Both the position numbers and the translations under genes were made by a program. Under the pieces are notes generated by a model. The model was not told the DNA's origin and did no database searches. It was given only the letters and a program-made list of their open reading frames with translations. From Candidatus Methanoperedens sp. (lineage in GTDB: Archaea; Halobacteriota; Methanosarcinia; Methanosarcinales; Methanoperedenaceae): a stretch of DNA of 64,000 bases. Every line of letters begins with the position of its first letter. The stretch's first letter is position 1. The DNA is taken from NCBI GenBank assembly GCA_012026795.1, contig VEPM01000006.1, positions 1 through 64,000 on the forward strand. Direction: 5' to 3'. This document shows positions 1 through 64,000 of this stretch, in pieces.

Positions 1-114
1 CCCAAGGGCAGGTTATCCGCGTGTTACTGAGCAATATGCCGAGGGCTTACCCCTCTCAACTCGCATGGCTTAGTCGGACCCCGATAGCAGTAGCCTCTGG
101 CAGGATCAACCAGA
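1..114 (-). rRNA. 16S ribosomal RNA, 5' end (partial)
   Basis: Read on the minus strand, this begins with the conserved small-subunit start TCTGGTTGATCCTGCCAGAG and continues through GGTCCGACTAAGCCATGCGAGT and a CGGATAACCTGCCC segment, which are universal landmarks of the first 120 nt of archaeal 16S rRNA. The gene runs off the left edge, so only its 5' end is present. The exact 5' terminus is estimated from the conserved start. Confidence 0.97.
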
Positions 115-467
115 GTTACTTATACACACTTATTGAATTTTCTTAAATTAAACTATCGTAATTGTTGGAGGAACTATTATATTTTATTTTTATATTTAAG
201 GTACAATAGTTCCTTGTTAATTCCCAATCTATTGATTGGAATTAATCGAACTGTCACGCCAATGTCAGACGAGAACCTGCGTTCTTGTCTCCATTTAATG
301 TATCGTGGCTGGAAAGCAGCTCATCACATCCAGGTTTTGTCCGTCAATCAGAGCCGACGCCAATATTTAACCACGAAGTTAAACGTAAATAAATATTTGT
401 TGTATTTTTCAAAACGCAACATTTCCCTTGTGTTTCCACACGCGGGAAGTGTATTATATGTTTTTTT

Positions 468-487
468 CCGTATATAACACTTTCCCT
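468..487 (-). promoter_or_regulatory. rRNA promoter copy nearer the 16S gene
   Basis: On the minus strand this reads AGGGAAAGTGTTATATACGG: a purine-rich BRE-like block and then a TATA box at about 470-477. The predicted start is near 445, giving a leader of roughly 330 nt. It is 19/20 identical to the core at 601-620, and similarity continues past the TATA box into AAACATA and CTTCC blocks. Confidence 0.75.
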
Positions 488-600
488 CGTGCAGTATTTT
501 TTTTCTGCACGGTTCCGGTGTTTATCCGAAAAACATATTTGTTTTTCCTACAACACACATTCCTGTTTTCACAAGCAGGAAGCGTCCTGTATGTTTTAAA

Positions 601-620
601 CCGTATATAACAGTTTCCCT
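601..620 (-). promoter_or_regulatory. rRNA promoter copy farther from the 16S gene
   Basis: The minus-strand core AGGGAAACTGTTATATACGG has the TATA box at about 603-610 and a predicted start near 577. It lies exactly 133 bp upstream of the second copy, so the two cores are tandem promoters for the same rRNA transcript. Confidence 0.75.
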
Positions 621-664
621 TGAACAATATTTTTTGAACAATAAGAAAAAAAGAGAATCAGAAA

Positions 665-1018
665 TTAAGCCGTTTTACTTAATTTCATAATAGCAGCCGC
701 AATATCTCCTTTTGTTTCTTTGAGTGTATTGCGTGCATCGGTTTCACTCGACTTTGACTGTTCCATCACAAGCTTGATATCTTCTTCAGGTATCGTGGCC
801 TCGCGGACGACTTCCTGCGGTGTTCCAGTTACTTGATAGGTTTTCATGCCCCTTGCATCCATTATCGTGACCTGGGCATCCCTGAAAACAATGTCTTTTT
901 GAGGAGTGCGGATGATCACTTCTTCAACTCCCTCTATTTCATTGACATCAATTCCCATCTGCTTCATCATCGAAGCCATCTTTCGCGGGTTTATACCTTT
1001 ACCAAGTCCGGGAAACAT
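665..1018 (-). CDS. nac: Nascent polypeptide-associated complex protein
   Basis: 117 aa, the usual size of archaeal NAC, which forms a homodimer on ribosomes and shields emerging chains. The N-terminus (MFPGLGKGINPRKMASMMKQMG) is the typical archaeal lead-in. A NAC beta-barrel covers roughly residues 25-75, and a C-terminal UBA domain (about 78-117) carries the ETDARNTLKETKGDIAAAI-type helix pattern. It starts 5 bp after the upstream IscA-like gene stops, so the two form an operon that converges toward the rRNA promoters. No unusual features are seen. Confidence 0.95.
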   Translation of the reverse strand: MFPGLGKGINPRKMASMMKQMGIDVNEIEGVEEVIIRTPQKDIVFRDAQVTIMDARGMKTYQVTGTPQEVVREATIPEEDIKLVMEQSKSSETDARNTLKETKGDIAAAIMKLSKTA

Positions 1019-1023
1019 TTATC

Positions 1024-1344
1024 TCACCCGCAGCTGCTACATCCTGAGCCACATTTGGGGGCATTGGGATTGTCTATAACAAAACCTTTGCCATATTCAT
1101 TATCTATGAAATCAATTTTGAAATCCTCAATATCTTCTTTAATATCTTTACTGAAAAATATCTTTATTCCATTACTTTCAGAAATAGCATCCTCATTTTT
1201 AGCCTCTTTTTCAAGCGTCAGACCATATTGTATCCCGCTGCAGCCGCTTCCAGCTGCGAAAACGCGTAATCCGTGGTCGGTTTTCTTTTCTTTTTCAAGC
1301 AATTCTTTTAATTCTGCCGCAGCAGCATCTGTAATCTCGATCAT
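1024..1344 (-). CDS. HesB/IscA-family iron-sulfur carrier protein
   Basis: 106 aa, A-type Fe-S carrier fold. A Cys in AAGSGCSGIQYGL (about residue 35) and the C-terminal CGSGCSSCG cluster give the ligands expected of the family; the extra Cys at the tail is typical of methanogen versions. The likely role is receiving and passing on Fe-S clusters in the cytoplasm. An AAGGAG Shine-Dalgarno precedes the ATG, and a TATA-like TTTATATATATAC lies at about 1373-1385. It is the first gene of a two-gene unit with nac. Substrate specificity cannot be told from sequence. Confidence 0.9.
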   Translation of the reverse strand: MIEITDAAAAELKELLEKEKKTDHGLRVFAAGSGCSGIQYGLTLEKEAKNEDAISESNGIKIFFSKDIKEDIEDFKIDFIDNEYGKGFVIDNPNAPKCGSGCSSCG

Positions 1345-1457
1345 TTGCGTTCTCCTTTTTCCTTCTACGTTTTGTATATATATAAATGTAGTATCCGCAT
1401 TCGCATCTAAAAAAGGCTTAAATAGTAAAAGAACGACTTAAATAGTGGAGGCTGATT

Positions 1458-2564
1458 ATGACTAGAGACGAATTGCTTGAAAAAGTACGGTTATCACGCC
1501 CGGCAGTGACAGTTGTCGGTCTGGGTGGTGCTGGCTGTAATATCACAACATGGATAGCAGATAAAAAACTTGCAGGTGGCAAAATAATAGGAGCCAATAC
1601 CGATGCAGGGCATCTTAGCACAATGACCAGGGCAGATAAGGTAATACTGCTTGGTGAAAAACTATGCAAAGGGCATGGCTGCGGCGGATATCCCGAAAAA
1701 GGCGCTGAAGCTGCAAGAGAAAACCTTGATGAAGTTAAGGAAGAACTACAGGGCACAAATCTTCTTTTCCTTGTGGCAGGCCTCGGCGGCGGGTCAGGTA
1801 CAGGCTCAATACCTGTTTTTGCAACAGTCGGACGAGAAGTAGGCGCTCTTACCATTGCATGTGTGACAATTCCTTTTACCATCGAAATGACACGCCGGGA
1901 AAAAGCACGCGAAGCTATAAAATCACTGGCAGAGAATTGTGATTCCATAGTTGTGATTGACAACTCAAAACTAAGGGAAGTAGCAGGAAACCTGCCGCTC
2001 AAAGATGCACTATCGGTTGCAAATGCGCTGGTAGGAGCATTTGTTAAAAACATAACAGATACAATAACCCAGCCCAGTCTTGTGAACCTTGACTACTCTG
2101 ACCTTCGCGCAGTAATGGAACGCGGGGGTATTTCTTCAATCGGTATCGGTGAAGGTGACGGGCCGACCCGTGTAGAAAAAGCAGTATCCCAGGCTTTATC
2201 AACACCATTACTTGACATTACCGACATCACCACCGCATACGGTGTCCTGATCCACATAGTAGGAGGCGAGGACATGACCCTTGAGGAAGTAGCAGTTGCA
2301 GGCGAACAAATAATGGACAAGGTCCCCAATACGAAGCGCGTTATATGGGGCGCAAAAGTTGACCCTGATCTTTCAGGAAGAGTACGGGTAATGGCAGTAC
2401 TCACCGGAGTCACATGCCCGTTCCTTAGCGGTATGCAAAAACCTGCGCCAGCCGTAATTCCCAAAGAAGTTGCAAAACCACTACGCCAGGCCATGGAACA
2501 CATGGTAGAAGCATTACCACAGGAAAAAATATCAAGAGCTGCGGTATTTAGTAAGGAAAGGTAA
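1458..2564 (+). CDS. ftsZ: FtsZ-family tubulin-like GTPase
   Basis: 368 aa. The nucleotide site is complete: GLGGAGCN near residue 22, GANTDAGHL near 46, and the tubulin signature GLGGGSGTGS near 109. The synergy loop NLDYSDLR near 211 keeps the N-x-D-x-x-D acidic residues needed for GTP hydrolysis in a filament. The C-terminal domain follows and ends around residue 340, then a short tail. Archaeal FtsZ proteins assemble the division ring, while CetZ relatives act in cell shape; the retained T7 loop favours FtsZ. It is divergent from the nac/iscA pair, with its own TATA (GCTTAAATAG, about 1414) and a GGAGG site before the ATG. Confidence 0.88.
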   Translation: MTRDELLEKVRLSRPAVTVVGLGGAGCNITTWIADKKLAGGKIIGANTDAGHLSTMTRADKVILLGEKLCKGHGCGGYPEKGAEAARENLDEVKEELQGTNLLFLVAGLGGGSGTGSIPVFATVGREVGALTIACVTIPFTIEMTRREKAREAIKSLAENCDSIVVIDNSKLREVAGNLPLKDALSVANALVGAFVKNITDTITQPSLVNLDYSDLRAVMERGGISSIGIGEGDGPTRVEKAVSQALSTPLLDITDITTAYGVLIHIVGGEDMTLEEVAVAGEQIMDKVPNTKRVIWGAKVDPDLSGRVRVMAVLTGVTCPFLSGMQKPAPAVIPKEVAKPLRQAMEHMVEALPQEKISRAAVFSKER

Positions 2565-2663
2565 GAATTTTAGATTTCAGATAAACTTTATGATAAATAT
2601 ATTACATAAGTTGTATCTGAAATTATATCTTTTTTATAAATGTGTTAATTTTCAAAAAATATT

Positions 2664-3824
2664 TCAAATATGATCCCTGACCTTCTCAAAAATGCTCTTG
2701 CTTCTTGTCTTCTCGCCACCTATCTGGGCAAATTCCCGCAGTAGCTCTTTTTGCCTGTCTGTCAACCTTGTGGGAACTTCTACCTTTATTTTCACAAGCT
2801 GGTCGCCTTTTCCCGAATAATGAAGACCCGGCATTCCTTTGCCTTTAAGACGGAATATATGACCGCTCTGGGTCCCTGGAGGGATTTTCATTTCGGCCTT
2901 ACCATCAAGAGTGGGCACGATTATTTCATCACCAAGAGCAGCCTGCGTAAAGCTGATGGTAGCTTCCATTACGAGATCATTCTCATGCCGGGTAAAAATA
3001 TTATGAGGTCTCACATTGATTTCCACATAGAGATCCCCGGCCGGTCCGCCTTTCCCGCCCGCTTCGCCCTCACCTGGTACACGCAGTCTTGAACCCGTAT
3101 CAACACCTGGCGGGATCTTCACCTCGATCTTACGTCTTCTCTGGACAGTGCCACTGCCATGACAGGTCGTGCATGGAGAATCGATAATGGTTCCTGTTCC
3201 GTGGCATGTCCCGCACGTGGAGGTGGTCATGAACCTCCCGAATGGTGTATTCTGTGTCCTGTTCACCTGGCCGCTGCCATGGCAGGTTGAACAGGTCTTT
3301 GGAGATGTTCCGGGTCTTGCCCCGCTTCCATGACATACATCACAGGTTTCAGTTCTCGGAACTTCCAGTTCCACTGTTTTGCCTTTTGCTGCGTCTTCAA
3401 GATTTATGGCTAATTCGTAAAGCAGGTCCGACCCCCTGCTTGGACCCTCACGCCTTCCCCCTCCCCCGAAAAAGATATCGAATATGCTCCCTCCTCCCCT
3501 TCCGCGTCCTCCCATTCCCCCCATACCTCCCATGCCGATATCACGGAAAAGATCTTCAAAATCCACGCCCCTGAAAATGTCCTCCTGTGAATATCTCTGA
3601 TCAATACCAGCATGTCCGAACTGGTCATACTGCTGCCTTTTGCTCTGGTCAGATAGCACTGCGTAAGATTCGGATATTTCCTTGAACTTCTCCTCAGCAT
3701 CGGGCGATTTGTTCTTATCAGGATGGTATTGCATAGCCAATTTACGATAGGCTGATTTTATATCATCTGCTGAAGCTTTTTTATCCACACCAAGGATTTC
3801 ATAATAGTCACGTTTAGTAGCCAT
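2664..3824 (-). CDS. dnaJ: Chaperone protein DnaJ (Hsp40)
   Basis: 386 aa with the full type I layout: J domain (residues 1-70, HPD motif in QYHPDKNKS), Gly/Phe-rich linker (about 75-130, rich in GGMGG), four zinc-finger repeats ([32 protein letters not shown]), and C-terminal substrate-binding barrels. It stimulates the DnaK ATPase and hands over unfolded clients. dnaK and grpE are not in the window, so the usual archaeal grpE-dnaK-dnaJ grouping is either broken here or located elsewhere. The upstream neighbour is divergent. Family assignment is certain. Confidence 0.97.
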
Positions 3825-4106
3825 AATTTATAAAAACCAATATCTATTTTTCTCTTAATGTCTTTGCATTAAAATATAAGTTGTGGTTTCAGGATTCGTT
3901 ACAAAACCCACATTCGAGGGGCTTTAAACTTTCTGCGCTATTATGCAAGTTAATATTCACACACTTTTCACACCCTCATTTATAAACAGGTGAACCAAAT
4001 GAATATTCAGCGCTTAGACTAAAGATTGTTATGCTTATTAGAATAAATATATTTTTGATGAATATTTCAGGATCGGTAAGGATTCCCTGGACAGCGAGGT
4101 AAGCGA

Positions 4107-5555
4107 ATGAAACCCCTAAGCTTGCCGAAACTTAATCTTTTAGCCAAATTTACCATAATCAGCTTTCTCATAACCGCTGCTATTGCCATTGGACTTGGAT
4201 GGGGCATCCAGCAGCAATTGGAACAGAATGCACTTTGGCAGGCCACTGACAACACAGCTGACCATGTTTCCACTACTCTTAACCAGAAGCTGCACCAGGC
4301 GGATTTCAATGGTTCTCTTGACCCTGCCAGATATGAACAGATCGATTCAATGATCCGGCAGTATGTACTCGATAAACATGTCGTCCGTGTAAAAATATGG
4401 AGCCGTGAAGGTCTGCTTATCTACTCGGATGAAAAAGAACAAGTAGGGCAGCGTTTTCCTGATGATGAAGAGATGCAGGAGGCTCTTGCCGGCAATATCG
4501 TAAGTTCTGTTTCTTCGGAGAAGGAAGAAAACAAAGGCGAACGTGAGCGCTATGGCAGGCTTTTCGAAGTGTATGTACCTCTGTTACCGGGGGATTCCAC
4601 CCAGGTGGCTGGCGTCTATGAAATCTATCAGGACATGGACGTACTTGAGCCCGGCATTGCCAAAATGCGTAACTTTGTATGGGTCAGCATTGGTATTGGA
4701 TTTCTTGTACTTTATAGCTCGTTATATGCTTTTGTGCGCAACGCCTCAGGCGAGCTTATCCACCGAAGCAAGGAGAACGCGAGGCTCTACGAAGAGACAA
4801 AGATACAACTGGCAGAACGCCAGCGGGCTGAAAAAGAACTCATCAAGCGCACCACAGAACTGGAATCAGCCAACAAAGAACTTGAAGCATTCAGCTATTC
4901 AGTTTCCCATGACCTCAGGGCGCCGCTGCGGGCGATCGACGGTTTTTCCCGTGTTATATTAGAGGAGTATAATGATAAATTAGATGACGAAGGCAAACGA
5001 TATTTGAATATAGTCAGGGACAACACGCAGAAAATGGGACAACTTATCGAGGATCTTCTCGCCCTGTCCCGTCTGGGGCGAAAAGAGATGCAGGTATCCA
5101 TGATAGATATGGCTAAACTTGCAAAAACCGTGTTTGATGAACTCAAAGAAGCAAATCCCGGACGAAATATACAGCTTGAAATAAAAACACTTCCACCTGC
5201 ATATGGAGACCAGGCTATGATTCACCAGGTTTTTGTTAATCTTCTCTCAAACGCCATTAAATTCACGCGATTTAAAGAAAAAGCTGTTATTGAGATTGGT
5301 TGCAATACCCGGATGAATGAAAATGTCTACTATGTCAAAGACAACGGTGTCGGATTTGATATGCAGTATTTAAATAAGTTGTTTGGAGTTTTCCAGAGAC
5401 TGCATAGTGCCGAGGAATTTGATGGGACCGGAGTTGGCCTTGCCATAGTCAAGCGTATTATCCAGAGGCATGGTGGAAAAGTATGGGCTGAGGGAAAAGT
5501 TAACGAAGGCGCAACATTTTATTTTAATCTTTCAGAAGAAGGAATGAAAAAATGA
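4107..5555 (+). CDS. Membrane sensor histidine kinase
   Basis: 482 aa. There are two membrane segments (about 14-32 and 190-210) flanking an extracytoplasmic sensor of about 155 aa that resembles Cache/PAS-type domains. A coiled segment (about 215-258) follows, then a HisKA domain with [11 protein letters not shown] (phospho-acceptor His268). The HATPase domain has N box [15 protein letters not shown]1 DNGVGFD and G2 GTGVGLAIV. The catalytic half resembles phytochrome-like/bacterial kinases, a class often exchanged between bacteria and Methanosarcinales. The ATG follows GAGGT. Its stop overlaps the next gene by 4 bp (ATGA), so it is co-translated with a response regulator. The signal sensed is unknown. 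Confidence 0.92.
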
Positions 5556-5992
5556 CAGATATGAATGAAGTAGAAATCCTTTTGGTAGAGGATAATCCGA
5601 ACGATGCTGAACTTGCACTGAGGGCTCTTAAGAAAAATAATCTTGCCAACAAGATACATCATGTGAAAGATGGAGCAGAAGCCCTTGAATTTATTTATTG
5701 CACCGGAGCTTATGCTGGACGCAACATGATGAGAAAGCCCAAGGTGATCTTCCTTGATCTGAAGCTTCCAAAAGTGGATGGTCTGGAGATTCTGCATAAG
5801 GTTAAGTCTGATGAAAGAACAAGGACGATACCGATTGTAGTATTGACATCTTCCCATGAGGAGCGGGATCTTGTAGAGAGTTATGAATTTGGCGTGAATA
5901 GCTATATCGTCAAACCTGTGGAATTTGATAAATTCGTCCAGGCAGTTGCACAACTGGGAATGTACTGGATGTTATTGAATAAACAGCCATAA
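5552..5992 (+). CDS. CheY-like single-domain response regulator (Rcp1 type)
   Basis: 146 aa, a lone receiver domain. The acidic pair ED (13-14), phosphorylation site Asp69 in IFLDLKLP, Thr in VVLTSS and Lys in YIVKPVEF form a complete active site. The insertion around residues 50-62 ([14 protein letters not shown]) is typical of Rcp1 partners of phytochrome-like kinases. There is no DNA-binding output, so it probably relays phosphate or acts by protein contact. The 4-bp overlap with the kinase gene makes that kinase its likely partner. Confidence 0.92.
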
Positions 5993-6010
5993 TAATATTA
6001 CTCAAAACAT

Positions 6011-7324
6011 ATGAAGAATGAGCTTCGGATATTGATACTGGAAGATAATGATGCGGATGCCGAGTTAATAAAACATGAACTGCGAAAAGCAAACATCGTG
6101 TTTGTGTCGCAATGTGTCGACACAAGAGACGCTTTCCAGAAGGAACTTTTCGATTTTAAGCCTGACCTCATCCTGGCGGATTATACACTTCCGGCATTCG
6201 ATGGCTCTTTGGCATTAAGGATGGTTAAAGAAAAATCTCCGGATGCGCCTTTCATTTTTGTTTCAGGGACAATAGGTGAAGATTTTGCAATCGAATCACT
6301 CAAGAGCGGCGCAACAGATTATGTCCTTAAGGATCGCTTAAGCCGCCTTGTTCCTGCAGTTAATCGGGCTTTATCCGAAGCAAAAGAAAAGATCGAGTAC
6401 AGAAAAGCCCGAAAAGCCCTGGAGGAATCCGAGATGAAGTTCCGTTCCGTAGTACAGTCAGCTAATGATGCGATTATTTTGACAGATGGCAAAAATAATA
6501 TTATATTCTGGAATAAGGGCGCCCAGGCAATTTTTGGCTATCCGGAAGAAGAAGTGCTGGGTAAATCCATACAATATATTATGTTATGCCGGGATGAGAA
6601 CAAGGAGGACAAGGAAAAGATGGGGTATTCCGGTCTTGAGGACAAATCAGGCATAGTAGGAAAAACGGTTGAAACGTACGGATTGAGGAAAGATGATAGT
6701 GAAATTCCCCTTGAAATTTCAATTGCTGCATGGAAAACCGAGGATCAAAAATATTATAGCTTGATTATGCGCGACATCACAGAGCGAAAGAAGGCAGAGG
6801 AAGTGCTAAAAGAAAAAGCCAGGGCTGAACTGTACGGTTTTATTGTAAGTGCACTGCCTGCTTTTGCAAAAGGTGTTCCTTCCCAGGTGAGGAATAATCT
6901 TGTGAAGAACTTTGCCGGGCGTTTCGAAAATAATATCAGACCGAGGTTCCTGGAGGAAATGAAACTGCTGGGATATGACCAAAATGTGGAGAGTTACAGC
7001 ACTGAGGACACAAATAAAATCTTTGATATTTACCTTTCATGGCTTGCGGGATTATTTTCAAGTTTTGGTGTACAGGTAATAAAAAAATTCCATGACTCCA
7101 ATAGTTCCCTTGGATTATTGAATTGCCCCTGGAGAAGCGAGGCAAGAGGTAATCCGATATTCTGCTTTATCTGCCGGACAATCGTGATAAGAAGCTTTAC
7201 ATGGACATCCTTTAAAGGAAGTGTCAACCAGAATTCCAGTATAGCAAGCGGTTCAAAGATATGTATTTTTGAAATTCATTTGAAATACATGGCGATTGAA
7301 GGTATTAAAAATATTGAGGTATAA
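6011..7324 (+). CDS. Response regulator with REC, PAS and a methanogen-type output domain
   Basis: 437 aa. The receiver domain covers residues 1-125 (acidic ED at 11-12, Asp57 in [20 protein letters not shown] near 104). A PAS domain covers about 137-260 ([27 protein letters not shown]). The C-terminal region, about 285-437, has conserved-looking Cys residues in [20 protein letters not shown] and an [11 protein letters not shown] stretch. It resembles the methanogen output domain (MetOD1) attached to sensors in Methanosarcinales; I name that from memory at moderate confidence. The gene lies 18 bp after the CheY-like gene and 2 bp before a KaiC-like ATPase, so all four probably act in one pathway. 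Confidence 0.8.
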
Positions 7325-7326
7325 TT

Positions 7327-8055
7327 ATGAATATGACGATGGAACGAATTAAGACAGGGATACCGGAACTTGATAATATCCTTGGCGGCTTTCCTGCAGG
7401 TAAAACAATTCTTATCACAGGAGATCCCGGGACGGGCAAGACGATATTCGGGCTGGAGTTTGCAAAATCATGCTGCGAACAGGGGATAAAGACCTCCTAT
7501 ATATCAACTGAGGAGAACGCCTGCGATCTTCGTCTCCAGGGGAAATCCTTCGGATGGGATCTTGAAAGTTTTGAGGAGAAAGGCATATTAAAATTCATAG
7601 ATATAACAGGAAAGAGGGCAGCGGAGATAAAGTCCGCATTGAGCATCAACATAGATGCCCAAAAAGGCAGCTTTGAGGACCTGATTGATAATTTGCCAGA
7701 AGGCACGAGGGTACTTGTCATAGATAGTCTTGGAAACCATACTTCCAACCTCATGTCATTTGAGTTCAGGGACAGGTTCGATCTTCTTGTCTACAATCTG
7801 GCCATTAAGGGAATTACGGCGCTGATTATCCTTGACAGCGTTACATCAAAGGAGTTCAATGACATTGCTCTTTTCTCAGCATACGGCGCAATCCAGCTTA
7901 TGAAGAGGGAAAACCCATACACCGATCGAAGAGAAAGGGTTATGGATATCGTAAAGATGAGAAATACAAAGACACCAATACAGCTTATTACATATGAAAT
8001 TGGCCCAAAGGGCATCGAGCTTATTTCGGCCAGTGATGTCCCTCCGGAACAGTGA
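7327..8055 (+). CDS. KaiC-like RecA-superfamily ATPase, single domain
   Basis: 242 aa. Walker A GDPGTGKT is at residues 32-39, the paired glutamates of ISTEEN near 61, and the Walker B-like [10 protein letters not shown] near 130. The opening [20 protein letters not shown] is the KaiC/RadA lead-in. It has one ATPase domain rather than the two of cyanobacterial KaiC, as is common in archaea, where such proteins act as signal-transduction ATPases. A GAGGT site precedes the ATG, and the stop of the REC-PAS gene is 2 bp upstream. The client is unknown; coupling to the kinase and regulators upstream is inference from gene order. Confidence 0.87.
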
Positions 8056-8153
8056 GCAATTCAATGAATACTACATCCAATCGGCTGAATACATGGAAAA
8101 CTATATTATTCATTGTAACAGAATAATATAATAAATGTAAAGGGTGATCTGAA

Positions 8154-8543
8154 ATGGGCACATACGGAATAGATACTGGCGAATATACAGCAACAGATAT
8201 CTTTGCACCACTCTTTGTTGTATTTTTATTCTTCGTTCTGCTGTTGGCATACTATTTATATCTCAGGTTTTTTGAAAGAAGATCACGAATGTTAATCGAT
8301 AACAGTGAGCAAGAAATTGGGGATGAAATAGACTATAGATTTCATGGTAATGTTTTATCTTACACATTAAAGATAAAAAAGGTTAACGATTCAGAGTGGA
8401 AAGCATATAAGCTGTTCAGGTCGGGGAGAAAGGTCTCATTAAGAAAAGGAAACTTGAGGAAAATCATAGATTATATGAACAGGAATTTTGGGTATGATGA
8501 TGAGGTTACCGATGTTACCTCCAATATATATCAAACCTGTTAG
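8154..8543 (+). CDS. Hypothetical protein with one membrane helix
   Basis: 129 aa, not recognised. A single hydrophobic helix (about 16-40) is followed by FFERRSR and a basic soluble tail of about 85 aa, so the C-terminal part probably faces the cytoplasm. It follows the signalling operon by about 100 bp and converges with the decarboxylase gene two bases beyond its stop. No motif suggests a function. Confidence 0.6.
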   Translation: MGTYGIDTGEYTATDIFAPLFVVFLFFVLLLAYYLYLRFFERRSRMLIDNSEQEIGDEIDYRFHGNVLSYTLKIKKVNDSEWKAYKLFRSGRKVSLRKGNLRKIIDYMNRNFGYDDEVTDVTSNIYQTC

Positions 8544-8545
8544 CA

Positions 8546-9727
8546 CTACAGTTTATTTAAATGCACTATTTTAGCAGGCGGAAAACCATTAAAATAAGTA
8601 CTTGAAGCGATCGAATAGGCGCCAATATTTTCAGCATAAAGCAGGTCATCAATTTGCAGATCCTCGGGTAGCTCATCGGCCAGGGAAATAGTGTCGAAAG
8701 CATCGCAAGTAGGGCCAAATGTAGCACAGACTTTTTTCTCTCCGCCCTTTATGGAATGAAGAGGATAGGGCTGGTGATCAAAAACCTGTCCGGAAAATGA
8801 ATGATATACTCCATCGTCCAGGTAATAGCATGTTTTCCCGTCGCGGACAGCTTTTCCAACAATTTTCATGATCAAGGTACAGGCAGTCGCTACTATAAAT
8901 CTCCCTGGTTCTGCTATAACCTGGATATCATCACTGGGGAACAAACGCTTTATTTCAGAATTCAATTTTTCAGACAAGGAGGTAAAAGATTTTACATCCG
9001 GTGTATACTTTACCGGGAACCCGCCGCCGATATCTAATATTTTTCTTTTCTTTTCCTCCTTGCCAGTAAATCCGATATGATAATTTCTTAATTGCGCTTC
9101 CTTGAAAATTGAGGAGGCGAAATTCAAAGCCTGTGAATAGTTATCAAAATTATTGCACTGGCTGCCAACATGAAAACTAATCCCTTCAACCCCAAGCCCT
9201 AATTTCAAGGCTTCTGCTATAAGATCAACCGCTTCTCCCGGATGGGCTCCGAATTTTGAAGACAGTTCAACCATAGAACCGGTATTAGGCACACGTATCC
9301 TTAGAACAAGGCCAACATCCGGAGCATGTTTTTTTATCTTTCTTAATTCTTCAATATTGTCAAATGTAACCAAAATCTTATAAGCATTTAGCTTGGCCAG
9401 GATTTCGGCAGGCTTGATGGTATTAGCATAGATAATTTTATTCCAGATAAAATCCTGCCTTTCTTCTTCAGGCAAATGCTTGATATTATCATAAACAAGC
9501 ATGAATTCAGGAAAAGACGCCACGTCAAAACTTGCGCCCATATCGTACATCGTTTTGACAATTTCCGGATTGGAATTGGCTTTGACAGCAAAGTATGCCT
9601 GGACATCAGGCAGTTTTTCCCTGAATTCCTGATAATTTTCCCTGATTTTTTTGTGATCTATAATAAAAACCGGTGTACCGTGTTCCCGGGCAATTTTTTC
9701 TAACATTGTTTTTTGTTTGTTTGTCAT
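8546..9727 (-). CDS. PLP-dependent ornithine/lysine-type decarboxylase (alanine racemase fold)
   Basis: 393 aa, group IV decarboxylase. The PLP lysine is Lys49 in AYFAVKANS. The phosphate-binding glycines are in ILDIGGGFP, EPGRF binds the cofactor ring, and the C-terminal GPTCDAFD supplies the active-site Cys. CDAFD after GPT favours an ornithine/lysine decarboxylase over diaminopimelate decarboxylase (usually C..S/G E). It begins 2 bp after the homospermidine synthase gene, so it probably makes putrescine for that enzyme. Carboxynorspermidine or arginine-type specificity cannot be excluded. Confidence 0.85.
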   Translation of the reverse strand: MTNKQKTMLEKIAREHGTPVFIIDHKKIRENYQEFREKLPDVQAYFAVKANSNPEIVKTMYDMGASFDVASFPEFMLVYDNIKHLPEEERQDFIWNKIIYANTIKPAEILAKLNAYKILVTFDNIEELRKIKKHAPDVGLVLRIRVPNTGSMVELSSKFGAHPGEAVDLIAEALKLGLGVEGISFHVGSQCNNFDNYSQALNFASSIFKEAQLRNYHIGFTGKEEKKRKILDIGGGFPVKYTPDVKSFTSLSEKLNSEIKRLFPSDDIQVIAEPGRFIVATACTLIMKIVGKAVRDGKTCYYLDDGVYHSFSGQVFDHQPYPLHSIKGGEKKVCATFGPTCDAFDTISLADELPEDLQIDDLLYAENIGAYSIASSTYFNGFPPAKIVHLNKL

Positions 9728-9729
9728 TA

Positions 9730-11178
9730 TTATCCTATAAAAAGAAAATTTTCAATTTGCCATGGATCAGGATTGTATTTCGCTGCCGGATTTTCTTTAA
9801 AAAATATTTTGCGATTTTTAAGCGGCGTCCAGTCCGAGGGTGTTGAAATAAATTTACCAAGATACGGTTTGGCAATATTCAGAACAAAATCATGAGGCAG
9901 GTCATCGGGCAATTTAATACCTTCTCGCGGATTTTCGATCATCCACAGTACAGCTGCAACAATACCGGCAGCTACCTGGAGGGTTGTAGCGTTCTGACCG
10001 GGAACAAGAGCTCTGGCCTGGCCAATACTTAAAGAGCTGCCCGTCCACCAGGAATTATAAGGGTGCCCCATCAGGAGAGCTCCCAGGGTATCCTCCCCAG
10101 ATATAATTTCATCTGTCATAATCCTGATCTTAGGCTGGAGTTCGTAATTCCTTCCTCGCAATTCCCAGAGCGAGGAAAGTGTATCATGACAGGGCATATA
10201 AGCATAATTTACGGTAGGCCGGTAAATCGCCTTACCATCTTCCCAGACAGTCAGGCGGTCTGAAAGGCCAAATGCTTCACCATGCCGGATCATCATGCCG
10301 ATAATTTCCTCATCCGGTATCCATGATCTGACATAGGTATTAATTCCCATCTGGGGCAAAAAGATCTGATTTTTCGGTCCGCACGGAGGTATATCTGCCA
10401 GGGGTGGCAGCTTCATTTCATGTGTCCCCCAGCCAATTTCAGCCGGAGCTGTCCCTTCTTCCCGCAATCCTTCAATGCTCCATGTCCCTACAAATTCGTT
10501 TACCTCTTTTGGCCTGTTGGCAATCTGGGTATCTCGCTCGCTGCAATGAATCACTTTAATTCCTAATTTTTTCGCCATCCGGGGAAAATCCCTGTCTTTT
10601 GCAAGCTGGGCAATCTCTTTTTCATCCTGTACAGATACTTTTTTATCAAAAATGATACGTGCAGCAATATCCAGTAAAGCTTCCTTTACGAAGTGAGAAA
10701 TAAGGCCGGGATTTGCTCCATGGTCGACAACAGCGGTTGGCGCATCTTTCCAATCACGGGAAAGGTCAAGCAGTTGCATTTGCCGCCAATATAGTGATTT
10801 TTCATATGGGCTTTTTGTATAAACTCCCTCGGAAGGGTCCCAGAGTTCAACAGATGTATTAATGTATAATACTTCGTGATCATGGCACCATTTAATAATA
10901 TCATTGGCGCCTATATTCCATGCAAGATCAATTAGCAGGCTTCCGTTATCCAGATATTTTGATAAAACTTGATCTAAATTTTCCGGGGTAATTTTTTCAC
11001 AAACATATTTTAACCCCTGATCTGTAAATTTTTTCAAAGATTTTGATTTATCTTCAAAATCAATTAAGGTAATGTTTTTTAATGGAACATCGATTTTATC
11101 CAACAGGACAGGCAGGGTGCATTGTGAAACTGAACCATAGCCGATAATGAGAATTTTATTGTTGAATTTCGTTTTCAT
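9730..11178 (-). CDS. hss: Homospermidine synthase (bacterial type)
   Basis: 482 aa, close to the family length of about 480. The Rossmann start ILIIGYGSVSQCTLPVL binds NAD. The stretches YINTSVELWDPSEGVYT, VDHGANPGLISHFVKEA and GWGTHEMKLPPLADIPPCG are family hallmarks. The enzyme joins two putrescines, or putrescine and spermidine, into homospermidine. I chose the ATG at 11178 (MKTKFNNK): an AAGGA lies 13 bp before it, while the upstream TTG has no such site. It pairs with the decarboxylase 2 bp downstream as a polyamine operon. This enzyme is mainly bacterial, so gene transfer is likely. Confidence 0.92.
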   Translation of the reverse strand: MKTKFNNKILIIGYGSVSQCTLPVLLDKIDVPLKNITLIDFEDKSKSLKKFTDQGLKYVCEKITPENLDQVLSKYLDNGSLLIDLAWNIGANDIIKWCHDHEVLYINTSVELWDPSEGVYTKSPYEKSLYWRQMQLLDLSRDWKDAPTAVVDHGANPGLISHFVKEALLDIAARIIFDKKVSVQDEKEIAQLAKDRDFPRMAKKLGIKVIHCSERDTQIANRPKEVNEFVGTWSIEGLREEGTAPAEIGWGTHEMKLPPLADIPPCGPKNQIFLPQMGINTYVRSWIPDEEIIGMMIRHGEAFGLSDRLTVWEDGKAIYRPTVNYAYMPCHDTLSSLWELRGRNYELQPKIRIMTDEIISGEDTLGALLMGHPYNSWWTGSSLSIGQARALVPGQNATTLQVAAGIVAAVLWMIENPREGIKLPDDLPHDFVLNIAKPYLGKFISTPSDWTPLKNRKIFFKENPAAKYNPDPWQIENFLFIG

Positions 11179-11273
11179 TGTTTTTAAATTTTTCCTTAAT
11201 CCGGACAATTATTGACCCGTCAATATCTATGTGAAAGTTAATAATACTTACGGTTCCCGGTTATGGTTTAGTT

Positions 11274-12173
11274 CTATTTAGATAAAAGCCGTCCGAAACG
11301 ATTATCAAAAAAATAACTTGTAAATGCCGAAACATCAGTTTTCTCACTACCAAAAAATAAGCGGGAGAGAGATGGGCTGTTGGAATATCCCACTTCGGGT
11401 TTTCCCACAATACCACCAAGTTCTGCAGCGATTTCAATGGCATCATCAAGACTTCCGAGATCATCTACAAGGCCCAGTTCCTTTGCCTTTGCGCCTGTGT
11501 ATATCCTGCCATCAGCAAGGTCCTTGACTTTCCCCGGAGAGAGGTTCCTGCCGTCTGCCACTTCTTTAATAAAACGGTTGTAGGCTTCAATGATCACCAG
11601 GTCAGCATATTGTTTTTCTTCATCCGATAATCCTCTCCAGTCACCACCCATATCCTTTAATTCGCCTGTTTTTGCAACATAAAATGATGTTCCGTCCTTA
11701 TCGTAAAATTCAGACCTGTTCTGGAATTGCCATATTACGCCTATGCTTCCTGTCATTGTATCAGGATTAGCAATTATCCTGTCAGCAGGAGCGCTTATGT
11801 AATAGGCAGCACTTGCGGCTACATCACCCATCGAGATAACAATTGGCTTATCGATTTTCTTCATTGCGCCCACAATTTCTTCCGCAGATGCGGGAGAACC
11901 TCCGGGACTGTTTATCCGCATAACAATGGCTTTAACGCCTTCATCTTCGTTAGCATCCATCAGGCTTTTTACAATATCTTCAGATGTTGCTATCCCGAAG
12001 CCAGTGGGGATACTCCCTGTCAGCATTTCTCCCTGTACATAAATTACTTCAACACGATTTTTTGAAATCCCGAGGTTTTTACCCCCCATAATCAGATAAA
12101 AGCTGCCTGCTATTATGAATAATAATATAAAAACAACAATAAAATATAATATTTTTTTTGGTGATTGTGTCAT
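11274..12173 (-). CDS. sppA: Signal peptide peptidase SppA
   Basis: 299 aa, the short archaeal/Bacillus form with a single N-terminal membrane anchor (about 8-29) and one Clp-like catalytic domain. RINSPGGSPASAEEI builds the oxyanion region; GDVAASAAYYIS holds the nucleophile Ser; TMTGSIGVI follows; the general-base Lys is probably in FYVAKTGELKD. It cleaves leftover signal peptides in the membrane. It starts 12 bp after the atwA stop, so the two are co-transcribed, with no obvious functional link. Confidence 0.93.
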   Translation of the reverse strand: MTQSPKKILYFIVVFILLFIIAGSFYLIMGGKNLGISKNRVEVIYVQGEMLTGSIPTGFGIATSEDIVKSLMDANEDEGVKAIVMRINSPGGSPASAEEIVGAMKKIDKPIVISMGDVAASAAYYISAPADRIIANPDTMTGSIGVIWQFQNRSEFYDKDGTSFYVAKTGELKDMGGDWRGLSDEEKQYADLVIIEAYNRFIKEVADGRNLSPGKVKDLADGRIYTGAKAKELGLVDDLGSLDDAIEIAAELGGIVGKPEVGYSNSPSLSRLFFGSEKTDVSAFTSYFFDNRFGRLLSK

Positions 12174-12185
12174 TTATAGGATTAT

Positions 12186-13898
12186 TTATTTCTCCTCAAT
12201 ACAGTGGTCAAGGTATTTTGCATGGCTTGCTTTTATGAACTCATCACATACTTTTCTGGGAGCCCCGTCCATGACAATATGTCCTTTATCTATCAATATT
12301 GCCCTCTGTGCAACTTCCCTTATGAAATCAATATGGTGACTTATGAATATAATTGTAGTGTTAAAAGTCTTATTGACATTCTTAAGGGCATTTGCCACAT
12401 CCCTCAAAGTAATCGGATCAAGGTCGCCAAAAGGTTCATCAAGAAGCAATATGGACGGCTGGGTAGCAAGGGCAAGAGCAAGAGCAGCCCTGACATTTTC
12501 ACCGCCGCTTATCTGGTATGGTTTTACATCAAGAACTTCAATAGGCAAATCCACGGCCTCAAAAACAGGTTGCGCAAATTTTAAAACTTCTGTAAGCGGA
12601 TAGCTCGGGAAAAGGACTCCAAGGATTGCAGGAGTATAGCCCATCTTGGCAAGCTTCTCCTTCCCATTTTCCTCAGGCATATCGGTCATCTTGTACATTT
12701 CATCCAGGTCCACATCAGATATACCAAGCTCCTTTGCGCGTTTTCTTGCTTCCTCAACAACATTTTGTCCCTTTACGCCCAGCCTGAATGCAAGCTGCTG
12801 CTTAATTGTTGAATGCGGTGTAAGAGCGAATTCCTGGTACATTATGCTTGTAATCCTTCTAACATCCATTCTTTTTGGGGAATATGTTGACATCTCAACC
12901 CATTCATCATTTACACGGAATTCTATGTCCCCATCATCCGGGTAAATAAGCCCATCCATAGCATGAAGCAATGTTGTCTTTCCAGCACCGCTCGGGCCAA
13001 TAAGTCCAACTATCTCACCCTGTTTGAATTCAAGGTTTATCTTATCAAGGTCAAGCACTTCTCCCTGCCTGATAAGCCAGTATCTCTTTGAAAGGTTATT
13101 TACCTTGATCACAGTCTTATCCAGGGTTCGGACTGGCATCGGGATAGCTGGTTTCATTTTCTTAAGGAATTTGTTCAATATTTCCTCAGGTTCGCCTTCA
13201 TCTATTATCTTCCCGTTTTCAAGCCATATCACGCGATCTGCAAGATATGAATGAATTTCCGGCAGATGGGATACAACGATCGTCTTAAGTTTTAATTTTT
13301 CATTGACATTCTTTATTGTATCAAGAACCCCCTGTTTTGTTGCAGGGCATGTCATTGTAGCCGGTTCATCAAGAAGAAGAAGTTTGGGTTTGGATGCTAA
13401 CTGCCTTGCAATCAGTAACCTTTGTTTTTCCCCACCGCTTAATACCTGTGAGAAATGTTCTGCCTTAGACTCAAGATTTACAAGTTTTAAATACTCAAGA
13501 CTTTTTTCATAACATTCCTGGTAATAGGGAGAATCTCTATCAGGGAGCGACTCATATCCGAATTTTTCGGCATAAACGCGGCGAAGTACGTTTTCATATG
13601 TAGCACCGGACCACAGCCCGAAATTTCTCTGGAGATGTATCGCCGCCATTTTCTGAAGTGTTTTTTTATCTTCTATCGATGCATCCGGTTTTACCGTAAA
13701 TCCATCAAGTTCGAAACTCCCGCCCACGAACGGTTCCATTCCGCGCAACACCTTTAATATTGTTGATTTCCCGCCCCCGCTTCTTCCTATTATACCAAGT
13801 ATTTCTCCTTCTTTTACATCAAAACTTATACCATCAAGCACTCTGATCGTATCAGAATCGATCACATAGTCTTTAACCAGATTATTAACTTTGAGCAT
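12186..13898 (-). CDS. atwA: Methyl-coenzyme M reductase activation component A2 (twin ABC ATPase)
   Basis: 570 aa with two fused ABC ATPase domains. Domain 1 has Walker A GRSGGGKST near residue 37, signature LSGGEKQRL and Walker B LLLLDEPA. Domain 2 has GPSGAGKTT near 302, ISGGENVRAALALAL and LLLDEPFGDLDP. There are no membrane segments. A twin cytoplasmic ABC protein with this PFVGGSFELDG and MTCPATKQGVLDTIK pattern matches component A2, which supplies ATP for reductive activation of methyl-CoM reductase to the Ni(I) state. The gene is specific to methanogens and anaerobic methane or alkane oxidisers, a strong taxonomic marker here. It is first in an operon with sppA. Confidence 0.92.
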   Translation of the reverse strand: MLKVNNLVKDYVIDSDTIRVLDGISFDVKEGEILGIIGRSGGGKSTILKVLRGMEPFVGGSFELDGFTVKPDASIEDKKTLQKMAAIHLQRNFGLWSGATYENVLRRVYAEKFGYESLPDRDSPYYQECYEKSLEYLKLVNLESKAEHFSQVLSGGEKQRLLIARQLASKPKLLLLDEPATMTCPATKQGVLDTIKNVNEKLKLKTIVVSHLPEIHSYLADRVIWLENGKIIDEGEPEEILNKFLKKMKPAIPMPVRTLDKTVIKVNNLSKRYWLIRQGEVLDLDKINLEFKQGEIVGLIGPSGAGKTTLLHAMDGLIYPDDGDIEFRVNDEWVEMSTYSPKRMDVRRITSIMYQEFALTPHSTIKQQLAFRLGVKGQNVVEEARKRAKELGISDVDLDEMYKMTDMPEENGKEKLAKMGYTPAILGVLFPSYPLTEVLKFAQPVFEAVDLPIEVLDVKPYQISGGENVRAALALALATQPSILLLDEPFGDLDPITLRDVANALKNVNKTFNTTIIFISHHIDFIREVAQRAILIDKGHIVMDGAPRKVCDEFIKASHAKYLDHCIEEK

Positions 13899-14100
13899 TT
13901 AAGATTCTCCAAAACATTCGGCAATTAATGATTATTAATAACGTTGAATTCGTAATGTTTGAACGTCTATATATCCTTATTGGTAATCGCCAGACCCCTG
14001 ATCCGTTTATATCATATTTTTCCGAATATTCACAATGCAGCTATAGAAAAGTATATACTGTATAAATACTCTAAATGATTTAGACTGAGGTATATTATAT

Positions 14101-15114
14101 ATGAAATTAAGCGGGTTTTTCAAGAAAAAAGATTTGATGCAAGAAGCACAGGATTATAAGAAATCGGGAAAATATGACCGCGCCCTTGAATCCTATGCGA
14201 ACATCCTTAATATTGAACCAAAGAATCTTAAAGCATGGTATGACAAAGCCTCAATACACCTTGCACTTGAACAATATCTTCCGGCTCTTGATGCATATAA
14301 GATCATCCTGGAACTTGACCCGAAAAACATGAAAGCATGGCATGAACTGGGATTCATACTTGTGAATCTTGGAAGACTGGACGAGGCACTTGTTGCTTAT
14401 GACAAAGTACTGGGAACTGAGCCTGGAAATTTGAAATTGCTCAATGAAAAGGCAATGATATTAAAGGAACTGAAAAAGGATTCCGAAGTATTAAAAATTT
14501 ACGACCTTCTTCTTGCGAAAGATCCGAATAATGCTAAAATGTGGTTTGAAAAGGGATTAATGCTGTCAGGTCTTGGAAAAGATACCGATGCATTATTGTC
14601 TTATGATAAAGTGCTGGGGATCGATCCCGGACATGCAGAGGCTCTTGCCAGGAAAGGATTGATCATGGGAGCGAAAAGACAATACGCCGAGAGCTTTGAT
14701 TTACTTGAAAAATCCATTAAGATAGAACCATCCAACTGGAATGCATGGTATGGTAAAGGAAAGGTCTGGGGGTTAAAAGGCAACGACTTTGTTTCAATAG
14801 ACCGGAAATATGATGCAATGAAAGCATTTGAAACATCTCTGGGAGCATATGGAAAAGCACTTGAACTAAAACCGGATGATCCGTTATTATGGTTTGAAAA
14901 AGGTGTTATTCTTAATAAACTTGGCAATGCTAATGAAGCACTCGATGCTTTTAACAAGTCAATTGAAATAAGTCCTGATAACGCTAATGCATGGTATGAG
15001 AAAGGATTGATTACAAAAGAACTTGGAAGTGATGCTGATGCCCAGGATTGCTTCAGGAAAGTAATGGAATTGGATCCCTCACATACTCTTGCCCGGCATA
15101 AATTAAAACACTGA
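14101..15114 (+). CDS. Tetratricopeptide repeat protein
   Basis: 337 aa built almost wholly from about nine 34-residue TPR units with the W-Y-x-K-G variant (AWYDKASIHLALEQY, MWFEKGLMLSGLGKD, LWFEKGVILNKLGNA, AWYEKGLITKELGSD). No signal peptide or membrane helix follows the basic start MKLSGFFKKKD. It is a cytoplasmic scaffold of unknown partner. A TATA-like GTATATACTGTATAAATAC lies upstream (about 14050-14068). Such W-rich TPR proteins are abundant in Methanosarcinales. Confidence 0.9.
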   Translation: MKLSGFFKKKDLMQEAQDYKKSGKYDRALESYANILNIEPKNLKAWYDKASIHLALEQYLPALDAYKIILELDPKNMKAWHELGFILVNLGRLDEALVAYDKVLGTEPGNLKLLNEKAMILKELKKDSEVLKIYDLLLAKDPNNAKMWFEKGLMLSGLGKDTDALLSYDKVLGIDPGHAEALARKGLIMGAKRQYAESFDLLEKSIKIEPSNWNAWYGKGKVWGLKGNDFVSIDRKYDAMKAFETSLGAYGKALELKPDDPLLWFEKGVILNKLGNANEALDAFNKSIEISPDNANAWYEKGLITKELGSDADAQDCFRKVMELDPSHTLARHKLKH

Positions 15115-15165
15115 CTTTAAAAAAGAGAAAACGAAATAATAAAATATTCAGGTGGGAAATTTGAA

Positions 15166-16464
15166 ATGAAAAATAATATGAAAAACTATGGGATGATAAT
15201 AAGTCTGGTATTGATGCTTATTACGCCAGTATATGCTGCTGATTGGAGCATGTTCAAAAATGACATTTCGCATTCAGGCTATACAGGTGATACGGTTAAT
15301 CCGCCACTTACGTTAAAATGGACAAAAGATATTGGATTTGAAACCGACTCATCCCCTGTGATAGTTAATAATGTTCTGTATATCGGAACAACTTTTGGTA
15401 TCCATGCTCTGGACATATCATCCGGAAATGAACTCTGGAGATATCATACTAACGGTTTTGTAAAATCGGTCCCAGCTGTTGCAAATGATGTTGTGTTTTT
15501 TGGCGCAGATGATCGCAAGTTCTATGCATTAAATGCAAAAGATGGAACACTTCTATGGGTAAATGATACAGCTCTGAGTGGCTACACTGCCTCGGCTGTG
15601 GTTGCAAACAATATGGTTTATGCAAGCCCGAAAGATGGCTCATTTTATGCATTTGATACAAGGAGTGGGAAAATTATCTGGTCTACACTTATAGGAAAAG
15701 TAATTGAATCCTCACCCGCTATCGGGGAGGGAATTGTTGCATTTGGAACTGATGGCGGAAATATAGTTGCGCTTGATGCATTAACAGGAAAAGAAAAATG
15801 GAGTTATGATACAGGAACGATTGAAATTAAATCTTCACCCGTAATAGCTGATGGAACCTTATTTATAGGGTCAAATGACGGGTCAGTCTATGCAATTACC
15901 ACAGACAAAGGATCACTAAAATGGAAATATTCCACAGGTAATAATGTTGAGTCTTCGCCATCTGTGAAAAATGGTGTAGTATATTTTGGCTCAACGGATT
16001 CAAATTTCTTTGCGCTTGATGCATTAACCGGAAGAGTCATCTGGCAATTCCCAAATTCCGGCCCTGTTCTTAGCGGACCTGCAATTTCAAATGATATCGT
16101 CTATTTCGGGACAAGAAATAATTTCATATATGGTCTTGATGCCAATTCAGGAAAAGTGCTCTGGAAGAATTCAACCGGCCAGAATGATAAGGATTACGTA
16201 ACTTCTCCTGCCATATCAGGCAATATGCTGTTCGCAGCAACGCATAGCGGCCTGTTGTTTGCGTATTCATCAGGGACTATGCAAGCCTCAACGCCCACTG
16301 TTAAGGAAACAGCACCCCTGCCAACAACAGCACAAACACCCGGCCAGGCTGTTACAACGGTAAAACCCTCACAGACAAAAGGGTCTCCAGGATTTGGATT
16401 TGCGGTTTCGGTCTTACTGATATTAGCATTAGCAGTAACTGGAATGTACCATAAGAAAAAATAA
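15166..16464 (+). CDS. Secreted PQQ-type beta-propeller repeat protein, membrane-anchored at the C-terminus
   Basis: 432 aa. A signal peptide (about 1-25, ending VYAAD) is followed by eight or so propeller blades of the form V.Y.GT.dG..yALDa.tG...W (for example VVFFGADDRKFYALNAKDGTLLW, VYFGSTDSNFFALDALTGRVIW). A Thr/Pro linker (STPTVKETAPLPTTAQTPG) and a C-terminal helix with basic tail (MYHKKK) follow. This is a surface-anchored propeller, resembling BamB-type repeats; no evidence for bound PQQ or catalysis. It ends 6 bp before the amidohydrolase gene. Confidence 0.88.
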   Translation: MKNNMKNYGMIISLVLMLITPVYAADWSMFKNDISHSGYTGDTVNPPLTLKWTKDIGFETDSSPVIVNNVLYIGTTFGIHALDISSGNELWRYHTNGFVKSVPAVANDVVFFGADDRKFYALNAKDGTLLWVNDTALSGYTASAVVANNMVYASPKDGSFYAFDTRSGKIIWSTLIGKVIESSPAIGEGIVAFGTDGGNIVALDALTGKEKWSYDTGTIEIKSSPVIADGTLFIGSNDGSVYAITTDKGSLKWKYSTGNNVESSPSVKNGVVYFGSTDSNFFALDALTGRVIWQFPNSGPVLSGPAISNDIVYFGTRNNFIYGLDANSGKVLWKNSTGQNDKDYVTSPAISGNMLFAATHSGLLFAYSSGTMQASTPTVKETAPLPTTAQTPGQAVTTVKPSQTKGSPGFGFAVSVLLILALAVTGMYHKKK

Positions 16465-16470
16465 CCACAC

Positions 16471-17514
16471 ATGGAGCAAACCCTCAAAGGCACAATAATA
16501 TATGGCGATGAGTTTGAACCGATTGATGGTTATATTACTATCAGTGATGGCATAATCAAGAACATTGAAGAAAGTACTGTCGCCACTGATGTAATAATCG
16601 CTCCCCGCTTTGTGAATGCGCATACTCATATAGGCGACTCGGTCTTTAAAGACCCTCCTTTTTTACCTCTTCCTGAACTCGTGCATCCTCCTGATGGTTT
16701 AAAACACAGGATATTAAGGGAAACCTCTTATTCTGACCTTGTATCTTCAATAAAGGCAAGCATCCAAGACATGATAAAAACAGGAACACATGCTTTTTGT
16801 GACTTTCGTGAAGGTGGTTCTGCCGGATTACAGGCTCTTCATGACGGTCTTGGAACCGATTCAGGCATTAAGGCTTTAATTTTCGGGCGGCCGGATGATG
16901 AAGGTATGGATTATCTTGAATTTTGCGATGGAACAGGACTTAGCAGCACGAACGACCTGGAACCCGGATATATACAGGATATTTTAAAACAAACGAGGAA
17001 TAAACGAAAGAAATTTGCAATACATGCAGGGGAAAGGGATCAAACAGATATTTCAAGTGCACTTGCGCTTCATCCGGATTTCCTGATACATCTTACGACT
17101 GCAGGACAAAGAAATATTAAGGATATTGCAGATGCCAATATTCCTGTTGTGGTCTGCCCGCGCTCGAATTACATCACAAGGTCGGGGATTCCCCCTGTTG
17201 CAAAAATGCTTGATGCAGGGATTCTTGTTGCTGTTGGTACTGATAACGTAATGCTTAACTCTGTTAATATGTTTTCAGAGATAGAGTTTCTTGTTAAAAC
17301 TAATCTTTACGATGATAGACAAGTATTTAAGCTGTGCACGCTAAATGGAGCAAAACTATTAGGTATGGATAAAGAATCAGGTTCCATAGAAACGGGGAAG
17401 AAAGCAAGACTGATGATATTGACTAAAAAATCCTATAATATGCAGGGACTACGGAATCCATTGAGTGGTTTAGTGAGGCGGGCCAGACCTGATGATATTA
17501 TTAGAATAATTTAA
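16471..17514 (+). CDS. Amidohydrolase-superfamily metal-dependent deaminase/hydrolase
   Basis: 347 aa, compact member of the cytosine deaminase/chlorohydrolase group. Metal and active-site motifs in order: NAHTHIGDSVF (HxH, near residue 49), FAIHAGE (near 186), a His in LIHLTTAG, and VAVGTDNVMLN (Asp near 250). The C-terminal GSIETGKKARLMIL rebuilds the composite beta domain. The substrate is probably an aminated ring compound such as a purine or pterin derivative, but specificity is not visible. It is cytoplasmic and follows the propeller gene closely. Confidence 0.85.
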   Translation: MEQTLKGTIIYGDEFEPIDGYITISDGIIKNIEESTVATDVIIAPRFVNAHTHIGDSVFKDPPFLPLPELVHPPDGLKHRILRETSYSDLVSSIKASIQDMIKTGTHAFCDFREGGSAGLQALHDGLGTDSGIKALIFGRPDDEGMDYLEFCDGTGLSSTNDLEPGYIQDILKQTRNKRKKFAIHAGERDQTDISSALALHPDFLIHLTTAGQRNIKDIADANIPVVVCPRSNYITRSGIPPVAKMLDAGILVAVGTDNVMLNSVNMFSEIEFLVKTNLYDDRQVFKLCTLNGAKLLGMDKESGSIETGKKARLMILTKKSYNMQGLRNPLSGLVRRARPDDIIRII

Positions 17515-17534
17515 AAAAATTGAAGGAGGAAATT

Positions 17535-17981
17535 ATGGCTAGTAAATTGTATGAAAAGATATTGATTGCAACAGATGGTTCGGAATATACAAAAAATGCG
17601 GTTGATTACGGTATCGACCTGGCAAAGAACACAGGAGCAAAGCTGTTTACAATTTATGTGATTGATACTGCTGCTTTTGCTTCGATCCCGATGGATGCAG
17701 CGTGGGAGAGTATGTATGAACTTCTTAAACAGGAAGGTGATGCGGCCGTAAAATACGTGACGGATAAAGCAAAAGCAGAAAGGTTAGAAGTTGAAGGGAA
17801 TTTGATTGAAGGCCATCCTGCTGATGAAATAATAAAATATTCTGAAAAGAACTCGATCTCACTCATAATAATGGGGACCCTGGGAAAGAGCGGGCTTGAC
17901 AGGTTTCTTCTGGGGAGCGTTGCCGAGAAAGTAGTTCGCAATTCAAAAATACCGGTGATGGTTGTCCACGCTAAAAAATAA
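17535..17981 (+). CDS. Universal stress protein (UspA family)
   Basis: 148 aa, single Usp domain. The start is ILIATDGSEYTKNAV; the ATP-binding loop is GTLGKSGLDRFLLGSVAEKVVRNS, matching G-2x-G-9x-G(S/T) of nucleotide-binding members. I place the start at ATG 17535, 7-8 bp after AAGGAGG; the earlier in-frame TTG lies over that site. It is followed 15 bp later by a CBS-domain protein, and both bind adenine nucleotides, suggesting an energy-status role. Confidence 0.93.
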   Translation: MASKLYEKILIATDGSEYTKNAVDYGIDLAKNTGAKLFTIYVIDTAAFASIPMDAAWESMYELLKQEGDAAVKYVTDKAKAERLEVEGNLIEGHPADEIIKYSEKNSISLIIMGTLGKSGLDRFLLGSVAEKVVRNSKIPVMVVHAKK

Positions 17982-17996
17982 CACAAAGGAGACAAA

Positions 17997-18857
17997 ATGC
18001 CGAATACGCCGCATACCATAAAAGTTGATGACGTGATGGTCAGGGACGTTGCCCGCGCCGAACTGCCAGGGTCAAGGGATGAAGTTCTTGAAATCCTGAA
18101 GTCAAAGCATATTTCGGGAGTTCCGATAGTAAAAGGAAGTGAAATTGTAGGGATTGTAACAAGAACTGACTTATTGAAACATCCTGAAGAGGAACAGATA
18201 GCGCTCTTGATGACGAGAAATCCCATTACAATCACACCCGATAAATCAATCGTTGATGCAGCCCGGATAATCCTGGATAATAATATTCGGCGATTGCCGG
18301 TTGTTGAAGATAGTATCCTTACAGGTCTTATTACAATAGCTGATATTGTGGGTGCAATAGGAAGACTGAATATCACTTCCCCGATAAGTGATTATGTTGG
18401 AAATGGAGTGGTTTCGGTCTGGAGCGAAACACCGCTTTGCGTAGTTGGTGAGATAATGGAGATTGCAGATGTTAAAGCAGTTCCAATATTGGATTCAGCA
18501 CTTACATTGGTTGGGGTAGCGTCTGATAAAGACCTTATTAGTGCCAGCATAATTGATGATAAGACAGAGATGTCCAATATGTCTGCAGGATCTGATGATG
18601 ATGCCTGGACCTGGGAATCCATGCGGGATACTATGAGCTTATATTACAGCGTCTCTAAGATCCAGCTTCCGGATTCGCCTGTGAAAAAATTAATAAAGTT
18701 AACCGGGGAACCTGAAACTGCATTGTTAAGCTCGTCTGTAAGTGAATGCGCTCGTAAAATGAGACGTCATAGAATAGATCAGCTACCCGTCGTCACCAGC
18801 ACAAAAAAACTACTGGGCTTGGTACGTGATAAAGATCTGTTAAAGGCAATAGTATAA
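17997..18857 (+). CDS. CBS-domain protein with four CBS motifs
   Basis: 286 aa in two Bateman modules: residues 8-60 and 68-125 (IRRLPVVEDSILTGLITIADIVGAI), then 133-185 and 235-286 (IDQLPVVTSTKKLLGLVRDKDLLKAIV). An acidic linker (DDDAWTWESMRD) separates the third and fourth motifs. There is no attached catalytic domain. Such proteins usually bind AMP/ATP or S-adenosyl compounds. An AAAGGAG precedes the ATG. It is probably co-transcribed with the Usp gene. Confidence 0.92.
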   Translation: MPNTPHTIKVDDVMVRDVARAELPGSRDEVLEILKSKHISGVPIVKGSEIVGIVTRTDLLKHPEEEQIALLMTRNPITITPDKSIVDAARIILDNNIRRLPVVEDSILTGLITIADIVGAIGRLNITSPISDYVGNGVVSVWSETPLCVVGEIMEIADVKAVPILDSALTLVGVASDKDLISASIIDDKTEMSNMSAGSDDDAWTWESMRDTMSLYYSVSKIQLPDSPVKKLIKLTGEPETALLSSSVSECARKMRRHRIDQLPVVTSTKKLLGLVRDKDLLKAIV

Positions 18858-18982
18858 TTCTGATTCGGATATCCTGTCCGGGTTTTAGTTTTTACCATTA
18901 AGTCAATATTATTTGTTTTTCAATACAGGCATATTTTGCCTAAAGATTTAAATCATATCATATCATAACTCTAATATTTAAC

Positions 18983-19303
18983 ATGGCAAAATCAACAGAC
19001 GGATACATATATTCTGAAACTGCGGCAATGCAGAACGTTTATACACGGAAAATATTGCAATTATCACCCTCAGTGAAGCTTGTCTTTAAAGTGCTTGAAT
19101 TTAAAGGACTTATGACCCAGAAAGAAATTGTCGCTGAAAGCTACCTTCCTCCCCGAACTGTGCGATATGCCCTGAGCATACTTAAGAAAGAAGGGATACT
19201 GGAAGAGCGTCTCTATTATAAGGATGCAAGGCAGTGCCTTTATGGAGTTAAAGCCCCACAGAATGATGAATTATTATCAAACTTCGCATGCGGCATGGTA
19301 TGA
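18983..19303 (+). CDS. Winged helix-turn-helix regulator (MarR/ArsR-like)
   Basis: 106 aa. A helix-turn-helix at about 45-75 (MTQKEIVAESYLPPRTVRYALSILKKEGI) is followed by a wing (LEERLYYKDARQCLYGV). No ligand domain is present; single Cys residues occur at about 89 and 103. It resembles the small archaeal MarR-type repressors. A TATA-like sequence (about 18950-18960) sits roughly 27 bp before the ATG, suggesting a leaderless mRNA. Its target may be the adjacent M50 protease gene 30 bp downstream, which is inference. Confidence 0.85.
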   Translation: MAKSTDGYIYSETAAMQNVYTRKILQLSPSVKLVFKVLEFKGLMTQKEIVAESYLPPRTVRYALSILKKEGILEERLYYKDARQCLYGVKAPQNDELLSNFACGMV

Positions 19304-19333
19304 TTTATATATTTTTAAACTAACTTGAGATTC

Positions 19334-19948
19334 ATGGACAGAAACAGTTTGCGGGAGATTGTACATCTTGTAGCTTCTTTACTTGTTCTGACAATTGCAT
19401 TTTCTTATCCCGGTACAAGTATAGAAGCATTAGCTATAGCCGCAGTTGGTGTTGGTACAGGTTTTCTTCTCCATGAACTTGCCCACAAGTTCACAGCCCA
19501 GAGATACGGCTACGTGGCAGATTACGAGGCAAGCCCCATGGGATTGTTAATGGCTATCGGGCTATCTGTTTTCACGGGTGGAAACTTTGTATTTGCAGCG
19601 CCTGGCGCAGTGATGATCCGGGGAAAAAAGGTATTTTACAGTCCTTATGAACCATACACAAATATGGAGCAGACCGAAAAAGAACTGGCATACATATCAG
19701 TTTCGGGGGCTGTGGTAAACCTGGTTCTTGCAACGATTTTTTATATCAGTTCAAATTTCGTGTCAGCACCTATTGTATATAGTGTCCTGCAAACAGCAGC
19801 CTTTATCAATGTATTCCTTGCAGGCTTCAATATGATCCCTTTCGGACCGCTTGATGGGGCAAAAGTCTGGCGCTACAACCGAATGTTATGGGGAATAATG
19901 ATGTTTGTTACAATCATTTTGTTCTTAAAAATCAACCGGTTTTTTTGA
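19334..19948 (+). CDS. Site-2 protease family (M50) intramembrane metalloprotease
   Basis: About 204 aa, five or six membrane segments. Zinc motif HELAHK (about residue 46) lies in the second helix, and NMIPFGPLDGAKVW near 172 supplies the third ligand Asp; together these define the S2P group. It cuts membrane-embedded substrates and often releases anti-sigma-like or regulatory proteins; the substrate here is unknown. A TATA box (TTTATATA, 19304-19311) is centred 26 bp before the ATG at 19334, so that ATG, rather than TTG 19325, is the likely leaderless start. Confidence 0.92.
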   Translation: MDRNSLREIVHLVASLLVLTIAFSYPGTSIEALAIAAVGVGTGFLLHELAHKFTAQRYGYVADYEASPMGLLMAIGLSVFTGGNFVFAAPGAVMIRGKKVFYSPYEPYTNMEQTEKELAYISVSGAVVNLVLATIFYISSNFVSAPIVYSVLQTAAFINVFLAGFNMIPFGPLDGAKVWRYNRMLWGIMMFVTIILFLKINRFF

Positions 19949-19983
19949 ATAAATTTCCTCATAAATTTGAATATAGACAATCG

Positions 19984-20017
19984 CAAGATTTATAAGGCGT
20001 AACCACAAGATTTATAA
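19984..20017 (+). promoter_or_regulatory. Tandem TATA-like repeats
   Basis: The sequence CAAGATTTATAA occurs twice, 22 bp apart (19984-19995 and 20006-20017). Each looks like a BRE/TATA element. They would start transcripts near 20020-20045, leaving a leader of about 300 nt before the surface-protein gene at 20339. Confidence 0.5.
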
Positions 20018-20178
20018 TGAGTAAAAACTATAACATTAGTAGTTAATAAAACTAGTGGGAACGTTAAGCAAATGGGATTAAATCTAACAGTTATTTCATG
20101 ATTATTTAATCATGTATTTTATCTGTAAGGTGGCAAAGTCCTATCAACGGCGTATCAAAGTAACAAAGGAGTGAGAAT

Positions 20179-20253
20179 ATGAAAAGAATAATAAAATCAG
20201 TATTAATTTTCATGAATACATTGACCAGAACAAACAAGGACAGCTTGGTTTGA
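20179..20253 (+). CDS. Possible 24-aa leader peptide
   Basis: A short frame (MKRIIKSVLIFMNTLTRTN...) with a strong AAAGGAG site 6 bp before its ATG, ending in TGA at 20251-20253. It lies in the long leader of the surface-protein gene, upstream of a 10-bp hairpin. The strong ribosome site is the only support for translation, and it may instead be part of a small non-coding RNA. Confidence 0.35.
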   Translation: MKRIIKSVLIFMNTLTRTNKDSLV

Positions 20254-20297
20254 GAAAGAAAGCCACGGTTGCTTAATTAAGGAAAAGTAAAGAAAAG

Positions 20298-20321
20298 AGA
20301 AAAGGGAATAATCCCTTTTCT
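20298..20321 (+). terminator. Perfect 10-bp hairpin in leader (attenuator or terminator)
   Basis: AGAAAAGGGA, loop ATAA, TCCCTTTTCT, followed by AATTTTG. It sits 17 bp before the start of the surface-protein gene and after the 24-aa frame. The T-tract is weak, so it may be a stabilising or attenuating leader structure rather than a full terminator. The gap between 19949 and 20338 otherwise holds only the two TATA repeats and the short frame. Confidence 0.5.
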
Positions 20322-20338
20322 AATTTTGCGGTGATACA

Positions 20339-21409
20339 ATGAAAATGAAAACAAAAATAATCTTGGTAATGGTATTGGCCATTTTAGTAACTTCAGGGAT
20401 AGCTTCAGCTCAAAATGAAATTCCCGTAAATCCTCCACCGGGCTATTATGGAAGTGTGACCGTTAACGGACAGCCCGCACCTCAAGGGACAACAATTATT
20501 GCAAAGATTGGAGGAGAAGTACGAGGTTCCATAACCACAAAAACATCAGGTTTTTATGGTGACAACCCGGGTACAACAAAACTCTGGATAAGAGGATTCC
20601 AAAATGAGATTAACTCTACTGTGAATTTCTATTTGAATGATGTTGCGGCTGGGCAGACCAGCACATTAAAAGGGGCTGAGACTGATAACAGGGTTGACTT
20701 GAGTTTCACAGTCCCATCAGGCCCGGGCGGAAGTAATAGCGGTGGAAGCTCAACTGGTGGGGGAGGCGGTGGAGGAACAACTTCGGGAGAGAACGCATCC
20801 AATATAGAGGTGAGGGAATCTTACGAACTTGAGATTTTCAAAGACATTCTTACATCGTATAGATTTACCCATGCACTTAATCCGATAAGATACAGTAATA
20901 TCACAGGTAATATCAATGCAGGTCTGATAACCACAACTGTTGAAGTCCTCAAAGGCACATCGAGTATAGTTTCAAGCGCGGCGCCAGGCAAGGTATACAA
21001 GAATGTAAATATATTGGTGGGTACGAGGGATTTTGCCACGCCAGCTAATTTAAAGGAATCAAAGATCGTTTTCAATGTGCAAAACTCATGGCTTACAGAT
21101 AACAAGATTGCCGCAGGTCAGCTCAAACTTCTCAGATGGGACGGGAGCAAGTGGATCACACTGGATACAAATGAAATAAAGAAGGATGCAACAACCACCT
21201 ACTTTGAATCGGGAACCGATGGTTTCTCGCCGTTTGCGATTTCCGGGATTACAGAAATTTCCGTGACATCAACTCCCGGTGTGGCGCAGACTCCCATTCC
21301 GGGTATAACTGGAAAAGCTACATCACCAGTAAGGGCGCCAGCAATAGAGAATTGGATGCTGGCTGTCATTATCGCAGCGGTATACTTCTTTATAATCAGG
21401 AAAAAGTAG
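20339..21409 (+). CDS. Surface protein with PGF-pre-PGF domain and C-terminal membrane anchor
   Basis: 356 aa. A signal peptide (1-24, ending ASAQ) leads into a fold with NPPPGYYGSVTVNGQPAPQGTTI resembling archaeal carboxypeptidase-regulatory/Ig-like repeats. A Gly/Ser linker (about 135-155) is followed by a C-terminal domain with SWLTDNKIAAG, LLRWDGSKWITLDT and FESGTDGFSPFAISG, the hallmark of the PGF-pre-PGF domain that precedes archaeal sorting signals. Here the C-terminus is a plain helix plus RKK, not a PGF motif. It is an extracytoplasmic protein attached to the membrane. Confidence 0.85.
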   Translation: MKMKTKIILVMVLAILVTSGIASAQNEIPVNPPPGYYGSVTVNGQPAPQGTTIIAKIGGEVRGSITTKTSGFYGDNPGTTKLWIRGFQNEINSTVNFYLNDVAAGQTSTLKGAETDNRVDLSFTVPSGPGGSNSGGSSTGGGGGGGTTSGENASNIEVRESYELEIFKDILTSYRFTHALNPIRYSNITGNINAGLITTTVEVLKGTSSIVSSAAPGKVYKNVNILVGTRDFATPANLKESKIVFNVQNSWLTDNKIAAGQLKLLRWDGSKWITLDTNEIKKDATTTYFESGTDGFSPFAISGITEISVTSTPGVAQTPIPGITGKATSPVRAPAIENWMLAVIIAAVYFFIIRKK

Positions 21410-21414
21410 CCAAA

Positions 21415-21450
21415 AAAGGGGCTATATCCCCCCTTTCTTTTTTTTATTTC
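21415..21450 (+). terminator. Intrinsic-type terminator after surface-protein gene
   Basis: AAAGGGG, six-base loop region, CCCCTTT, then a run of T residues (21436-21446 mostly T). It lies 6 bp past the stop codon and separates the surface-protein gene from the mer operon. Confidence 0.75.
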
Positions 21451-21521
21451 CAGAATTTAGAGATAGCTGGAAAACCACTGAATTCCAGAAGAATTGCCGA
21501 ACAAAACCAATATGCTTTTAA

Positions 21522-22541
<1,020 letters not shown>

Positions 22542-22542
22542 A

Positions 22543-25770
<3,228 letters not shown>

Positions 25771-25961
25771 TTAACTTATTTTTCGTATCAAGAATAAGAA
25801 TTCAAGCAATTCCCTTCAACCTCTTTACCGGCCAGACCCAGGCACTTCCAACTCACTTTATTCCCTGTATTTCAAGCCTAATGAGCCTTTCGTCAGACAA
25901 TGATAACTTCGTACTTTATATATTTTAAACACTTAACAGCTCTGAATAACAGGATGATATT

Positions 25962-26162
25962 TTGGATATAGATTATATTCTCGATTGTCTGTCTAAAATT
26001 AGTGAGAATGATCTGTATCAAACACATCATCTTGAGATAAGGATTCATCAGCGTAAAACAGAGTTGATCCCTGATTTAAATAGTGTAAAATCAATATCAT
26101 TTAATTTGGTTACCTATTACCTTGTGAATTCCAATAAAAGGAAGCGTGAAGATAATGAATAA
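25962..26162 (+). pseudogene. Shortened DUF4258-like protein (possible toxin-type partner)
   Basis: 66 aa from a TTG start with an AGGATG-like site upstream. MDIDYILDCLSKISENDLYQTHHLEIRIHQRKTELIPDL resembles the N-terminal half of DUF4258 proteins, where a His and Arg-rich helix follows the lead-in; the central part seems missing, and the end NKRKREDNE matches the usual basic-acidic tail. It overlaps the following DUF2283-like gene by 8 bp, the usual order for this pair. A TATA-like TTTATATATTTTAAA lies at about 25914-25928. I regard it as internally deleted. Confidence 0.45.
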
Positions 26163-26522
26163 GTTGATAGCGAATAAATATGATTACGATTTTCAAAATG
26201 ATAGTGTTTTTTTTATAGTGAAGGAAATCAGTACATGTCTTCCGTTGAAGTTAATGGCATAATTATAGATTTTAGTGAAAAGGATAATTTAGTAGGTCTT
26301 GAAATCTTAGATGCATCTTCAAAATTCCAGGTTTCAAAATCAGAACTTCTTAAAATTAAACACTTTGATGCAACAATAAATATTAATAAAGAAAATATAA
26401 TAGTAAGCATGAAACTGGTGATAGAAAAAAGAAACCAGTTATTTGATAGATGCTTGGAAGCAACAACAATTAATAGTATGAATCTTCCGTCTGGTACGCA
26501 AGAAATTGCGGTTACTTGCTGA
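26155..26522 (+). pseudogene. Frameshifted DUF2283-like protein
   Basis: The first frame gives MNKLIANKYDYDFQNDSVFFIVKE, a typical DUF2283 opening. The continuation GNQYMSSVEVNGIIIDFSEK...LEILDASSKF lies in a different frame, so the shift falls at about 26220-26235. The remainder ends NLPSGTQEIAVTC, as in intact homologues. DUF2283 proteins commonly follow DUF4258 genes. The pair is probably dead or sequenced with an error; a single base change would restore it. Confidence 0.6.
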
Positions 26523-26550
26523 TCAGGACTCTTTTTTTGTAGATTTTACT

Positions 26551-26604
26551 CAAATTCATTTAGACACCGGGCGCGGTGTATGGGATGGGGCTGGAAGCAG
26601 CGCA
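26551..26604 (+). repeat. GC-rich imperfect direct repeat, copy 1
   Basis: Shares CAATTCATT, CCGGGC and a 23-bp block (26582-26604, 21/23 identical) with 26841-26888. It lies in a gene-free patch (26523-27003) whose GC content is clearly above that of its surroundings, with several GGGCGCCC palindromes. A possible frame across 26506-26763 has skewed composition and no recognisable product, so I do not call it a gene. Confidence 0.6.
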
Positions 26605-26840
26605 GGAGGCGGCGCGCGGGAACTGATGGGCGCCCGTCTTGGCTCAGATGAAGTAATTGACAGTTATGAATGGGAAATTAACAAAATGGGAATAAGTAAG
26701 TTTATTATAAAATTATGGGGCGCCCGAAAATCGGGATGCTTATCTGCGTTTATCTGTGGCTAATTTGCCAGATGCATCGTACAAATCAACAATCAGCGCG
26801 CCCAAAAGAAGGATAACTGTTAGCACTGTCGCCCGATCTT

Positions 26841-26888
26841 CCAATTCATTCCGGGCACGCTATCGGGGATGCGGCTGGGAGCAGCGCA
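26841..26888 (+). repeat. GC-rich imperfect direct repeat, copy 2
   Basis: Second copy of the element at 26551-26604, about 285 bp away, with a 6-bp deletion after CAATTCATT. The best-conserved block is 26866-26888 (GGGATGCGGCTGGGAGCAGC and three more bases). The rest of the interval up to thrS holds a TATA-like ACTTTATGC near 26958 that probably drives thrS. Confidence 0.6.
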
Positions 26889-27003
26889 TGATAGCCATGT
26901 ATTTTTTTTCATAAAAATTTCTGTCCACAGCTCCAGCCAACCTCCCCCCAAAACCGACAAAACTTTATGCTTAACTACTGTGTAGATGCGTTAAAGTGAT
27001 AAA

Positions 27004-28908
27004 ATGCAGATACTACTCATTCATTCGGATTTTATTGAATATGAAACCAAAAAGAGCACGCCTGTTGCTGAGAAAATAGATGATGAACTCAAGAAAGGAA
27101 GGATGGAAGAAGTTCTTGCTGTTTTTGTAGCTGTTGAGAAAATCGACGAAAATAACCCTGGATCTGCTGCTTCCCAGGCCGTTGCTGAAATAAAAAAGGT
27201 CACTGAACAGGTAAAAACAAATCGTGTGATGCTATACCCGTATGCACACCTGAGTTCAAGTCTTTCATCACCAAAAACAGCGATCGAAACCTTGAAAAAG
27301 ATCGAGGAATTACTTAAAGAAGCGCAGTTTGAAGTCAAGCGCGCGCCATTTGGCTGGTATAAATCCTTCACAATAAAATGCAAAGGTCATCCTCTCTCTG
27401 AACTTTCAAGGACAATAAGGATCGGTGAAGAAAAATGCGTTATGGTATTAAAGGAAACAGAGAAAGAAGAAGTTGTTTCCGAGGCCCTGAAATCAGAAGC
27501 CAAAGCCATATCTTACTGGCATATTCTAACTCCCGAAGGTGAATTGCTAAAACCGGAAGAGTTTGATTTCAAGGGTCATGATAATCTTAAGAAATTTGTA
27601 AATTATGAAATACACAAGAGCCGCGCAGTGGATAAGATCCCGCCGCATGTTGAACTCATGAGAAGGCTTGAGCTTGCTGATTATGAACCAGGTTCCGACT
27701 CCGGGAATATGCGCTTTTACCCGAAGGGCAGGCTCATGAAGAGCCTCATTGAAAACTACGTCCTGGAAGAGACCGCAAAAATGGGCGCAATGGAAGTTGA
27801 GACGCCTTTGATGTATGATATGAACCATCCGACATTGAAGAAATATCTTGACCGCTTCCCTGCGCGGCAGTATTCCATTGAAGCCGATAAAAAGCAGCTA
27901 TTCCTGCGCTTTGCGGCATGTTTCGGGCAGTTCCTTATGAACCACGACATGACAATTTCTTACAGGAACCTGCCTCTGCGAATGGTGGAACTCACACGCT
28001 ACAGCTTCAGGAAAGAGCAAAGCGGTGAACTTGTGGGACTGCGCCGCCTTCGCGCATTCACGATGCCTGATATGCACTCTTTGTGCAAGGATATGGATGA
28101 GGCTGTGGAGCAGTTCAACGAACAGTACAATATGTGCATAAATGTTCTCTCAAAGGTCGGCATTGACCTTTCGGATTTTGAAGTAGCTATACGCTTTACC
28201 AGGGATTTCTATGAAGAGAACAGGGATTTCATTGTAGGGCTTGTTAAAACAGTCAGCAAACCGGTATTGATAGAACTCTGGGACCAGAGGTTCTTTTATT
28301 TCGTCCTGAAATTTGAGTTCAATTACATAGATGCCCTGAGCAAGGCAAGCGCCTTATCAACAGTACAGATTGATGTCGAGAACGCAGAGCGCTACGGCAT
28401 AAAGTATATTGATTCAAATGGTGCTGAAAAAAGACCATTTATCCTTCATTGCTCACCCAGCGGAGCTATTGAAAGATGTATATATGCACTCCTTGAAAAA
28501 GCCAACATGAACTCAGAGAAAGGAATTGTCCCGATGTTCCCGGTCTGGCTTTCGCCCACACAGGTACGGGTGATCCCGGTTACGGAAAAGCATATGGAAT
28601 ATGCCCTAAAAGTCGCAGATGAATTGAACGGCAGGGTTGACATTGATGACCGGGAGGAGACTGTTGGCAAGAAGATCCGCGATGCAGGAAAGGAATGGAT
28701 ACCGTACGTGGCAGTTGTTGGAGATGAGGAAGTTACGGGCGGGAATATTACAGTTACGGTAAGGAGCGAATCATTGCCTAACAAGCCTGCCAATGTAAAG
28801 ATGGATATTAATGAACTCAACGAAAGGATCTCAAAAGAAGTATCAGGGTTCCCATTCAAGAAACATCCGCTTGCTATGAGATTGTCGGTAAGGCCAAGGT
28901 TCGTGTAG
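27004..28908 (+). CDS. thrS: Threonyl-tRNA synthetase, archaeal type
   Basis: 634 aa. The N-terminal 140 residues form the archaeal editing domain related to D-aminoacyl-tRNA deacylase ([20 protein letters not shown], with [10 protein letters not shown]), which removes mischarged serine. The class II core follows: [13 protein letters not shown] with the zinc-ligand Cys, motif 2 [24 protein letters not shown], and motif 3 [15 protein letters not shown]. The anticodon-binding domain is at about 535-634 ([18 protein letters not shown]). It charges tRNA-Thr in the cytoplasm. All domains are complete. A TATA-like site lies about 40 bp upstream. Confidence 0.97.
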
Positions 28909-28955
28909 TTTCAGATATTCAGATAACTTCATTACCTTATACTCAAAATATATCA

Positions 28956-29330
28956 ATGATGCCTGGAAAAAAGGTTACAAAAGTACTACTGTTCCTGAAA
29001 AATATGGTATATGAGAGTACAAGTCCGATGGAAATACTCAGGTTTGCGAAATATTATCGTAAAAAGGGACTTGATGTAGTCCTGGTTCTCTGGGGTCCGA
29101 TGGGTGTTATTCTTGGGAAAAAAGGCAAGACCGGGACTCCTCCCTATGATGAGCGCGTTCGGGAATGTCTTGACATGGGAATAAAGATCAAATGCTGCGA
29201 ACTTGCTTCATCGATGATAGGTTTTAATAATGACGAACTTATTGATGGGATAGAAATGATCCATTCATTTGAAGTGGCTGACCTGATGCTTGAATATTGT
29301 GAAGAGGGGCAGCTTGTAATAAATCTGTAA
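28956..29330 (+). CDS. DsrE-like small sulfur-relay family protein
   Basis: 124 aa with the DsrE/DsrF alpha-beta start KVLLFLKNMVYESTSPMEILRFAKYY. A Cys pair in KIKCCELASSMIGF sits where the reactive Cys of sulfur carriers lies, and another Cys is at YCEEG. It may transfer or sense sulfur, but many archaeal members are uncharacterised. The ATG at 28956 has a TATA-like ACTCAAAATATATC about 10-25 bp upstream. It lies between thrS and hmgA. Confidence 0.75.
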   Translation: MMPGKKVTKVLLFLKNMVYESTSPMEILRFAKYYRKKGLDVVLVLWGPMGVILGKKGKTGTPPYDERVRECLDMGIKIKCCELASSMIGFNNDELIDGIEMIHSFEVADLMLEYCEEGQLVINL

Positions 29331-29368
29331 GCAAGTCTTTTTATTAAATAAAATCAATTAGCGCTCCT

Positions 29369-30577
29369 ATGGATAGAGAACTCCTTGAAAAAGTTAAAAG
29401 GCGTGAGGTTAGTTTTCATGAAATTGATAAAACACTTGATGCAAATGCTTCGATCGAGTTGAGACGAACTGCTGTTTCCGAACTGACCGGAACACAGTTA
29501 AATCACATTTCCAATTATTCCATAGATATTGAAAATGTCACGAAGCGCAATATCGAGAACATGATCGGCGCAGTACAGGTTCCCCTGGGGATAGCCGGAC
29601 CGCTTCGCGTCAATGGTGAATATGCAAAAGGCGATTATTACATTCCCCTTGCAACCACAGAAGGCGCACTTGTCGCAAGCGCAGACAGGGGAAGTTCTGT
29701 TATCACTGCCTCAGGCGGTGCAAATGTAAGGATACTCAAGGATGAGATGACAAGAGCCCCGGTTTTTCGGACTAAAGATATAATCGGTGCAAAAAACCTG
29801 GCGGATTGGGCCAATGAAAATTTCGGGAGACTGAAACAAAAAGCACAGGAGACTACACGTTTCGGGGAACTGCTGTCCATACATGCGTTTACAGCCGGAA
29901 GAAATGTCTTTTTACGATTTTCCTATGATACCAAGGATGCCATGGGAATGAATATGGTAACTATTGCCACAGATGCCGCGGTTGATCTCATATTATCAGA
30001 AAATGATGTTGAGCTTGTTGCCTTATCCGGTAATATGTGCTCAGACAAGAAACCTGCTGCGATAAATTCAATCCTGGGAAGAGGAAAAACCATTTCAGCA
30101 GATGTGTTTCTCAGTAAAGAGATAATATCTGAAAAATTAAAAACCACACCTGAAAAAATGGCAGATGTAAATTACAGGAAGAATTTACTGGGCTCAGCCC
30201 TCGCAGGTTCGATCGGCTTTAATGCCCATGCTACAAATATCGCAGCTGCCATGTTCATTGCATGCGGCCAGGACGCGGCACATGTTGTGGAAGCAAGCAA
30301 TGCCGTCACTACAATGGAGCTTACAGATGATGGGTTATACTGCTCTGTAACACTTCCGTCCCTCAATGTCGGAACAGTGGGTGGAGGGACGCGGATAGCC
30401 ACGCAGCAGGAGTGCCTGAATATGCTGGGTGTGGCAGGAGCAGGAGAGCCGCCAGGCACGAATTCCAGGAAATTAGCCGAAATAATAGCCTCGGCAGTTC
30501 TTGCAGGCGAGATATCACTCATTGGCGCGCTTGCCGCCAGGCATCTTGCGAAGGCGCATGCTGCGCTTGGAAGATGA
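29369..30577 (+). CDS. hmgA: 3-Hydroxy-3-methylglutaryl-CoA reductase (class I, NADPH)
   Basis: 402 aa. Catalytic blocks in order: ENMIGAVQVPLGIAGPL, PLATTEGALVASADRG (Glu near 92), GNMCSDKKPAAINSILGRGK (Lys near 224), FIACGQDAAHVVEASNAVTTME (Asp near 300) and the C-terminal LAARHLAKAHAALGR with the catalytic His. It produces mevalonate for isoprenoid membrane lipids, an archaeal housekeeping step. There is no membrane anchor. The ATG is 38 bp after the DsrE-like gene. Confidence 0.97.
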   Translation: MDRELLEKVKRREVSFHEIDKTLDANASIELRRTAVSELTGTQLNHISNYSIDIENVTKRNIENMIGAVQVPLGIAGPLRVNGEYAKGDYYIPLATTEGALVASADRGSSVITASGGANVRILKDEMTRAPVFRTKDIIGAKNLADWANENFGRLKQKAQETTRFGELLSIHAFTAGRNVFLRFSYDTKDAMGMNMVTIATDAAVDLILSENDVELVALSGNMCSDKKPAAINSILGRGKTISADVFLSKEIISEKLKTTPEKMADVNYRKNLLGSALAGSIGFNAHATNIAAAMFIACGQDAAHVVEASNAVTTMELTDDGLYCSVTLPSLNVGTVGGGTRIATQQECLNMLGVAGAGEPPGTNSRKLAEIIASAVLAGEISLIGALAARHLAKAHAALGR

Positions 30578-30730
30578 AAGTTCTGAAATGAACGAAACCA
30601 TTATCATAGACAGGATATGATTTTAGTGACTTATCCTGATAATCCTATCTGAATAAAAGCATTATCTTATCAGTGCAAAATAAGGGTTTGAGAGAAATTA
30701 TAATCATATCACGCTTATAAGTATGATTCA

Positions 30731-31348
30731 ATGATCGATGAGGATTTTTTAATAATTGGAATTTTCCTGGGTTTTACTTCAGGAATAACTCCCGGGCCCT
30801 TATTGACGCTTGTAATCTCTGAGACACTGATACAAAATAAAAAACAAGGTATAAAAGCTGCAAGCTCCCCGCTTTTTACAGATCTGCCCATTATTCTTAT
30901 AACGACATTAATACTATTAAAAATTTCAAATTTCAACTTAATATTAGGTCTTATTTCAATACTGGGTTCAATATTTTTATGTTATCTGGCTTATGGGAAT
31001 CTTTTTTTTAAACTTAAAACAGGAAATATAGAAAAATCAAAATCGTTTGAAAAAGGAATGATAGTGAATTTATTAAACCCGCATCCTTATCTGTTCTGGT
31101 TTACTGTTGGCGCCCCAACCATGTTGAAAGCCCGGGATGTCAGTCTTTATGCTGTTATTTTATTTATTACAGGTTTCTATATATTCCTGGTTGGTTCAAA
31201 AATATTAATTGTGTTAATAGTGGAAAGATACAGGAATTTTTTAAAGAGCAGGATTTATGAATATCTTATTAAATTAACAGGCATATTGCTATTGTTCTTT
31301 GCTTTTGTATTTCTTAAAGACGGGCTTAAGTTTTTTGGATTTTTGTAA
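30731..31348 (+). CDS. LysE/RhtB-family membrane transporter
   Basis: 205 aa, about six membrane segments. It starts FLIIGIFLGFTSGITPGPLLTLVISETL with the LysE signature G-xx-PGP, then NLLNPHPYLFWFTVGAPTML near 112, the family's N-PxxxxFW block. It probably exports amino acids or related small molecules. It is a monocistronic gene with a TATA-like CGCTTATAAGT at 30712-30722. Composition is more AT-rich than flanking genes. Confidence 0.88.
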   Translation: MIDEDFLIIGIFLGFTSGITPGPLLTLVISETLIQNKKQGIKAASSPLFTDLPIILITTLILLKISNFNLILGLISILGSIFLCYLAYGNLFFKLKTGNIEKSKSFEKGMIVNLLNPHPYLFWFTVGAPTMLKARDVSLYAVILFITGFYIFLVGSKILIVLIVERYRNFLKSRIYEYLIKLTGILLLFFAFVFLKDGLKFFGFL

Positions 31349-31823
31349 TGTTAATTTTTGCAGGAATTTGTACAAAGTCTGAATATTCATCACATAATCA
31401 TTAACTTTTACTCTGGCAGCAAACTGCGCAGCTATGTTCCCCTCCTTCATTCGTAAAATCGATGCGCCCACATTGTTCGCATGCTATCTCTTTAGATTTC
31501 CTTGACCTGCATTATTGAGGCTATCTTACCAGTGTTTTTGAATGAATTTGTCTTTGCATGATCTACACTTTTTACAATTGCACCAGTTTACTCCGACAAA
31601 CTCTAAATTATTGTCCGGGATATATAACTGTTCAATCTCATTACCGGTGAATCCAGCTTTTAGTAACTTTATACGGTATAAGCTATCACATAAAGGTGAT
31701 CTTGTGCTATTCATTGTCTCACCTTCCCCTTAATATTTCACGTTTAATATCCGCGCCTAACGGTTGACAGTATAATAAAAAGGATAGGTGATGGTTCACC
31801 TATCTTACAATCTTTTTTCTGGT
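31349..31823. other. Gene-poor interval with small Cys-rich frames
   Basis: Minus strand: a frame at about 31405-31520 ends ACEQCGRIDFTN...CAVCCQ, a C4 zinc-ribbon pattern with no standard start codon. A 62-aa frame at 31526-31714 ends NWCNCKKCRSCKDKFIQKHW. These could be pieces of one decayed gene for a Cys-rich protein, or chance. No homology is recognised and no RNA gene is visible. Confidence 0.3.
31526..31714 (-). CDS. Possible small Cys-rich protein
   Basis: 62 aa, MNSTRSPLCDSLYRIKLLKAG, then GNEIEQLYIPDN and a C-terminal cluster with four Cys spaced C-x-C-xx-C-xx-C. That spacing looks like metal binding. There is no strong ribosome site and no recognised family. It may be a fragment. 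Confidence 0.3.
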   Translation of the reverse strand: MNSTRSPLCDSLYRIKLLKAGFTGNEIEQLYIPDNNLEFVGVNWCNCKKCRSCKDKFIQKHW

Positions 31824-33008
31824 TCAGTCCTTTTTTTCAGAACCACCCTTTATCTTCTCATGTTCTCCATTTTTCCCGACTTTGGCAGTGCTCTCTGATT
31901 GTTTTGATCTTTCTATATCTTTTGAGTTCTCAATCTTTTTGCCATTTTCAACTTTTTTATATTCCAGGATTTTGAGCTCTAATCCTTTAACTATTTCATC
32001 AGAGTTGAGTTCTGAAAGTCTCTTATCGATCCCATCAACGATTCCGGACTTTGTTGTTTCATTAAGATGGAATTTGAATTCTACTTTGACATCTGTAAAA
32101 ATCCCTTCAACTTTTGCTTTGACATGAAGTTTTACATTATAGTCTTTCGAATCTTTTTCGTCCGATGCGGTCAATGTTGTTGTAGGAGCCCCTATAACAT
32201 CTGTGCTGTCATCATCATTCTCAAACTTTAGATTTTCACTCAGATTTATTCTGAGATTCTTAAGTTCATTAAGTGTCTCTTCAACAATATCTGTCTTATT
32301 GGTACTGTTTGTCTGGAATCTCAGATCGATATTGACAGTCGAACCATTATCCGTTACCTCTGCTTTTATCCGGGTTCGCTCCTTTGCATCCTCATATTCA
32401 TTACGCTCTTCCATTTCAACCCGTACAGATTTAGATCTTAACTTTTTCTCAAGATTCTTGCTGTTCTTGTAAGCTATCTGAAGTCCTTTGTTATCAGGAT
32501 GTGAGATGCTGAGATTTTCAAGTATAAATTGATGCTTCAGTACCATTTGCTTTGCATTGATATAGCCAGTGTCGTTATCTGAGAGTTCAGACATTGAAGC
32601 ATTTACTTCATTCATTTTTTCTTCATATTGAGCAAGTGCCTTATCTGCAGTTTCCAAGTCATTTTGTTTCAATGCCTTTCTATACTCATTTATTCTATGT
32701 CGTGCGTGAGATACCTGTTTTCCGAGTTTTTCACTCGAGTTATAAGTAAAAGTCTCATCCATATTCTCAAATGCGATCTTTAATCTGTATAATAGATGTC
32801 CTGGGCCAAATATACCTGTATCCGATTCGTCATCATCTGGCTCCGGAGTTGCTGTTGGGGTAACTGTTAGTGTTACAGTTGGGGTTCCGGTTACATTTAC
32901 AGTTGGTGTTTCATTAGCCGTACCATTCTCTATGGCGCCAGCCATGCCTACAGTAAAGACCAGAACCAACAGGATCATACCTGCCATAGTCATATTTCTC
33001 AATCTCAT
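31824..33008 (-). CDS. Secreted DUF5667-like protein
   Basis: 394 aa. A signal peptide (1-25, VGMAGAIEN) is followed by a Thr-rich stretch (TPTVTLTVTPTATPEPDDDESD). A helical domain GPGHLLYRLKIAFENMDETFTYNS...HRINEYRKALKQNDLETADKALAQYEEKMNE at about 70-140 matches the DUF5667 pattern. The rest is charged, with two related beta-helical segments (RIKAEVTDNGSTVNIDLRF and KLHVKAKVEGIFTDVKVEFKF), suggesting an internal duplication. There is no C-terminal anchor. Function unknown; these proteins are common surface proteins in Methanosarcinales. Confidence 0.75.
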   Translation of the reverse strand: MRLRNMTMAGMILLVLVFTVGMAGAIENGTANETPTVNVTGTPTVTLTVTPTATPEPDDDESDTGIFGPGHLLYRLKIAFENMDETFTYNSSEKLGKQVSHARHRINEYRKALKQNDLETADKALAQYEEKMNEVNASMSELSDNDTGYINAKQMVLKHQFILENLSISHPDNKGLQIAYKNSKNLEKKLRSKSVRVEMEERNEYEDAKERTRIKAEVTDNGSTVNIDLRFQTNSTNKTDIVEETLNELKNLRINLSENLKFENDDDSTDVIGAPTTTLTASDEKDSKDYNVKLHVKAKVEGIFTDVKVEFKFHLNETTKSGIVDGIDKRLSELNSDEIVKGLELKILEYKKVENGKKIENSKDIERSKQSESTAKVGKNGEHEKIKGGSEKKD

Positions 33009-33450
33009 AATTTCACCTCTTATTTATGCGGCATTTTGTCGCTAAGAACGTATCATGATCATCAGTAATTTAACCATTCTTACTGTCTAATAATATTTAA
33101 AAGTTCATTATTCCCTGGAAAAATGTTAATTCCTTTAAAAATGTCCTGTTTATTTTATATGATCTTAAAAGTAGATAAAATAGGATAAAAGATTGTTAAA
33201 ATCCAATTATCTATGTAAACATGATATTCTTATCTTAAGATGAGTCAATAATTCCTTAGAGCTAACATGTTAATACAATTGGATTTCAATTCAATATCAA
33301 TGATTCAAATCCCTCCTCGACCATAACCTAAATATACCCATAAAACTATAACGATTATTCAATCGGTGTTACGAAATTTCATAATTGTAATACTATATAT
33401 GTTTATAATTATGAAATATTAATAAAAATAATTTGAGGAGGACATAGAAA
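33009..33450. other. AT-rich divergent intergenic region
   Basis: About 440 bp between the divergent DUF5667-like gene and cbiM. It contains no convincing frame. The left part holds the promoter of the minus-strand gene; the right end carries the cbiM operator and TATA (separate entry). A Shine-Dalgarno GAGGAGG lies at 33436-33442. The middle is plain AT-rich sequence in which I see no structured element. Confidence 0.6.
33376..33417 (+). promoter_or_regulatory. Palindromic operator enclosing the cbiM TATA box
   Basis: Perfect 11-bp inverted arms ATTTCATAATT (33376-33386) and AATTATGAAAT (33407-33417), with 20 bp between them. The intervening bases include CTATATATG (about 33393-33401), a good TATA box about 25 bp before the expected start near 33425. 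A dimeric metal-responsive repressor bound here would block TBP. The regulator is not identified. Confidence 0.65.
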
Positions 33451-34386
33451 ATGCATATACCTGACACGTTTATTCCGCTGGGGCAGGCGGCAATCTACTG
33501 GATAATATCGATATTATTTATTGCAAGAGCAGTAAAATGGGCGAGAAAGGACATGAACGAGAACATGATACCGCTTTTTGGCGTTCTTGCTGCAGGCATT
33601 TTCGTTCTCCAGACCATTAACATCGCGGCAAGCCTCCTTGTTCCCGTACCTGTGCTCACAGGTGTCAGCTGGCATATTGTAGGCGCTGCACTTACTGCAA
33701 TAATATTTGCAAGCCCCTGGGCGGCAGTACTGCTGATGACAATGGTGCTTGCTATACAGTTCCTTTTCGGGGACGGCGGGATAACAGTGATGGGAGCGAA
33801 CATATTGAACATGGGAGTTATCGGGGGCTTTCTGGGATATTATACATTCATCGGTCTGGGCAAACTTTCAGTAAAGCGCCCCATTACAATGTTCGCAAGT
33901 GGCTGGCTGAGTATGCTGTTACCTGCTATCGCCCTTTCATTTGAACTCTGGCTGGCTGGCACTTTTCCTCTCAAACAGGGCGTTCTTCTCATGGGCACAT
34001 TCCAGGGGATTGCAGGGATCGGGGAAGGTCTTATAACTGTAATAGTATTTGGCGCAATAATAAAAGCAAGGCCTGATATCGTTAATGAAGGTACACACAG
34101 GAAAGAAAGCACAGCAAAGGTTGCAGTTGTGGGAGCTTTCGCTTTATTAGGACTTGCCATGGCAGCGCCATTTCTTGCATCAGGCGACCCGGATGGCCTT
34201 CAGCAGACAGCAAGCCTGGTCGTGAGCAACGAGATCAACAATATGATCGCGCCAATAACTCCACTGTTCCCGAGTTATGCTATACCAGGAATGGGAGAAG
34301 CTGGAAAAGTTGCTGCTATTGTAATTGGATTTGCAGCAATACTGGTCGTGTGGATTGGAATATCAAGGGTCATAAAAAAGGTATAA
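33451..34386 (+). CDS. cbiM: Cobalt/nickel ECF transporter substrate-binding component CbiM with CbiN-like tail
   Basis: 311 aa, about eight membrane segments. It begins with the MHIPD signature, whose N-terminal Met-His chelates Co2+ or Ni2+. TGVSWHIVGAALTAIIF and NMGVIGGFLGYY are further family blocks. After the M domain (about 1-215) come two more helices around a loop (LASGDPDGLQQTA), which look like a fused CbiN/NikN. It takes up metal for cobamides or for Ni-F430; metal choice cannot be told. It is first in cbiM-cbiO-cbiQ. Confidence 0.92.
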   Translation: MHIPDTFIPLGQAAIYWIISILFIARAVKWARKDMNENMIPLFGVLAAGIFVLQTINIAASLLVPVPVLTGVSWHIVGAALTAIIFASPWAAVLLMTMVLAIQFLFGDGGITVMGANILNMGVIGGFLGYYTFIGLGKLSVKRPITMFASGWLSMLLPAIALSFELWLAGTFPLKQGVLLMGTFQGIAGIGEGLITVIVFGAIIKARPDIVNEGTHRKESTAKVAVVGAFALLGLAMAAPFLASGDPDGLQQTASLVVSNEINNMIAPITPLFPSYAIPGMGEAGKVAAIVIGFAAILVVWIGISRVIKKV

Positions 34387-34387
34387 T

Positions 34388-35212
34388 ATGAACATTATTG
34401 AGGCCCGAAACCTCACACATGTATACCGAGGGAAGATCACTGCCCTTGATGCAATCAATTTCACGGCAAAGCCGGGTGAAAGGATCGCAATAATAGGAGC
34501 AAACGGAGCGGGGAAATCAACGCTTTTCAAGCATTTTAACGGGATACTTAAACCCACAAGCGGCGAGGTACTGATCAAGGGAAAATGCATAAGTGATGAA
34601 AATATCCTCGAAGCCAGGAAAACCGTGGGCGTTGTTTTCCAGGACCCTGATGACCAGATATTTGCCCCCACGGTGAAACAGGATGTAGCATTCGGCCCTA
34701 TGAACCTTGGTTTAAGTATGGAAGAGATCGAAAAGCGTGTCCATGAGTCGCTTGAGACCGTTCGGCTTACTGGTTTTGAAGAAAGGGCCCCACACCATCT
34801 CAGTACAGGCGAGAAAAAAAAAGTAGCGATTGCAGGTATCCTTGCAATGAAGCCTGAAGTTCTTGTTCTTGATGAACCCACAGCAGGGCTTGACCCTGGC
34901 GGAGCTATACGACTCATCAAGCTTATAAACGGCATGAACCGGTACCTCGGTATAACAACCATAGTCTCAACACACGAAGTGGATATAGTACCCATGCTTG
35001 CTGACAGGGTTTGCATCATGTCAAAAGGTAAAATAATAGGAGATGGCACGCCCCTTGAAATATTCTCATCGCCTGAACTCATAAAGAAAACCCATCTTCG
35101 CCTTCCGATGGTAGCACAGCTCATGGAGATGCTCCAGGAAGAAGGAGTGCCCGTCGGGGTGAAATTCACGCTTGAAGAAGCAAGGGATGAACTGTTAAAG
35201 GTCGTGAAATAA
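34388..35212 (+). CDS. cbiO: Cobalt/nickel ECF transporter ATPase CbiO
   Basis: 274 aa. Walker A GANGAGKST near 38, Q-loop FQDPDDQIF, signature HLSTGEKKKVAIAG (LSTGE in place of the usual LSGGQ, as in many CbiO/NikO), Walker B VLVLDEPTAGLDP, switch His in STHEVD. It energises the CbiM/CbiQ transporter from the cytoplasm. It starts 1 bp after the cbiM stop. Confidence 0.94.
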   Translation: MNIIEARNLTHVYRGKITALDAINFTAKPGERIAIIGANGAGKSTLFKHFNGILKPTSGEVLIKGKCISDENILEARKTVGVVFQDPDDQIFAPTVKQDVAFGPMNLGLSMEEIEKRVHESLETVRLTGFEERAPHHLSTGEKKKVAIAGILAMKPEVLVLDEPTAGLDPGGAIRLIKLINGMNRYLGITTIVSTHEVDIVPMLADRVCIMSKGKIIGDGTPLEIFSSPELIKKTHLRLPMVAQLMEMLQEEGVPVGVKFTLEEARDELLKVVK

Positions 35213-36022
35213 ATGCATGTTTCCATCACGGAAATGGAGCGTGAAACATATAAGAAATCCCCTATACATGGGATCGATGGAAGGATAAAGATTCTTATGA
35301 CCCTTGCCATCACTATTTATGTGGTGGCCCTGCCGCGGATGGACATTCTGAATTTCACAAAACTCGGTATACTGGAAGCATATCTTCTTCTTCTCATGCT
35401 TTTTTCAAGAATAGGGTTGTCACATCTTGCTGCAAGATTTTTAATAGCGCTTCCTTTCGGGCTTGGCATATCGATTCTCCAGCCATTCCTGAAACAGCCG
35501 TTCCTTAATGATTTTACAATTATGTACAGGCTGCCAATGGGGATTGAAGTTACAAATGAAGGACTATTATATGGCGCTATCATTTTCGTAAAATTTTTTG
35601 TGTGTATAAGCTCTGTAATACTTCTCTCTTCAACCACGTCAATGAGTGAACTTGTGGCATCTGCAAGGCGGCTTGGCCTTCCAAAGGAAATGGCGCTCCT
35701 TTTTACAATGATGGTTCGTTACCTCTTTGTATTCTGGAATATGCTGGGCAGGATAAGAACAGCACAAAAAACCCGCTGTTTTGAGATCTGGAACAGGAAC
35801 GTTCCAAGAAAATGGACACTTGAGCAAATAGGTTATACTATCAGCTCACTTTTCATTCGTTCTTATGAGCAGGGCGAGAGAACATACCAGAGCATGCTGT
35901 GCAGGGGATACTGTGCAGATGCTCATGTGTATGTGGATAAGAAAAAATTACATATCACAGATTTTGCTGTACTGGCTGTTACATTTGGGGTTATCGTTGT
36001 TTCAAATATACAGGTGTTTTAG
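35213..36022 (+). CDS. cbiQ: Cobalt/nickel ECF transporter transmembrane component CbiQ
   Basis: 269 aa with five or six membrane helices. The start SPIHGIDGRIKILMTLAITIYVV and the cytoplasmic coupling motifs ARRLGLPKEMALLF and RTYQSMLCRGYC match the T component, which couples CbiO to CbiM. ATG directly follows the cbiO stop (TAAATG). It completes the transporter operon. Confidence 0.93.
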   Translation: MHVSITEMERETYKKSPIHGIDGRIKILMTLAITIYVVALPRMDILNFTKLGILEAYLLLLMLFSRIGLSHLAARFLIALPFGLGISILQPFLKQPFLNDFTIMYRLPMGIEVTNEGLLYGAIIFVKFFVCISSVILLSSTTSMSELVASARRLGLPKEMALLFTMMVRYLFVFWNMLGRIRTAQKTRCFEIWNRNVPRKWTLEQIGYTISSLFIRSYEQGERTYQSMLCRGYCADAHVYVDKKKLHITDFAVLAVTFGVIVVSNIQVF

Positions 36023-36103
36023 AAAATTGCTGCCTTCTGTGGCATACCTGCGTAAGGTTGAAATACAATAACCCCCGATTATTATATACAGAGGATAAAA
36101 AAC

Positions 36104-36310
36104 ATGGCTGAAAGAAAATATATCATAGAATCCAGAAGATATGTGGACGACGATGGTAACAGGACATTTGACAAATGGATCACAAGTTCGAATGTAATTG
36201 AAGTGAAGCATAATGAACAATATCTGGTATTTTTCCCGCTTGAGGGGGAACATGCAGGAAAGAAACATTATATCCCTTTCTCAAATATTCACATAGTCAG
36301 GGAATTATAA
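36104..36310 (+). CDS. Small conserved-looking hypothetical protein
   Basis: 68 aa, hydrophilic, predicted mostly beta (KYIIESRRYVDDDGNRTFDKWITSSNVIEVKHNEQYLVFFPLEGEHAGKKHYIPFSNIHIV). The frame is compact, with an AGAGGAT site 6 bp before ATG. The fold may be a small barrel, but I do not recognise it. It follows cbiQ by 80 bp with its own TATA-like TTATTATATACAG at 36077-36089, so probably separate. Confidence 0.65.
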   Translation: MAERKYIIESRRYVDDDGNRTFDKWITSSNVIEVKHNEQYLVFFPLEGEHAGKKHYIPFSNIHIVREL

Positions 36311-36354
36311 ATAATAATATCAGCCAACGATCGTAAAACCAAAAAGTGAAATGA

Positions 36355-36708
36355 ATGACAATGGTATCTATGATAATGGCAATAAATGATGTAGCACAAG
36401 AGATACCTCTTGAAAATTCATGGGATGGACTTGGACTATTAATTCTTGGTCTTCCATTATTATCGTGTACAGTATCATTTCTTGTAATATATAAATTTAC
36501 AAAGAATATAACACGTAGCGCACTGTGGGCAATAATTGGATTTATAGGGGCTTTCTTTGTGCTGTCTATTCCAATTAATAGTGAAGGAGATATTTTACAA
36601 TCTATTATTAATCCGGGAGGCGTATATGCAGCAATAATTTACTTTGTAGTGATGACAACGTTTATAGGATTAATTGGAGCGTACATACAGGCCGGGCGGG
36701 CATATTAA
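36355..36708 (+). CDS. Small membrane protein, unknown
   Basis: 117 aa with three hydrophobic helices (about 25-48, 55-73, 90-112) and short polar ends. An ATG 4 bp earlier opens another short frame and is not used for this product. No motif or family is recognised. Confidence 0.6.
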   Translation: MTMVSMIMAINDVAQEIPLENSWDGLGLLILGLPLLSCTVSFLVIYKFTKNITRSALWAIIGFIGAFFVLSIPINSEGDILQSIINPGGVYAAIIYFVVMTTFIGLIGAYIQAGRAY

Positions 36709-36715
36709 TCCTATA

Positions 36716-36884
36716 TCAATCCTGAAACCATTCCAAAAAGTCACCCGGTAATATCCTCGAATCTTGCATATGGATAAAGAGTTCCTGATAAATTAACTGC
36801 ATCCTTTCCTGTTGGCTCAGGTTTCTATAATAGGGAAGCGGTCTATCAGGTGGTGGTTCTTCAGTCGGATAACTTTCACTTCAT
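36716..36884 (-). pseudogene. Possible frameshifted small gene
   Basis: Minus strand reads ATG AAG then, one base out of frame, ESYPTEEPPPDRPLPYYRN and on to QERMQLIYQEL...GDFLEWFQD before TGA at 36716-36718. Removing one base near 36878 would give a continuous protein of about 55 aa. The internal Met (about 36800) could instead start a 28-aa peptide. The interval 36709-36997 holds nothing else. Confidence 0.3.
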
Positions 36885-36997
36885 ACAAAAGAATGAAAGC
36901 TATTGAAATCAACTTATCTATTTCAGAAGTGGAATAAGAAAAAGAGTCTATAGTTTCCTATATATTGAAAAAAAGGCTTTACGCCTTTTAATTTTTA

Positions 36998-37405
36998 TTA
37001 AAATTCACATTCATCAAGGAACTGCTTAAACGACGCCAGTTCAGTCCTGCTTTTCTGGATCTCGCGATTTAATTCACTACCTATCTGTGTAAACATCTGT
37101 TTGAGTTTTTCAGTATCGATCCGCTTCGGGACCTGTACTTCAAAAAGGTAATCTTTTGCCCCGACTTTTATCGAGCCGATCATGATTTCCTTATATTTGA
37201 ACAATATATTGCGGACTATTTGTCTTATGGATTCTGCCTTGAACCTGTATTCATGAATCTTATATTCCGAATCCGGTTCAATGTATTTCCAGTCTATATT
37301 ATTGGGATATACCTGAAGCGTATAATTCAGGTCATCCGCTGATACCATTTTTGCCTTTAGTTTGATATTTATTTCAGTTTCTTTTAAAACTTCTGGTTCA
37401 GTCAC
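36998..37405 (-). CDS. Conserved-looking hypothetical protein
   Basis: 135 aa, soluble. After a short charged N-terminus comes a beta-rich part (NYTLQVYPNNIDWKYIEPDSEYKIHEYRFKAESIRQIV), then an alpha-beta part and a C-terminal helix (LKQMFTQIGSELNREIQKSRTEL). No Cys-motif or signal is seen. It starts 14 bp after the ilvE stop, so probably co-transcribed with it. I do not recognise it. Confidence 0.65.
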   Translation of the reverse strand: MTEPEVLKETEINIKLKAKMVSADDLNYTLQVYPNNIDWKYIEPDSEYKIHEYRFKAESIRQIVRNILFKYKEIMIGSIKVGAKDYLFEVQVPKRIDTEKLKQMFTQIGSELNREIQKSRTELASFKQFLDECEF

Positions 37406-37419
37406 TTTCTAAAACCTCT

Positions 37420-38292
37420 CTATATAATAGGAGTCCCTTCTATTATAGTTAATTCCTTAAAAGCAGACATGAGCATTTTGGTAATCTTACCTGGCTTTCC
37501 ATCAGATATTAACCGCCCGTCTATTTTCGTAATGGGCGCTATCTCTGCTGCTGTCCCTGTAACGAAAACCTCATCAGCCGTATAAAGATCAAATAAACCC
37601 ATATTTGTTTCCAGAACATCTATTCCTTCCTTTCCCGCAAGTTCTATTGCAGCCGCTCTTGTTATCCCGCGAAGGTTATTAAGCGCAGGCGGTGTGATAA
37701 CCTGGCCGTTCTTTACAACAAAAATATTATCTCCCGAACCTTCAGAAAGATTACCATGCACATCGAATATTATCGCCTCGTCCCCGCCTTTTGCATTTGC
37801 CTCGATCTTTGCAAGGATGTTATTCAGGTAATTTAATGATTTGATGTTCGGGGGCATTGCTTCCGGGGCGTTTCTCCTGACACCGACTGTAACGCCTGTA
37901 AGCCCTTTTTCATAAAGGTCCCCGTACATTGCGCCCCATTCCTGTGTTATTATGAATATATTGGGTTTGGGACATTTCCTGGGATCAAGACCAAGATCAC
38001 CATCTCCGCGTGATACGATGGGGCGAATATAGGCATCTTTCAGGTTATTTCTCTTCATTGTTTCGATGATAGCTTTTTTCATCTCATCTTTCGACAGCGG
38101 GATCTTAAGGTCTATCGCTTTTGCAGAATCGTACATCCTGTCAAGATGCTCGTCAAGCCTGAATACCCGGCCGTTATATGCCCTTATGCCTTCAAAAACT
38201 CCATCCCCATATAAGAAACCATGATCATATATGGAGGTTCTTGCCTCTTGTTTTGGCACAAATTTTCCGTTAAAATAAATTACTAAATCCAT
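37420..38292 (-). CDS. ilvE: Branched-chain amino acid aminotransferase (class IV)
   Basis: 290 aa. Hallmarks: [39 protein letters not shown] Lys in [17 protein letters not shown] (about 155), [13 protein letters not shown] and [11 protein letters not shown]. It interconverts branched-chain amino acids and their keto acids. I chose ATG 38292 over the in-frame start 54 bp earlier because a TATA box (GCATATATC, centre about 38325) lies only about 33 bp upstream, implying an almost leaderless mRNA. Confidence 0.93.
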
Positions 38293-38342
38293 GAGAATCG
38301 CTTTCACATAGGAAACGCCTGGATATATGCGTTTTGATTGCT

Positions 38343-39338
38343 TCATCTTGCCATATATATCCCGTCCACCACTCTCTCGATCCTGACCGGGATTTCTTTT
38401 CCCACAGGAATATTGCCGGCATCCACAATTGTCAATACCCTGTCCCTTGCAACCGCAAGTTTTTCACCTTTCATCCAGCCCGGCCCTATAACTTTTACTT
38501 TTACTTTTTCGTTTCTCTTGAACATCCTGGGAAGAGCTTTACAGACATGGCTTCCAAAATCCTGCGGGGATAGGATAAGCTTTGTCTGGAATTTCCTTTC
38601 CCATTCCCCCATCTGTGAATAGAATTTTTCCCAGCTCATCACTTTCACGCCAGGTTTCCTACCGTGCTTATGGGAAAGGAATTTCTGTATTCCAAGAGCA
38701 GGCCATTTTTTACCCGCACCGATCGAAAGTGCAAATTCGATTAATTTTGGGATCTCTTCATCATTTATGCCTGGAAGCCATACAGGGGCGATAAGAAGAT
38801 CAATATCAGTTTTCATGGCAATATATTCTGCATTCTTCAGGATTTTTTCAATATTGTAAGACTCGATCCCTGCGATCCTCTTTGCAAGTTCCGGGTCAAG
38901 CGCTTCAATAGATATATTAATTCGGGACAGGCCCGCATTATCCAGTTCATCAATGAGTTTTGTGTTCAATAGGACCCCATTTGTCTGCATGGAAATGGTC
39001 TTGACACTTTTGTTTTCAGAAAGCTTTCGCACAAGATCAACAAGTTGCGGGTACATGGCAGGCTCTCCTACCGTATCGATATGAGCTTCAATGTCATCGA
39101 TCTCTTTATAAGAGGCAGCCCATTCAAAAGCCGGAAGCAGTTGCGAAAGATCAACCATGTATTCCGATATCCTCTGATGTGAATTAGGACCTGCATCTGT
39201 TGAGCAGAAAATACAGGAAATAGGACATTCACTTATCGGGCGAACCTGCAATACGTTCGTCCCGCGGTCAATGATACCAAATGCGATACACCCGAAAAGC
39301 GGGATATCGCGGATAAGGATGTTGTTACGTTTTGTCAT
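38343..39338 (-). CDS. Radical SAM protein with C-terminal TRAM-like domain
   Basis: 331 aa. The cluster motif [13 protein letters not shown] (C-x3-C-xx-C) is near residue 38; THE GGEP-equivalent region is [14 protein letters not shown], followed by [10 protein letters not shown]. The last 55-60 residues ([37 protein letters not shown]) look like a TRAM RNA-binding barrel, implying an RNA substrate. It overlaps the endonuclease III gene by 14 bp. The product is not assigned. Confidence 0.85.
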
Positions 39339-39930
39339 TTTCTGTCAATATACATTCAGAGCATCGTTTTTTCCCGCAGAATTGTTTTCCGTATTCGACA
39401 ATCAGGGCATGGAATTCCTTATACAGGGAAACATCAGGAGGCAGCGAACTCTCAAAGACCGATTGGAGTTTTCTGTAATCGCCCTCTATCCCGATGCATT
39501 TGCACATCCTTTTTGTATAGGCATCAATCACGAATTTTGGTTTATCTGCCGCGTATAATACGATACTGTCAGCTGTTTCGTTACCTACTCCGTCCAGGGA
39601 AAGAAGGACATTGCGGAGTTCGTTGGCAGGTTTTTCAAGAAGATCAGGATTTTCGTGGAAAAATGCCGAAATATTTTTTAATCTCATAGCTTTTTGCCTG
39701 TAAAATCCCGTACACCTGATAAGTTCTTCCAGTTCTTCCGTTTTAACTTTTGAAAGATTATCTGCTTCCAGCAGGCTATGATCTTTCAGGTTCTTTATCG
39801 CCCTTTCCACATTCTCCCACCTTGTCTGCTGTGTGAGAATAGCTCCGATAACAACCTCAAAAGCCGTATCTGCTGGCCACCAATGCCTGGGACCAAGTTC
39901 ACGACGGAGCAGATCATAAACCTTTTTCAT
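39325..39930 (-). CDS. Endonuclease III-family DNA glycosylase/lyase
   Basis: 201 aa. The HhH motif LLSLDGVGNETADSIVLYA near 113 is followed by catalytic Asp in FVIDAYTKRMC. The 4Fe-4S ligands are at the C-terminus, GKQFCGKKRCSECIL plus an upstream Cys. ILTQQTRWENVERAI near 32 replaces the usual ILSQQT. It removes damaged or mismatched bases. It overlaps genes on both sides (npdG by 4 bp, radical SAM by 14 bp). Confidence 0.9.
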   Translation of the reverse strand: MKKVYDLLRRELGPRHWWPADTAFEVVIGAILTQQTRWENVERAIKNLKDHSLLEADNLSKVKTEELEELIRCTGFYRQKAMRLKNISAFFHENPDLLEKPANELRNVLLSLDGVGNETADSIVLYAADKPKFVIDAYTKRMCKCIGIEGDYRKLQSVFESSLPPDVSLYKEFHALIVEYGKQFCGKKRCSECILTENDKT

Positions 39931-40583
39931 ACGAACTTAACGCCAAGGTCAGAAAGACCATTGCGGATAGCGAGATTGATCAAAAATGGCGTCAGGGACT
40001 CGATCATATACGATGATGCAAGACCTCCGCCATCAAGAGGACGAAGGGATTTTATTTCGCGGGTAAGTTCCATAACAGTTTGCTTTGCATTCTCATCATC
40101 CCCGCAGACTACAACATCATAATCAAGACTTAATTCAAGTTTTGCGAGTTTTCGCGCTGAAACATTATGGTATGATGAAACGACTTTAACGGTTTTAGGA
40201 AGGATTTCCTGTATCTCAAGTGCTGCGCTTCCCTGATGTGGGGGCGTATATTTAAACAGGCCATTTTTTGTCATGGGAACAACAAGAGAGATAACGATCT
40301 GATTTTTAAACAGGGGCAATAGTTTATTTATAAGGGAAATCACACCTTTGTAGGGCACGGAGAGCACAACCACATCTGCTTCTTCGATAGCTTTCTCGTT
40401 ACCGCATCCTGTAATACCGTAACACTGCAGGCCTCTGTATAAAAGTATATTTGTATACTCCTCCGCTGCATTGACAGCTTTATCAATCTCGCGGGAACAA
40501 ACAAGTATCTCATGTTTTCCTGCCCATCGCAGGGCGAATCCTTCCCCGATGCTGCCTGTACCTCCAAGTATTGCTATTTTCAT
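39927..40583 (-). CDS. npdG: NADPH-dependent F420 reductase (F420:NADP oxidoreductase)
   Basis: 218 aa. The start MKIAILGGTGSIGEGFALRWA binds NADP (GxGxxG variant), with CSRE for the 2'-phosphate. PYKGVISLINKLLPLF, VSSYHNVSARKL and the end GGGLASSYMIESLTPFLINLA are family blocks. It exchanges hydride between F420H2 and NADP+, supplying NADPH for biosynthesis. It overlaps its neighbours by 4 bp on both sides. Confidence 0.94.
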   Translation of the reverse strand: MKIAILGGTGSIGEGFALRWAGKHEILVCSREIDKAVNAAEEYTNILLYRGLQCYGITGCGNEKAIEEADVVVLSVPYKGVISLINKLLPLFKNQIVISLVVPMTKNGLFKYTPPHQGSAALEIQEILPKTVKVVSSYHNVSARKLAKLELSLDYDVVVCGDDENAKQTVMELTREIKSLRPLDGGGLASSYMIESLTPFLINLAIRNGLSDLGVKFV

Positions 40584-41503
40584 GTTTTATCCTTTTCCTT
40601 CAAGATTTTTCGCATCATATGCATATTTTCCCTGTGCATTGAAACTATCAGGTCACTCAGGATAGCAAAAATGAACATCAGTATCCCGGTTACTATAAGA
40701 AGAGTGGCAAGAATTGTAAGGGGAACATGTGTTACGTTATCTATCCATTCGTCTACTACGTATATTCCAACAATTACTCCAATAAAAGTTAAAGTTCCTC
40801 CTATCAGGTTAAAGTAAAAAAGAGGGTTATGTGTCCTGGCAAGAAGATATATTGTTGAAGCGATCCGCAAGCCATCCCTGACTGGCCGAAGTTTTGTAGC
40901 TGCACCGCTTACTCTTGCAAGGTATGTTATGGGTACTTCAACGATTTTGAGATCTTTTTTGACGCATTCAACCGTAATTTCAGTTTCTACTTCAAAACCA
41001 GTCCGGTTCAATTCGATCTGTTTGTAAGAATTATAATTGAATGCCCTGTATCCGGAAAGTATATCATTTAACCAGACGCCATAAGCAAAACCGAATATCT
41101 TGTTTAATACCCTGTTTCCAAGGAGATTTAAGCCAGTGAATGCGCCTGTCTGGTAATTCGTGAACCTGTTACCGATAACATGGTCAGCTTGTCCTGATAT
41201 CATTGGTTCAAGTAATTTGTTTATTTCTTCAGGAAGATATGTCCCATCCCCATCTATCATTACTATATATTTGCTTGATAACAGATGAAATGCCTGGCTG
41301 ATAGCCTGTCCTTTTCCAGTACCGCTTTGTAACACGACTCTGGCTCCTGCATTTTGTGCTTTTGATACCGTATCATCCGCACTGTGACCGTCAATAACAA
41401 GAATATCGGAATAACCTAGCGATTTGAATTCTTTTACCAGACCAGCTATCGTTTTTCCCTCATTGAGGGTGGGTATTAAAATACAGATATCCTCATTATT
41501 CAT
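40580..41503 (-). CDS. aglJ: Family 2 glycosyltransferase, AglJ-like (dolichol-phosphate sugar transferase)
   Basis: 307 aa. The GT2 fold (1-215) starts ILIPTLNEGKTIAGLVKEF, has the metal-binding DGDGTY (MIDGDGTYLPEEI) and the acceptor region GNRFTNYQTGAFTGLNLLGNRVLN. Two C-terminal helices (about 225-290) anchor it in the membrane. The arrangement matches the AglJ type that adds the first sugar to dolichol phosphate in archaeal N-glycosylation, in keeping with the many Asn-Xaa-Ser/Thr sites of secreted proteins here. It overlaps npdG by 4 bp. Confidence 0.83.
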   Translation of the reverse strand: MNNEDICILIPTLNEGKTIAGLVKEFKSLGYSDILVIDGHSADDTVSKAQNAGARVVLQSGTGKGQAISQAFHLLSSKYIVMIDGDGTYLPEEINKLLEPMISGQADHVIGNRFTNYQTGAFTGLNLLGNRVLNKIFGFAYGVWLNDILSGYRAFNYNSYKQIELNRTGFEVETEITVECVKKDLKIVEVPITYLARVSGAATKLRPVRDGLRIASTIYLLARTHNPLFYFNLIGGTLTFIGVIVGIYVVDEWIDNVTHVPLTILATLLIVTGILMFIFAILSDLIVSMHRENMHMMRKILKEKDKT

Positions 41504-41598
41504 TTCGAGTCTATATAATTTTATTAATACTTAATTGTTGGTGATTTCCAGATTCCATCAACCTCTCGCAGTCTGCCTGCGTGCTTGAACACAAAATC

Positions 41599-42765
41599 TT
41601 ACTGGCTATAGGATATCCTGTAAATCTTTCCTGCATTATCATCGCTTACAAGAAGCGAACCGTCATCTGCAACGATAATATCCACAGGTCTTCCCAGGAC
41701 ATTGGAGTCATTATCATTGAGCCATCCGGTGGCGAAATCTTTCACTGAATAATCTTTCATATCTATATTGATGATTTTATAGCCTGTCGGAACTCTCCGG
41801 TTCCATGAGCCGTGAAAAGCTACGAAGAGATTACCCCTGTATTCTTGCGGGAAGTTATCGCCGTAATAAAAAGCAAGCCCCAGAGGCGCAGAATGTGCCT
41901 GGAGGTCAATCATGCTTGGGGTTTCAAACGGTTCCATGCATGGGTTTCGAATATACACATTCTTATCGAAATCAGTATCATGAATATTCTTGCCATAACA
42001 TATTGGCCAGCCATAATTTTTGCCTTCCTCAATAAGATTGATCTCATCAGGAGGCAGTTCATCTCCAAGATAGTCCCGGCTATTTTCAGTAGCATACAAC
42101 TGTCCAGTTACCGGATGAATAACCATGCCCACAGCATTTCTTAGGCCTTTTGCGAAAACCTTGCAGTCTTTTCCTTCAAGCGTACATTTCAGGATTGCAG
42201 CCCTTATTTCATTCTCTTCCAGGCAGACATTGCATGAAGAACCGATACTTACGAATAAACTGTTATTATGTATTTTCAGTGTTCGGGTGAAATGACCGCC
42301 AGTGGGCAAATTGTTTATCAGGACTTCTATTGTATCCCTGTCTGCTATAAAATTACTGTCATTATCTTTTACCCTGATAACCCTGTTCTCCTGCGCTATG
42401 TAGAACCAGCCTTTATCGTAATCAATACCATGCGGATTGTTGAGTTTGTCGATAAATATTATTGTTTCATCTGCTTTCTTGTCATTATTCCTATCCGGGA
42501 GGGCAACAACTCTTCCCATGTTTGGGACTGTGACAAATAATACTCCATCTTTCAATAGCATCATCCTTGGACCCGGATTCGGACCAGGGTATGATACTAA
42601 ACTTCCATCCATATTTTCTGCAAAATAATCGATCCTGAACCCTTGGGGAAGTTTAATTTCCGCAAGAGTTTCGGATTTAACTGATGGTTTTATGCCATAA
42701 TAAAAGATCGCAGCTATTAAAATCACTATCAGCGCAAATAAAATCAATAATAACTTCCTATTCAT
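41599..42765 (-). CDS. Membrane-anchored sorbosone/glucose dehydrogenase-like beta-propeller protein
   Basis: 388 aa. An N-terminal anchor (about 4-24) is followed by a six-bladed propeller. Landmarks: LPQGFRIDYFAEN, NNPHGIDYDKGWFYIAQ, GLRNAVGMVIHP, YATENSRDYLGDELPPDEINLIEEGKNYGWP and FVAFHGSWNRRVPTGYK. These match PQQ-dependent sugar dehydrogenase-type proteins. Extra Cys pairs (SSCNVCLEE, ILKCTLEGKDCK) may form disulfides. Substrate and cofactor are unproven; it is extracytoplasmic. Confidence 0.88.
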   Translation of the reverse strand: MNRKLLLILFALIVILIAAIFYYGIKPSVKSETLAEIKLPQGFRIDYFAENMDGSLVSYPGPNPGPRMMLLKDGVLFVTVPNMGRVVALPDRNNDKKADETIIFIDKLNNPHGIDYDKGWFYIAQENRVIRVKDNDSNFIADRDTIEVLINNLPTGGHFTRTLKIHNNSLFVSIGSSCNVCLEENEIRAAILKCTLEGKDCKVFAKGLRNAVGMVIHPVTGQLYATENSRDYLGDELPPDEINLIEEGKNYGWPICYGKNIHDTDFDKNVYIRNPCMEPFETPSMIDLQAHSAPLGLAFYYGDNFPQEYRGNLFVAFHGSWNRRVPTGYKIINIDMKDYSVKDFATGWLNDNDSNVLGRPVDIIVADDGSLLVSDDNAGKIYRISYSQ

Positions 42766-42843
42766 ATTTCCATTCCCCGGTAGGCAAGTGCTAATTACAA
42801 CAATGACGCTTCAAAATATTAAATTATTTGTTCCCAAAAAAAG

Positions 42844-44055
42844 TTATTTCTCAAAAACAGCTTTTCTTACAGCTTCAATGGTAGCATCGATTTCCATGGG
42901 TCTGGGACATACAGAAAGCACGTGCTCTGAGTCCTTGAGCAAATGCCCTGTCGTGACACATGCAACTACCTCATCTTTTCCAATAATACCAAGGTTCGTA
43001 AGTTTGCGAAGGCCGGCAATTGATGACGCACTGGCAGGCTCTACCCCTATCCCTTCAAGATATGCAAGTTCCTGCTGGGCGCTTATTATTTCCTCATCAG
43101 TTACGGTTTCGGCAGTACCTCCGGATTCCCTGATCGCCTTTAAGGCTTTTATTGAATTTACAGGATTTCCGATCCTGATAGCTGTTGCAATTGTTTCAGG
43201 ATGGCCCTCAGGAGTTATTGCCGGCGCGTTATTCTTTATTGCAGCAGCAACAGGGCTTGCACCTTGCGCCTGTATTCCGGTCATTTTCGGTATGCTGTCA
43301 ATGAGACCAAGGTTCTTTAACTCCTTGAATCCTTTATAAATTGCTGTAATATTGCCTGCATTCCCGACAGGAAGCACAAGCCTGTCAGGTGCTTTCCATC
43401 CAAGCTGGTCTGCGATCTCAAAAGCAATTGTCTTTTGTCCCTCAAGACGATACGGATTAACAGAATTTAAAAGATAAAATCCTTCCCTGTCGCAAAGGTC
43501 CCGCACAAGTTTTAGCGCATCATCAAAATTCCCGCGTATGCTCAACACTTTTGCGCCATGCATGAGAGCCTGGGCAAGTTTTCCCAGGGCGACTTTACCG
43601 GATGGAAGAAGAACAACAGCGGGAACCCCTGCCCTTGCCCCGTACACCGCAAGGGATGCGGATGTATTCCCGGTGGATGCACAGGCAACCGTTTTCATAC
43701 CAAGTTCAATGGCTTTGGTAACACCAACTGTCATTCCCCTGTCCTTGAATGAGCCTGTAGGGTTCATACCTTCATGTTTGACATAAACACCCTTAAGTCC
43801 GATACTTTTTGCGATCCTGTCAACGCTGTATAGCGGCGTTCCACCTTCTTTAAGGGATACCGGGTCTATGCTTATCGGCAGCAAGGCGCGGTATTTCCAG
43901 ACAGAAAGCGGGCCTTTCAAATCGTTTTTAGTAATATTGATTTGCGAATAATCATAAATAATATCGAGCAGGCCACCGCAGGTACAGGTGTAGATAACTT
44001 CAGATCCGGAATATTTCTTGTGACATTCAATGCACTCAAGGTGGTACATAGACAT
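42844..44055 (-). CDS. thrC: Threonine synthase
   Basis: About 403 aa. An N-terminal zinc-ribbon-like segment (CIECHKKY, CTCGG) is followed by the fold-type II core with PLP Lys in NPTGSFKDRGM, phosphate loop PVGNAGN and substrate stretch ACASTGNTSASLAVYGARAG. It converts O-phosphohomoserine to threonine. The start is ATG 44055 or 44049; TATA-like sequences at 44071-44089 place the transcription start almost at these codons. The earlier in-frame start would extend across the TATA. Confidence 0.94.
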   Translation of the reverse strand: MSMYHLECIECHKKYSGSEVIYTCTCGGLLDIIYDYSQINITKNDLKGPLSVWKYRALLPISIDPVSLKEGGTPLYSVDRIAKSIGLKGVYVKHEGMNPTGSFKDRGMTVGVTKAIELGMKTVACASTGNTSASLAVYGARAGVPAVVLLPSGKVALGKLAQALMHGAKVLSIRGNFDDALKLVRDLCDREGFYLLNSVNPYRLEGQKTIAFEIADQLGWKAPDRLVLPVGNAGNITAIYKGFKELKNLGLIDSIPKMTGIQAQGASPVAAAIKNNAPAITPEGHPETIATAIRIGNPVNSIKALKAIRESGGTAETVTDEEIISAQQELAYLEGIGVEPASASSIAGLRKLTNLGIIGKDEVVACVTTGHLLKDSEHVLSVCPRPMEIDATIEAVRKAVFEK

Positions 44056-44116
44056 AGGGTACTCAATAGAATTTATAGGCTTATAGATTACTCTCTTGAT
44101 CAATTAAGAAATTTTA

Positions 44117-44761
44117 TTATATGCCTGATTGTAGGTAAAATAAATAATAATTAAGTCTGCTATTACCAGGCAACATAAATTGAAAATAATATGTTTCATT
44201 ATTTTCACCGGAACCGGGTTCTACGGGAACGGCAAATACCGGATCTCCATTAATATCTGCAAGTAATGCTTCCATGGAATAATGCCCCATGCTATCTAAT
44301 ATGTAAATTGATGGTACATCAACAAGCACAGCTCCTGAAGAAGGTATCCGGTAGGTAGAAGAATATGTGAAGGTATTTGAACCTGAATCATCGCCCGGAC
44401 CTGTTATTTCATCAATTGATGCAGTATTACCTGCTTTCAAACCGGAAATGTCAGGGGGCGAAGGTGAAGTCGTTATAACCAGATAATCACCGCTGTGTAC
44501 GGATATACCTGAAAAAATATGTGGAGTTATATTATTCACGTCAAAACTTTCGACAGTCATCGTATTATTTGTGATAACACCATAAAATCCCAGCCAGTGT
44601 TCTGTATAAGATTTCACTGCAAAATCGTTCCGGGTTATATATCCACCGTTGGCCTGGATACCTGATTCACCTGCTACAATCGATATATAAAGAATTATTA
44701 TCAATATTATTTTTATTACTAAATTTTTGAATGTTTTTATTGGCAAACCTGTCAATGTCAC
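44117..44761 (-). CDS. Secreted protein of a three-member local surface family
   Basis: 214 aa. An N-terminal helix (about 13-30) acts as signal or anchor. It then resembles the proteins at 57744-58457 and 60381-end: GGYITRNDFAVKSYTEHWLGFYGVITNN, two-strand repeats with ITTSPSPPDISGL, and the closing PVFAVPVEP...ETYYFQFMLP. It has several N-glycosylation sites. Function unknown. A palindrome enclosing a TATA-like core (44811-44828) lies upstream. Confidence 0.6.
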   Translation of the reverse strand: MTLTGLPIKTFKNLVIKIILIIILYISIVAGESGIQANGGYITRNDFAVKSYTEHWLGFYGVITNNTMTVESFDVNNITPHIFSGISVHSGDYLVITTSPSPPDISGLKAGNTASIDEITGPGDDSGSNTFTYSSTYRIPSSGAVLVDVPSIYILDSMGHYSMEALLADINGDPVFAVPVEPGSGENNETYYFQFMLPGNSRLNYYLFYLQSGI

Positions 44762-44810
44762 TCCATTTTATATGTTTACACACCTTTTCAGAAAGCCCAA
44801 GCTTAACTTT

Positions 44811-44828
44811 CTAAACTTATATGTTTAG
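44811..44828 (-). promoter_or_regulatory. Palindrome around a TATA-like core
   Basis: Minus-strand CTAAACATATAAGTTTAG, with 6-bp arms enclosing ATATAA, lies about 50-67 bp upstream of the secreted-protein start. It could be a repressor site covering the TATA box. Support is the symmetry and position only. Confidence 0.35.
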
Positions 44829-44983
44829 CAGAGTTATATTAATAAAATGCGTACAAGATATATAATATTATTCATTGGCAATTATATAAGTATTATGGTT
44901 ATAATGATTTCAATAAAAAATGAAATCAACTTGAAAATGTCTCTGGGCCAGGGGAAAGAAGAACCTGGCATTAAGGGTTAAGG

Positions 44984-45478
44984 CTATAGGCTCTGATTTT
45001 TCTTTATTCCGTATATCTCCTGCCCACTTTTGATTGCTTTATTAACTTCGCCGAGGCAGCATCTTCCAGATGGATTTTTTTTATCACAGGTACACTCATC
45101 GGCTTTTATTTTTGCAGTTATTTCCCGGACAGCTGTACTATATCCCAGCTGCCTGATCTGCTCAAAAATCCTCTCCTTTGTCCATCCAAAACAATAACAC
45201 ACTTGAACAGGATTTTCCTTTTCTTTTATGCCAACCCTGACTTTTACATCCTGTTTATGCAAACAAGCCTGTTGCTCATTATTGAAATAGACAACTTCAC
45301 AGGTTGGTGTCTCACAAAAATAGAACCCATCCGGATTTTCGATAGATGCAAACACTGGTTCTTTGACCATACTTCTTAATGTTATTTCCATAACCGGTTT
45401 TCCCGTGTTGCCGCATTCCGGGCAAATAGAAGTTCCTTTCTCTTTTATATCACAAATTTCACAGCAGCAACTTTTCAT
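44984..45478 (-). CDS. CopZ-like iron-sulfur metallochaperone
   Basis: 164 aa, very Cys-rich. Residues 1-70 form a zinc-ribbon-like region (CCCEICD, CPECGNTGKPV, CETPTCEVVYF), as in the N-terminal CopZ domain. Residues 90-150 carry CYCFGWTKERI...CTCDKKNPSGRCCLGEVN, a BFD-type [2Fe-2S] domain. This architecture matches the Fe-S metallochaperones that accompany copper or mercury transporters. There is no C-terminal Atx1-type MxCxxC domain. A GGAGGA site precedes the ATG. It is the last gene of a minus-strand thiol/metal cluster. Confidence 0.82.
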   Translation of the reverse strand: MKSCCCEICDIKEKGTSICPECGNTGKPVMEITLRSMVKEPVFASIENPDGFYFCETPTCEVVYFNNEQQACLHKQDVKVRVGIKEKENPVQVCYCFGWTKERIFEQIRQLGYSTAVREITAKIKADECTCDKKNPSGRCCLGEVNKAIKSGQEIYGIKKNQSL

Positions 45479-45506
45479 TTATTTTCCTCCGGCTTTTTTT
45501 ATTATG

Positions 45507-45529
45507 AGAAGGCAGAATATCTGCCTTCT
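45507..45529 (-). other. 9-bp inverted repeat between two small genes
   Basis: AGAAGGCAG, loop AATAT, CTGCCTTCT. It lies directly after the stop of the 42-aa gene and before the CopZ-like gene. On the minus strand no U-tract follows, so it may be a processing or stabilising hairpin inside the operon rather than a terminator. Confidence 0.55.
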
Positions 45530-45658
45530 TTATAACACATTCAGTACTTTTACTGCAATCGCTACAATGGCAACCATTATTATTACAGCCATCATTTTTT
45601 CGTGAATGCACATTCCTTCGGAAGTCTTACAGCCTTCCATCGAACACATCTTTGACAT
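45530..45658 (-). CDS. Small single-helix membrane protein with N-terminal Cys/Met/His motif
   Basis: 42 aa: MSKMCSMEGCKTSEGMCIHE, then a hydrophobic helix (about 23-40, MAVIIMVAIVAIAVKVL). Three Cys, several Met and a His are packed before the helix, a plausible soft-metal ligand set. A GGTGAT site precedes the ATG. It lies between the SEC-C mini-protein and the CopZ-like gene, all on the minus strand. No family is recognised; the gene is supported by context, composition and spacing. Confidence 0.65.
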   Translation of the reverse strand: MSKMCSMEGCKTSEGMCIHEKMMAVIIMVAIVAIAVKVLNVL

Positions 45659-45696
45659 TAAATATCACCTTGTTCCTTTATTTACTCACTGTTCCT

Positions 45697-45795
45697 TTAT
45701 TTCTTTCCGCAGCAATCCTTGAATTTCTTTCTGGATCCGCACGGACATGCGTCATTCGGCGCAGTTGTCTTTTTTGGTGTGCAACAACCTGTCAT
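45697..45795 (-). CDS. SEC-C motif mini-protein
   Basis: 32 aa: MTGCCTPKK and then ACPCGSRKKFKDCCGKK. The C-terminal CPCGS-x6-CC is the SEC-C zinc-binding motif found at the end of SecA and in stand-alone proteins. A GGAGGT site lies 8 bp before the ATG. It is a complete tiny protein with two extra Cys at the front, probably a metal-binding accessory of this cluster. Confidence 0.75.
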   Translation of the reverse strand: MTGCCTPKKTTAPNDACPCGSRKKFKDCCGKK

Positions 45796-45907
45796 ATTTT
45801 TATACCTCCGTTTTAAGTGTCTTTTTCAGACAAATTCTATATTTGCCTTGTAGATAATAACCCTCTTCAGGTTGTGAGCTTAATAAGCACATCCGATTAC
45901 AGGTATA

Positions 45908-46351
45908 TTACTCGCACCTTCCCAGTGAGCATTTGTTCATGCTTTCTGAGAGTTTAAATAAGGCAAATAAAAGCAGCATGATAGAAGCTATTTCAAGCCA
46001 CAGGTTCTTGCTTAAAATGAAAGCCAGCGGCGCCGATATTCCCAGGAGCGATACCAGCAGGGGTGTACAAACAGGACATGCCGATGTAAAAAAACCTATG
46101 AACATTCCTGCAATGCCTGTTTTTTCATGCTTCTTAAATCCCATCTCCCTCTGGTTATATATGAACATGGTCTGGTAAATTCCTGAAAGGACTGCCATAA
46201 CAATAGTCAAAAAACCGTTGCCGGGATTTATTTGTGTCCCCATTGTCAGGTTTGTGAATACTGCATAAATGCAGATCATAACTGCGATAGAGATCAAAGC
46301 AACAGCCAGATACGACTTATTTTTTAAAACTTTAATTATATTGTCTAACAT
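45908..46351 (-). CDS. Membrane protein with intramembrane CPVC motif
   Basis: 147 aa, four predicted helices (about 14-34, 45-65, 78-103, 108-135). FFTSACPVCTPLLVSLLG near 90 places CxxC at a helix start, and the C-terminus KCSLGRCE adds another Cys pair. The pattern recalls thiol-handling membrane proteins (CcdA/DsbD-like) or MerT-like metal carriers; I cannot choose. Its position beside the metallochaperone favours metal or disulfide transfer across the membrane. Confidence 0.7.
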   Translation of the reverse strand: MLDNIIKVLKNKSYLAVALISIAVMICIYAVFTNLTMGTQINPGNGFLTIVMAVLSGIYQTMFIYNQREMGFKKHEKTGIAGMFIGFFTSACPVCTPLLVSLLGISAPLAFILSKNLWLEIASIMLLLFALFKLSESMNKCSLGRCE

Positions 46352-46390
46352 AAATACCTTTAAAAATAACTGCCTGGAAAGCAGGCAGCA

Positions 46391-46828
46391 TTACTCAGGT
46401 GGCGAAGTGGGCATGAATTTTGTATCAATACCGGAAAAGTGAACATATCCTTCTCCTTTGGGCTGGTCGGCTTTAATGAATTTTCCAGGTATGCCGTCTC
46501 CGATCCAGAGGATATTCCTGGCGGTATCAACGGGACCATCCAGATGGATGAAAAGTATCTTGCCGTCGGATAGCATTTTCACCAGGTGGTCCGGCATATC
46601 AGGAGGCGCTTTGTCTGTATAAGTTGCCCTGAGCTGCCTCCACAGGCCGGCATCTTTCTCAAGCGGCGCGGACGCTGCCTGGAGAGATTCTATCTCAGAG
46701 CTCAGGGAATTTATTTCGGCCTGTTTTTCAGAAATTTTTTCATTCACGTTCATTCTATTTATTACATAGCCGGCACCGGCTCCTATTATTAAGGAAACCA
46801 GTGCAATGGCTATTATTTTATTGTTCAT
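46391..46828 (-). CDS. Membrane-anchored extracytoplasmic protein with coiled coil
   Basis: 145 aa. An N-terminal helix (about 5-24) is followed by a coiled coil (about 30-55, ISEKQAEINSLSSEIESLQAA) and a beta-rich domain with GKILFIHLDGPVDTARNILWIGDG and YVHFSGIDTKFMPT. There is no Cys. It starts about 40 bp upstream of the CPVC membrane-protein gene and is probably co-expressed. The family is unknown to me. Confidence 0.65.
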   Translation of the reverse strand: MNNKIIAIALVSLIIGAGAGYVINRMNVNEKISEKQAEINSLSSEIESLQAASAPLEKDAGLWRQLRATYTDKAPPDMPDHLVKMLSDGKILFIHLDGPVDTARNILWIGDGIPGKFIKADQPKGEGYVHFSGIDTKFMPTSPPE

Positions 46829-46906
46829 ATTTTTATTACCTCAAACACTATCTGAGGTTATACCAGTAATATCCAGCGAAGTAGTGAGTAAAATAAGCAC
46901 ACCCGA

Positions 46907-47302
46907 TCATCGCTTTTCAAAATTCGTTACAAGCTGTCCCATCATCCGGTACCATACATTAAGTTCCCTGTTCATTATAAGTTTTGTTTCCTCAATAGGC
47001 ACAGCATTGTAAATATAAGTAAACCCGCCTGCGCCCAGTACCCTGAATTTTCGTTTGATCATACTTTTGTCCATCAATGTCTGAAGTGAGCGCTGGATAG
47101 AACTCCTATCTTTTTTAAGAGACTCTGAAACTTCAGCAATAGCTGATCCGGGATGGTCAAGAAGATAAAAATATACATCTATTTCATAATCCTTTATCTT
47201 AAAAACGCAGCGCATAACATCATTGAATTTAGGCGCCGGGGTCATCATAAGTTCTTCCACTGTCTGGAACCCGGTCGGATTTACATTATTCAATGAATTC
47301 AT
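46907..47302 (-). CDS. Winged helix regulator (TrmB/MarR-like)
   Basis: 131 aa. The helix-turn-helix is at about 55-90 (PGSAIAEVSESLKKDRSSIQRSLQTLMDKSMI), and the wing follows (KRKFRVLGAGGFTYIYNAVP). The single Cys in MRCVFKIKDYEID could be a sensor. The C-terminal helix probably dimerises. It is in the same direction as, and upstream of, the thiol/metal genes, so may control them. Confidence 0.85.
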   Translation of the reverse strand: MNSLNNVNPTGFQTVEELMMTPAPKFNDVMRCVFKIKDYEIDVYFYLLDHPGSAIAEVSESLKKDRSSIQRSLQTLMDKSMIKRKFRVLGAGGFTYIYNAVPIEETKLIMNRELNVWYRMMGQLVTNFEKR

Positions 47303-47335
47303 ATTTTACCTTTTTCCCGGAAACCATGTATAACT

Positions 47336-48088
47336 TCAGGGGTTCAATACCGAATACATATCGCCTATACTTCTTAATACCTTGAAACCCTTGTCCGTTA
47401 TCATATAATCTCCGCGCTCATGGCGCTGTAAGATCATTGCGCTGTCAACCAGTTTTTGCAGATGGAACAGTAAATTTCCCCCGCGAAGTCCTGTAAGTTC
47501 GGAAAGCGCTGAAAAGGTTTTTGTCTCTATTGCTATTGCTTTCAGGATTTGCAGGCGCTGTCTGTTGGATAGCGGCTCAAGTATGTCATTAACAATTAGT
47601 TCGTCAGGTAATACTGATATATTTTGCTTTTGTTTTGTATCTGTGTCATAGATTTGCATTGACCTCATCAGATCGACCTGTTTTCCGAAAAGTGCCTGTA
47701 CATTTGAAAAACATTTTTCGCACTGCTTCGATGGGGCATTGCTCCTCATATTGTTTAAATCCGACTGGTTTTTCAAAATAACATCTTCATGAACCTCATC
47801 CTGCTTTATCAGGTTTGCATTCTTTTGAAGGAATCCGGTGAAGTTTGATTTACATGTCTCCCGCATATCGCATCTTTTGACCATATTACTTTCAAGACCG
47901 CCCTCGATATCATCAAGAACATGCCCGATGATCGCATTCGTAAAATTAGCGCGGGAACCCGAAAGAACATGTTCAAGATGCTGCTGGCTTGATTGCTCTA
48001 CAAACCGCTTCATGTCAGTATGTATTTCATGCAGTTTCTTTTTTATTTCGAGGATCTCTTTGTAAGAGTCCTCCTTTTTATTTGCCAT
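47336..48088 (-). CDS. Cys-rich winged-helix regulator (ArsR-like C-terminus)
   Basis: 250 aa. Residues 1-90 are helical (EILEIKKKLHEIHTDMKRFVEQ); Cys pairs CDMRETC near 76 and CEKC near 125 could bind metal or form disulfides. The C-terminal wHTH (about 165-245: LSNRQRLQILKAIAIETKTFSALSELTGLRGGNLLFHLQKL) is ArsR-like. This layout suits a redox or metal sensor. Its upstream region (48119-48184) holds an element repeated before the redox operon at 53139, making both likely targets. Confidence 0.8.
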   Translation of the reverse strand: MANKKEDSYKEILEIKKKLHEIHTDMKRFVEQSSQQHLEHVLSGSRANFTNAIIGHVLDDIEGGLESNMVKRCDMRETCKSNFTGFLQKNANLIKQDEVHEDVILKNQSDLNNMRSNAPSKQCEKCFSNVQALFGKQVDLMRSMQIYDTDTKQKQNISVLPDELIVNDILEPLSNRQRLQILKAIAIETKTFSALSELTGLRGGNLLFHLQKLVDSAMILQRHERGDYMITDKGFKVLRSIGDMYSVLNP

Positions 48089-48118
48089 TTAGAAGTTGTT
48101 TTGTCTTATCAGGCTAAA

Positions 48119-48184
48119 AAGGTTTCCATTACAACCTTAAAGGTCATATTTGTATATTAAAATGTAGTTGGTATAGTTCTATGG
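48119..48184 (-). repeat. Repeated promoter/operator element, copy 1
   Basis: About 66 bp with only about 5-6 mismatches to 53023-53088. It contains half-sites AAGGTT (48119-48124), AACCTT and AAGGT in alternating orientation, then TGTATATTAAAATGTAG. On the minus strand TTTTAATATACA would be the TATA box for the Cys-rich regulator 31-96 bp away. The gap 48089-48218 has no gene. Confidence 0.7.
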
Positions 48185-48218
48185 CACTATAAGGTCTGGT
48201 TTTTTTTTCTTTCTGAGT

Positions 48219-48959
48219 TTATGAGGATGTGTTGTTCAAATATTCCTGCAATGAATCGAAGTAATTGGAATTGATGCTGTAAATTGTGTACCTGCCATCT
48301 GTATCAGCTTTAACAATCCCCTGCTCTTTCAGATGTTTAATATGTTGTGTAAGTGTCGATGAAGAAACTCCGATTCCTTCTGCAAGGGTTTTATGATTTA
48401 TATTTTGATTACCAAGTATCCCTAAAATAATCCTTCTATGAGTATCATTCTTCAGCGCAGAAATTACTGTCAGTTCTTCTTTATTATAAGTAGAGTTGTT
48501 CAGAAAATAGCGAAGTTTTCCGTTTGTTTTGTATGATTCTATCATTTTTTCTGTTTCCATCATTTTCAGGTGGTATTCGACCGATCCTTTGTTCAATCCT
48601 GTTTCTTTTATTATCTCGCTGAAATAACTTCCAGGGAAGGATTTAATAAAACCATATAGTTTTTCCCTGTTCATATTTTCCAAAATATTTGAGCTGTTTA
48701 ATCTCTTATAGCCACCAAGGATGGGAAAAAACCTGATTAGAAAAAAAGTTTCCGGAGAAGAGGTTATATTAGTAAAACCCAACAGAATAAGAAAAAGCCA
48801 GTAAGGAATAGGTTTGACTTCGATCTCATGCACTTCCTCACCTGCTACCGGAGCGCCCGATTTATCGCTCTGGGAGGGACGTACCGTGTACTCGGTGGCT
48901 AAAGCTGTAGAGACCGATAGCAAAAAGAAAAAGCAAAGGAGGAATGTATTCAGTCTAAT
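48219..48959 (-). CDS. Membrane-anchored twin winged-helix regulator
   Basis: About 246 aa. A signal-type helix (RLNTFLLCFFFLLSVSTALA) is followed by EYTVRPSQSD and a second helix (IPYWLFLILLGFTNITS). Two winged-helix domains then face the cytoplasm: about 95-160 (SYFSEIIKETGLNKGSVEYHLKMME) and 165-240 (KTLAEGIGVSSSTLTQHIKHLKEQG). A one-component membrane transcription factor. The best start is ATT 48959, coupled to the TAG of the upstream gene (CATTAG); ATGs at 49010 and 49019 would add an odd extension before the signal helix. It shares TEYTVRPS with its partner. Confidence 0.75.
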   Translation of the reverse strand: MRLNTFLLCFFFLLSVSTALATEYTVRPSQSDKSGAPVAGEEVHEIEVKPIPYWLFLILLGFTNITSSPETFFLIRFFPILGGYKRLNSSNILENMNREKLYGFIKSFPGSYFSEIIKETGLNKGSVEYHLKMMETEKMIESYKTNGKLRYFLNNSTYNKEELTVISALKNDTHRRIILGILGNQNINHKTLAEGIGVSSSTLTQHIKHLKEQGIVKADTDGRYTIYSINSNYFDSLQEYLNNTSS

Positions 48960-49392
48960 GCTGATATACGTTAAAGTTGTAGTCTTCCGTTCCAACGACT
49001 GATACTCCATATGCCTCATACTTCCATTGTCCTGCTTCTACATAACCCTGACCTGGAACAATATCAATATGTATCCTGCCGTCAATTATTCCATCGCTTG
49101 AATCATAATAAGTTCCAATGCGGCTGCTGCCGGGCGTGTATATGGTCAGCGAGAGGGAATCGGTTTTGTCTCCCCAGTTCAGGTCAACTTCAAGCCAGTT
49201 TACACTGCTTCCCACATTTGTATAGTATGTTTTAGTCTGACCCTGTGTTAAAGAATCATATGTCTGGATAGATACTGGCGGTATTTCACCGCTTGAGGGA
49301 CGCACTGTGTATTCTGTTGTATTTTTTGCTGATACCACTGGCACAGACAACAACGCTGCAACCATAAATAAACCAATTAACCATTTCATGTT
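48955..49392 (-). CDS. Secreted PPC-like domain protein, partner of the membrane regulator
   Basis: About 145 aa. Signal peptide (MKWLIGLFMVAALLSVPVVSAK), then TEYTVRPSSG and one beta domain with SLTQGQTKTYYTNVGSSVNWLEVDLNWGD, LSLTIYTPGSSRIGTYYD and GQWKYEAYGVSV, the layout of pre-peptidase C-terminal (PPC) domains. ATG 49392 has GGTGA 4 bp upstream; the earlier in-frame start lacks this. Its stop overlaps the regulator start, so the two are translationally coupled. It may sense or bind something outside the cell. Confidence 0.75.
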   Translation of the reverse strand, partial: NMKWLIGLFMVAALLSVPVVSAKNTTEYTVRPSSGEIPPVSIQTYDSLTQGQTKTYYTNVGSSVNWLEVDLNWGDKTDSLSLTIYTPGSSRIGTYYDSSDGIIDGRIHIDIVPGQGYVEAGQWKYEAYGVSVVGTEDYNFNVYQH

Positions 49393-49430
49393 ATCACCGA
49401 AAGGGTATAACAGCAAAGGAGTATATGGGT

Positions 49431-49576
49431 TTTCTATGAAAATCACCTAACTGATTTTGGACTACCCTGAATGATTGAAGTTCGATGCATGAGTTATCAA
49501 TCAACCAAACGTTTCTACTGCTTTATTTCACTGAATCAATTTGCAAACCGAATCAGTTATGTGGTTTTCATAGAAA
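49431..49576. promoter_or_regulatory. Mirrored upstream element between divergent promoters
   Basis: Imperfect inverted arms at 49431-49460 and 49548-49576 (about 26 of 29 match). On the plus strand the right arm reads CGAATCAGTTATGTGG and then TTTTCATAGAAA, ending just before the TATATAAG TATA box. On the minus strand the left arm gives the same order just before CCCATATAC. Thus both divergent promoters carry the same activator-type block at the same distance. The 87-bp middle holds no gene. Confidence 0.65.
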
Positions 49577-49717
49577 TTATATAAGCATCTAATACTTTTA
49601 AGAAATCGTGCGGGGTTCAACTGAACTTACCAAAGAATGGTTAAACCCCGGACATCGCCCGAAGGCAAAATAAGGTTAGTGCTTCAAATGTATTAAAGAC
49701 TTGCCTGGTTTTGCCTC
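49568..49717 (+). repeat. 150-bp promoter-leader module, copy A
   Basis: 148/150 identical to 51591-51740. It holds TATA TTATATAAG (49577-49585), a predicted start near 49605, hairpin CGGGGTT/AACCCCG (49611-49617 with 49644-49650), a small hairpin GCC-CGAA-GGC (49657-49666), and a long-range helix between 49664-49675 and 49704-49715 (11 of 12 pairs). The last two compete for GGC. The AAGAGGTGA ribosome site of the metalloprotease follows. It matches no riboswitch that I recognise. Confidence 0.8.
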
Positions 49718-49748
49718 ATGGGATAAAAAATAAGAGGTGAAAAAGAAC

Positions 49749-50813
49749 ATGAAAAGAACTAAAGAAATGCAATTAGGCGCGCTACTTGCGGCATTGCTGG
49801 TAGTAAGCCTTATAATTGTGCCAGCAATAGGCGCGCAAGGAGTAAATGATCAAAAAATTACTGGCGCAGTATTTCCACCAGAAGAATTAAAAAATCTGCA
49901 CTCAAAATATAACATAACAGAAAATGATATAAAGTTTGCAGAAAATAAATTACCTAACTTTCTGGAAGGGACAATATTGTACGGAAATACCAGAGTTATA
50001 GCAACTGAAACAGGTAAACCACCAGAGGGATTCAAGGAAGGGGTGGATTACGATAAAGTAATCAGCATTAAAGAAGCAATTGCATTTGAAGAAAGTGCAA
50101 GACAAGGATATATAAATAAATATGGTGTAGACCCTGCAAATCCAAAAGTGGAAGTTGTAAATGGCCAACCTCTTCCAAAGGAAGAAGTAAAGAAACTCGT
50201 TAAGAGCAAAAAGATAGATTTAAAGAATGGAACAGATACAGAGCCTTTAATAGGCATTCTTGGTGGTCCTACTACAGGTCCCCACGCTATAAATGGGAAT
50301 ATAGATGTGATTATCCATGTAGCAAAGGATTCTGCACATAAGCCAACAGAACCAATTACTTCTGATACCACTGCTGCATTATCCCGATTTAATACAAACT
50401 TTGGCGTAACTATGAGTGAGTCATGGTTCTGGAATTATTGGGATGCAAGTGATGTTTCACCAGCAACAGATGCTTACGCGGCACATGCTGATCTTGTTCA
50501 AGATACAGCCTGGATGCGAACACAAGCTAATGATATTGTGTTGGGATGGGCGCACGACGTGAATCATAATGGACTAGCAGATTTAGACGGTTTCTTTGCC
50601 TTAGCCGCTGATACTGTTGTAGGCAATCTTGATTGGCCTCACGACAGCATTGTCCAGCATGAAATTTCCCATTTATTTAATGCACCCGATAGAGGAACTT
50701 GGTCATGGGAGCATCCAGAGTGCATAATGAATTACGAATGGGCATACTGGGGAACCAATATATGGGATACTGTAGACAGGGGAATTGTAAATGAAAATGT
50801 TTGGGGTAGTTAA
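49749..50813 (+). CDS. Secreted zinc metalloprotease (metzincin-like)
   Basis: 354 aa. Signal peptide (about 1-30, IIVPAIGAQG), a propeptide-like region (30-175, ending KKIDLKNGTDTEPLIGILGG), then a catalytic domain. VQHEISHLFNAPDRGTWSWEHPECIMNYEW has HExxH with a downstream Asp or His as third ligand and a Met-turn (CIMNY). The GAGGTGA site precedes ATG 49749; an earlier in-frame GTG overlaps that site. It is exported and probably autoprocessed; substrate unknown. Its AT-rich coding suggests transfer. Confidence 0.82.
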   Translation: MKRTKEMQLGALLAALLVVSLIIVPAIGAQGVNDQKITGAVFPPEELKNLHSKYNITENDIKFAENKLPNFLEGTILYGNTRVIATETGKPPEGFKEGVDYDKVISIKEAIAFEESARQGYINKYGVDPANPKVEVVNGQPLPKEEVKKLVKSKKIDLKNGTDTEPLIGILGGPTTGPHAINGNIDVIIHVAKDSAHKPTEPITSDTTAALSRFNTNFGVTMSESWFWNYWDASDVSPATDAYAAHADLVQDTAWMRTQANDIVLGWAHDVNHNGLADLDGFFALAADTVVGNLDWPHDSIVQHEISHLFNAPDRGTWSWEHPECIMNYEWAYWGTNIWDTVDRGIVNENVWGS

Positions 50814-50843
50814 AATCTATCCCATTTTTTTTAGAGAGGAAAA

Positions 50844-51254
50844 ATGAGAACAATAAATAAAATACTCATAGGCTTAGGGATTATTGCATTAATTGTAATA
50901 ACAAGCATTTATCTCATTGGATTATTAGTTTCACCGGGTATGGAACCGCTGCGTTTCTCTATACATAACAATGATATTAACAAACATTTAGTTACGGTAG
51001 AAATATTTGATTCTGTTAATAAATCTTTATTTAAAGAAACATATGAGGTAAATCCGAAAGATGAGCCTATATTTTCTCCTAAAATAACAGAGAAGAATGG
51101 AGAATATACTTTTAAAGTTGCTTTAGATGATAAGATTGAAAAGACATATAAAGCGGAAGTAGGTGTTGGTAAATCTGGGGTTTCCATATGGCTATATAAT
51201 GAAAATATTTCAGGAAGTAAAGACCCTATTTATATAGCGCAAACGGTTGTATGA
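50844..51254 (+). CDS. Membrane-anchored hypothetical protein
   Basis: 136 aa. An N-terminal helix (about 7-31) is followed by a beta-sandwich-like domain (RFSIHNNDINKHLVTVEIFDSVNKSLFKETYEVNPKDEP, then ENGEYTFKVALDDKIEKTYKAEVGVGKSGVSIWLYNE). It lies 30 bp after the metalloprotease and has an AGAGG site, so likely same operon. It could be an inhibitor or partner of the protease, but nothing in the sequence proves this. Confidence 0.65.
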   Translation: MRTINKILIGLGIIALIVITSIYLIGLLVSPGMEPLRFSIHNNDINKHLVTVEIFDSVNKSLFKETYEVNPKDEPIFSPKITEKNGEYTFKVALDDKIEKTYKAEVGVGKSGVSIWLYNENISGSKDPIYIAQTVV

Positions 51255-51303
51255 AGTATCTTTTCCCAAAAAAACTTCCTCATTCTAAATAAATGTCATA
51301 TAT

Positions 51304-51560
51304 GTGGTCAAAATCAAGAACAAACGGAAACTAAAAGTATATTTGAAGGATTATGATTCGGAAGCATTTCACAGGAATTGGCAGCCAAGTATCTGGGCAT
51401 CACACCAAGATGGTTCAGGCAAAATGCATTGTATCAAGAAAAAACGATATTTGCTCGATGCAAAATAAGAATACCTCTCACACCATACACAAAATTATGC
51501 TCGAATTCGAATTTGCAAATGAACAGGAGAGCAAGCAAAAACGAAGGAAGCCCTGAATAC
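51304..51560 (+). pseudogene. Transposase N-terminal remnant, frameshifted
   Basis: From GTG 51304, VKIKNKRKLKVYLKDYDSEAF runs on, and then in another frame QELAAKYLGITPRWFRQ (about 51373-51423). Together they look like the N-terminal helix-turn-helix of an archaeal DDE-type insertion-sequence transposase. No catalytic part follows and no clear terminal repeats are seen. The interval 51255-51820 otherwise contains module copy B and a short upstream frame. Confidence 0.5.
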
Positions 51561-51590
51561 GATATGAACGGGATCATATGCAAACAGTTG

Positions 51591-51740
51591 TCATAGAAAT
51601 TATATAAGCATCTAATACTTTTAAGAAATCGTGCGGGGTTCAACTGAACTTACCAAAGAATGGTTAAACCCCGGACATCGCCCGAAGGCAAAATAAGGTT
51701 AGTACTTCAAATGTATTAAAGACTTGCTTGGTTTTGCCTC
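51591..51740 (+). repeat. 150-bp promoter-leader module, copy B
   Basis: Differs from copy A by two substitutions (G to A in GGTTAGTACTTC, and C to T in GACTTGCTTGG). The second lies in the long-range helix and turns a G-C pair into a G-U pair, so pairing is kept. It has the same TATA box and predicted start, and drives the second metalloprotease region. Copies are 2,023 bp apart in direct orientation. Confidence 0.8.
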
Positions 51741-51761
51741 CGGAGAAATATAGAGGAAAAT

Positions 51762-51818
51762 ATGAAAACAAATATGAAATTTGGAACAGTTAACTACCAA
51801 AGTGGGAGAAAAGGATAA
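51762..51818 (+). CDS. Possible 18-aa upstream leader peptide
   Basis: MKTNMKFGTVNYQSGRKG, with an AGAGGA site 6 bp before its ATG. The stop lies 2 bp before the metalloprotease ATG, and its last codons contain that gene's AAAGGA site. Translation could therefore be coupled. Support is limited to signal placement. Confidence 0.35.
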   Translation: MKTNMKFGTVNYQSGRKG

Positions 51819-51820
51819 TT

Positions 51821-52309
51821 ATGAAACAATTGGATAAAAGTCTATTCTTAGCGATTGTCATCCTAACATTAGCTATCACAGCATCCGCACATTTCCTTGG
51901 TCATAGTGCCGTAGATAATATGGAAATTCGCTACGGTGGAAGTACACAATATACCACAGCACAAAGTCATTCATTTAGTACATGGAATGCCCTTGGTAAA
52001 GTAAATATTGCACCGGATACGATTTGGACATATGAAGATGTTACATATGGGGATTATTATGATTCAAGTACTAATTCAGCTTTCGCTTATTATTGGTATA
52101 ATCCGCTTGGTAGCGATGATATTAAATTTAATCAATATCGATTTGACCAATTTACAACTAGCGAACAGAAAAAAACCGCTACACATGAATTGGGTCATGC
52201 ACTTGGACTTAATCACAGTTACTATCCCAATGTAATGGTTCAAGGACAATATTCATTAACACAATTAGGGTCACACGATATTCAGGATTACAATACGCTA
52301 TATCCATAA
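51821..52309 (+). CDS. Secreted matrixin-like zinc metalloprotease
   Basis: 162 aa, a minimal catalytic domain without a propeptide. Signal helix (about 8-23), ADNMEIRYGG-type opening, then THELGHALGLNHS (the full HExxHxxGxxH zinc site) near 122 and Met-turn PNVMVQG. The third zinc ligand is the His of NHS. It cuts proteins outside the cell; substrate unknown. It resembles short bacterial matrixin-like proteins, so bacterial origin is plausible. Confidence 0.9.
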   Translation: MKQLDKSLFLAIVILTLAITASAHFLGHSAVDNMEIRYGGSTQYTTAQSHSFSTWNALGKVNIAPDTIWTYEDVTYGDYYDSSTNSAFAYYWYNPLGSDDIKFNQYRFDQFTTSEQKKTATHELGHALGLNHSYYPNVMVQGQYSLTQLGSHDIQDYNTLYP

Positions 52310-52335
52310 AAATATACAAAAAGGAAATGATATAT

Positions 52336-52917
52336 ATGATAACAAAAATTAAAATTGGTATTATTTTCGCAGTAATGGCAGGTTTAATCGCCACAGGTTT
52401 TTGGTTCTCACAAACAGACAAAATCAGCTATGCTCAGGTTGATTATATGGTGGATGTTACTAATGATAGCGCATTAGTAGGCTCTGTAGACAATGTGTTC
52501 ATTGGAAAGGTTATTGCTCAAACTGGCAATAAACCAAACAGTGTACCAGCAGGCAAAGCAAGCGGTTTTTCGCCACAAACTCAGTTTAATGTTGAGGTTT
52601 TAGAGAATATAAAAGGAAACCTCAATGGAATAATCAAAGTGAGTCAATATGGCGGCTATGAAAAGAAAAATGGCGAGAATCAGTTGATTCTTATCGAGGG
52701 GGACAAGCTTTTGGAACCAAGTAAAACTTATTTGTTTGCCGCTGGAGTTAATGATATCGATAAATGGTATACTCTTGTACCTGCTTACGGAGATCTTCCT
52801 ATCACGGATCAAACAGACCAGCAAAATAAGCGAGAAAGGTTTAAGAAAGCATTCGCACAAGAGATATCTCCAGAGGAATGGAGACAAAAAATTATTAAAG
52901 AACAGAAACAACCTTAA
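52336..52917 (+). CDS. Membrane-anchored hypothetical protein, bacterial-looking
   Basis: 193 aa. An N-terminal helix (about 5-22) precedes a beta-rich domain: DVTNDSALVGSVDNVFIGKVIAQTGNK, QFNVEVLENIKGNLNGIIKVSQYGGYE and LLEPSKTYLFAAGVNDIDKWYTL. These resemble uncharacterised surface proteins of low-GC Gram-positive bacteria, an impression from memory. The ATG at 52336 is spaced about 10 bp after AAGGA; the ATG at 52327 is too close. It follows the matrixin-like gene and ends before a strong terminator. Confidence 0.65.
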   Translation: MITKIKIGIIFAVMAGLIATGFWFSQTDKISYAQVDYMVDVTNDSALVGSVDNVFIGKVIAQTGNKPNSVPAGKASGFSPQTQFNVEVLENIKGNLNGIIKVSQYGGYEKKNGENQLILIEGDKLLEPSKTYLFAAGVNDIDKWYTLVPAYGDLPITDQTDQQNKRERFKKAFAQEISPEEWRQKIIKEQKQP

Positions 52918-52938
52918 TGGATTTTAATAGCAAGTAAT

Positions 52939-52968
52939 AGCAACCCTCTGGGTTGCTTTTTTTATTTT
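52939..52968 (+). terminator. Intrinsic terminator of bacterial form
   Basis: AGCAACCC, loop TCT, GGGTTGCT, with the T-run TTTTTTTATTTTATT after it. An 8-bp GC-rich stem plus U-tract immediately after the last gene of the metalloprotease stretch is the classic Rho-independent form. It is stronger than others in this window. Confidence 0.85.
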
Positions 52969-53022
52969 ATTAGAAATGTGTCTGGGTGGGGGGCATCACC
53001 AAGATTATAAGATTTCTATTGC

Positions 53023-53088
53023 AAGGTTTCCCTCACAACCTTAAAGGTCATGTTTGTATATTAAAATGTAGTTTGTATAGTTTTATGA
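53023..53088 (+). repeat. Repeated promoter/operator element, copy 2
   Basis: Partner of 48119-48184, about 4.9 kb away in the same orientation. It retains AAGGTT, AACCTT, AAGGT and TTTGTATATTAAAATGTAG. Located 50-115 bp before the Cys-rich mini-protein gene, it probably carries its promoter and a regulator site. Confidence 0.7.
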
Positions 53089-53138
53089 CGGCTAAGTATA
53101 TGTCAATAACCTGCCAATATGGTTTTGAGGTGAATTAA

Positions 53139-53303
53139 ATGCCTGAATGGAAATACACAAACAAAAAAGTAACAAAAGAAGAAGCACAGAAGTCGTTAGA
53201 TGCCGTCAAAAGCGCATGTTTCAAATGTGAAAAACATGCCAGCGGCTGCCCGATATCCAGAACAGCAGGTGAGATAAAGGCAATAACTGAGGAAAAATCA
53301 TGA
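53139..53303 (+). CDS. Small Cys-rich protein
   Basis: 54 aa: MPEWKYTNKKVTKEEAQKSL, then AVKSACFKCEKHASGCPISRTAGEIKAI. CFKCEKHASGC gives C-xx-C-x6-C with a His, a likely metal or redox centre. A GAGGTGA site precedes the ATG. Its TGA overlaps the next ATG, so it is coupled to the MTH865 gene. No family name is known to me, though the tight operon and site support it. Confidence 0.75.
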   Translation: MPEWKYTNKKVTKEEAQKSLDAVKSACFKCEKHASGCPISRTAGEIKAITEEKS

Positions 53304-53539
53304 GCGTAAAAGAAGAGATTCATGCGCAGATCGTCGGAGGACTTGCAGGCGCAAAGTTCCCGATAAAGACGCCGGAACAACTCCTGGCGGCATTCCCAAA
53401 CGGTGCAAATACAACATGCAAGGCGGGTGGCCTTGAAGTAACGGCAGGCCAGGCAGGAAAACTGCTGAAAGCAAGCGATTTTCCTTTTAGGAACGCAAAA
53501 AAGGTTGCGGACATAATCGTTGAAAGAGCAGGGCTCTAA
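53300..53539 (+). CDS. MTH865-family protein
   Basis: 79 aa, full length. KEEIHAQIVGGLAGAKFPIKTPEQLLAAFPNGANTTCKAGGLEVTAGQAGKLLKASDFPF matches the MTH865 family, an EF-hand-like small fold of unknown function common in methanogens. A single conserved Cys is in TTCKAG. It is translated in overlap with the Cys-rich mini-protein and sits just before two iron-sulfur flavoproteins. Confidence 0.92.
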   Translation: MSVKEEIHAQIVGGLAGAKFPIKTPEQLLAAFPNGANTTCKAGGLEVTAGQAGKLLKASDFPFRNAKKVADIIVERAGL

Positions 53540-53555
53540 GCCCTGTTTATTTTAT
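53529..53555 (+). terminator. Hairpin overlapping the MTH865 stop codon
   Basis: CAGGGCT, loop CTA, AGCCCTG, followed by TTTATTTTATC. The stem contains the TAA stop region of the MTH865 gene. It may stop or reduce transcription into the flavoprotein genes. Confidence 0.65.
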
Positions 53556-53578
53556 CTCAAATTAGAGAGGTCTATTAT

Positions 53579-54319
53579 ATGAAAGTTATAGGAATAAGCG
53601 GCAGTCCGACAAAGAACAGCAACACAGACACGCTGGTAAAAGCAATACTTGAAGCTACGGGAGCACAGACCGAGTTTATCAAGCTCTCGTCTATAAAAGT
53701 AGGTCCCTGCATCGCCTGTATGAAATGTGTCCGGACAAATGAATGCATAATCAATGATGATTTTAAGTGGCTTTCCAAAAAGGTAATGGAAGCTGATGCT
53801 ATCGTTGTCGGTTCATCAACATTCTACGGCGCAGCAAGCGCTTTTACAAAGGCATTCATAGAGAGGCTATATTCAAAAAGGCACATAAAACTCCTGACAG
53901 CAGATAAGTTTGCTGCAACAGTCGCTGTCGGTGTGGCTGCTGAAAAAATGGTTGGTGAATGGCTGGGAAACGCCCTTCGCGCAGGAGGTATGGAGATCGT
54001 GGGAAGCATGACGGCAAAAGGAACTCCATGTTGTTTCGTATGCGGTCCGGGTGAGACATGCAATTATACGGTCTGGAATGCATACTCGAAAGAACTGACT
54101 GGTATGGATTTGGGTGTTGAAGAAGCATATAAGGGGTATCTTGAAATCCTCCATGATAACAAGCCGTATACACACGGCTCTGCTAAATTCCTGAAAAGCT
54201 ACAGGTCTGTGAAGGATGAACCCGAAGTTATGGCAGAAGCAGAAAGAATCGGGAGGCTCATTAAAGAGAGGATAAAGAACAAAAGTAAAACAGCAGGCGA
54301 TTTAGAATGCAAGTGTTAG
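53579..54319 (+). CDS. Iron-sulfur flavoprotein (NADPH-dependent FMN reductase family), first copy
   Basis: 246 aa. The FMN-binding start KVIGISGSPTKNSNTDTLVKAIL precedes the compact cysteine motif PCIACMKCVRTNECI (4Fe-4S, near 42), and GSSTFYGAASAFTKAFIERL continues the flavodoxin fold. PCCFVCGPGETC near 155 adds another Cys set. Such proteins in methanogens accept electrons from ferredoxin, with roles in oxygen or peroxide defence. The ATG has a GAGAGG site. It overlaps the second copy by 13 bp. Confidence 0.9.
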   Translation: MKVIGISGSPTKNSNTDTLVKAILEATGAQTEFIKLSSIKVGPCIACMKCVRTNECIINDDFKWLSKKVMEADAIVVGSSTFYGAASAFTKAFIERLYSKRHIKLLTADKFAATVAVGVAAEKMVGEWLGNALRAGGMEIVGSMTAKGTPCCFVCGPGETCNYTVWNAYSKELTGMDLGVEEAYKGYLEILHDNKPYTHGSAKFLKSYRSVKDEPEVMAEAERIGRLIKERIKNKSKTAGDLECKC

Positions 54320-54945
54320 GAATAAGCGGAAGCCCTGTAAAAAACAGCAATACAGACAGGCTGGTCAAAACAGTTCTTGAAGCTACGGGTCTTGATTACG
54401 AATTCATTAAACTTTCAGAATACGATATCCATCCATGCAGGGCATGCCTTGGCTGCGCCAGGGATAACATTTGCAGGCAGAAGGATGACTGGCATACCAT
54501 TGAAAATAAGATCAAAGAATGTAAGGCTCTTGTTATTGGCGGCTATCCTACCTATGGCACTCTTGACTCAAGAACAAAAATGCTGACTGAGCGTATGTAC
54601 TCCATGCATCATCAAAGAATGCTCAATAAAGGTAAAATTGGGGCGGCAGTAGCAGTCGGGGTCGGGCGGGGAATACCAAGCGTGGACCATGCTGCTGACC
54701 AGATCGCTGCTTTTATGCAAATGGAAGGGATGAATGTAATCGGGAAAGTAAGCGGAACAGGAAACATCGCCTGCCTTTCATGCGGATATGGGGACACCTG
54801 CGGGATTAGTGGAGTTCGGCTGTTGTTCGGCAAAGGAGCTGTGCCATCAAAGGATAAATATATATCAATAGAAAGTCAAAATGATGTCATTGAGAAAGCA
54901 AAAGAAATAGGACAAAAAATCAGGGAGATGCTTGCAGGAAAATAA
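54307..54945 (+). CDS. Iron-sulfur flavoprotein, second copy
   Basis: 212 aa, paralogue of the preceding protein. QVLGISGSPVKNSNTDRLVKTVLEATG is nearly the same lead-in; CRACLGCARDNICRQKDDW is the cluster motif, and CLSCGYGDTC corresponds to the second Cys set. It lacks the C-terminal 30 residues of the first copy. The two likely form a heterodimer or serve different electron acceptors, which is inference. Confidence 0.9.
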   Translation: MQVLGISGSPVKNSNTDRLVKTVLEATGLDYEFIKLSEYDIHPCRACLGCARDNICRQKDDWHTIENKIKECKALVIGGYPTYGTLDSRTKMLTERMYSMHHQRMLNKGKIGAAVAVGVGRGIPSVDHAADQIAAFMQMEGMNVIGKVSGTGNIACLSCGYGDTCGISGVRLLFGKGAVPSKDKYISIESQNDVIEKAKEIGQKIREMLAGK

Positions 54946-54988
54946 GCGAGGTTCCATAATGGATTTCACATCGGTATAGAAGTATAAA

Positions 54989-55969
54989 ATGAAAAGAATG
55001 ATAATGCCACTTGCTGCAGTTTTGTTAGTAGTTGTTATGTTCTTTGTAGCATCTGCGACTGTTGGCGAAGAAATTATTTTTCCTGAAATTGCCACTTTAA
55101 TCATTGTGGCCTGGTTGATAGAGAATTCACCATTTGCAGATAAACCTCTTTATTTATGTTTGTCGCCCACTTTAGCTGCAATAACCGGTGTAGGAATACT
55201 TCACTTTCTGCCTTATAACCCGGAAATCCTAATTGCTTTTACTTTTCTACTTGTCGGCTTGCAGTTATACCTGTTGCGTTCGAACGTTTTACCATCGATA
55301 TCAGCCGCCATTCTTCCGATTTTTTTAAATTTCGACAGTTTTTATTATCCGCTTTCTGTCTTCATATTTTCAGGATGCATCGTTGCCAGCAGAGGTTTGT
55401 TGAATCGTTTTCAGTTTAGCGAGCATTCAGCAGCCCGTTTAGCTTCCGATTTAAATAAAGAGGAGCGAGAACCCTGGGAAGCAATGACAAATATTCACCT
55501 GTTAATGCTTTTTTTCGGGGTTGTTTTTGTTTTAATAATTGCTTTTCAATCAAAATGGATTTATATTATATCACCACCCTTAATCGTTACATTTATTGAA
55601 TTTGCCAATCCTTGCGGTCAGGTCTGTCAAAAGCCGGTACATCTTCTCTTGTTGCTTTTGTTTGCATCCATTTCAGGGATACTTTGGGTTGAAGTGACTC
55701 ACTTTTTATTAAACTGGCCTTTATGGATTACAGCTGGATGCATTGTTATATGGATTCTCTTTTTATTCCATCGGATGCAATTTGTCTTTCCTCCTGCCGC
55801 AGCGATATCATTGTTGCCGACTATTATTCCCAGAGAAATGCTTCTGTTATATCCCTTACAGGTAACAATTGGTGTTGTTATTTTCATCGTTATCGGAAAA
55901 ATAATTATAACAATTAACCTCAAATCAACAGATATCGGTTCAGGGATGACTGGTGGACTTAACCGATGA
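54989..55969 (+). CDS. Polytopic membrane protein, HPP-family-like
   Basis: 326 aa, about nine hydrophobic helices with a polar cytoplasmic loop near 145-165 (HSAARLASDLNKEEREPWEAM). The motifs LSPTLAAITGVGIL near 58 and FPPAAAISLLPTIIP near 275 recall the HPP family, whose name-giving His-Pro-Pro is here FPP. The two halves may be an internal duplication. Transport function is unknown. It converges with the next gene 6 bp beyond. Confidence 0.6.
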   Translation: MKRMIMPLAAVLLVVVMFFVASATVGEEIIFPEIATLIIVAWLIENSPFADKPLYLCLSPTLAAITGVGILHFLPYNPEILIAFTFLLVGLQLYLLRSNVLPSISAAILPIFLNFDSFYYPLSVFIFSGCIVASRGLLNRFQFSEHSAARLASDLNKEEREPWEAMTNIHLLMLFFGVVFVLIIAFQSKWIYIISPPLIVTFIEFANPCGQVCQKPVHLLLLLLFASISGILWVEVTHFLLNWPLWITAGCIVIWILFLFHRMQFVFPPAAAISLLPTIIPREMLLLYPLQVTIGVVIFIVIGKIIITINLKSTDIGSGMTGGLNR

Positions 55970-55975
55970 CAGAAT

Positions 55976-57670
55976 TTAATTTTGATCAGGTATTTTTTGT
56001 TTCAATTTTTTTATATAATTCCCAAGTTTTTTCTTCTTGTGCATCTGGAACATTACTGCTACTATTATCAGGACTAATACAAGTATCGGGATAACATAAT
56101 CTCTTGCTATCTGGAGAGGATAATTCCCTTCAATTACTTTTACCAGTGCGGATTCTCTCTGGCCGTAATTTACGCGGACATTGATATGGGGATTCTCTTC
56201 AATATTCGTGTCGCTCAGGGTTGTAATAAAAACCGCATCCTTTGAAGCTCCCGCTTCAAGGAGCATTGGTTTATCCTGGACCTTTATTGTTTCCTCACCA
56301 TATACCAGGAACTTTACCTGGGTCTTTGCATATACGCTAACCGCACCCGTATTTGTGATCCTCACCTTTAACTTATGAGCTTTTTTGTCATAGGAAACCT
56401 CTGAAATATTAAGCGATGAACTATCCGGTATATCTATCATCTCAATGTTCATTTCCTTGTAAAGGACACGTTCAAACGATCCTGGAACTTCACCGAACAT
56501 TGTTGTGAATTTCGCAGTCAGGTTCTGGCCGTTCAATTCTGCTTTATAGGCCAGAGTCACCATACTGTTGCTATCCACATAGGCAGGTTCCCTGTCACCA
56601 AGAGTGGTTATTCTCACACCTTTTGATAATATTTCGATCGATGACCTTAAATATACTCCCGTATTTTCCGTATTTTCATAAGTCACTTCAAGATCCTTTG
56701 TAGCACGATTATATTTAACTGAATTAATATCAATTGCAAGCTTATATTTCGGAAGAGGGAACATATCAAGCGATTTAACTTCGGAGGAGCCACCACCGTT
56801 TGTTAATCCCTGTCCGAACTTTACAAAAATAGTCATATTTGTTGCCTGTTTTAACTGATATGCAAGACCTGATAGTTCGGTCCCGATGACAAGACCTCTT
56901 TTTATGCCGCTTTCTTTTATATATCCAACAACCCTGTCAGGAACTCTTTCTTTTCCTATTAAAAGCACGGGTTCTTTTCCTGACATGATTCCTCCTTCAA
57001 TAAATTCCCCGTTTGTAAGGGTTAGCTGCTTGATGCTTTTGTATCGTTTCAACAGGTCAATGTTATTATCAAACCTTGATCCGTTATTGATCACTTCTGG
57101 TTTGAATTCGGCCAGTTTGTTTTTGACCTCTATATCCAGAAAGCCATAAATTATCATCCTGCTTACACCATTGGATTTCAGGAAGAAGTATAATTCATCA
57201 ATATTTTTTTTATTGCCAAAAAGGACGAAAAATTTTTCCTGGGCAGCATAAGGCGCAACAGAAATAGCATTATATCCGGATACATCATCTACGACTATGA
57301 AACTGCTTGTGTTTGCCCTTTTAGCAAGCTCTATATTAAGAGTTGTTCCTGAAGCAATTATTTCATCAACAGTAAAGCCGGCGCCTTCAAGGTTTGTCTT
57401 ATAGTTGAAAGCAAAAGGTGCTTTATCGGATTCCACAAGCAGTATGTTTTTTTTTGTTGTATCCAGTGTTTGAGGAACTATTGATGCATGTTCACTGCTT
57501 ATGAGAAAAATAGATTTTATATCATTAAAACCTGCATAATGTGTGCCAAGGTAAACATCCTGCCAGTCTGCAGAATTAATTACTACCTGATCGGGTGATG
57601 CAGAGGCGCATGATATCGATATTCCTGCCAACAAAAATAACAATAATAATTTGTAGGCCAATCTCATCAT
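55976..57670 (-). CDS. Surface protein with cell-wall-binding-like and CARDB-like domains, C-terminal anchor
   Basis: 564 aa. Signal peptide (about 1-25). Residues 40-300 have paired Rossmann-like halves (NILLVESDKAPFAFNYKTNLEGAGFTV; SGYNAISVAPYAAQEKFFVLF; EPVLLIGKERVPDRVVGYIKESGIKRG), which recall cell-wall-binding repeat type folds. Residues 320-530 hold two Ig/CARDB-like units (ISEVSYDKKAHKLKVRITNTGAVSVYAKTQVKF). A C-terminal helix and basic tail (KKKKLGNYIKK) anchor it. TATA (TTTAATATATAAG) centred near 57693 implies a leaderless start at 57670 or 57667. Confidence 0.75.
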   Translation of the reverse strand: MMRLAYKLLLLFLLAGISISCASASPDQVVINSADWQDVYLGTHYAGFNDIKSIFLISSEHASIVPQTLDTTKKNILLVESDKAPFAFNYKTNLEGAGFTVDEIIASGTTLNIELAKRANTSSFIVVDDVSGYNAISVAPYAAQEKFFVLFGNKKNIDELYFFLKSNGVSRMIIYGFLDIEVKNKLAEFKPEVINNGSRFDNNIDLLKRYKSIKQLTLTNGEFIEGGIMSGKEPVLLIGKERVPDRVVGYIKESGIKRGLVIGTELSGLAYQLKQATNMTIFVKFGQGLTNGGGSSEVKSLDMFPLPKYKLAIDINSVKYNRATKDLEVTYENTENTGVYLRSSIEILSKGVRITTLGDREPAYVDSNSMVTLAYKAELNGQNLTAKFTTMFGEVPGSFERVLYKEMNIEMIDIPDSSSLNISEVSYDKKAHKLKVRITNTGAVSVYAKTQVKFLVYGEETIKVQDKPMLLEAGASKDAVFITTLSDTNIEENPHINVRVNYGQRESALVKVIEGNYPLQIARDYVIPILVLVLIIVAVMFQMHKKKKLGNYIKKLKQKIPDQN

Positions 57671-57743
57671 TACTATGATAATAGTAACTTATATATTAAA
57701 CCTTCGCCTGAAAAAAAAAGTTGGATCAAGGATCCAACAAGGT

Positions 57744-58457
57744 CTACGGAAGTTCCATGTAGAAGTAGTATACATTAGGTGAGGTTCCATTTACAGGAAC
57801 AAGCAATTCATAGTTTGAATACCCGCCTTTGTAGTTTTCCTGAGCAGCTACAACGACGGCTGCCCATAATACTTGCCCTTTAGTTACATTAGCGTTAGTA
57901 TCGACAGCTTGAATCACATGGTCCAGGAAACCATTTGTAGTATGTACATGGGAAGCATTTATTGATGTATCTACGAAAGTCCTGTTTCCATCACCCGTTT
58001 TATATGTATTCTTGATCGTATCCGGCATTACTTCACTACCAAACCAGATTGCATCAAGGTTAGTGATGTTGGCCTCATAGAGTGTGTCCCAGGCCGTAAA
58101 ACTCTCATTATCTATTGCATAAATAGACCTGTTCGTGACATTTACTGTCCAGTTATACATTTCTGAACCGTTAGCGCCACTCAATGTTATAATTCCGGAC
58201 ACGTTACCAAAGTAGCCCTGCCAGTTCTGGGTCTGGTTGGTTTGCTGATACAGGTCAATCTGGGTAATATATCCTCCTGCAGATTGACTGGAATTTTGAC
58301 CTTCCCTGAGTGGCTGGGTTTCATTTGTTCCATTTATCAATAAGCTTCTATCCAGATCATTATCACCTATAGCAGCAGATGCAGTCCCGGCTACGAATAA
58401 TAGTGCCAGAACTAAAATTGCTGCGGATAGCGCTGTATTGAAGTTAATATTCTTCAT
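57744..58457 (-). CDS. Secreted glycoprotein-like protein of the local three-member family
   Basis: 237 aa. GGAGG precedes ATG 58457 by 9 bp, so I use it rather than the start 27 bp earlier. Signal peptide to about 28 (AGTASAAIG); twelve or so N-x-S/T sites suggest N-glycosylation. QGYFGNVSGIITLSGANGSEMYNWTVNVTN near 88 is shared with the protein ending at 60381, and both end in a -VYYFYMELP / -VYFFVELK strand. No anchor. Function unknown. Divergent from the next gene. Confidence 0.7.
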   Translation of the reverse strand: MKNINFNTALSAAILVLALLFVAGTASAAIGDNDLDRSLLINGTNETQPLREGQNSSQSAGGYITQIDLYQQTNQTQNWQGYFGNVSGIITLSGANGSEMYNWTVNVTNRSIYAIDNESFTAWDTLYEANITNLDAIWFGSEVMPDTIKNTYKTGDGNRTFVDTSINASHVHTTNGFLDHVIQAVDTNANVTKGQVLWAAVVVAAQENYKGGYSNYELLVPVNGTSPNVYYFYMELP

Positions 58458-58626
58458 ATATTCATTCCTCCGTATTTTTTGCATATCGATAAAATCCTTT
58501 ATGATCCAACTTAGACGGATTTCTCATCATTATGCTTATAATTAATATATGACTGCTATATTATATAATGATATAGGGAAAAAGATATATATCATCATGC
58601 TCATAATCATGTAATGGTCTTGAATA

Positions 58627-60381
58627 ATGTATAAAAAAGAGGATATGAAAAATGTCCTTATAGGATTAATATCCGTATCAATCACTATCTTACCCGTGTA
58701 CGCTGCCACAAGCGTCGATTCCTGTATGTATATAAATGATAGCGGTTCTTATACATTAACAACGGATATACTGGATAATTCCAGCTCATGTATCAAAATA
58801 CGGGCAAATAACGTTGATTTTGATGGCAGCGGATATACTATCGATGGGATAGATGAAGCTGACTCCTATGGTGTGCAGGCAGGCACTGATTATACAAACA
58901 TAACAGTAAGGAATCTGACAGTAACAGATTGGTTTTATGGAATATATTACCAGAATACATCATCGGGAAGGATCACCGGGATAACAGCAGTCTCGAATGT
59001 AAATGGTATTTATCTTGATTCTTCCAGCAACGATGATATAATAGACAACAGTACAACTTTAAATAATACCAATAGTGGAATCGGTATTAATAATTCAAAT
59101 AATAATACCGTGACCGGCAACATCATGACGTCGAACAGCAATTATGGTATCTACTTATTTTCTTCAGACAACAATACCATCTATAATAACCATTTTAACA
59201 ATACCGATAATTATAACGTTGATGCCTCCAACACCTGGAACACAACGATGATAGGAGGCATGAATATAATTTCAGGCTCTAACCTGGGAGGAAATTACTG
59301 GGCATATCCGAACAGAACAGGATTCTCCCAGACATGCACTGATGCCAATAACGATGATATTTGCGATTCTTCTTATACTCTCGATGTTTCCAACATTGAT
59401 TATCTGCCCCTGGCAAAAATTCCGGACCTTGTTTTGACCCACGACAATATATCTTTCTCATATATATTATCTGAAGTTGAAAATGGCGAGGTCAAAGAAA
59501 ACGTGAATGTAACCATAAATGCTACTGTATATAATAGCGGATTGGGAGATGCCATTAATATAAATGTAAGTTTCTATGATGGTTCTCCGGATACGGGCAA
59601 TAATATTGCGAATGCCACGATTACAAATATCGACGCAGGCAATAGCGGGAATGCTACAATTTATTGGAATTCCATCATAGGCACCCATAATATTTCAATA
59701 AAAACAGATCCTGAAAATACCCTTGTTGAGACTGATGACAGCAACAACAATGCCTCAAAATTAATTAATGTCTCTGCATGGCAAAAATACTACGGCAATA
59801 TTTCCGGGAACATTACCCTTAAAGGCCAAACGGGGAATTCTCTTCTCAACTGGAGCTGGGATACGAATCGGGGAAATGTTTTTGTCAGCAGCGTCCCGTC
59901 CTTTGAATATAGTAATCTCCAGGCCCTGGGAAGGAAAAAGAGCGGAGGAATTGCACAGGATAATTTCCAGAGAGCAGATGATCTTCTCAACATGACACCC
60001 GGAAGCAACAATGCAACAGGTTTTATTAACAATAATATCACACAACTTTTCAGCCTGGATGGTAATGGTACCGACCCCAGGAACGTCACGAGTTTCAAGG
60101 TTTATGGGAGGACAATAGATAATGTGCCGATCGTCAACAGTACCAATACGACCAATTATGTTTCAGTCGAGAATTCCACTTTCATTACAGGAATACTATG
60201 GGATACAACTAAAGATAATGGGGATGGCGATTATGGGGATGACAGTGAAGAACTTGTGTTTATAACAGGGATCAATGTTAGTACAACCGGCATTGGAAAT
60301 TCATCTCATCATTATGAAACTGCTATACCTTCAACGATCAGGAAGGAAGGCAATGTTTATTTCTTTGTGGAGTTAAAGTAG
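58627..60381 (+). CDS. Surface protein: NosD-like beta-helix, CARDB domain and family-specific C-terminal domain
   Basis: 584 aa. Signal peptide to about 32 (PVYAATSVD). A right-handed beta-helix (about 50-230) has repeats such as GIYLDSSSNDDIIDNSTTLNNTNSGIGINNSNNNTV and GIYLFSSDNNTIYNNHF. A CARDB-type Ig domain covers 265-370 (VNVTINATVYNSGLGDAININVSFYDG). The last domain, 375-584 (YYGNISGNITLKGQTGNSLLNWSWD), is shared with 57744-58457. Rich in Asn glycosylation sites. Likely S-layer-associated. Confidence 0.8.
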   Translation: MYKKEDMKNVLIGLISVSITILPVYAATSVDSCMYINDSGSYTLTTDILDNSSSCIKIRANNVDFDGSGYTIDGIDEADSYGVQAGTDYTNITVRNLTVTDWFYGIYYQNTSSGRITGITAVSNVNGIYLDSSSNDDIIDNSTTLNNTNSGIGINNSNNNTVTGNIMTSNSNYGIYLFSSDNNTIYNNHFNNTDNYNVDASNTWNTTMIGGMNIISGSNLGGNYWAYPNRTGFSQTCTDANNDDICDSSYTLDVSNIDYLPLAKIPDLVLTHDNISFSYILSEVENGEVKENVNVTINATVYNSGLGDAININVSFYDGSPDTGNNIANATITNIDAGNSGNATIYWNSIIGTHNISIKTDPENTLVETDDSNNNASKLINVSAWQKYYGNISGNITLKGQTGNSLLNWSWDTNRGNVFVSSVPSFEYSNLQALGRKKSGGIAQDNFQRADDLLNMTPGSNNATGFINNNITQLFSLDGNGTDPRNVTSFKVYGRTIDNVPIVNSTNTTNYVSVENSTFITGILWDTTKDNGDGDYGDDSEELVFITGINVSTTGIGNSSHHYETAIPSTIRKEGNVYFFVELK

Positions 60382-60475
60382 TAGTTCAGGTTATTCTGCG
60401 ATCTTGTTCAATATAGTTTAAACCCGGATACCGCATTATACAAACCTGAATAATCAATTTAACGAGGCAATTACC

Positions 60476-61780
60476 ATTACTACAGATATTACTATCGGCA
60501 TCGGCCTTTATTATTCCAAAACTCCTGGAATAGGTGGCGTCATACGGCAGGAAATAGAAGATTTCTGCGTTGAGGAACTGACGAACAGGGTTGAGACACC
60601 TGCGGGACAATACCTTATAGCTGAACTCACAAAGACGAACTGGGATATCCATCATCTTGTGCGCGATCTTGCGCGCATTTTGAGAATAAGCCAGACACGA
60701 TTCGGATGGGCAGGCACAAAGGACAAGCGTGCGATCACGAAACAGAAAATAAGTATCTGGGATATCACCGAAGATGACCTTGCACGTGTGCATTTAAAGG
60801 ATATTGAATTGAAACCTATCGGGCGCTCGAATAAAAAAATAAGTCTTGGCGACCTCTGGGGCAATCGTTTTAAGATCACCATCAGGAATATCGATCTTCC
60901 AGCGCAGGAGACACTGGCGCGGGTAACGTCTATAACTCATGAGCTTGAAAAGGGAGTTCCCAATTTTTTCGGGGTGCAAAGATTCGGGGAGAACAGGCCT
61001 GTGACGCATGTGGTAGGTGAAGCGATCCTCAGGGGAAATATCAAAGAGGCAGCCCTGGCCTATATAGCAAAAGCATATCCTGAAGAGAATGAGCCAATTA
61101 GAAAAGTGCGCCAGTTCGTTTGGGATACGGGGGATTTCAGGGAAGGAGTAAAAATATATCCTCTTCATTTGCAGTTCGAAAGGGCTATGATGAGCCACCT
61201 GATAGCCCATCCTGATGATTATGCCGGGGCTTTCCGGGCGTTGTCGCCAAAATTGATGGCGATGTTCCTGCATGCCTACCAGTCATATATTTTCAACCTG
61301 GTATTGAGCCGCCGTATCGGATCCGGCATGTCGATCAACGAGGCTTATGACGGGGATATCGTATGCTTCAAGAACGAGATGGGGTTGCCGGATACTTCAA
61401 GACTACAGAAGGTAACGAACGATAATCTTGACGGGATAAATAACCTCATCAACAGGGGCAGGGCCTTTGTCACGGCGCCTCTTGTGGGTTATGAAACACA
61501 GTTCGCAGAAGGACAGGCCGGGGGCATTGAGAAGGCAGTGGTGAAGGAATTGGATATTGATACGGAAGGTTTCAAAGTTCCCGCTATGCCTGAACTGGCA
61601 TCGAAGGGACTGCGAAGGGAGATAATAGTGCCTTTTAAGCCTGGATTCAGTGTTTGTGAGGATGAGAAGAATGCAGGGAAGACGAAAGTTGTGCTTGAGT
61701 TCTCTTTGCAGAAAGGGAGTTACGCGACGACTGTTTTAAGGGAGTATATGAAAGGTAGGGACTTTGTTGAGATGCAATAG
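60476..61780 (+). CDS. truD: tRNA pseudouridine synthase TruD
   Basis: 434 aa from the start chosen. The first standard start codon, GTG 60659, lies inside the conserved region: upstream, the same frame encodes IGIGLYYSKTPGIGGVIRQE, DFCVEEL and AGQYLIAELTKTNWDIHHLVRD, all TruD hallmarks. The frame is open only back to 60422, without ATG, GTG or TTG. ATT 60476 is 8 bp after GAGG and gives the expected length. The active-site Asp is in FGWAGTKDKRA; MLHAYQS-equivalent is FLHAYQSYIFN. It makes pseudouridine 13 in tRNA. Confidence 0.88.
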   Translation: MTTDITIGIGLYYSKTPGIGGVIRQEIEDFCVEELTNRVETPAGQYLIAELTKTNWDIHHLVRDLARILRISQTRFGWAGTKDKRAITKQKISIWDITEDDLARVHLKDIELKPIGRSNKKISLGDLWGNRFKITIRNIDLPAQETLARVTSITHELEKGVPNFFGVQRFGENRPVTHVVGEAILRGNIKEAALAYIAKAYPEENEPIRKVRQFVWDTGDFREGVKIYPLHLQFERAMMSHLIAHPDDYAGAFRALSPKLMAMFLHAYQSYIFNLVLSRRIGSGMSINEAYDGDIVCFKNEMGLPDTSRLQKVTNDNLDGINNLINRGRAFVTAPLVGYETQFAEGQAGGIEKAVVKELDIDTEGFKVPAMPELASKGLRREIIVPFKPGFSVCEDEKNAGKTKVVLEFSLQKGSYATTVLREYMKGRDFVEMQ

Positions 61781-62027
61781 CTTTAGCATATTTATAACCT
61801 AATTGCTCTGAACGGAAGGGGCAATCCTGCTGAGGTATGCGTCGGTAGTAATGCAGGGGTGTAAAGCCATCAGGACAATACAGAGAAATTTGACAGTCTA
61901 AGAGTCCGAACTTCTAAAAGTATTGAATTCATGACCTCAAAGAAGCAATCCTTGTTTTAAAAGAAGAACCAGTTCCTATAAAATCCCTTGATATCGCCAA
62001 ATTAAAAGGTGAATATTCGATTTAATT
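61781..62027. other. Intergenic stretch with unexplained sequence and a protein remnant
   Basis: 61800-61915 is relatively GC-rich with runs such as GAGGTATGCGTCGGTAGTAA that look like part of a structured RNA or intron, but I cannot name it. At about 61930-62025 a plus-strand frame reads HDLKEAILVLKEEPVPIKS...KLKGEYSI before TAA, perhaps the end of a lost gene. No start codon or ribosome site is seen. Confidence 0.35.
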
Positions 62028-62417
62028 TCACTTTTTGAAATTCACATATTCCTTTTTTGTGCATTTATCCATTACAACTTCAATCCCTGCTTTTTGCGCT
62101 TTTGCCGCAGCTTCCTCATTAATTATCCCTTCTTGCATCCAGACAACTTTTGCTTTTATTGCAATTGCTTCATCCACGATCGGAGGAATGGCTTCAGAGC
62201 GCCTGAAAATATCCACAATATCCACTTTTTCAGGTACAGACAGGAGGTCAGGATAACATTTTTCTCCTTCCCACTCCGTAAGTTTGGGATTAACAGGGAT
62301 TACTTTGTAGCCATGCTCCTTGAGAAAACGTGCGACACAATTACTCGGGCGCTCAGGGTCATCGGATATCCCCACGACTGCTATGGTTTTGTAATCCAGG
62401 ATACTTTCAATGCTCAT
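62028..62417 (-). CDS. CoA-binding (YccU-type) protein
   Basis: 129 aa. The Rossmann-like start TIAVVGISDDPERPSNCVARFLKEHGYKVIPVNP, then KVDIVDIFRRSEAIPPIVDEAI and VVWMQEGIINEEAAAKA are the family signature, with MDKCTKKEY at the end. Single-domain members bind CoA; biological role not established. It is preceded, in the same direction, by the ccmD-like gene 31 bp upstream. Confidence 0.92.
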   Translation of the reverse strand: MSIESILDYKTIAVVGISDDPERPSNCVARFLKEHGYKVIPVNPKLTEWEGEKCYPDLLSVPEKVDIVDIFRRSEAIPPIVDEAIAIKAKVVWMQEGIINEEAAAKAQKAGIEVVMDKCTKKEYVNFKK

Positions 62418-62448
62418 GTCATTTTACTATTGAGATAATATTATATTA

Positions 62449-62577
62449 TTATTTTAAACCTTCAAGCGTTTTAATCTCGCTTTCAAGAGACCTTCGCTGC
62501 CAGACCAGGCTTAAAATATAAACTGTGAACACGATCCATACTATACCAAAAGCTATATTTAAGTAACTCAAATCCAT
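62449..62577 (-). CDS. ccmD: CcmD-like small membrane protein
   Basis: 42 aa: MDLSYLNIAFGIVWIVFTVY, then ILSLVWQRRSLESEIKTLEGLK. One membrane helix followed by a basic-acidic amphipathic tail is the CcmD layout (tyrosine near the start, W in the helix, RR, then a short coiled part). CcmD supports heme handover in system I cytochrome c maturation. Other ccm genes are not visible in the window. It lies back-to-back with the heme synthase gene ahbD, which supports the assignment. Confidence 0.72.
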   Translation of the reverse strand: MDLSYLNIAFGIVWIVFTVYILSLVWQRRSLESEIKTLEGLK

Positions 62578-62640
62578 ACCAGTAATATTTCTTCGCTTAT
62601 TACATAAAGATTAAGGTAACAAACGATAATGCGATAATAC

Positions 62641-63723
62641 GTGATTTTATTGATAGAACAAAAAGTTGAAACTAAAGTTCAAGTTAAACCCCCAAGACTT
62701 ATCGCATGGGAACTGACCAATGCCTGCAACCTTGCCTGCATCCACTGCAGGGCATCAGCAATAAAAGAGCCGCAGCCCGGTGAATTATCTACAGCCGAAG
62801 CAAAGCATTTCATAGACGAACTGGTAGAGTACAGGCCCATAATCATCCTCACCGGAGGAGAGCCACTGCTTCGCTCTGATGTATATGAGATCGCGCAATA
62901 CATAAAAGGGAAGGGAATGCGTGCTGTGCTTGCCACAAATGGTACGCTTCTTACTCCAGAAATTGCCAGAAAATTGATAGATGTGGGAATCCAGCGGGTA
63001 AGTATTAGTATTGATGGGGCGACCAGGGAAATGCATGATGTTTTCAGGGGAGAGCCAGGTGCATTTGAAGCTTCTCTTCGTGCAATTGAAATCCTGAAAA
63101 AAGAAGGTCTGGGTTTCCAGATAAATACCACGATCACACAGAGAAATCTTAAAGAGATCCCGCAAATCTATGATCTTGCTATAGAACTTAAAGCATCTGC
63201 CCTGCATATTTTCCTTCTTGTCCCGACAGGAAGGGGCGAAGAAATAGAATCCGAAGAGATCCCGCCTGAAGAATATGAGCGGGTGCTTAACTGGTTCTAT
63301 GACAGGAGCAAGGATAAAAGAATACAGTTAAAAGCTACATGTGCACCTCATTATTTCAGGATAATGAGACAGCGTGCAAAGGCAGAAGGGATACGGATCA
63401 CACCTGAAACCCATGGCCTTGAAGCCATGACCAAAGGATGCCTTGGAGGATCAGCCTTCTGTTTTGTCTCAAGTAAAGGCGATGTCTATCCATGCGGATA
63501 TTTACCAGCTCTTGCCGGGAATATCAGGCAGAAACCTTTTAAGATGATATGGGAGAAATCAAAGGTTTTTTGCGACCTTCGCGACCCGGGACTGCTGAAA
63601 GGCAAATGCGGCATATGCGAGTATAAAAATGTATGCAGCGGCTGCCGGGCCAGGGCTTATGCAGGTACGGGAGATTATCTGGAAGAAGAGCCTTATTGCA
63701 TATATGCACCAGGAAGGAAGTGA
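62641..63723 (+). CDS. ahbD: Radical SAM heme synthase AhbD
   Basis: 360 aa. [24 protein letters not shown] holds the CxxxCxxC cluster (near 29-36); [12 protein letters not shown] is the SAM-binding GGEP; the C-terminal SPASM/Twitch-type Cys set includes [19 protein letters not shown] and [13 protein letters not shown] for a second cluster. PRLIAWELT and [15 protein letters not shown] favour AhbD (didecarboxysiroheme-derived Fe-coproporphyrin to heme) over AhbC. It begins with GTG. It overlaps or abuts a siroheme decarboxylase gene, confirming the siroheme-dependent heme pathway. Confidence 0.88.
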
Positions 63724-63727
63724 TTTT

Positions 63728-64000
63728 TTGGTTATATCTAAAATTCCGATGGATGATGTTGATAAAAAGATATTGAACGCAATCCAATTAGACTTTCCCC
63801 TTGTCCGCAAACCTTTCGAGGAGCTGGGGAAAAACCTGGGACTGAAAGAAGATGATGTAATAAGACGAATCCAGCGGCTCCAGAAAGAAGGCGCTATAAG
63901 GCGCATAGGTCCCATAATAAGCACAAAGAAAAGTGGTGGAATAGGTACGCTTGTTGCAATGAAAGTACCGCCTGAAAGAGTGGATGAAGTTGCAGGTATT
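63728..64000 (+). CDS. Siroheme decarboxylase subunit (AhbA/AhbB, Lrp-like), partial
   Basis: At least 91 aa, cut by the window edge. Start at TTG 63728 (AAGGAAG about 8 bp upstream) or ATG 63749. MDDVDKKILNAIQLDFPLVRKPFEELGKNLGL...VIRRIQRLQKEGAIRRIGPII is the Lrp/AsnC-like N-terminal helix-turn-helix found in AhbA and AhbB, which together decarboxylate siroheme to 12,18-didecarboxysiroheme. Which subunit this is cannot be decided without the C-terminus. It starts 4 bp after ahbD. Confidence 0.85.
   Translation, partial: MVISKIPMDDVDKKILNAIQLDFPLVRKPFEELGKNLGLKEDDVIRRIQRLQKEGAIRRIGPIISTKKSGGIGTLVAMKVPPERVDEVAGI

Follow-up and report, generated by a model that had tools for sequence, protein, structure and literature searches.

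A conserved 5'-leader RNA before secreted-protein genes of Methanosarcinales with features of a two-fold translational switch

Two copies of a leader RNA of about 115 nt were identified in a 64,000-nt stretch of a Candidatus Methanoperedens sp. genome (GCA_012026795.1, contig VEPM01000006.1), referred to here as the window. Comparison of homologous sequences established the leader as a conserved and covarying RNA, and likewise its position, its anti-SD relation and the set of genes that follow it. We consider it quite probable that this cis-acting RNA is a two-fold translational switch for secreted proteins, prominently including peptidases, in the Methanosarcinales; the switching itself is inferred.

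The two leader copies and their promoters

The initial annotation of the window had described two 148/150-identical promoter-leader modules, which was confirmed by self-comparison of the window with 98% identity over 154 nt (49564-49717 vs 51587-51740). The copies differ at two positions only, with G/A at 49681/51704 and C/T at 49705/51728; of these, the second changes a G-C pair of P3 to G-U in copy 2, so that pairing inside the long helix is kept as had been noted. The same genome carries, on a further contig (G000:C2:85913-86062), a third copy with 97% identity that precedes a different gene, and in the P3 of this copy the pairing CCCA/UGGG is restored. The near-identity of the copies is due to recent duplication of the promoter-leader module, which in this genome was placed before unrelated genes. 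A very recent duplication, originally offered as an alternative to a structured RNA, is therefore true of the window copies and compatible with the structured-RNA reading. The following features were assigned:

49551..49585, + strand: promoter of copy 1, upstream element AATCAGTTATGTGGTTTTCATAGAAA and then TATA box TTATATAA, from the sequence and a homologue element at equal distance from P1
49607..49723, + strand: leader RNA copy 1, covariance-model match of 94.7 bits
49611..49650, + strand: P1 hairpin of copy 1, 49611-49621 with 49640-49650, one mismatch
49657..49666, + strand: P2 hairpin of copy 1, GCC-CGAA-GGC, alternative partner of the P3 5' strand
49658..49722, + strand: P3 and P3b of copy 1, 49664-49675 with 49704-49715, and outer P3b 49658-49663 with 49716-49722
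49678..49701, + strand: P4 of copy 1, inner hairpin within P3, double changes at 4/6 pairs
49712..49739, + strand: putative anti-SD:SD helix of copy 1, UGCCUC 49712-49717 with GAGGUG 49734-49739, from covariation in homologues
51574..51608, + strand: promoter of copy 2, TTGTCATAGAAATTATATAA, from the sequence
51630..51746, + strand: leader RNA copy 2, covariance-model match of 99.4 bits
51634..51673, + strand: P1 of copy 2, copy 1 plus 2023 nt
51687..51738, + strand: P3 of copy 2, 51687-51698 with 51727-51738, C to T at 51728 giving G-U
51737..51756, + strand: putative anti-SD:SD helix of copy 2, CCUC 51737-51740 with GAGG 51753-51756, from the sequence and family covariation

All three helices drawn at first (49611-49617 with 49644-49650; 49657-49659 with 49664-49666; 49664-49675 with 49704-49715) were found at these bases, the first of them, P1, extending further to about 10 bp. 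The last two, P2 and P3, are indeed mutually exclusive, because both use 49664-49666. The predicted leader fold was better than 200/200 dinucleotide shuffles (z about -3.8 to -4.0), and the family consensus around P2, P3 and P4 reads YGCCCnRAGGCA...RTtngctTT...taYttAa...tGCCTcngG.

In copy 1 the TATA box TTATATAA lies about 30 nt 5' of P1, and the duplicated stretch begins at 51587, inside the promoter region of copy 2. A promoter element CAGTT...GTTTKCAYAGAAAnTTATATA at fixed distance from P1 was detected in a subset of leaders from six genera (17/113 vs 1/113 shuffled); a TATA histogram covering every leader had a broad shape and gave only partial information. Since a promoter-to-start spacing of 19-22 nt is reported for Methanolobus psychrophilus (PMC5378194), the fixed distance between element and P1 would place the transcript start within a few nt of P1. 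A start near 49605, upstream of the helices, had been proposed and is supported by this spacing in the absence of RNA data; a start downstream of the helices, which would have refuted the structured leader, is not where the spacing points.

Further repeats were observed in the window. The promoter element of leader 1 is part of a 26-nt inverted repeat (49431-49456 and 49551-49576; 92%), and its copy in opposite orientation precedes a divergent secreted-protein gene (48955-49446), which suggests a transcription-factor site common to both divergent genes. Separate from the leaders is a 65-nt direct repeat with 92% identity (48119-48183 and 53023-53087; AAGGTTTCCnTnACAACCTTAAAGGTCAT...), the first part of which also occurs just 3' of a leader copy elsewhere (L024). 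A Group II intron D1-D4-7 match at 61804-61905 (+) scored 34.8 bits, just above the Rfam threshold.

Distribution and covariation of the leader family

A blastn search of 60 relatives led to about 28 leaders, whose identity was mostly in the range of 74-97%. All of them precede an SD, and nearly all precede the ATG of a protein whose N-terminus is signal-like. The covariance model R1, built from 20 of these leaders, matched in 20/34 genomes of the family to which the window belongs and in 103/186 Methanosarcinales genomes, representing 18/27 genera and four families, with up to 25 leader copies per genome. No R1 match was obtained outside the Methanosarcinales in a search of the class to which 52 genomes of other orders and 12 genera had been added, the matching genera still numbering 18. 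A strict pattern scan of about 85,000 species genomes returned members in named records of Methanosarcina, Methanohalophilus, Methanolobus and Candidatus Methanoperedens; a further one was in a MAG carrying the label Methanomicrobiaceae, and three were in MAGs of bacteria. The sensitivity of this pattern was only 28/150, and within this limit viral contigs gave no match to it. The three bacterial members (L188, L194 and L195, on Syntrophomonadaceae, Bacteroidetes and Cloacimonadota MAG contigs) showed 72-92% DNA identity to Methanosarcinales loci and were judged misbinned; these contigs are probably binning errors in public genomes. The leader at 666-815 of L198, in the MAG labelled Methanomicrobiaceae archaeon UBA207, shows good anti-SD pairing (CCTCCGG/CTGGAGG) and could reflect either an extension of the family beyond the Methanosarcinales or another binning error.

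Neither the window copies nor other members matched a family of Rfam 15, at gathering as well as permissive thresholds, weak matches being at chance level only. No description of the family was found in the open-access literature; subscription papers were mostly outside the scope, and an earlier mention is not excluded. The leader family is thus apparently undescribed.

Covariation was analysed in an alignment of 146 distinct members fitted to the model, a procedure that somewhat favours the structure. Standard pairs were present in 86.5% of the cells, double-change cells numbered 263 compared to 104 in shuffles, and the covariation score was 0.231 vs 0.146 shuffled (0/500 shuffles reaching the observed value; slid controls <=0.121). 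All of the 10 model pairs of P1 change on both sides among homologues, several of them also being among the highest-scoring columns of a structure-free coupling analysis, and covariation was found for pairs of P1, P3 and P4. Compensatory changes in P3 are visible by eye in an independent MAFFT alignment (CCGGAGGCA/UGCCUCCGG, CCCAAAGGCA/UGCCUCUGGG, GAAGG/CCUUC), and pairing of P3b exceeded within-genus permutation (0/2000). The three G-C pairs of P2 (GCC/GGC) are kept in 93-99% of the members with almost no covariation; as P2 hardly varies, it has to be regarded as conserved rather than proven. The initial annotation had asked for a covariance search, including a model made from homologous leaders, and would have been refuted by missing homologues or missing covariation. 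Such a search has now revealed a family across the order without an Rfam match, and its helices do covary.

Pairing with the SD region and the genes behind the leaders

The 3' strand of P3 is complementary to the SD region and covaries with it, as seen for CCUCUUG/CAAGAGG (L183), CCUUUUG/CAAAAGG (L132), CUCCUAG/CUAGGAG (L166), CUCCUGA/UCAGGAG (L178), CCUCG/CGAGG (L164) and CCUCAU/AUGAGG (L106). The mean score of the anti-SD:SD helix was 13.2, compared to 12.1 +/- 0.17 when SDs were permuted within the genus (0/300). The base adjoining the CCUC/GAGG core is Watson-Crick paired in 41/63 cases, where permutation within the genus predicts 32 (58/20000) and within the genome 35 (412/20000); inside single genomes the permutation signal is only modest, and paralogues do not count as independent cases. 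The SD region also pairs with certain bases left without a partner in P3, e.g. UA of CUCCUAG in L166. The anti-SD:SD helix and P3 compete for the same strand, and when the anti-SD was forced downstream in folding, fold B resulted, in which P2 forms while P1 and the P3b/P4 arm persist. The competing helices noted at the outset are thereby supported, and a covarying anti-SD:SD helix is added to them: as P2 and anti-SD:SD both share strands with P3, they represent two halves of one exchange. By this anatomy the leader qualifies as an SD-sequestering switch, since its alternative helix masks the SD and cannot coexist with a second conserved helix, except in one Methanoperedens subclass.

In the proposed mechanism, P3 is formed in fold A, leaving the SD free and translation ON. 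In fold B the P3 5' strand would close P2, and the freed 3' strand would pair with the SD, turning translation OFF. P1 and the P3b/P4 arm, which are present in both folds, are the likely sensor, where a small molecule, protein or RNA not yet known may bind and tip the balance. Transcription as drawn, interconversion of the folds in the cell, fold B as the OFF state and sensing by P1 and P3b/P4 are inferences that rest on no RNA, probing or expression data. In favour of a switch, the two folds lie near each other in energy. Without a trigger, the prediction favours fold A by about 4 kcal/mol (fold B at a median of 3.9 kcal/mol above fold A, and lower in 13/87 at 37 C), which leaves the cause of fold B unexplained. 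The SD-hiding step is also not universal, as about 20 Methanoperedens leaders with a 3' strand of the type GCGCCUGAnGAGGGC have little SD complementarity. In a Methanoperedens subclass (L149, L151, L163, L144-L146), the 3' part is CCAGCGCCGCGCCUGAnGAGGGC instead of UGCCUCCGG and an anti-SD is absent; regulation may differ there.

In 115 filtered cases the leader lies 18-40 nt 5' of an ATG with an SD, on the sense strand. This fixed position before start codons, together with conserved structure and compensatory changes, supports the structured cis-regulatory RNA suggested initially. A hydrophobic, basic, signal-peptide-like N-terminus was found in 114/115 downstream proteins vs 165/318 other ORFs under the same lax rule. 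Otherwise the 107 distinct downstream proteins are dissimilar (mean column identity 7%). Pfam domains comprised C39-like cysteine peptidases (15), the metzincin domains Reprolysin_5 (6) and Peptidase_M10 (3), subtilases (2) and one transglutaminase-like domain, and HExxH occurred in 10/107 proteins vs 0.2% in shuffles. Control of secreted proteases, as first proposed, therefore holds for part of the set, in which C39, M10/M12 and S8 peptidases are encoded by unrelated genes and nearly all products are signal-like; as Pfam gives no match for the majority of the other proteins, 'secreted proteins' is the firmer description of the regulon. The genes behind the window copies are:

49749..50813, + strand: window gene 1, secreted protein of 354 aa, HExxH motif HEISH, no Pfam match
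51762..51818, + strand: short ORF MKTNMKFGTVNYQSGRKG, 18 codons, after leader 2, its stop adjoining the start of window gene 2
51821..52309, + strand: window gene 2, secreted matrixin-type metalloprotease, Peptidase_M10, E 1.8e-7

Window gene 1 starts with the ATG at 49749, preceded by the SD GAGGTG at 49734-49739, which corrects the upstream GTG start of the ORF list. Its product is probably a zinc metalloprotease, judged from its sequence. It shares 46-53% identity with six further proteins whose genes carry the leader, and some of these have a Reprolysin_5 match. A layout like that of the short ORF exists in another Methanoperedens genome (L149, 5378-5440, with an ATGA overlap), the short ORFs before the matrixin gene having 18-20 codons, which suggests translational coupling of the putative short ORF to the matrixin gene. 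Beside a leader-bearing gene cluster of another genome (G157), PYLIS_5, a pyrrolysine insertion sequence of a transposase, was observed at L164 18982-19081.

Alternative explanations and relation to known systems

That the leader is a true riboswitch, in which direct binding of a small molecule or ion to the P1/P3b/P4 region selects fold A or B, is a serious possibility that we would stop short of calling probable. Sequence conservation within and near P2, P3 and P4, the two-fold architecture ending at the SD and the many copies within one regulon would fit; no ligand is known, however, the P1 sequence drifts freely, unpaired bases outside the switching strands are only moderately conserved, and the genes have secretion in common, not a metabolic pathway. 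The same anatomy could just as conceivably be triggered by a regulon-wide post-transcriptional regulator, a protein or small RNA with P1 or the P3/P4 arm as its binding site. This would agree with up to 25 copies per genome and the independent P1 hairpin, and mRNA-regulating trans-acting sRNAs are known in M. mazei (sRNA162; PMC3510493), but no candidate has been identified. Of the riboswitch or thermosensor type named in the initial annotation, the thermosensor is not favoured. Many long 5' UTRs of the related psychrophile Methanolobus psychrophilus are discussed as possible temperature sensors (PMC5378194) and speak for a thermometer whose SD helix is melted by temperature alone. Between 10 and 50 C, however, the predicted balance of the folds hardly changes (median 3.3 to 4.1 kcal/mol; nearest-neighbour energies only), which fails the test for a thermometer over this range and weakens that version, and conserved P1 and P4 would not be needed for it; we regard it as distinctly unlikely.

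A leader without switching, which constitutively stabilizes the mRNA or insulates the start site and whose anti-SD match is incidental because the P3 5' strand resembles an SD, would be in line with the usually greater stability of fold A and with the Methanoperedens subclass lacking an anti-SD. It appears unlikely nonetheless, as SD-flanking bases covary with the 3' strand, including some that do not pair in P3, and UGCC of P2 is conserved though partly unpaired in fold A. Hardly any weight remains for recent duplication or a MITE-like mobile element without RNA function: the 148/150 identity and the third copy before another gene could be so explained, but not diverged members with compensatory changes in 18 genera or the sense placement just before the start codon. 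The mobile-element reading was rejected on the grounds of strand, position and covariation. A transcription terminator is not favoured, no U-run being present 3' of P3 in the leaders inspected.

The two-fold translational switch, which remains our preferred reading, resembles bacterial translational riboswitches with a direct anti-SD (e.g. preQ1, SAM or TPP classes) in being a 5' leader with mutually exclusive helices and alternative pairing of the SD region. It differs from them in having no Rfam 15 covariance match and no known ligand and in being found here in archaea only. With RNA thermometers and cspA-type leaders it has in common a structure able to hide the ribosome-binding site, whereas its predicted balance is nearly temperature-independent and its conserved multi-helix anatomy lies outside the SD helix. 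Long 5' UTRs were mapped by dRNA-seq in the same organisms, Methanosarcina and Methanolobus, and a leader burying the ribosome-binding site was noted for the individual gene hsp20; in the accessible parts of these studies (e.g. PMC5378194) no common structured leader family was found described. In the absence of ligand-binding data we state only that the leader works like an SD-sequestering translational switch, without claiming strict membership of the riboswitches.

A more far-reaching proposal, which we put forward only tentatively, is a novel class of archaeal riboswitches, probably native to the Methanosarcinales, that would read an intracellular signal, set the translation of a large secreted-protein and protease regulon, and spread inside genomes to positions before unrelated genes as a promoter-leader(-signal peptide) cassette. 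To our knowledge, few classes of cis-regulatory RNA are known in archaea, and one present in as many as 25 copies per genome would rank among the larger RNA-controlled regulons in a methanogen. As the family is present in genetically tractable Methanosarcina species, mechanism and trigger are directly testable, and the answer would bear on the largely unexplored question of how methanogens and anaerobic methanotrophs decide on protease secretion.
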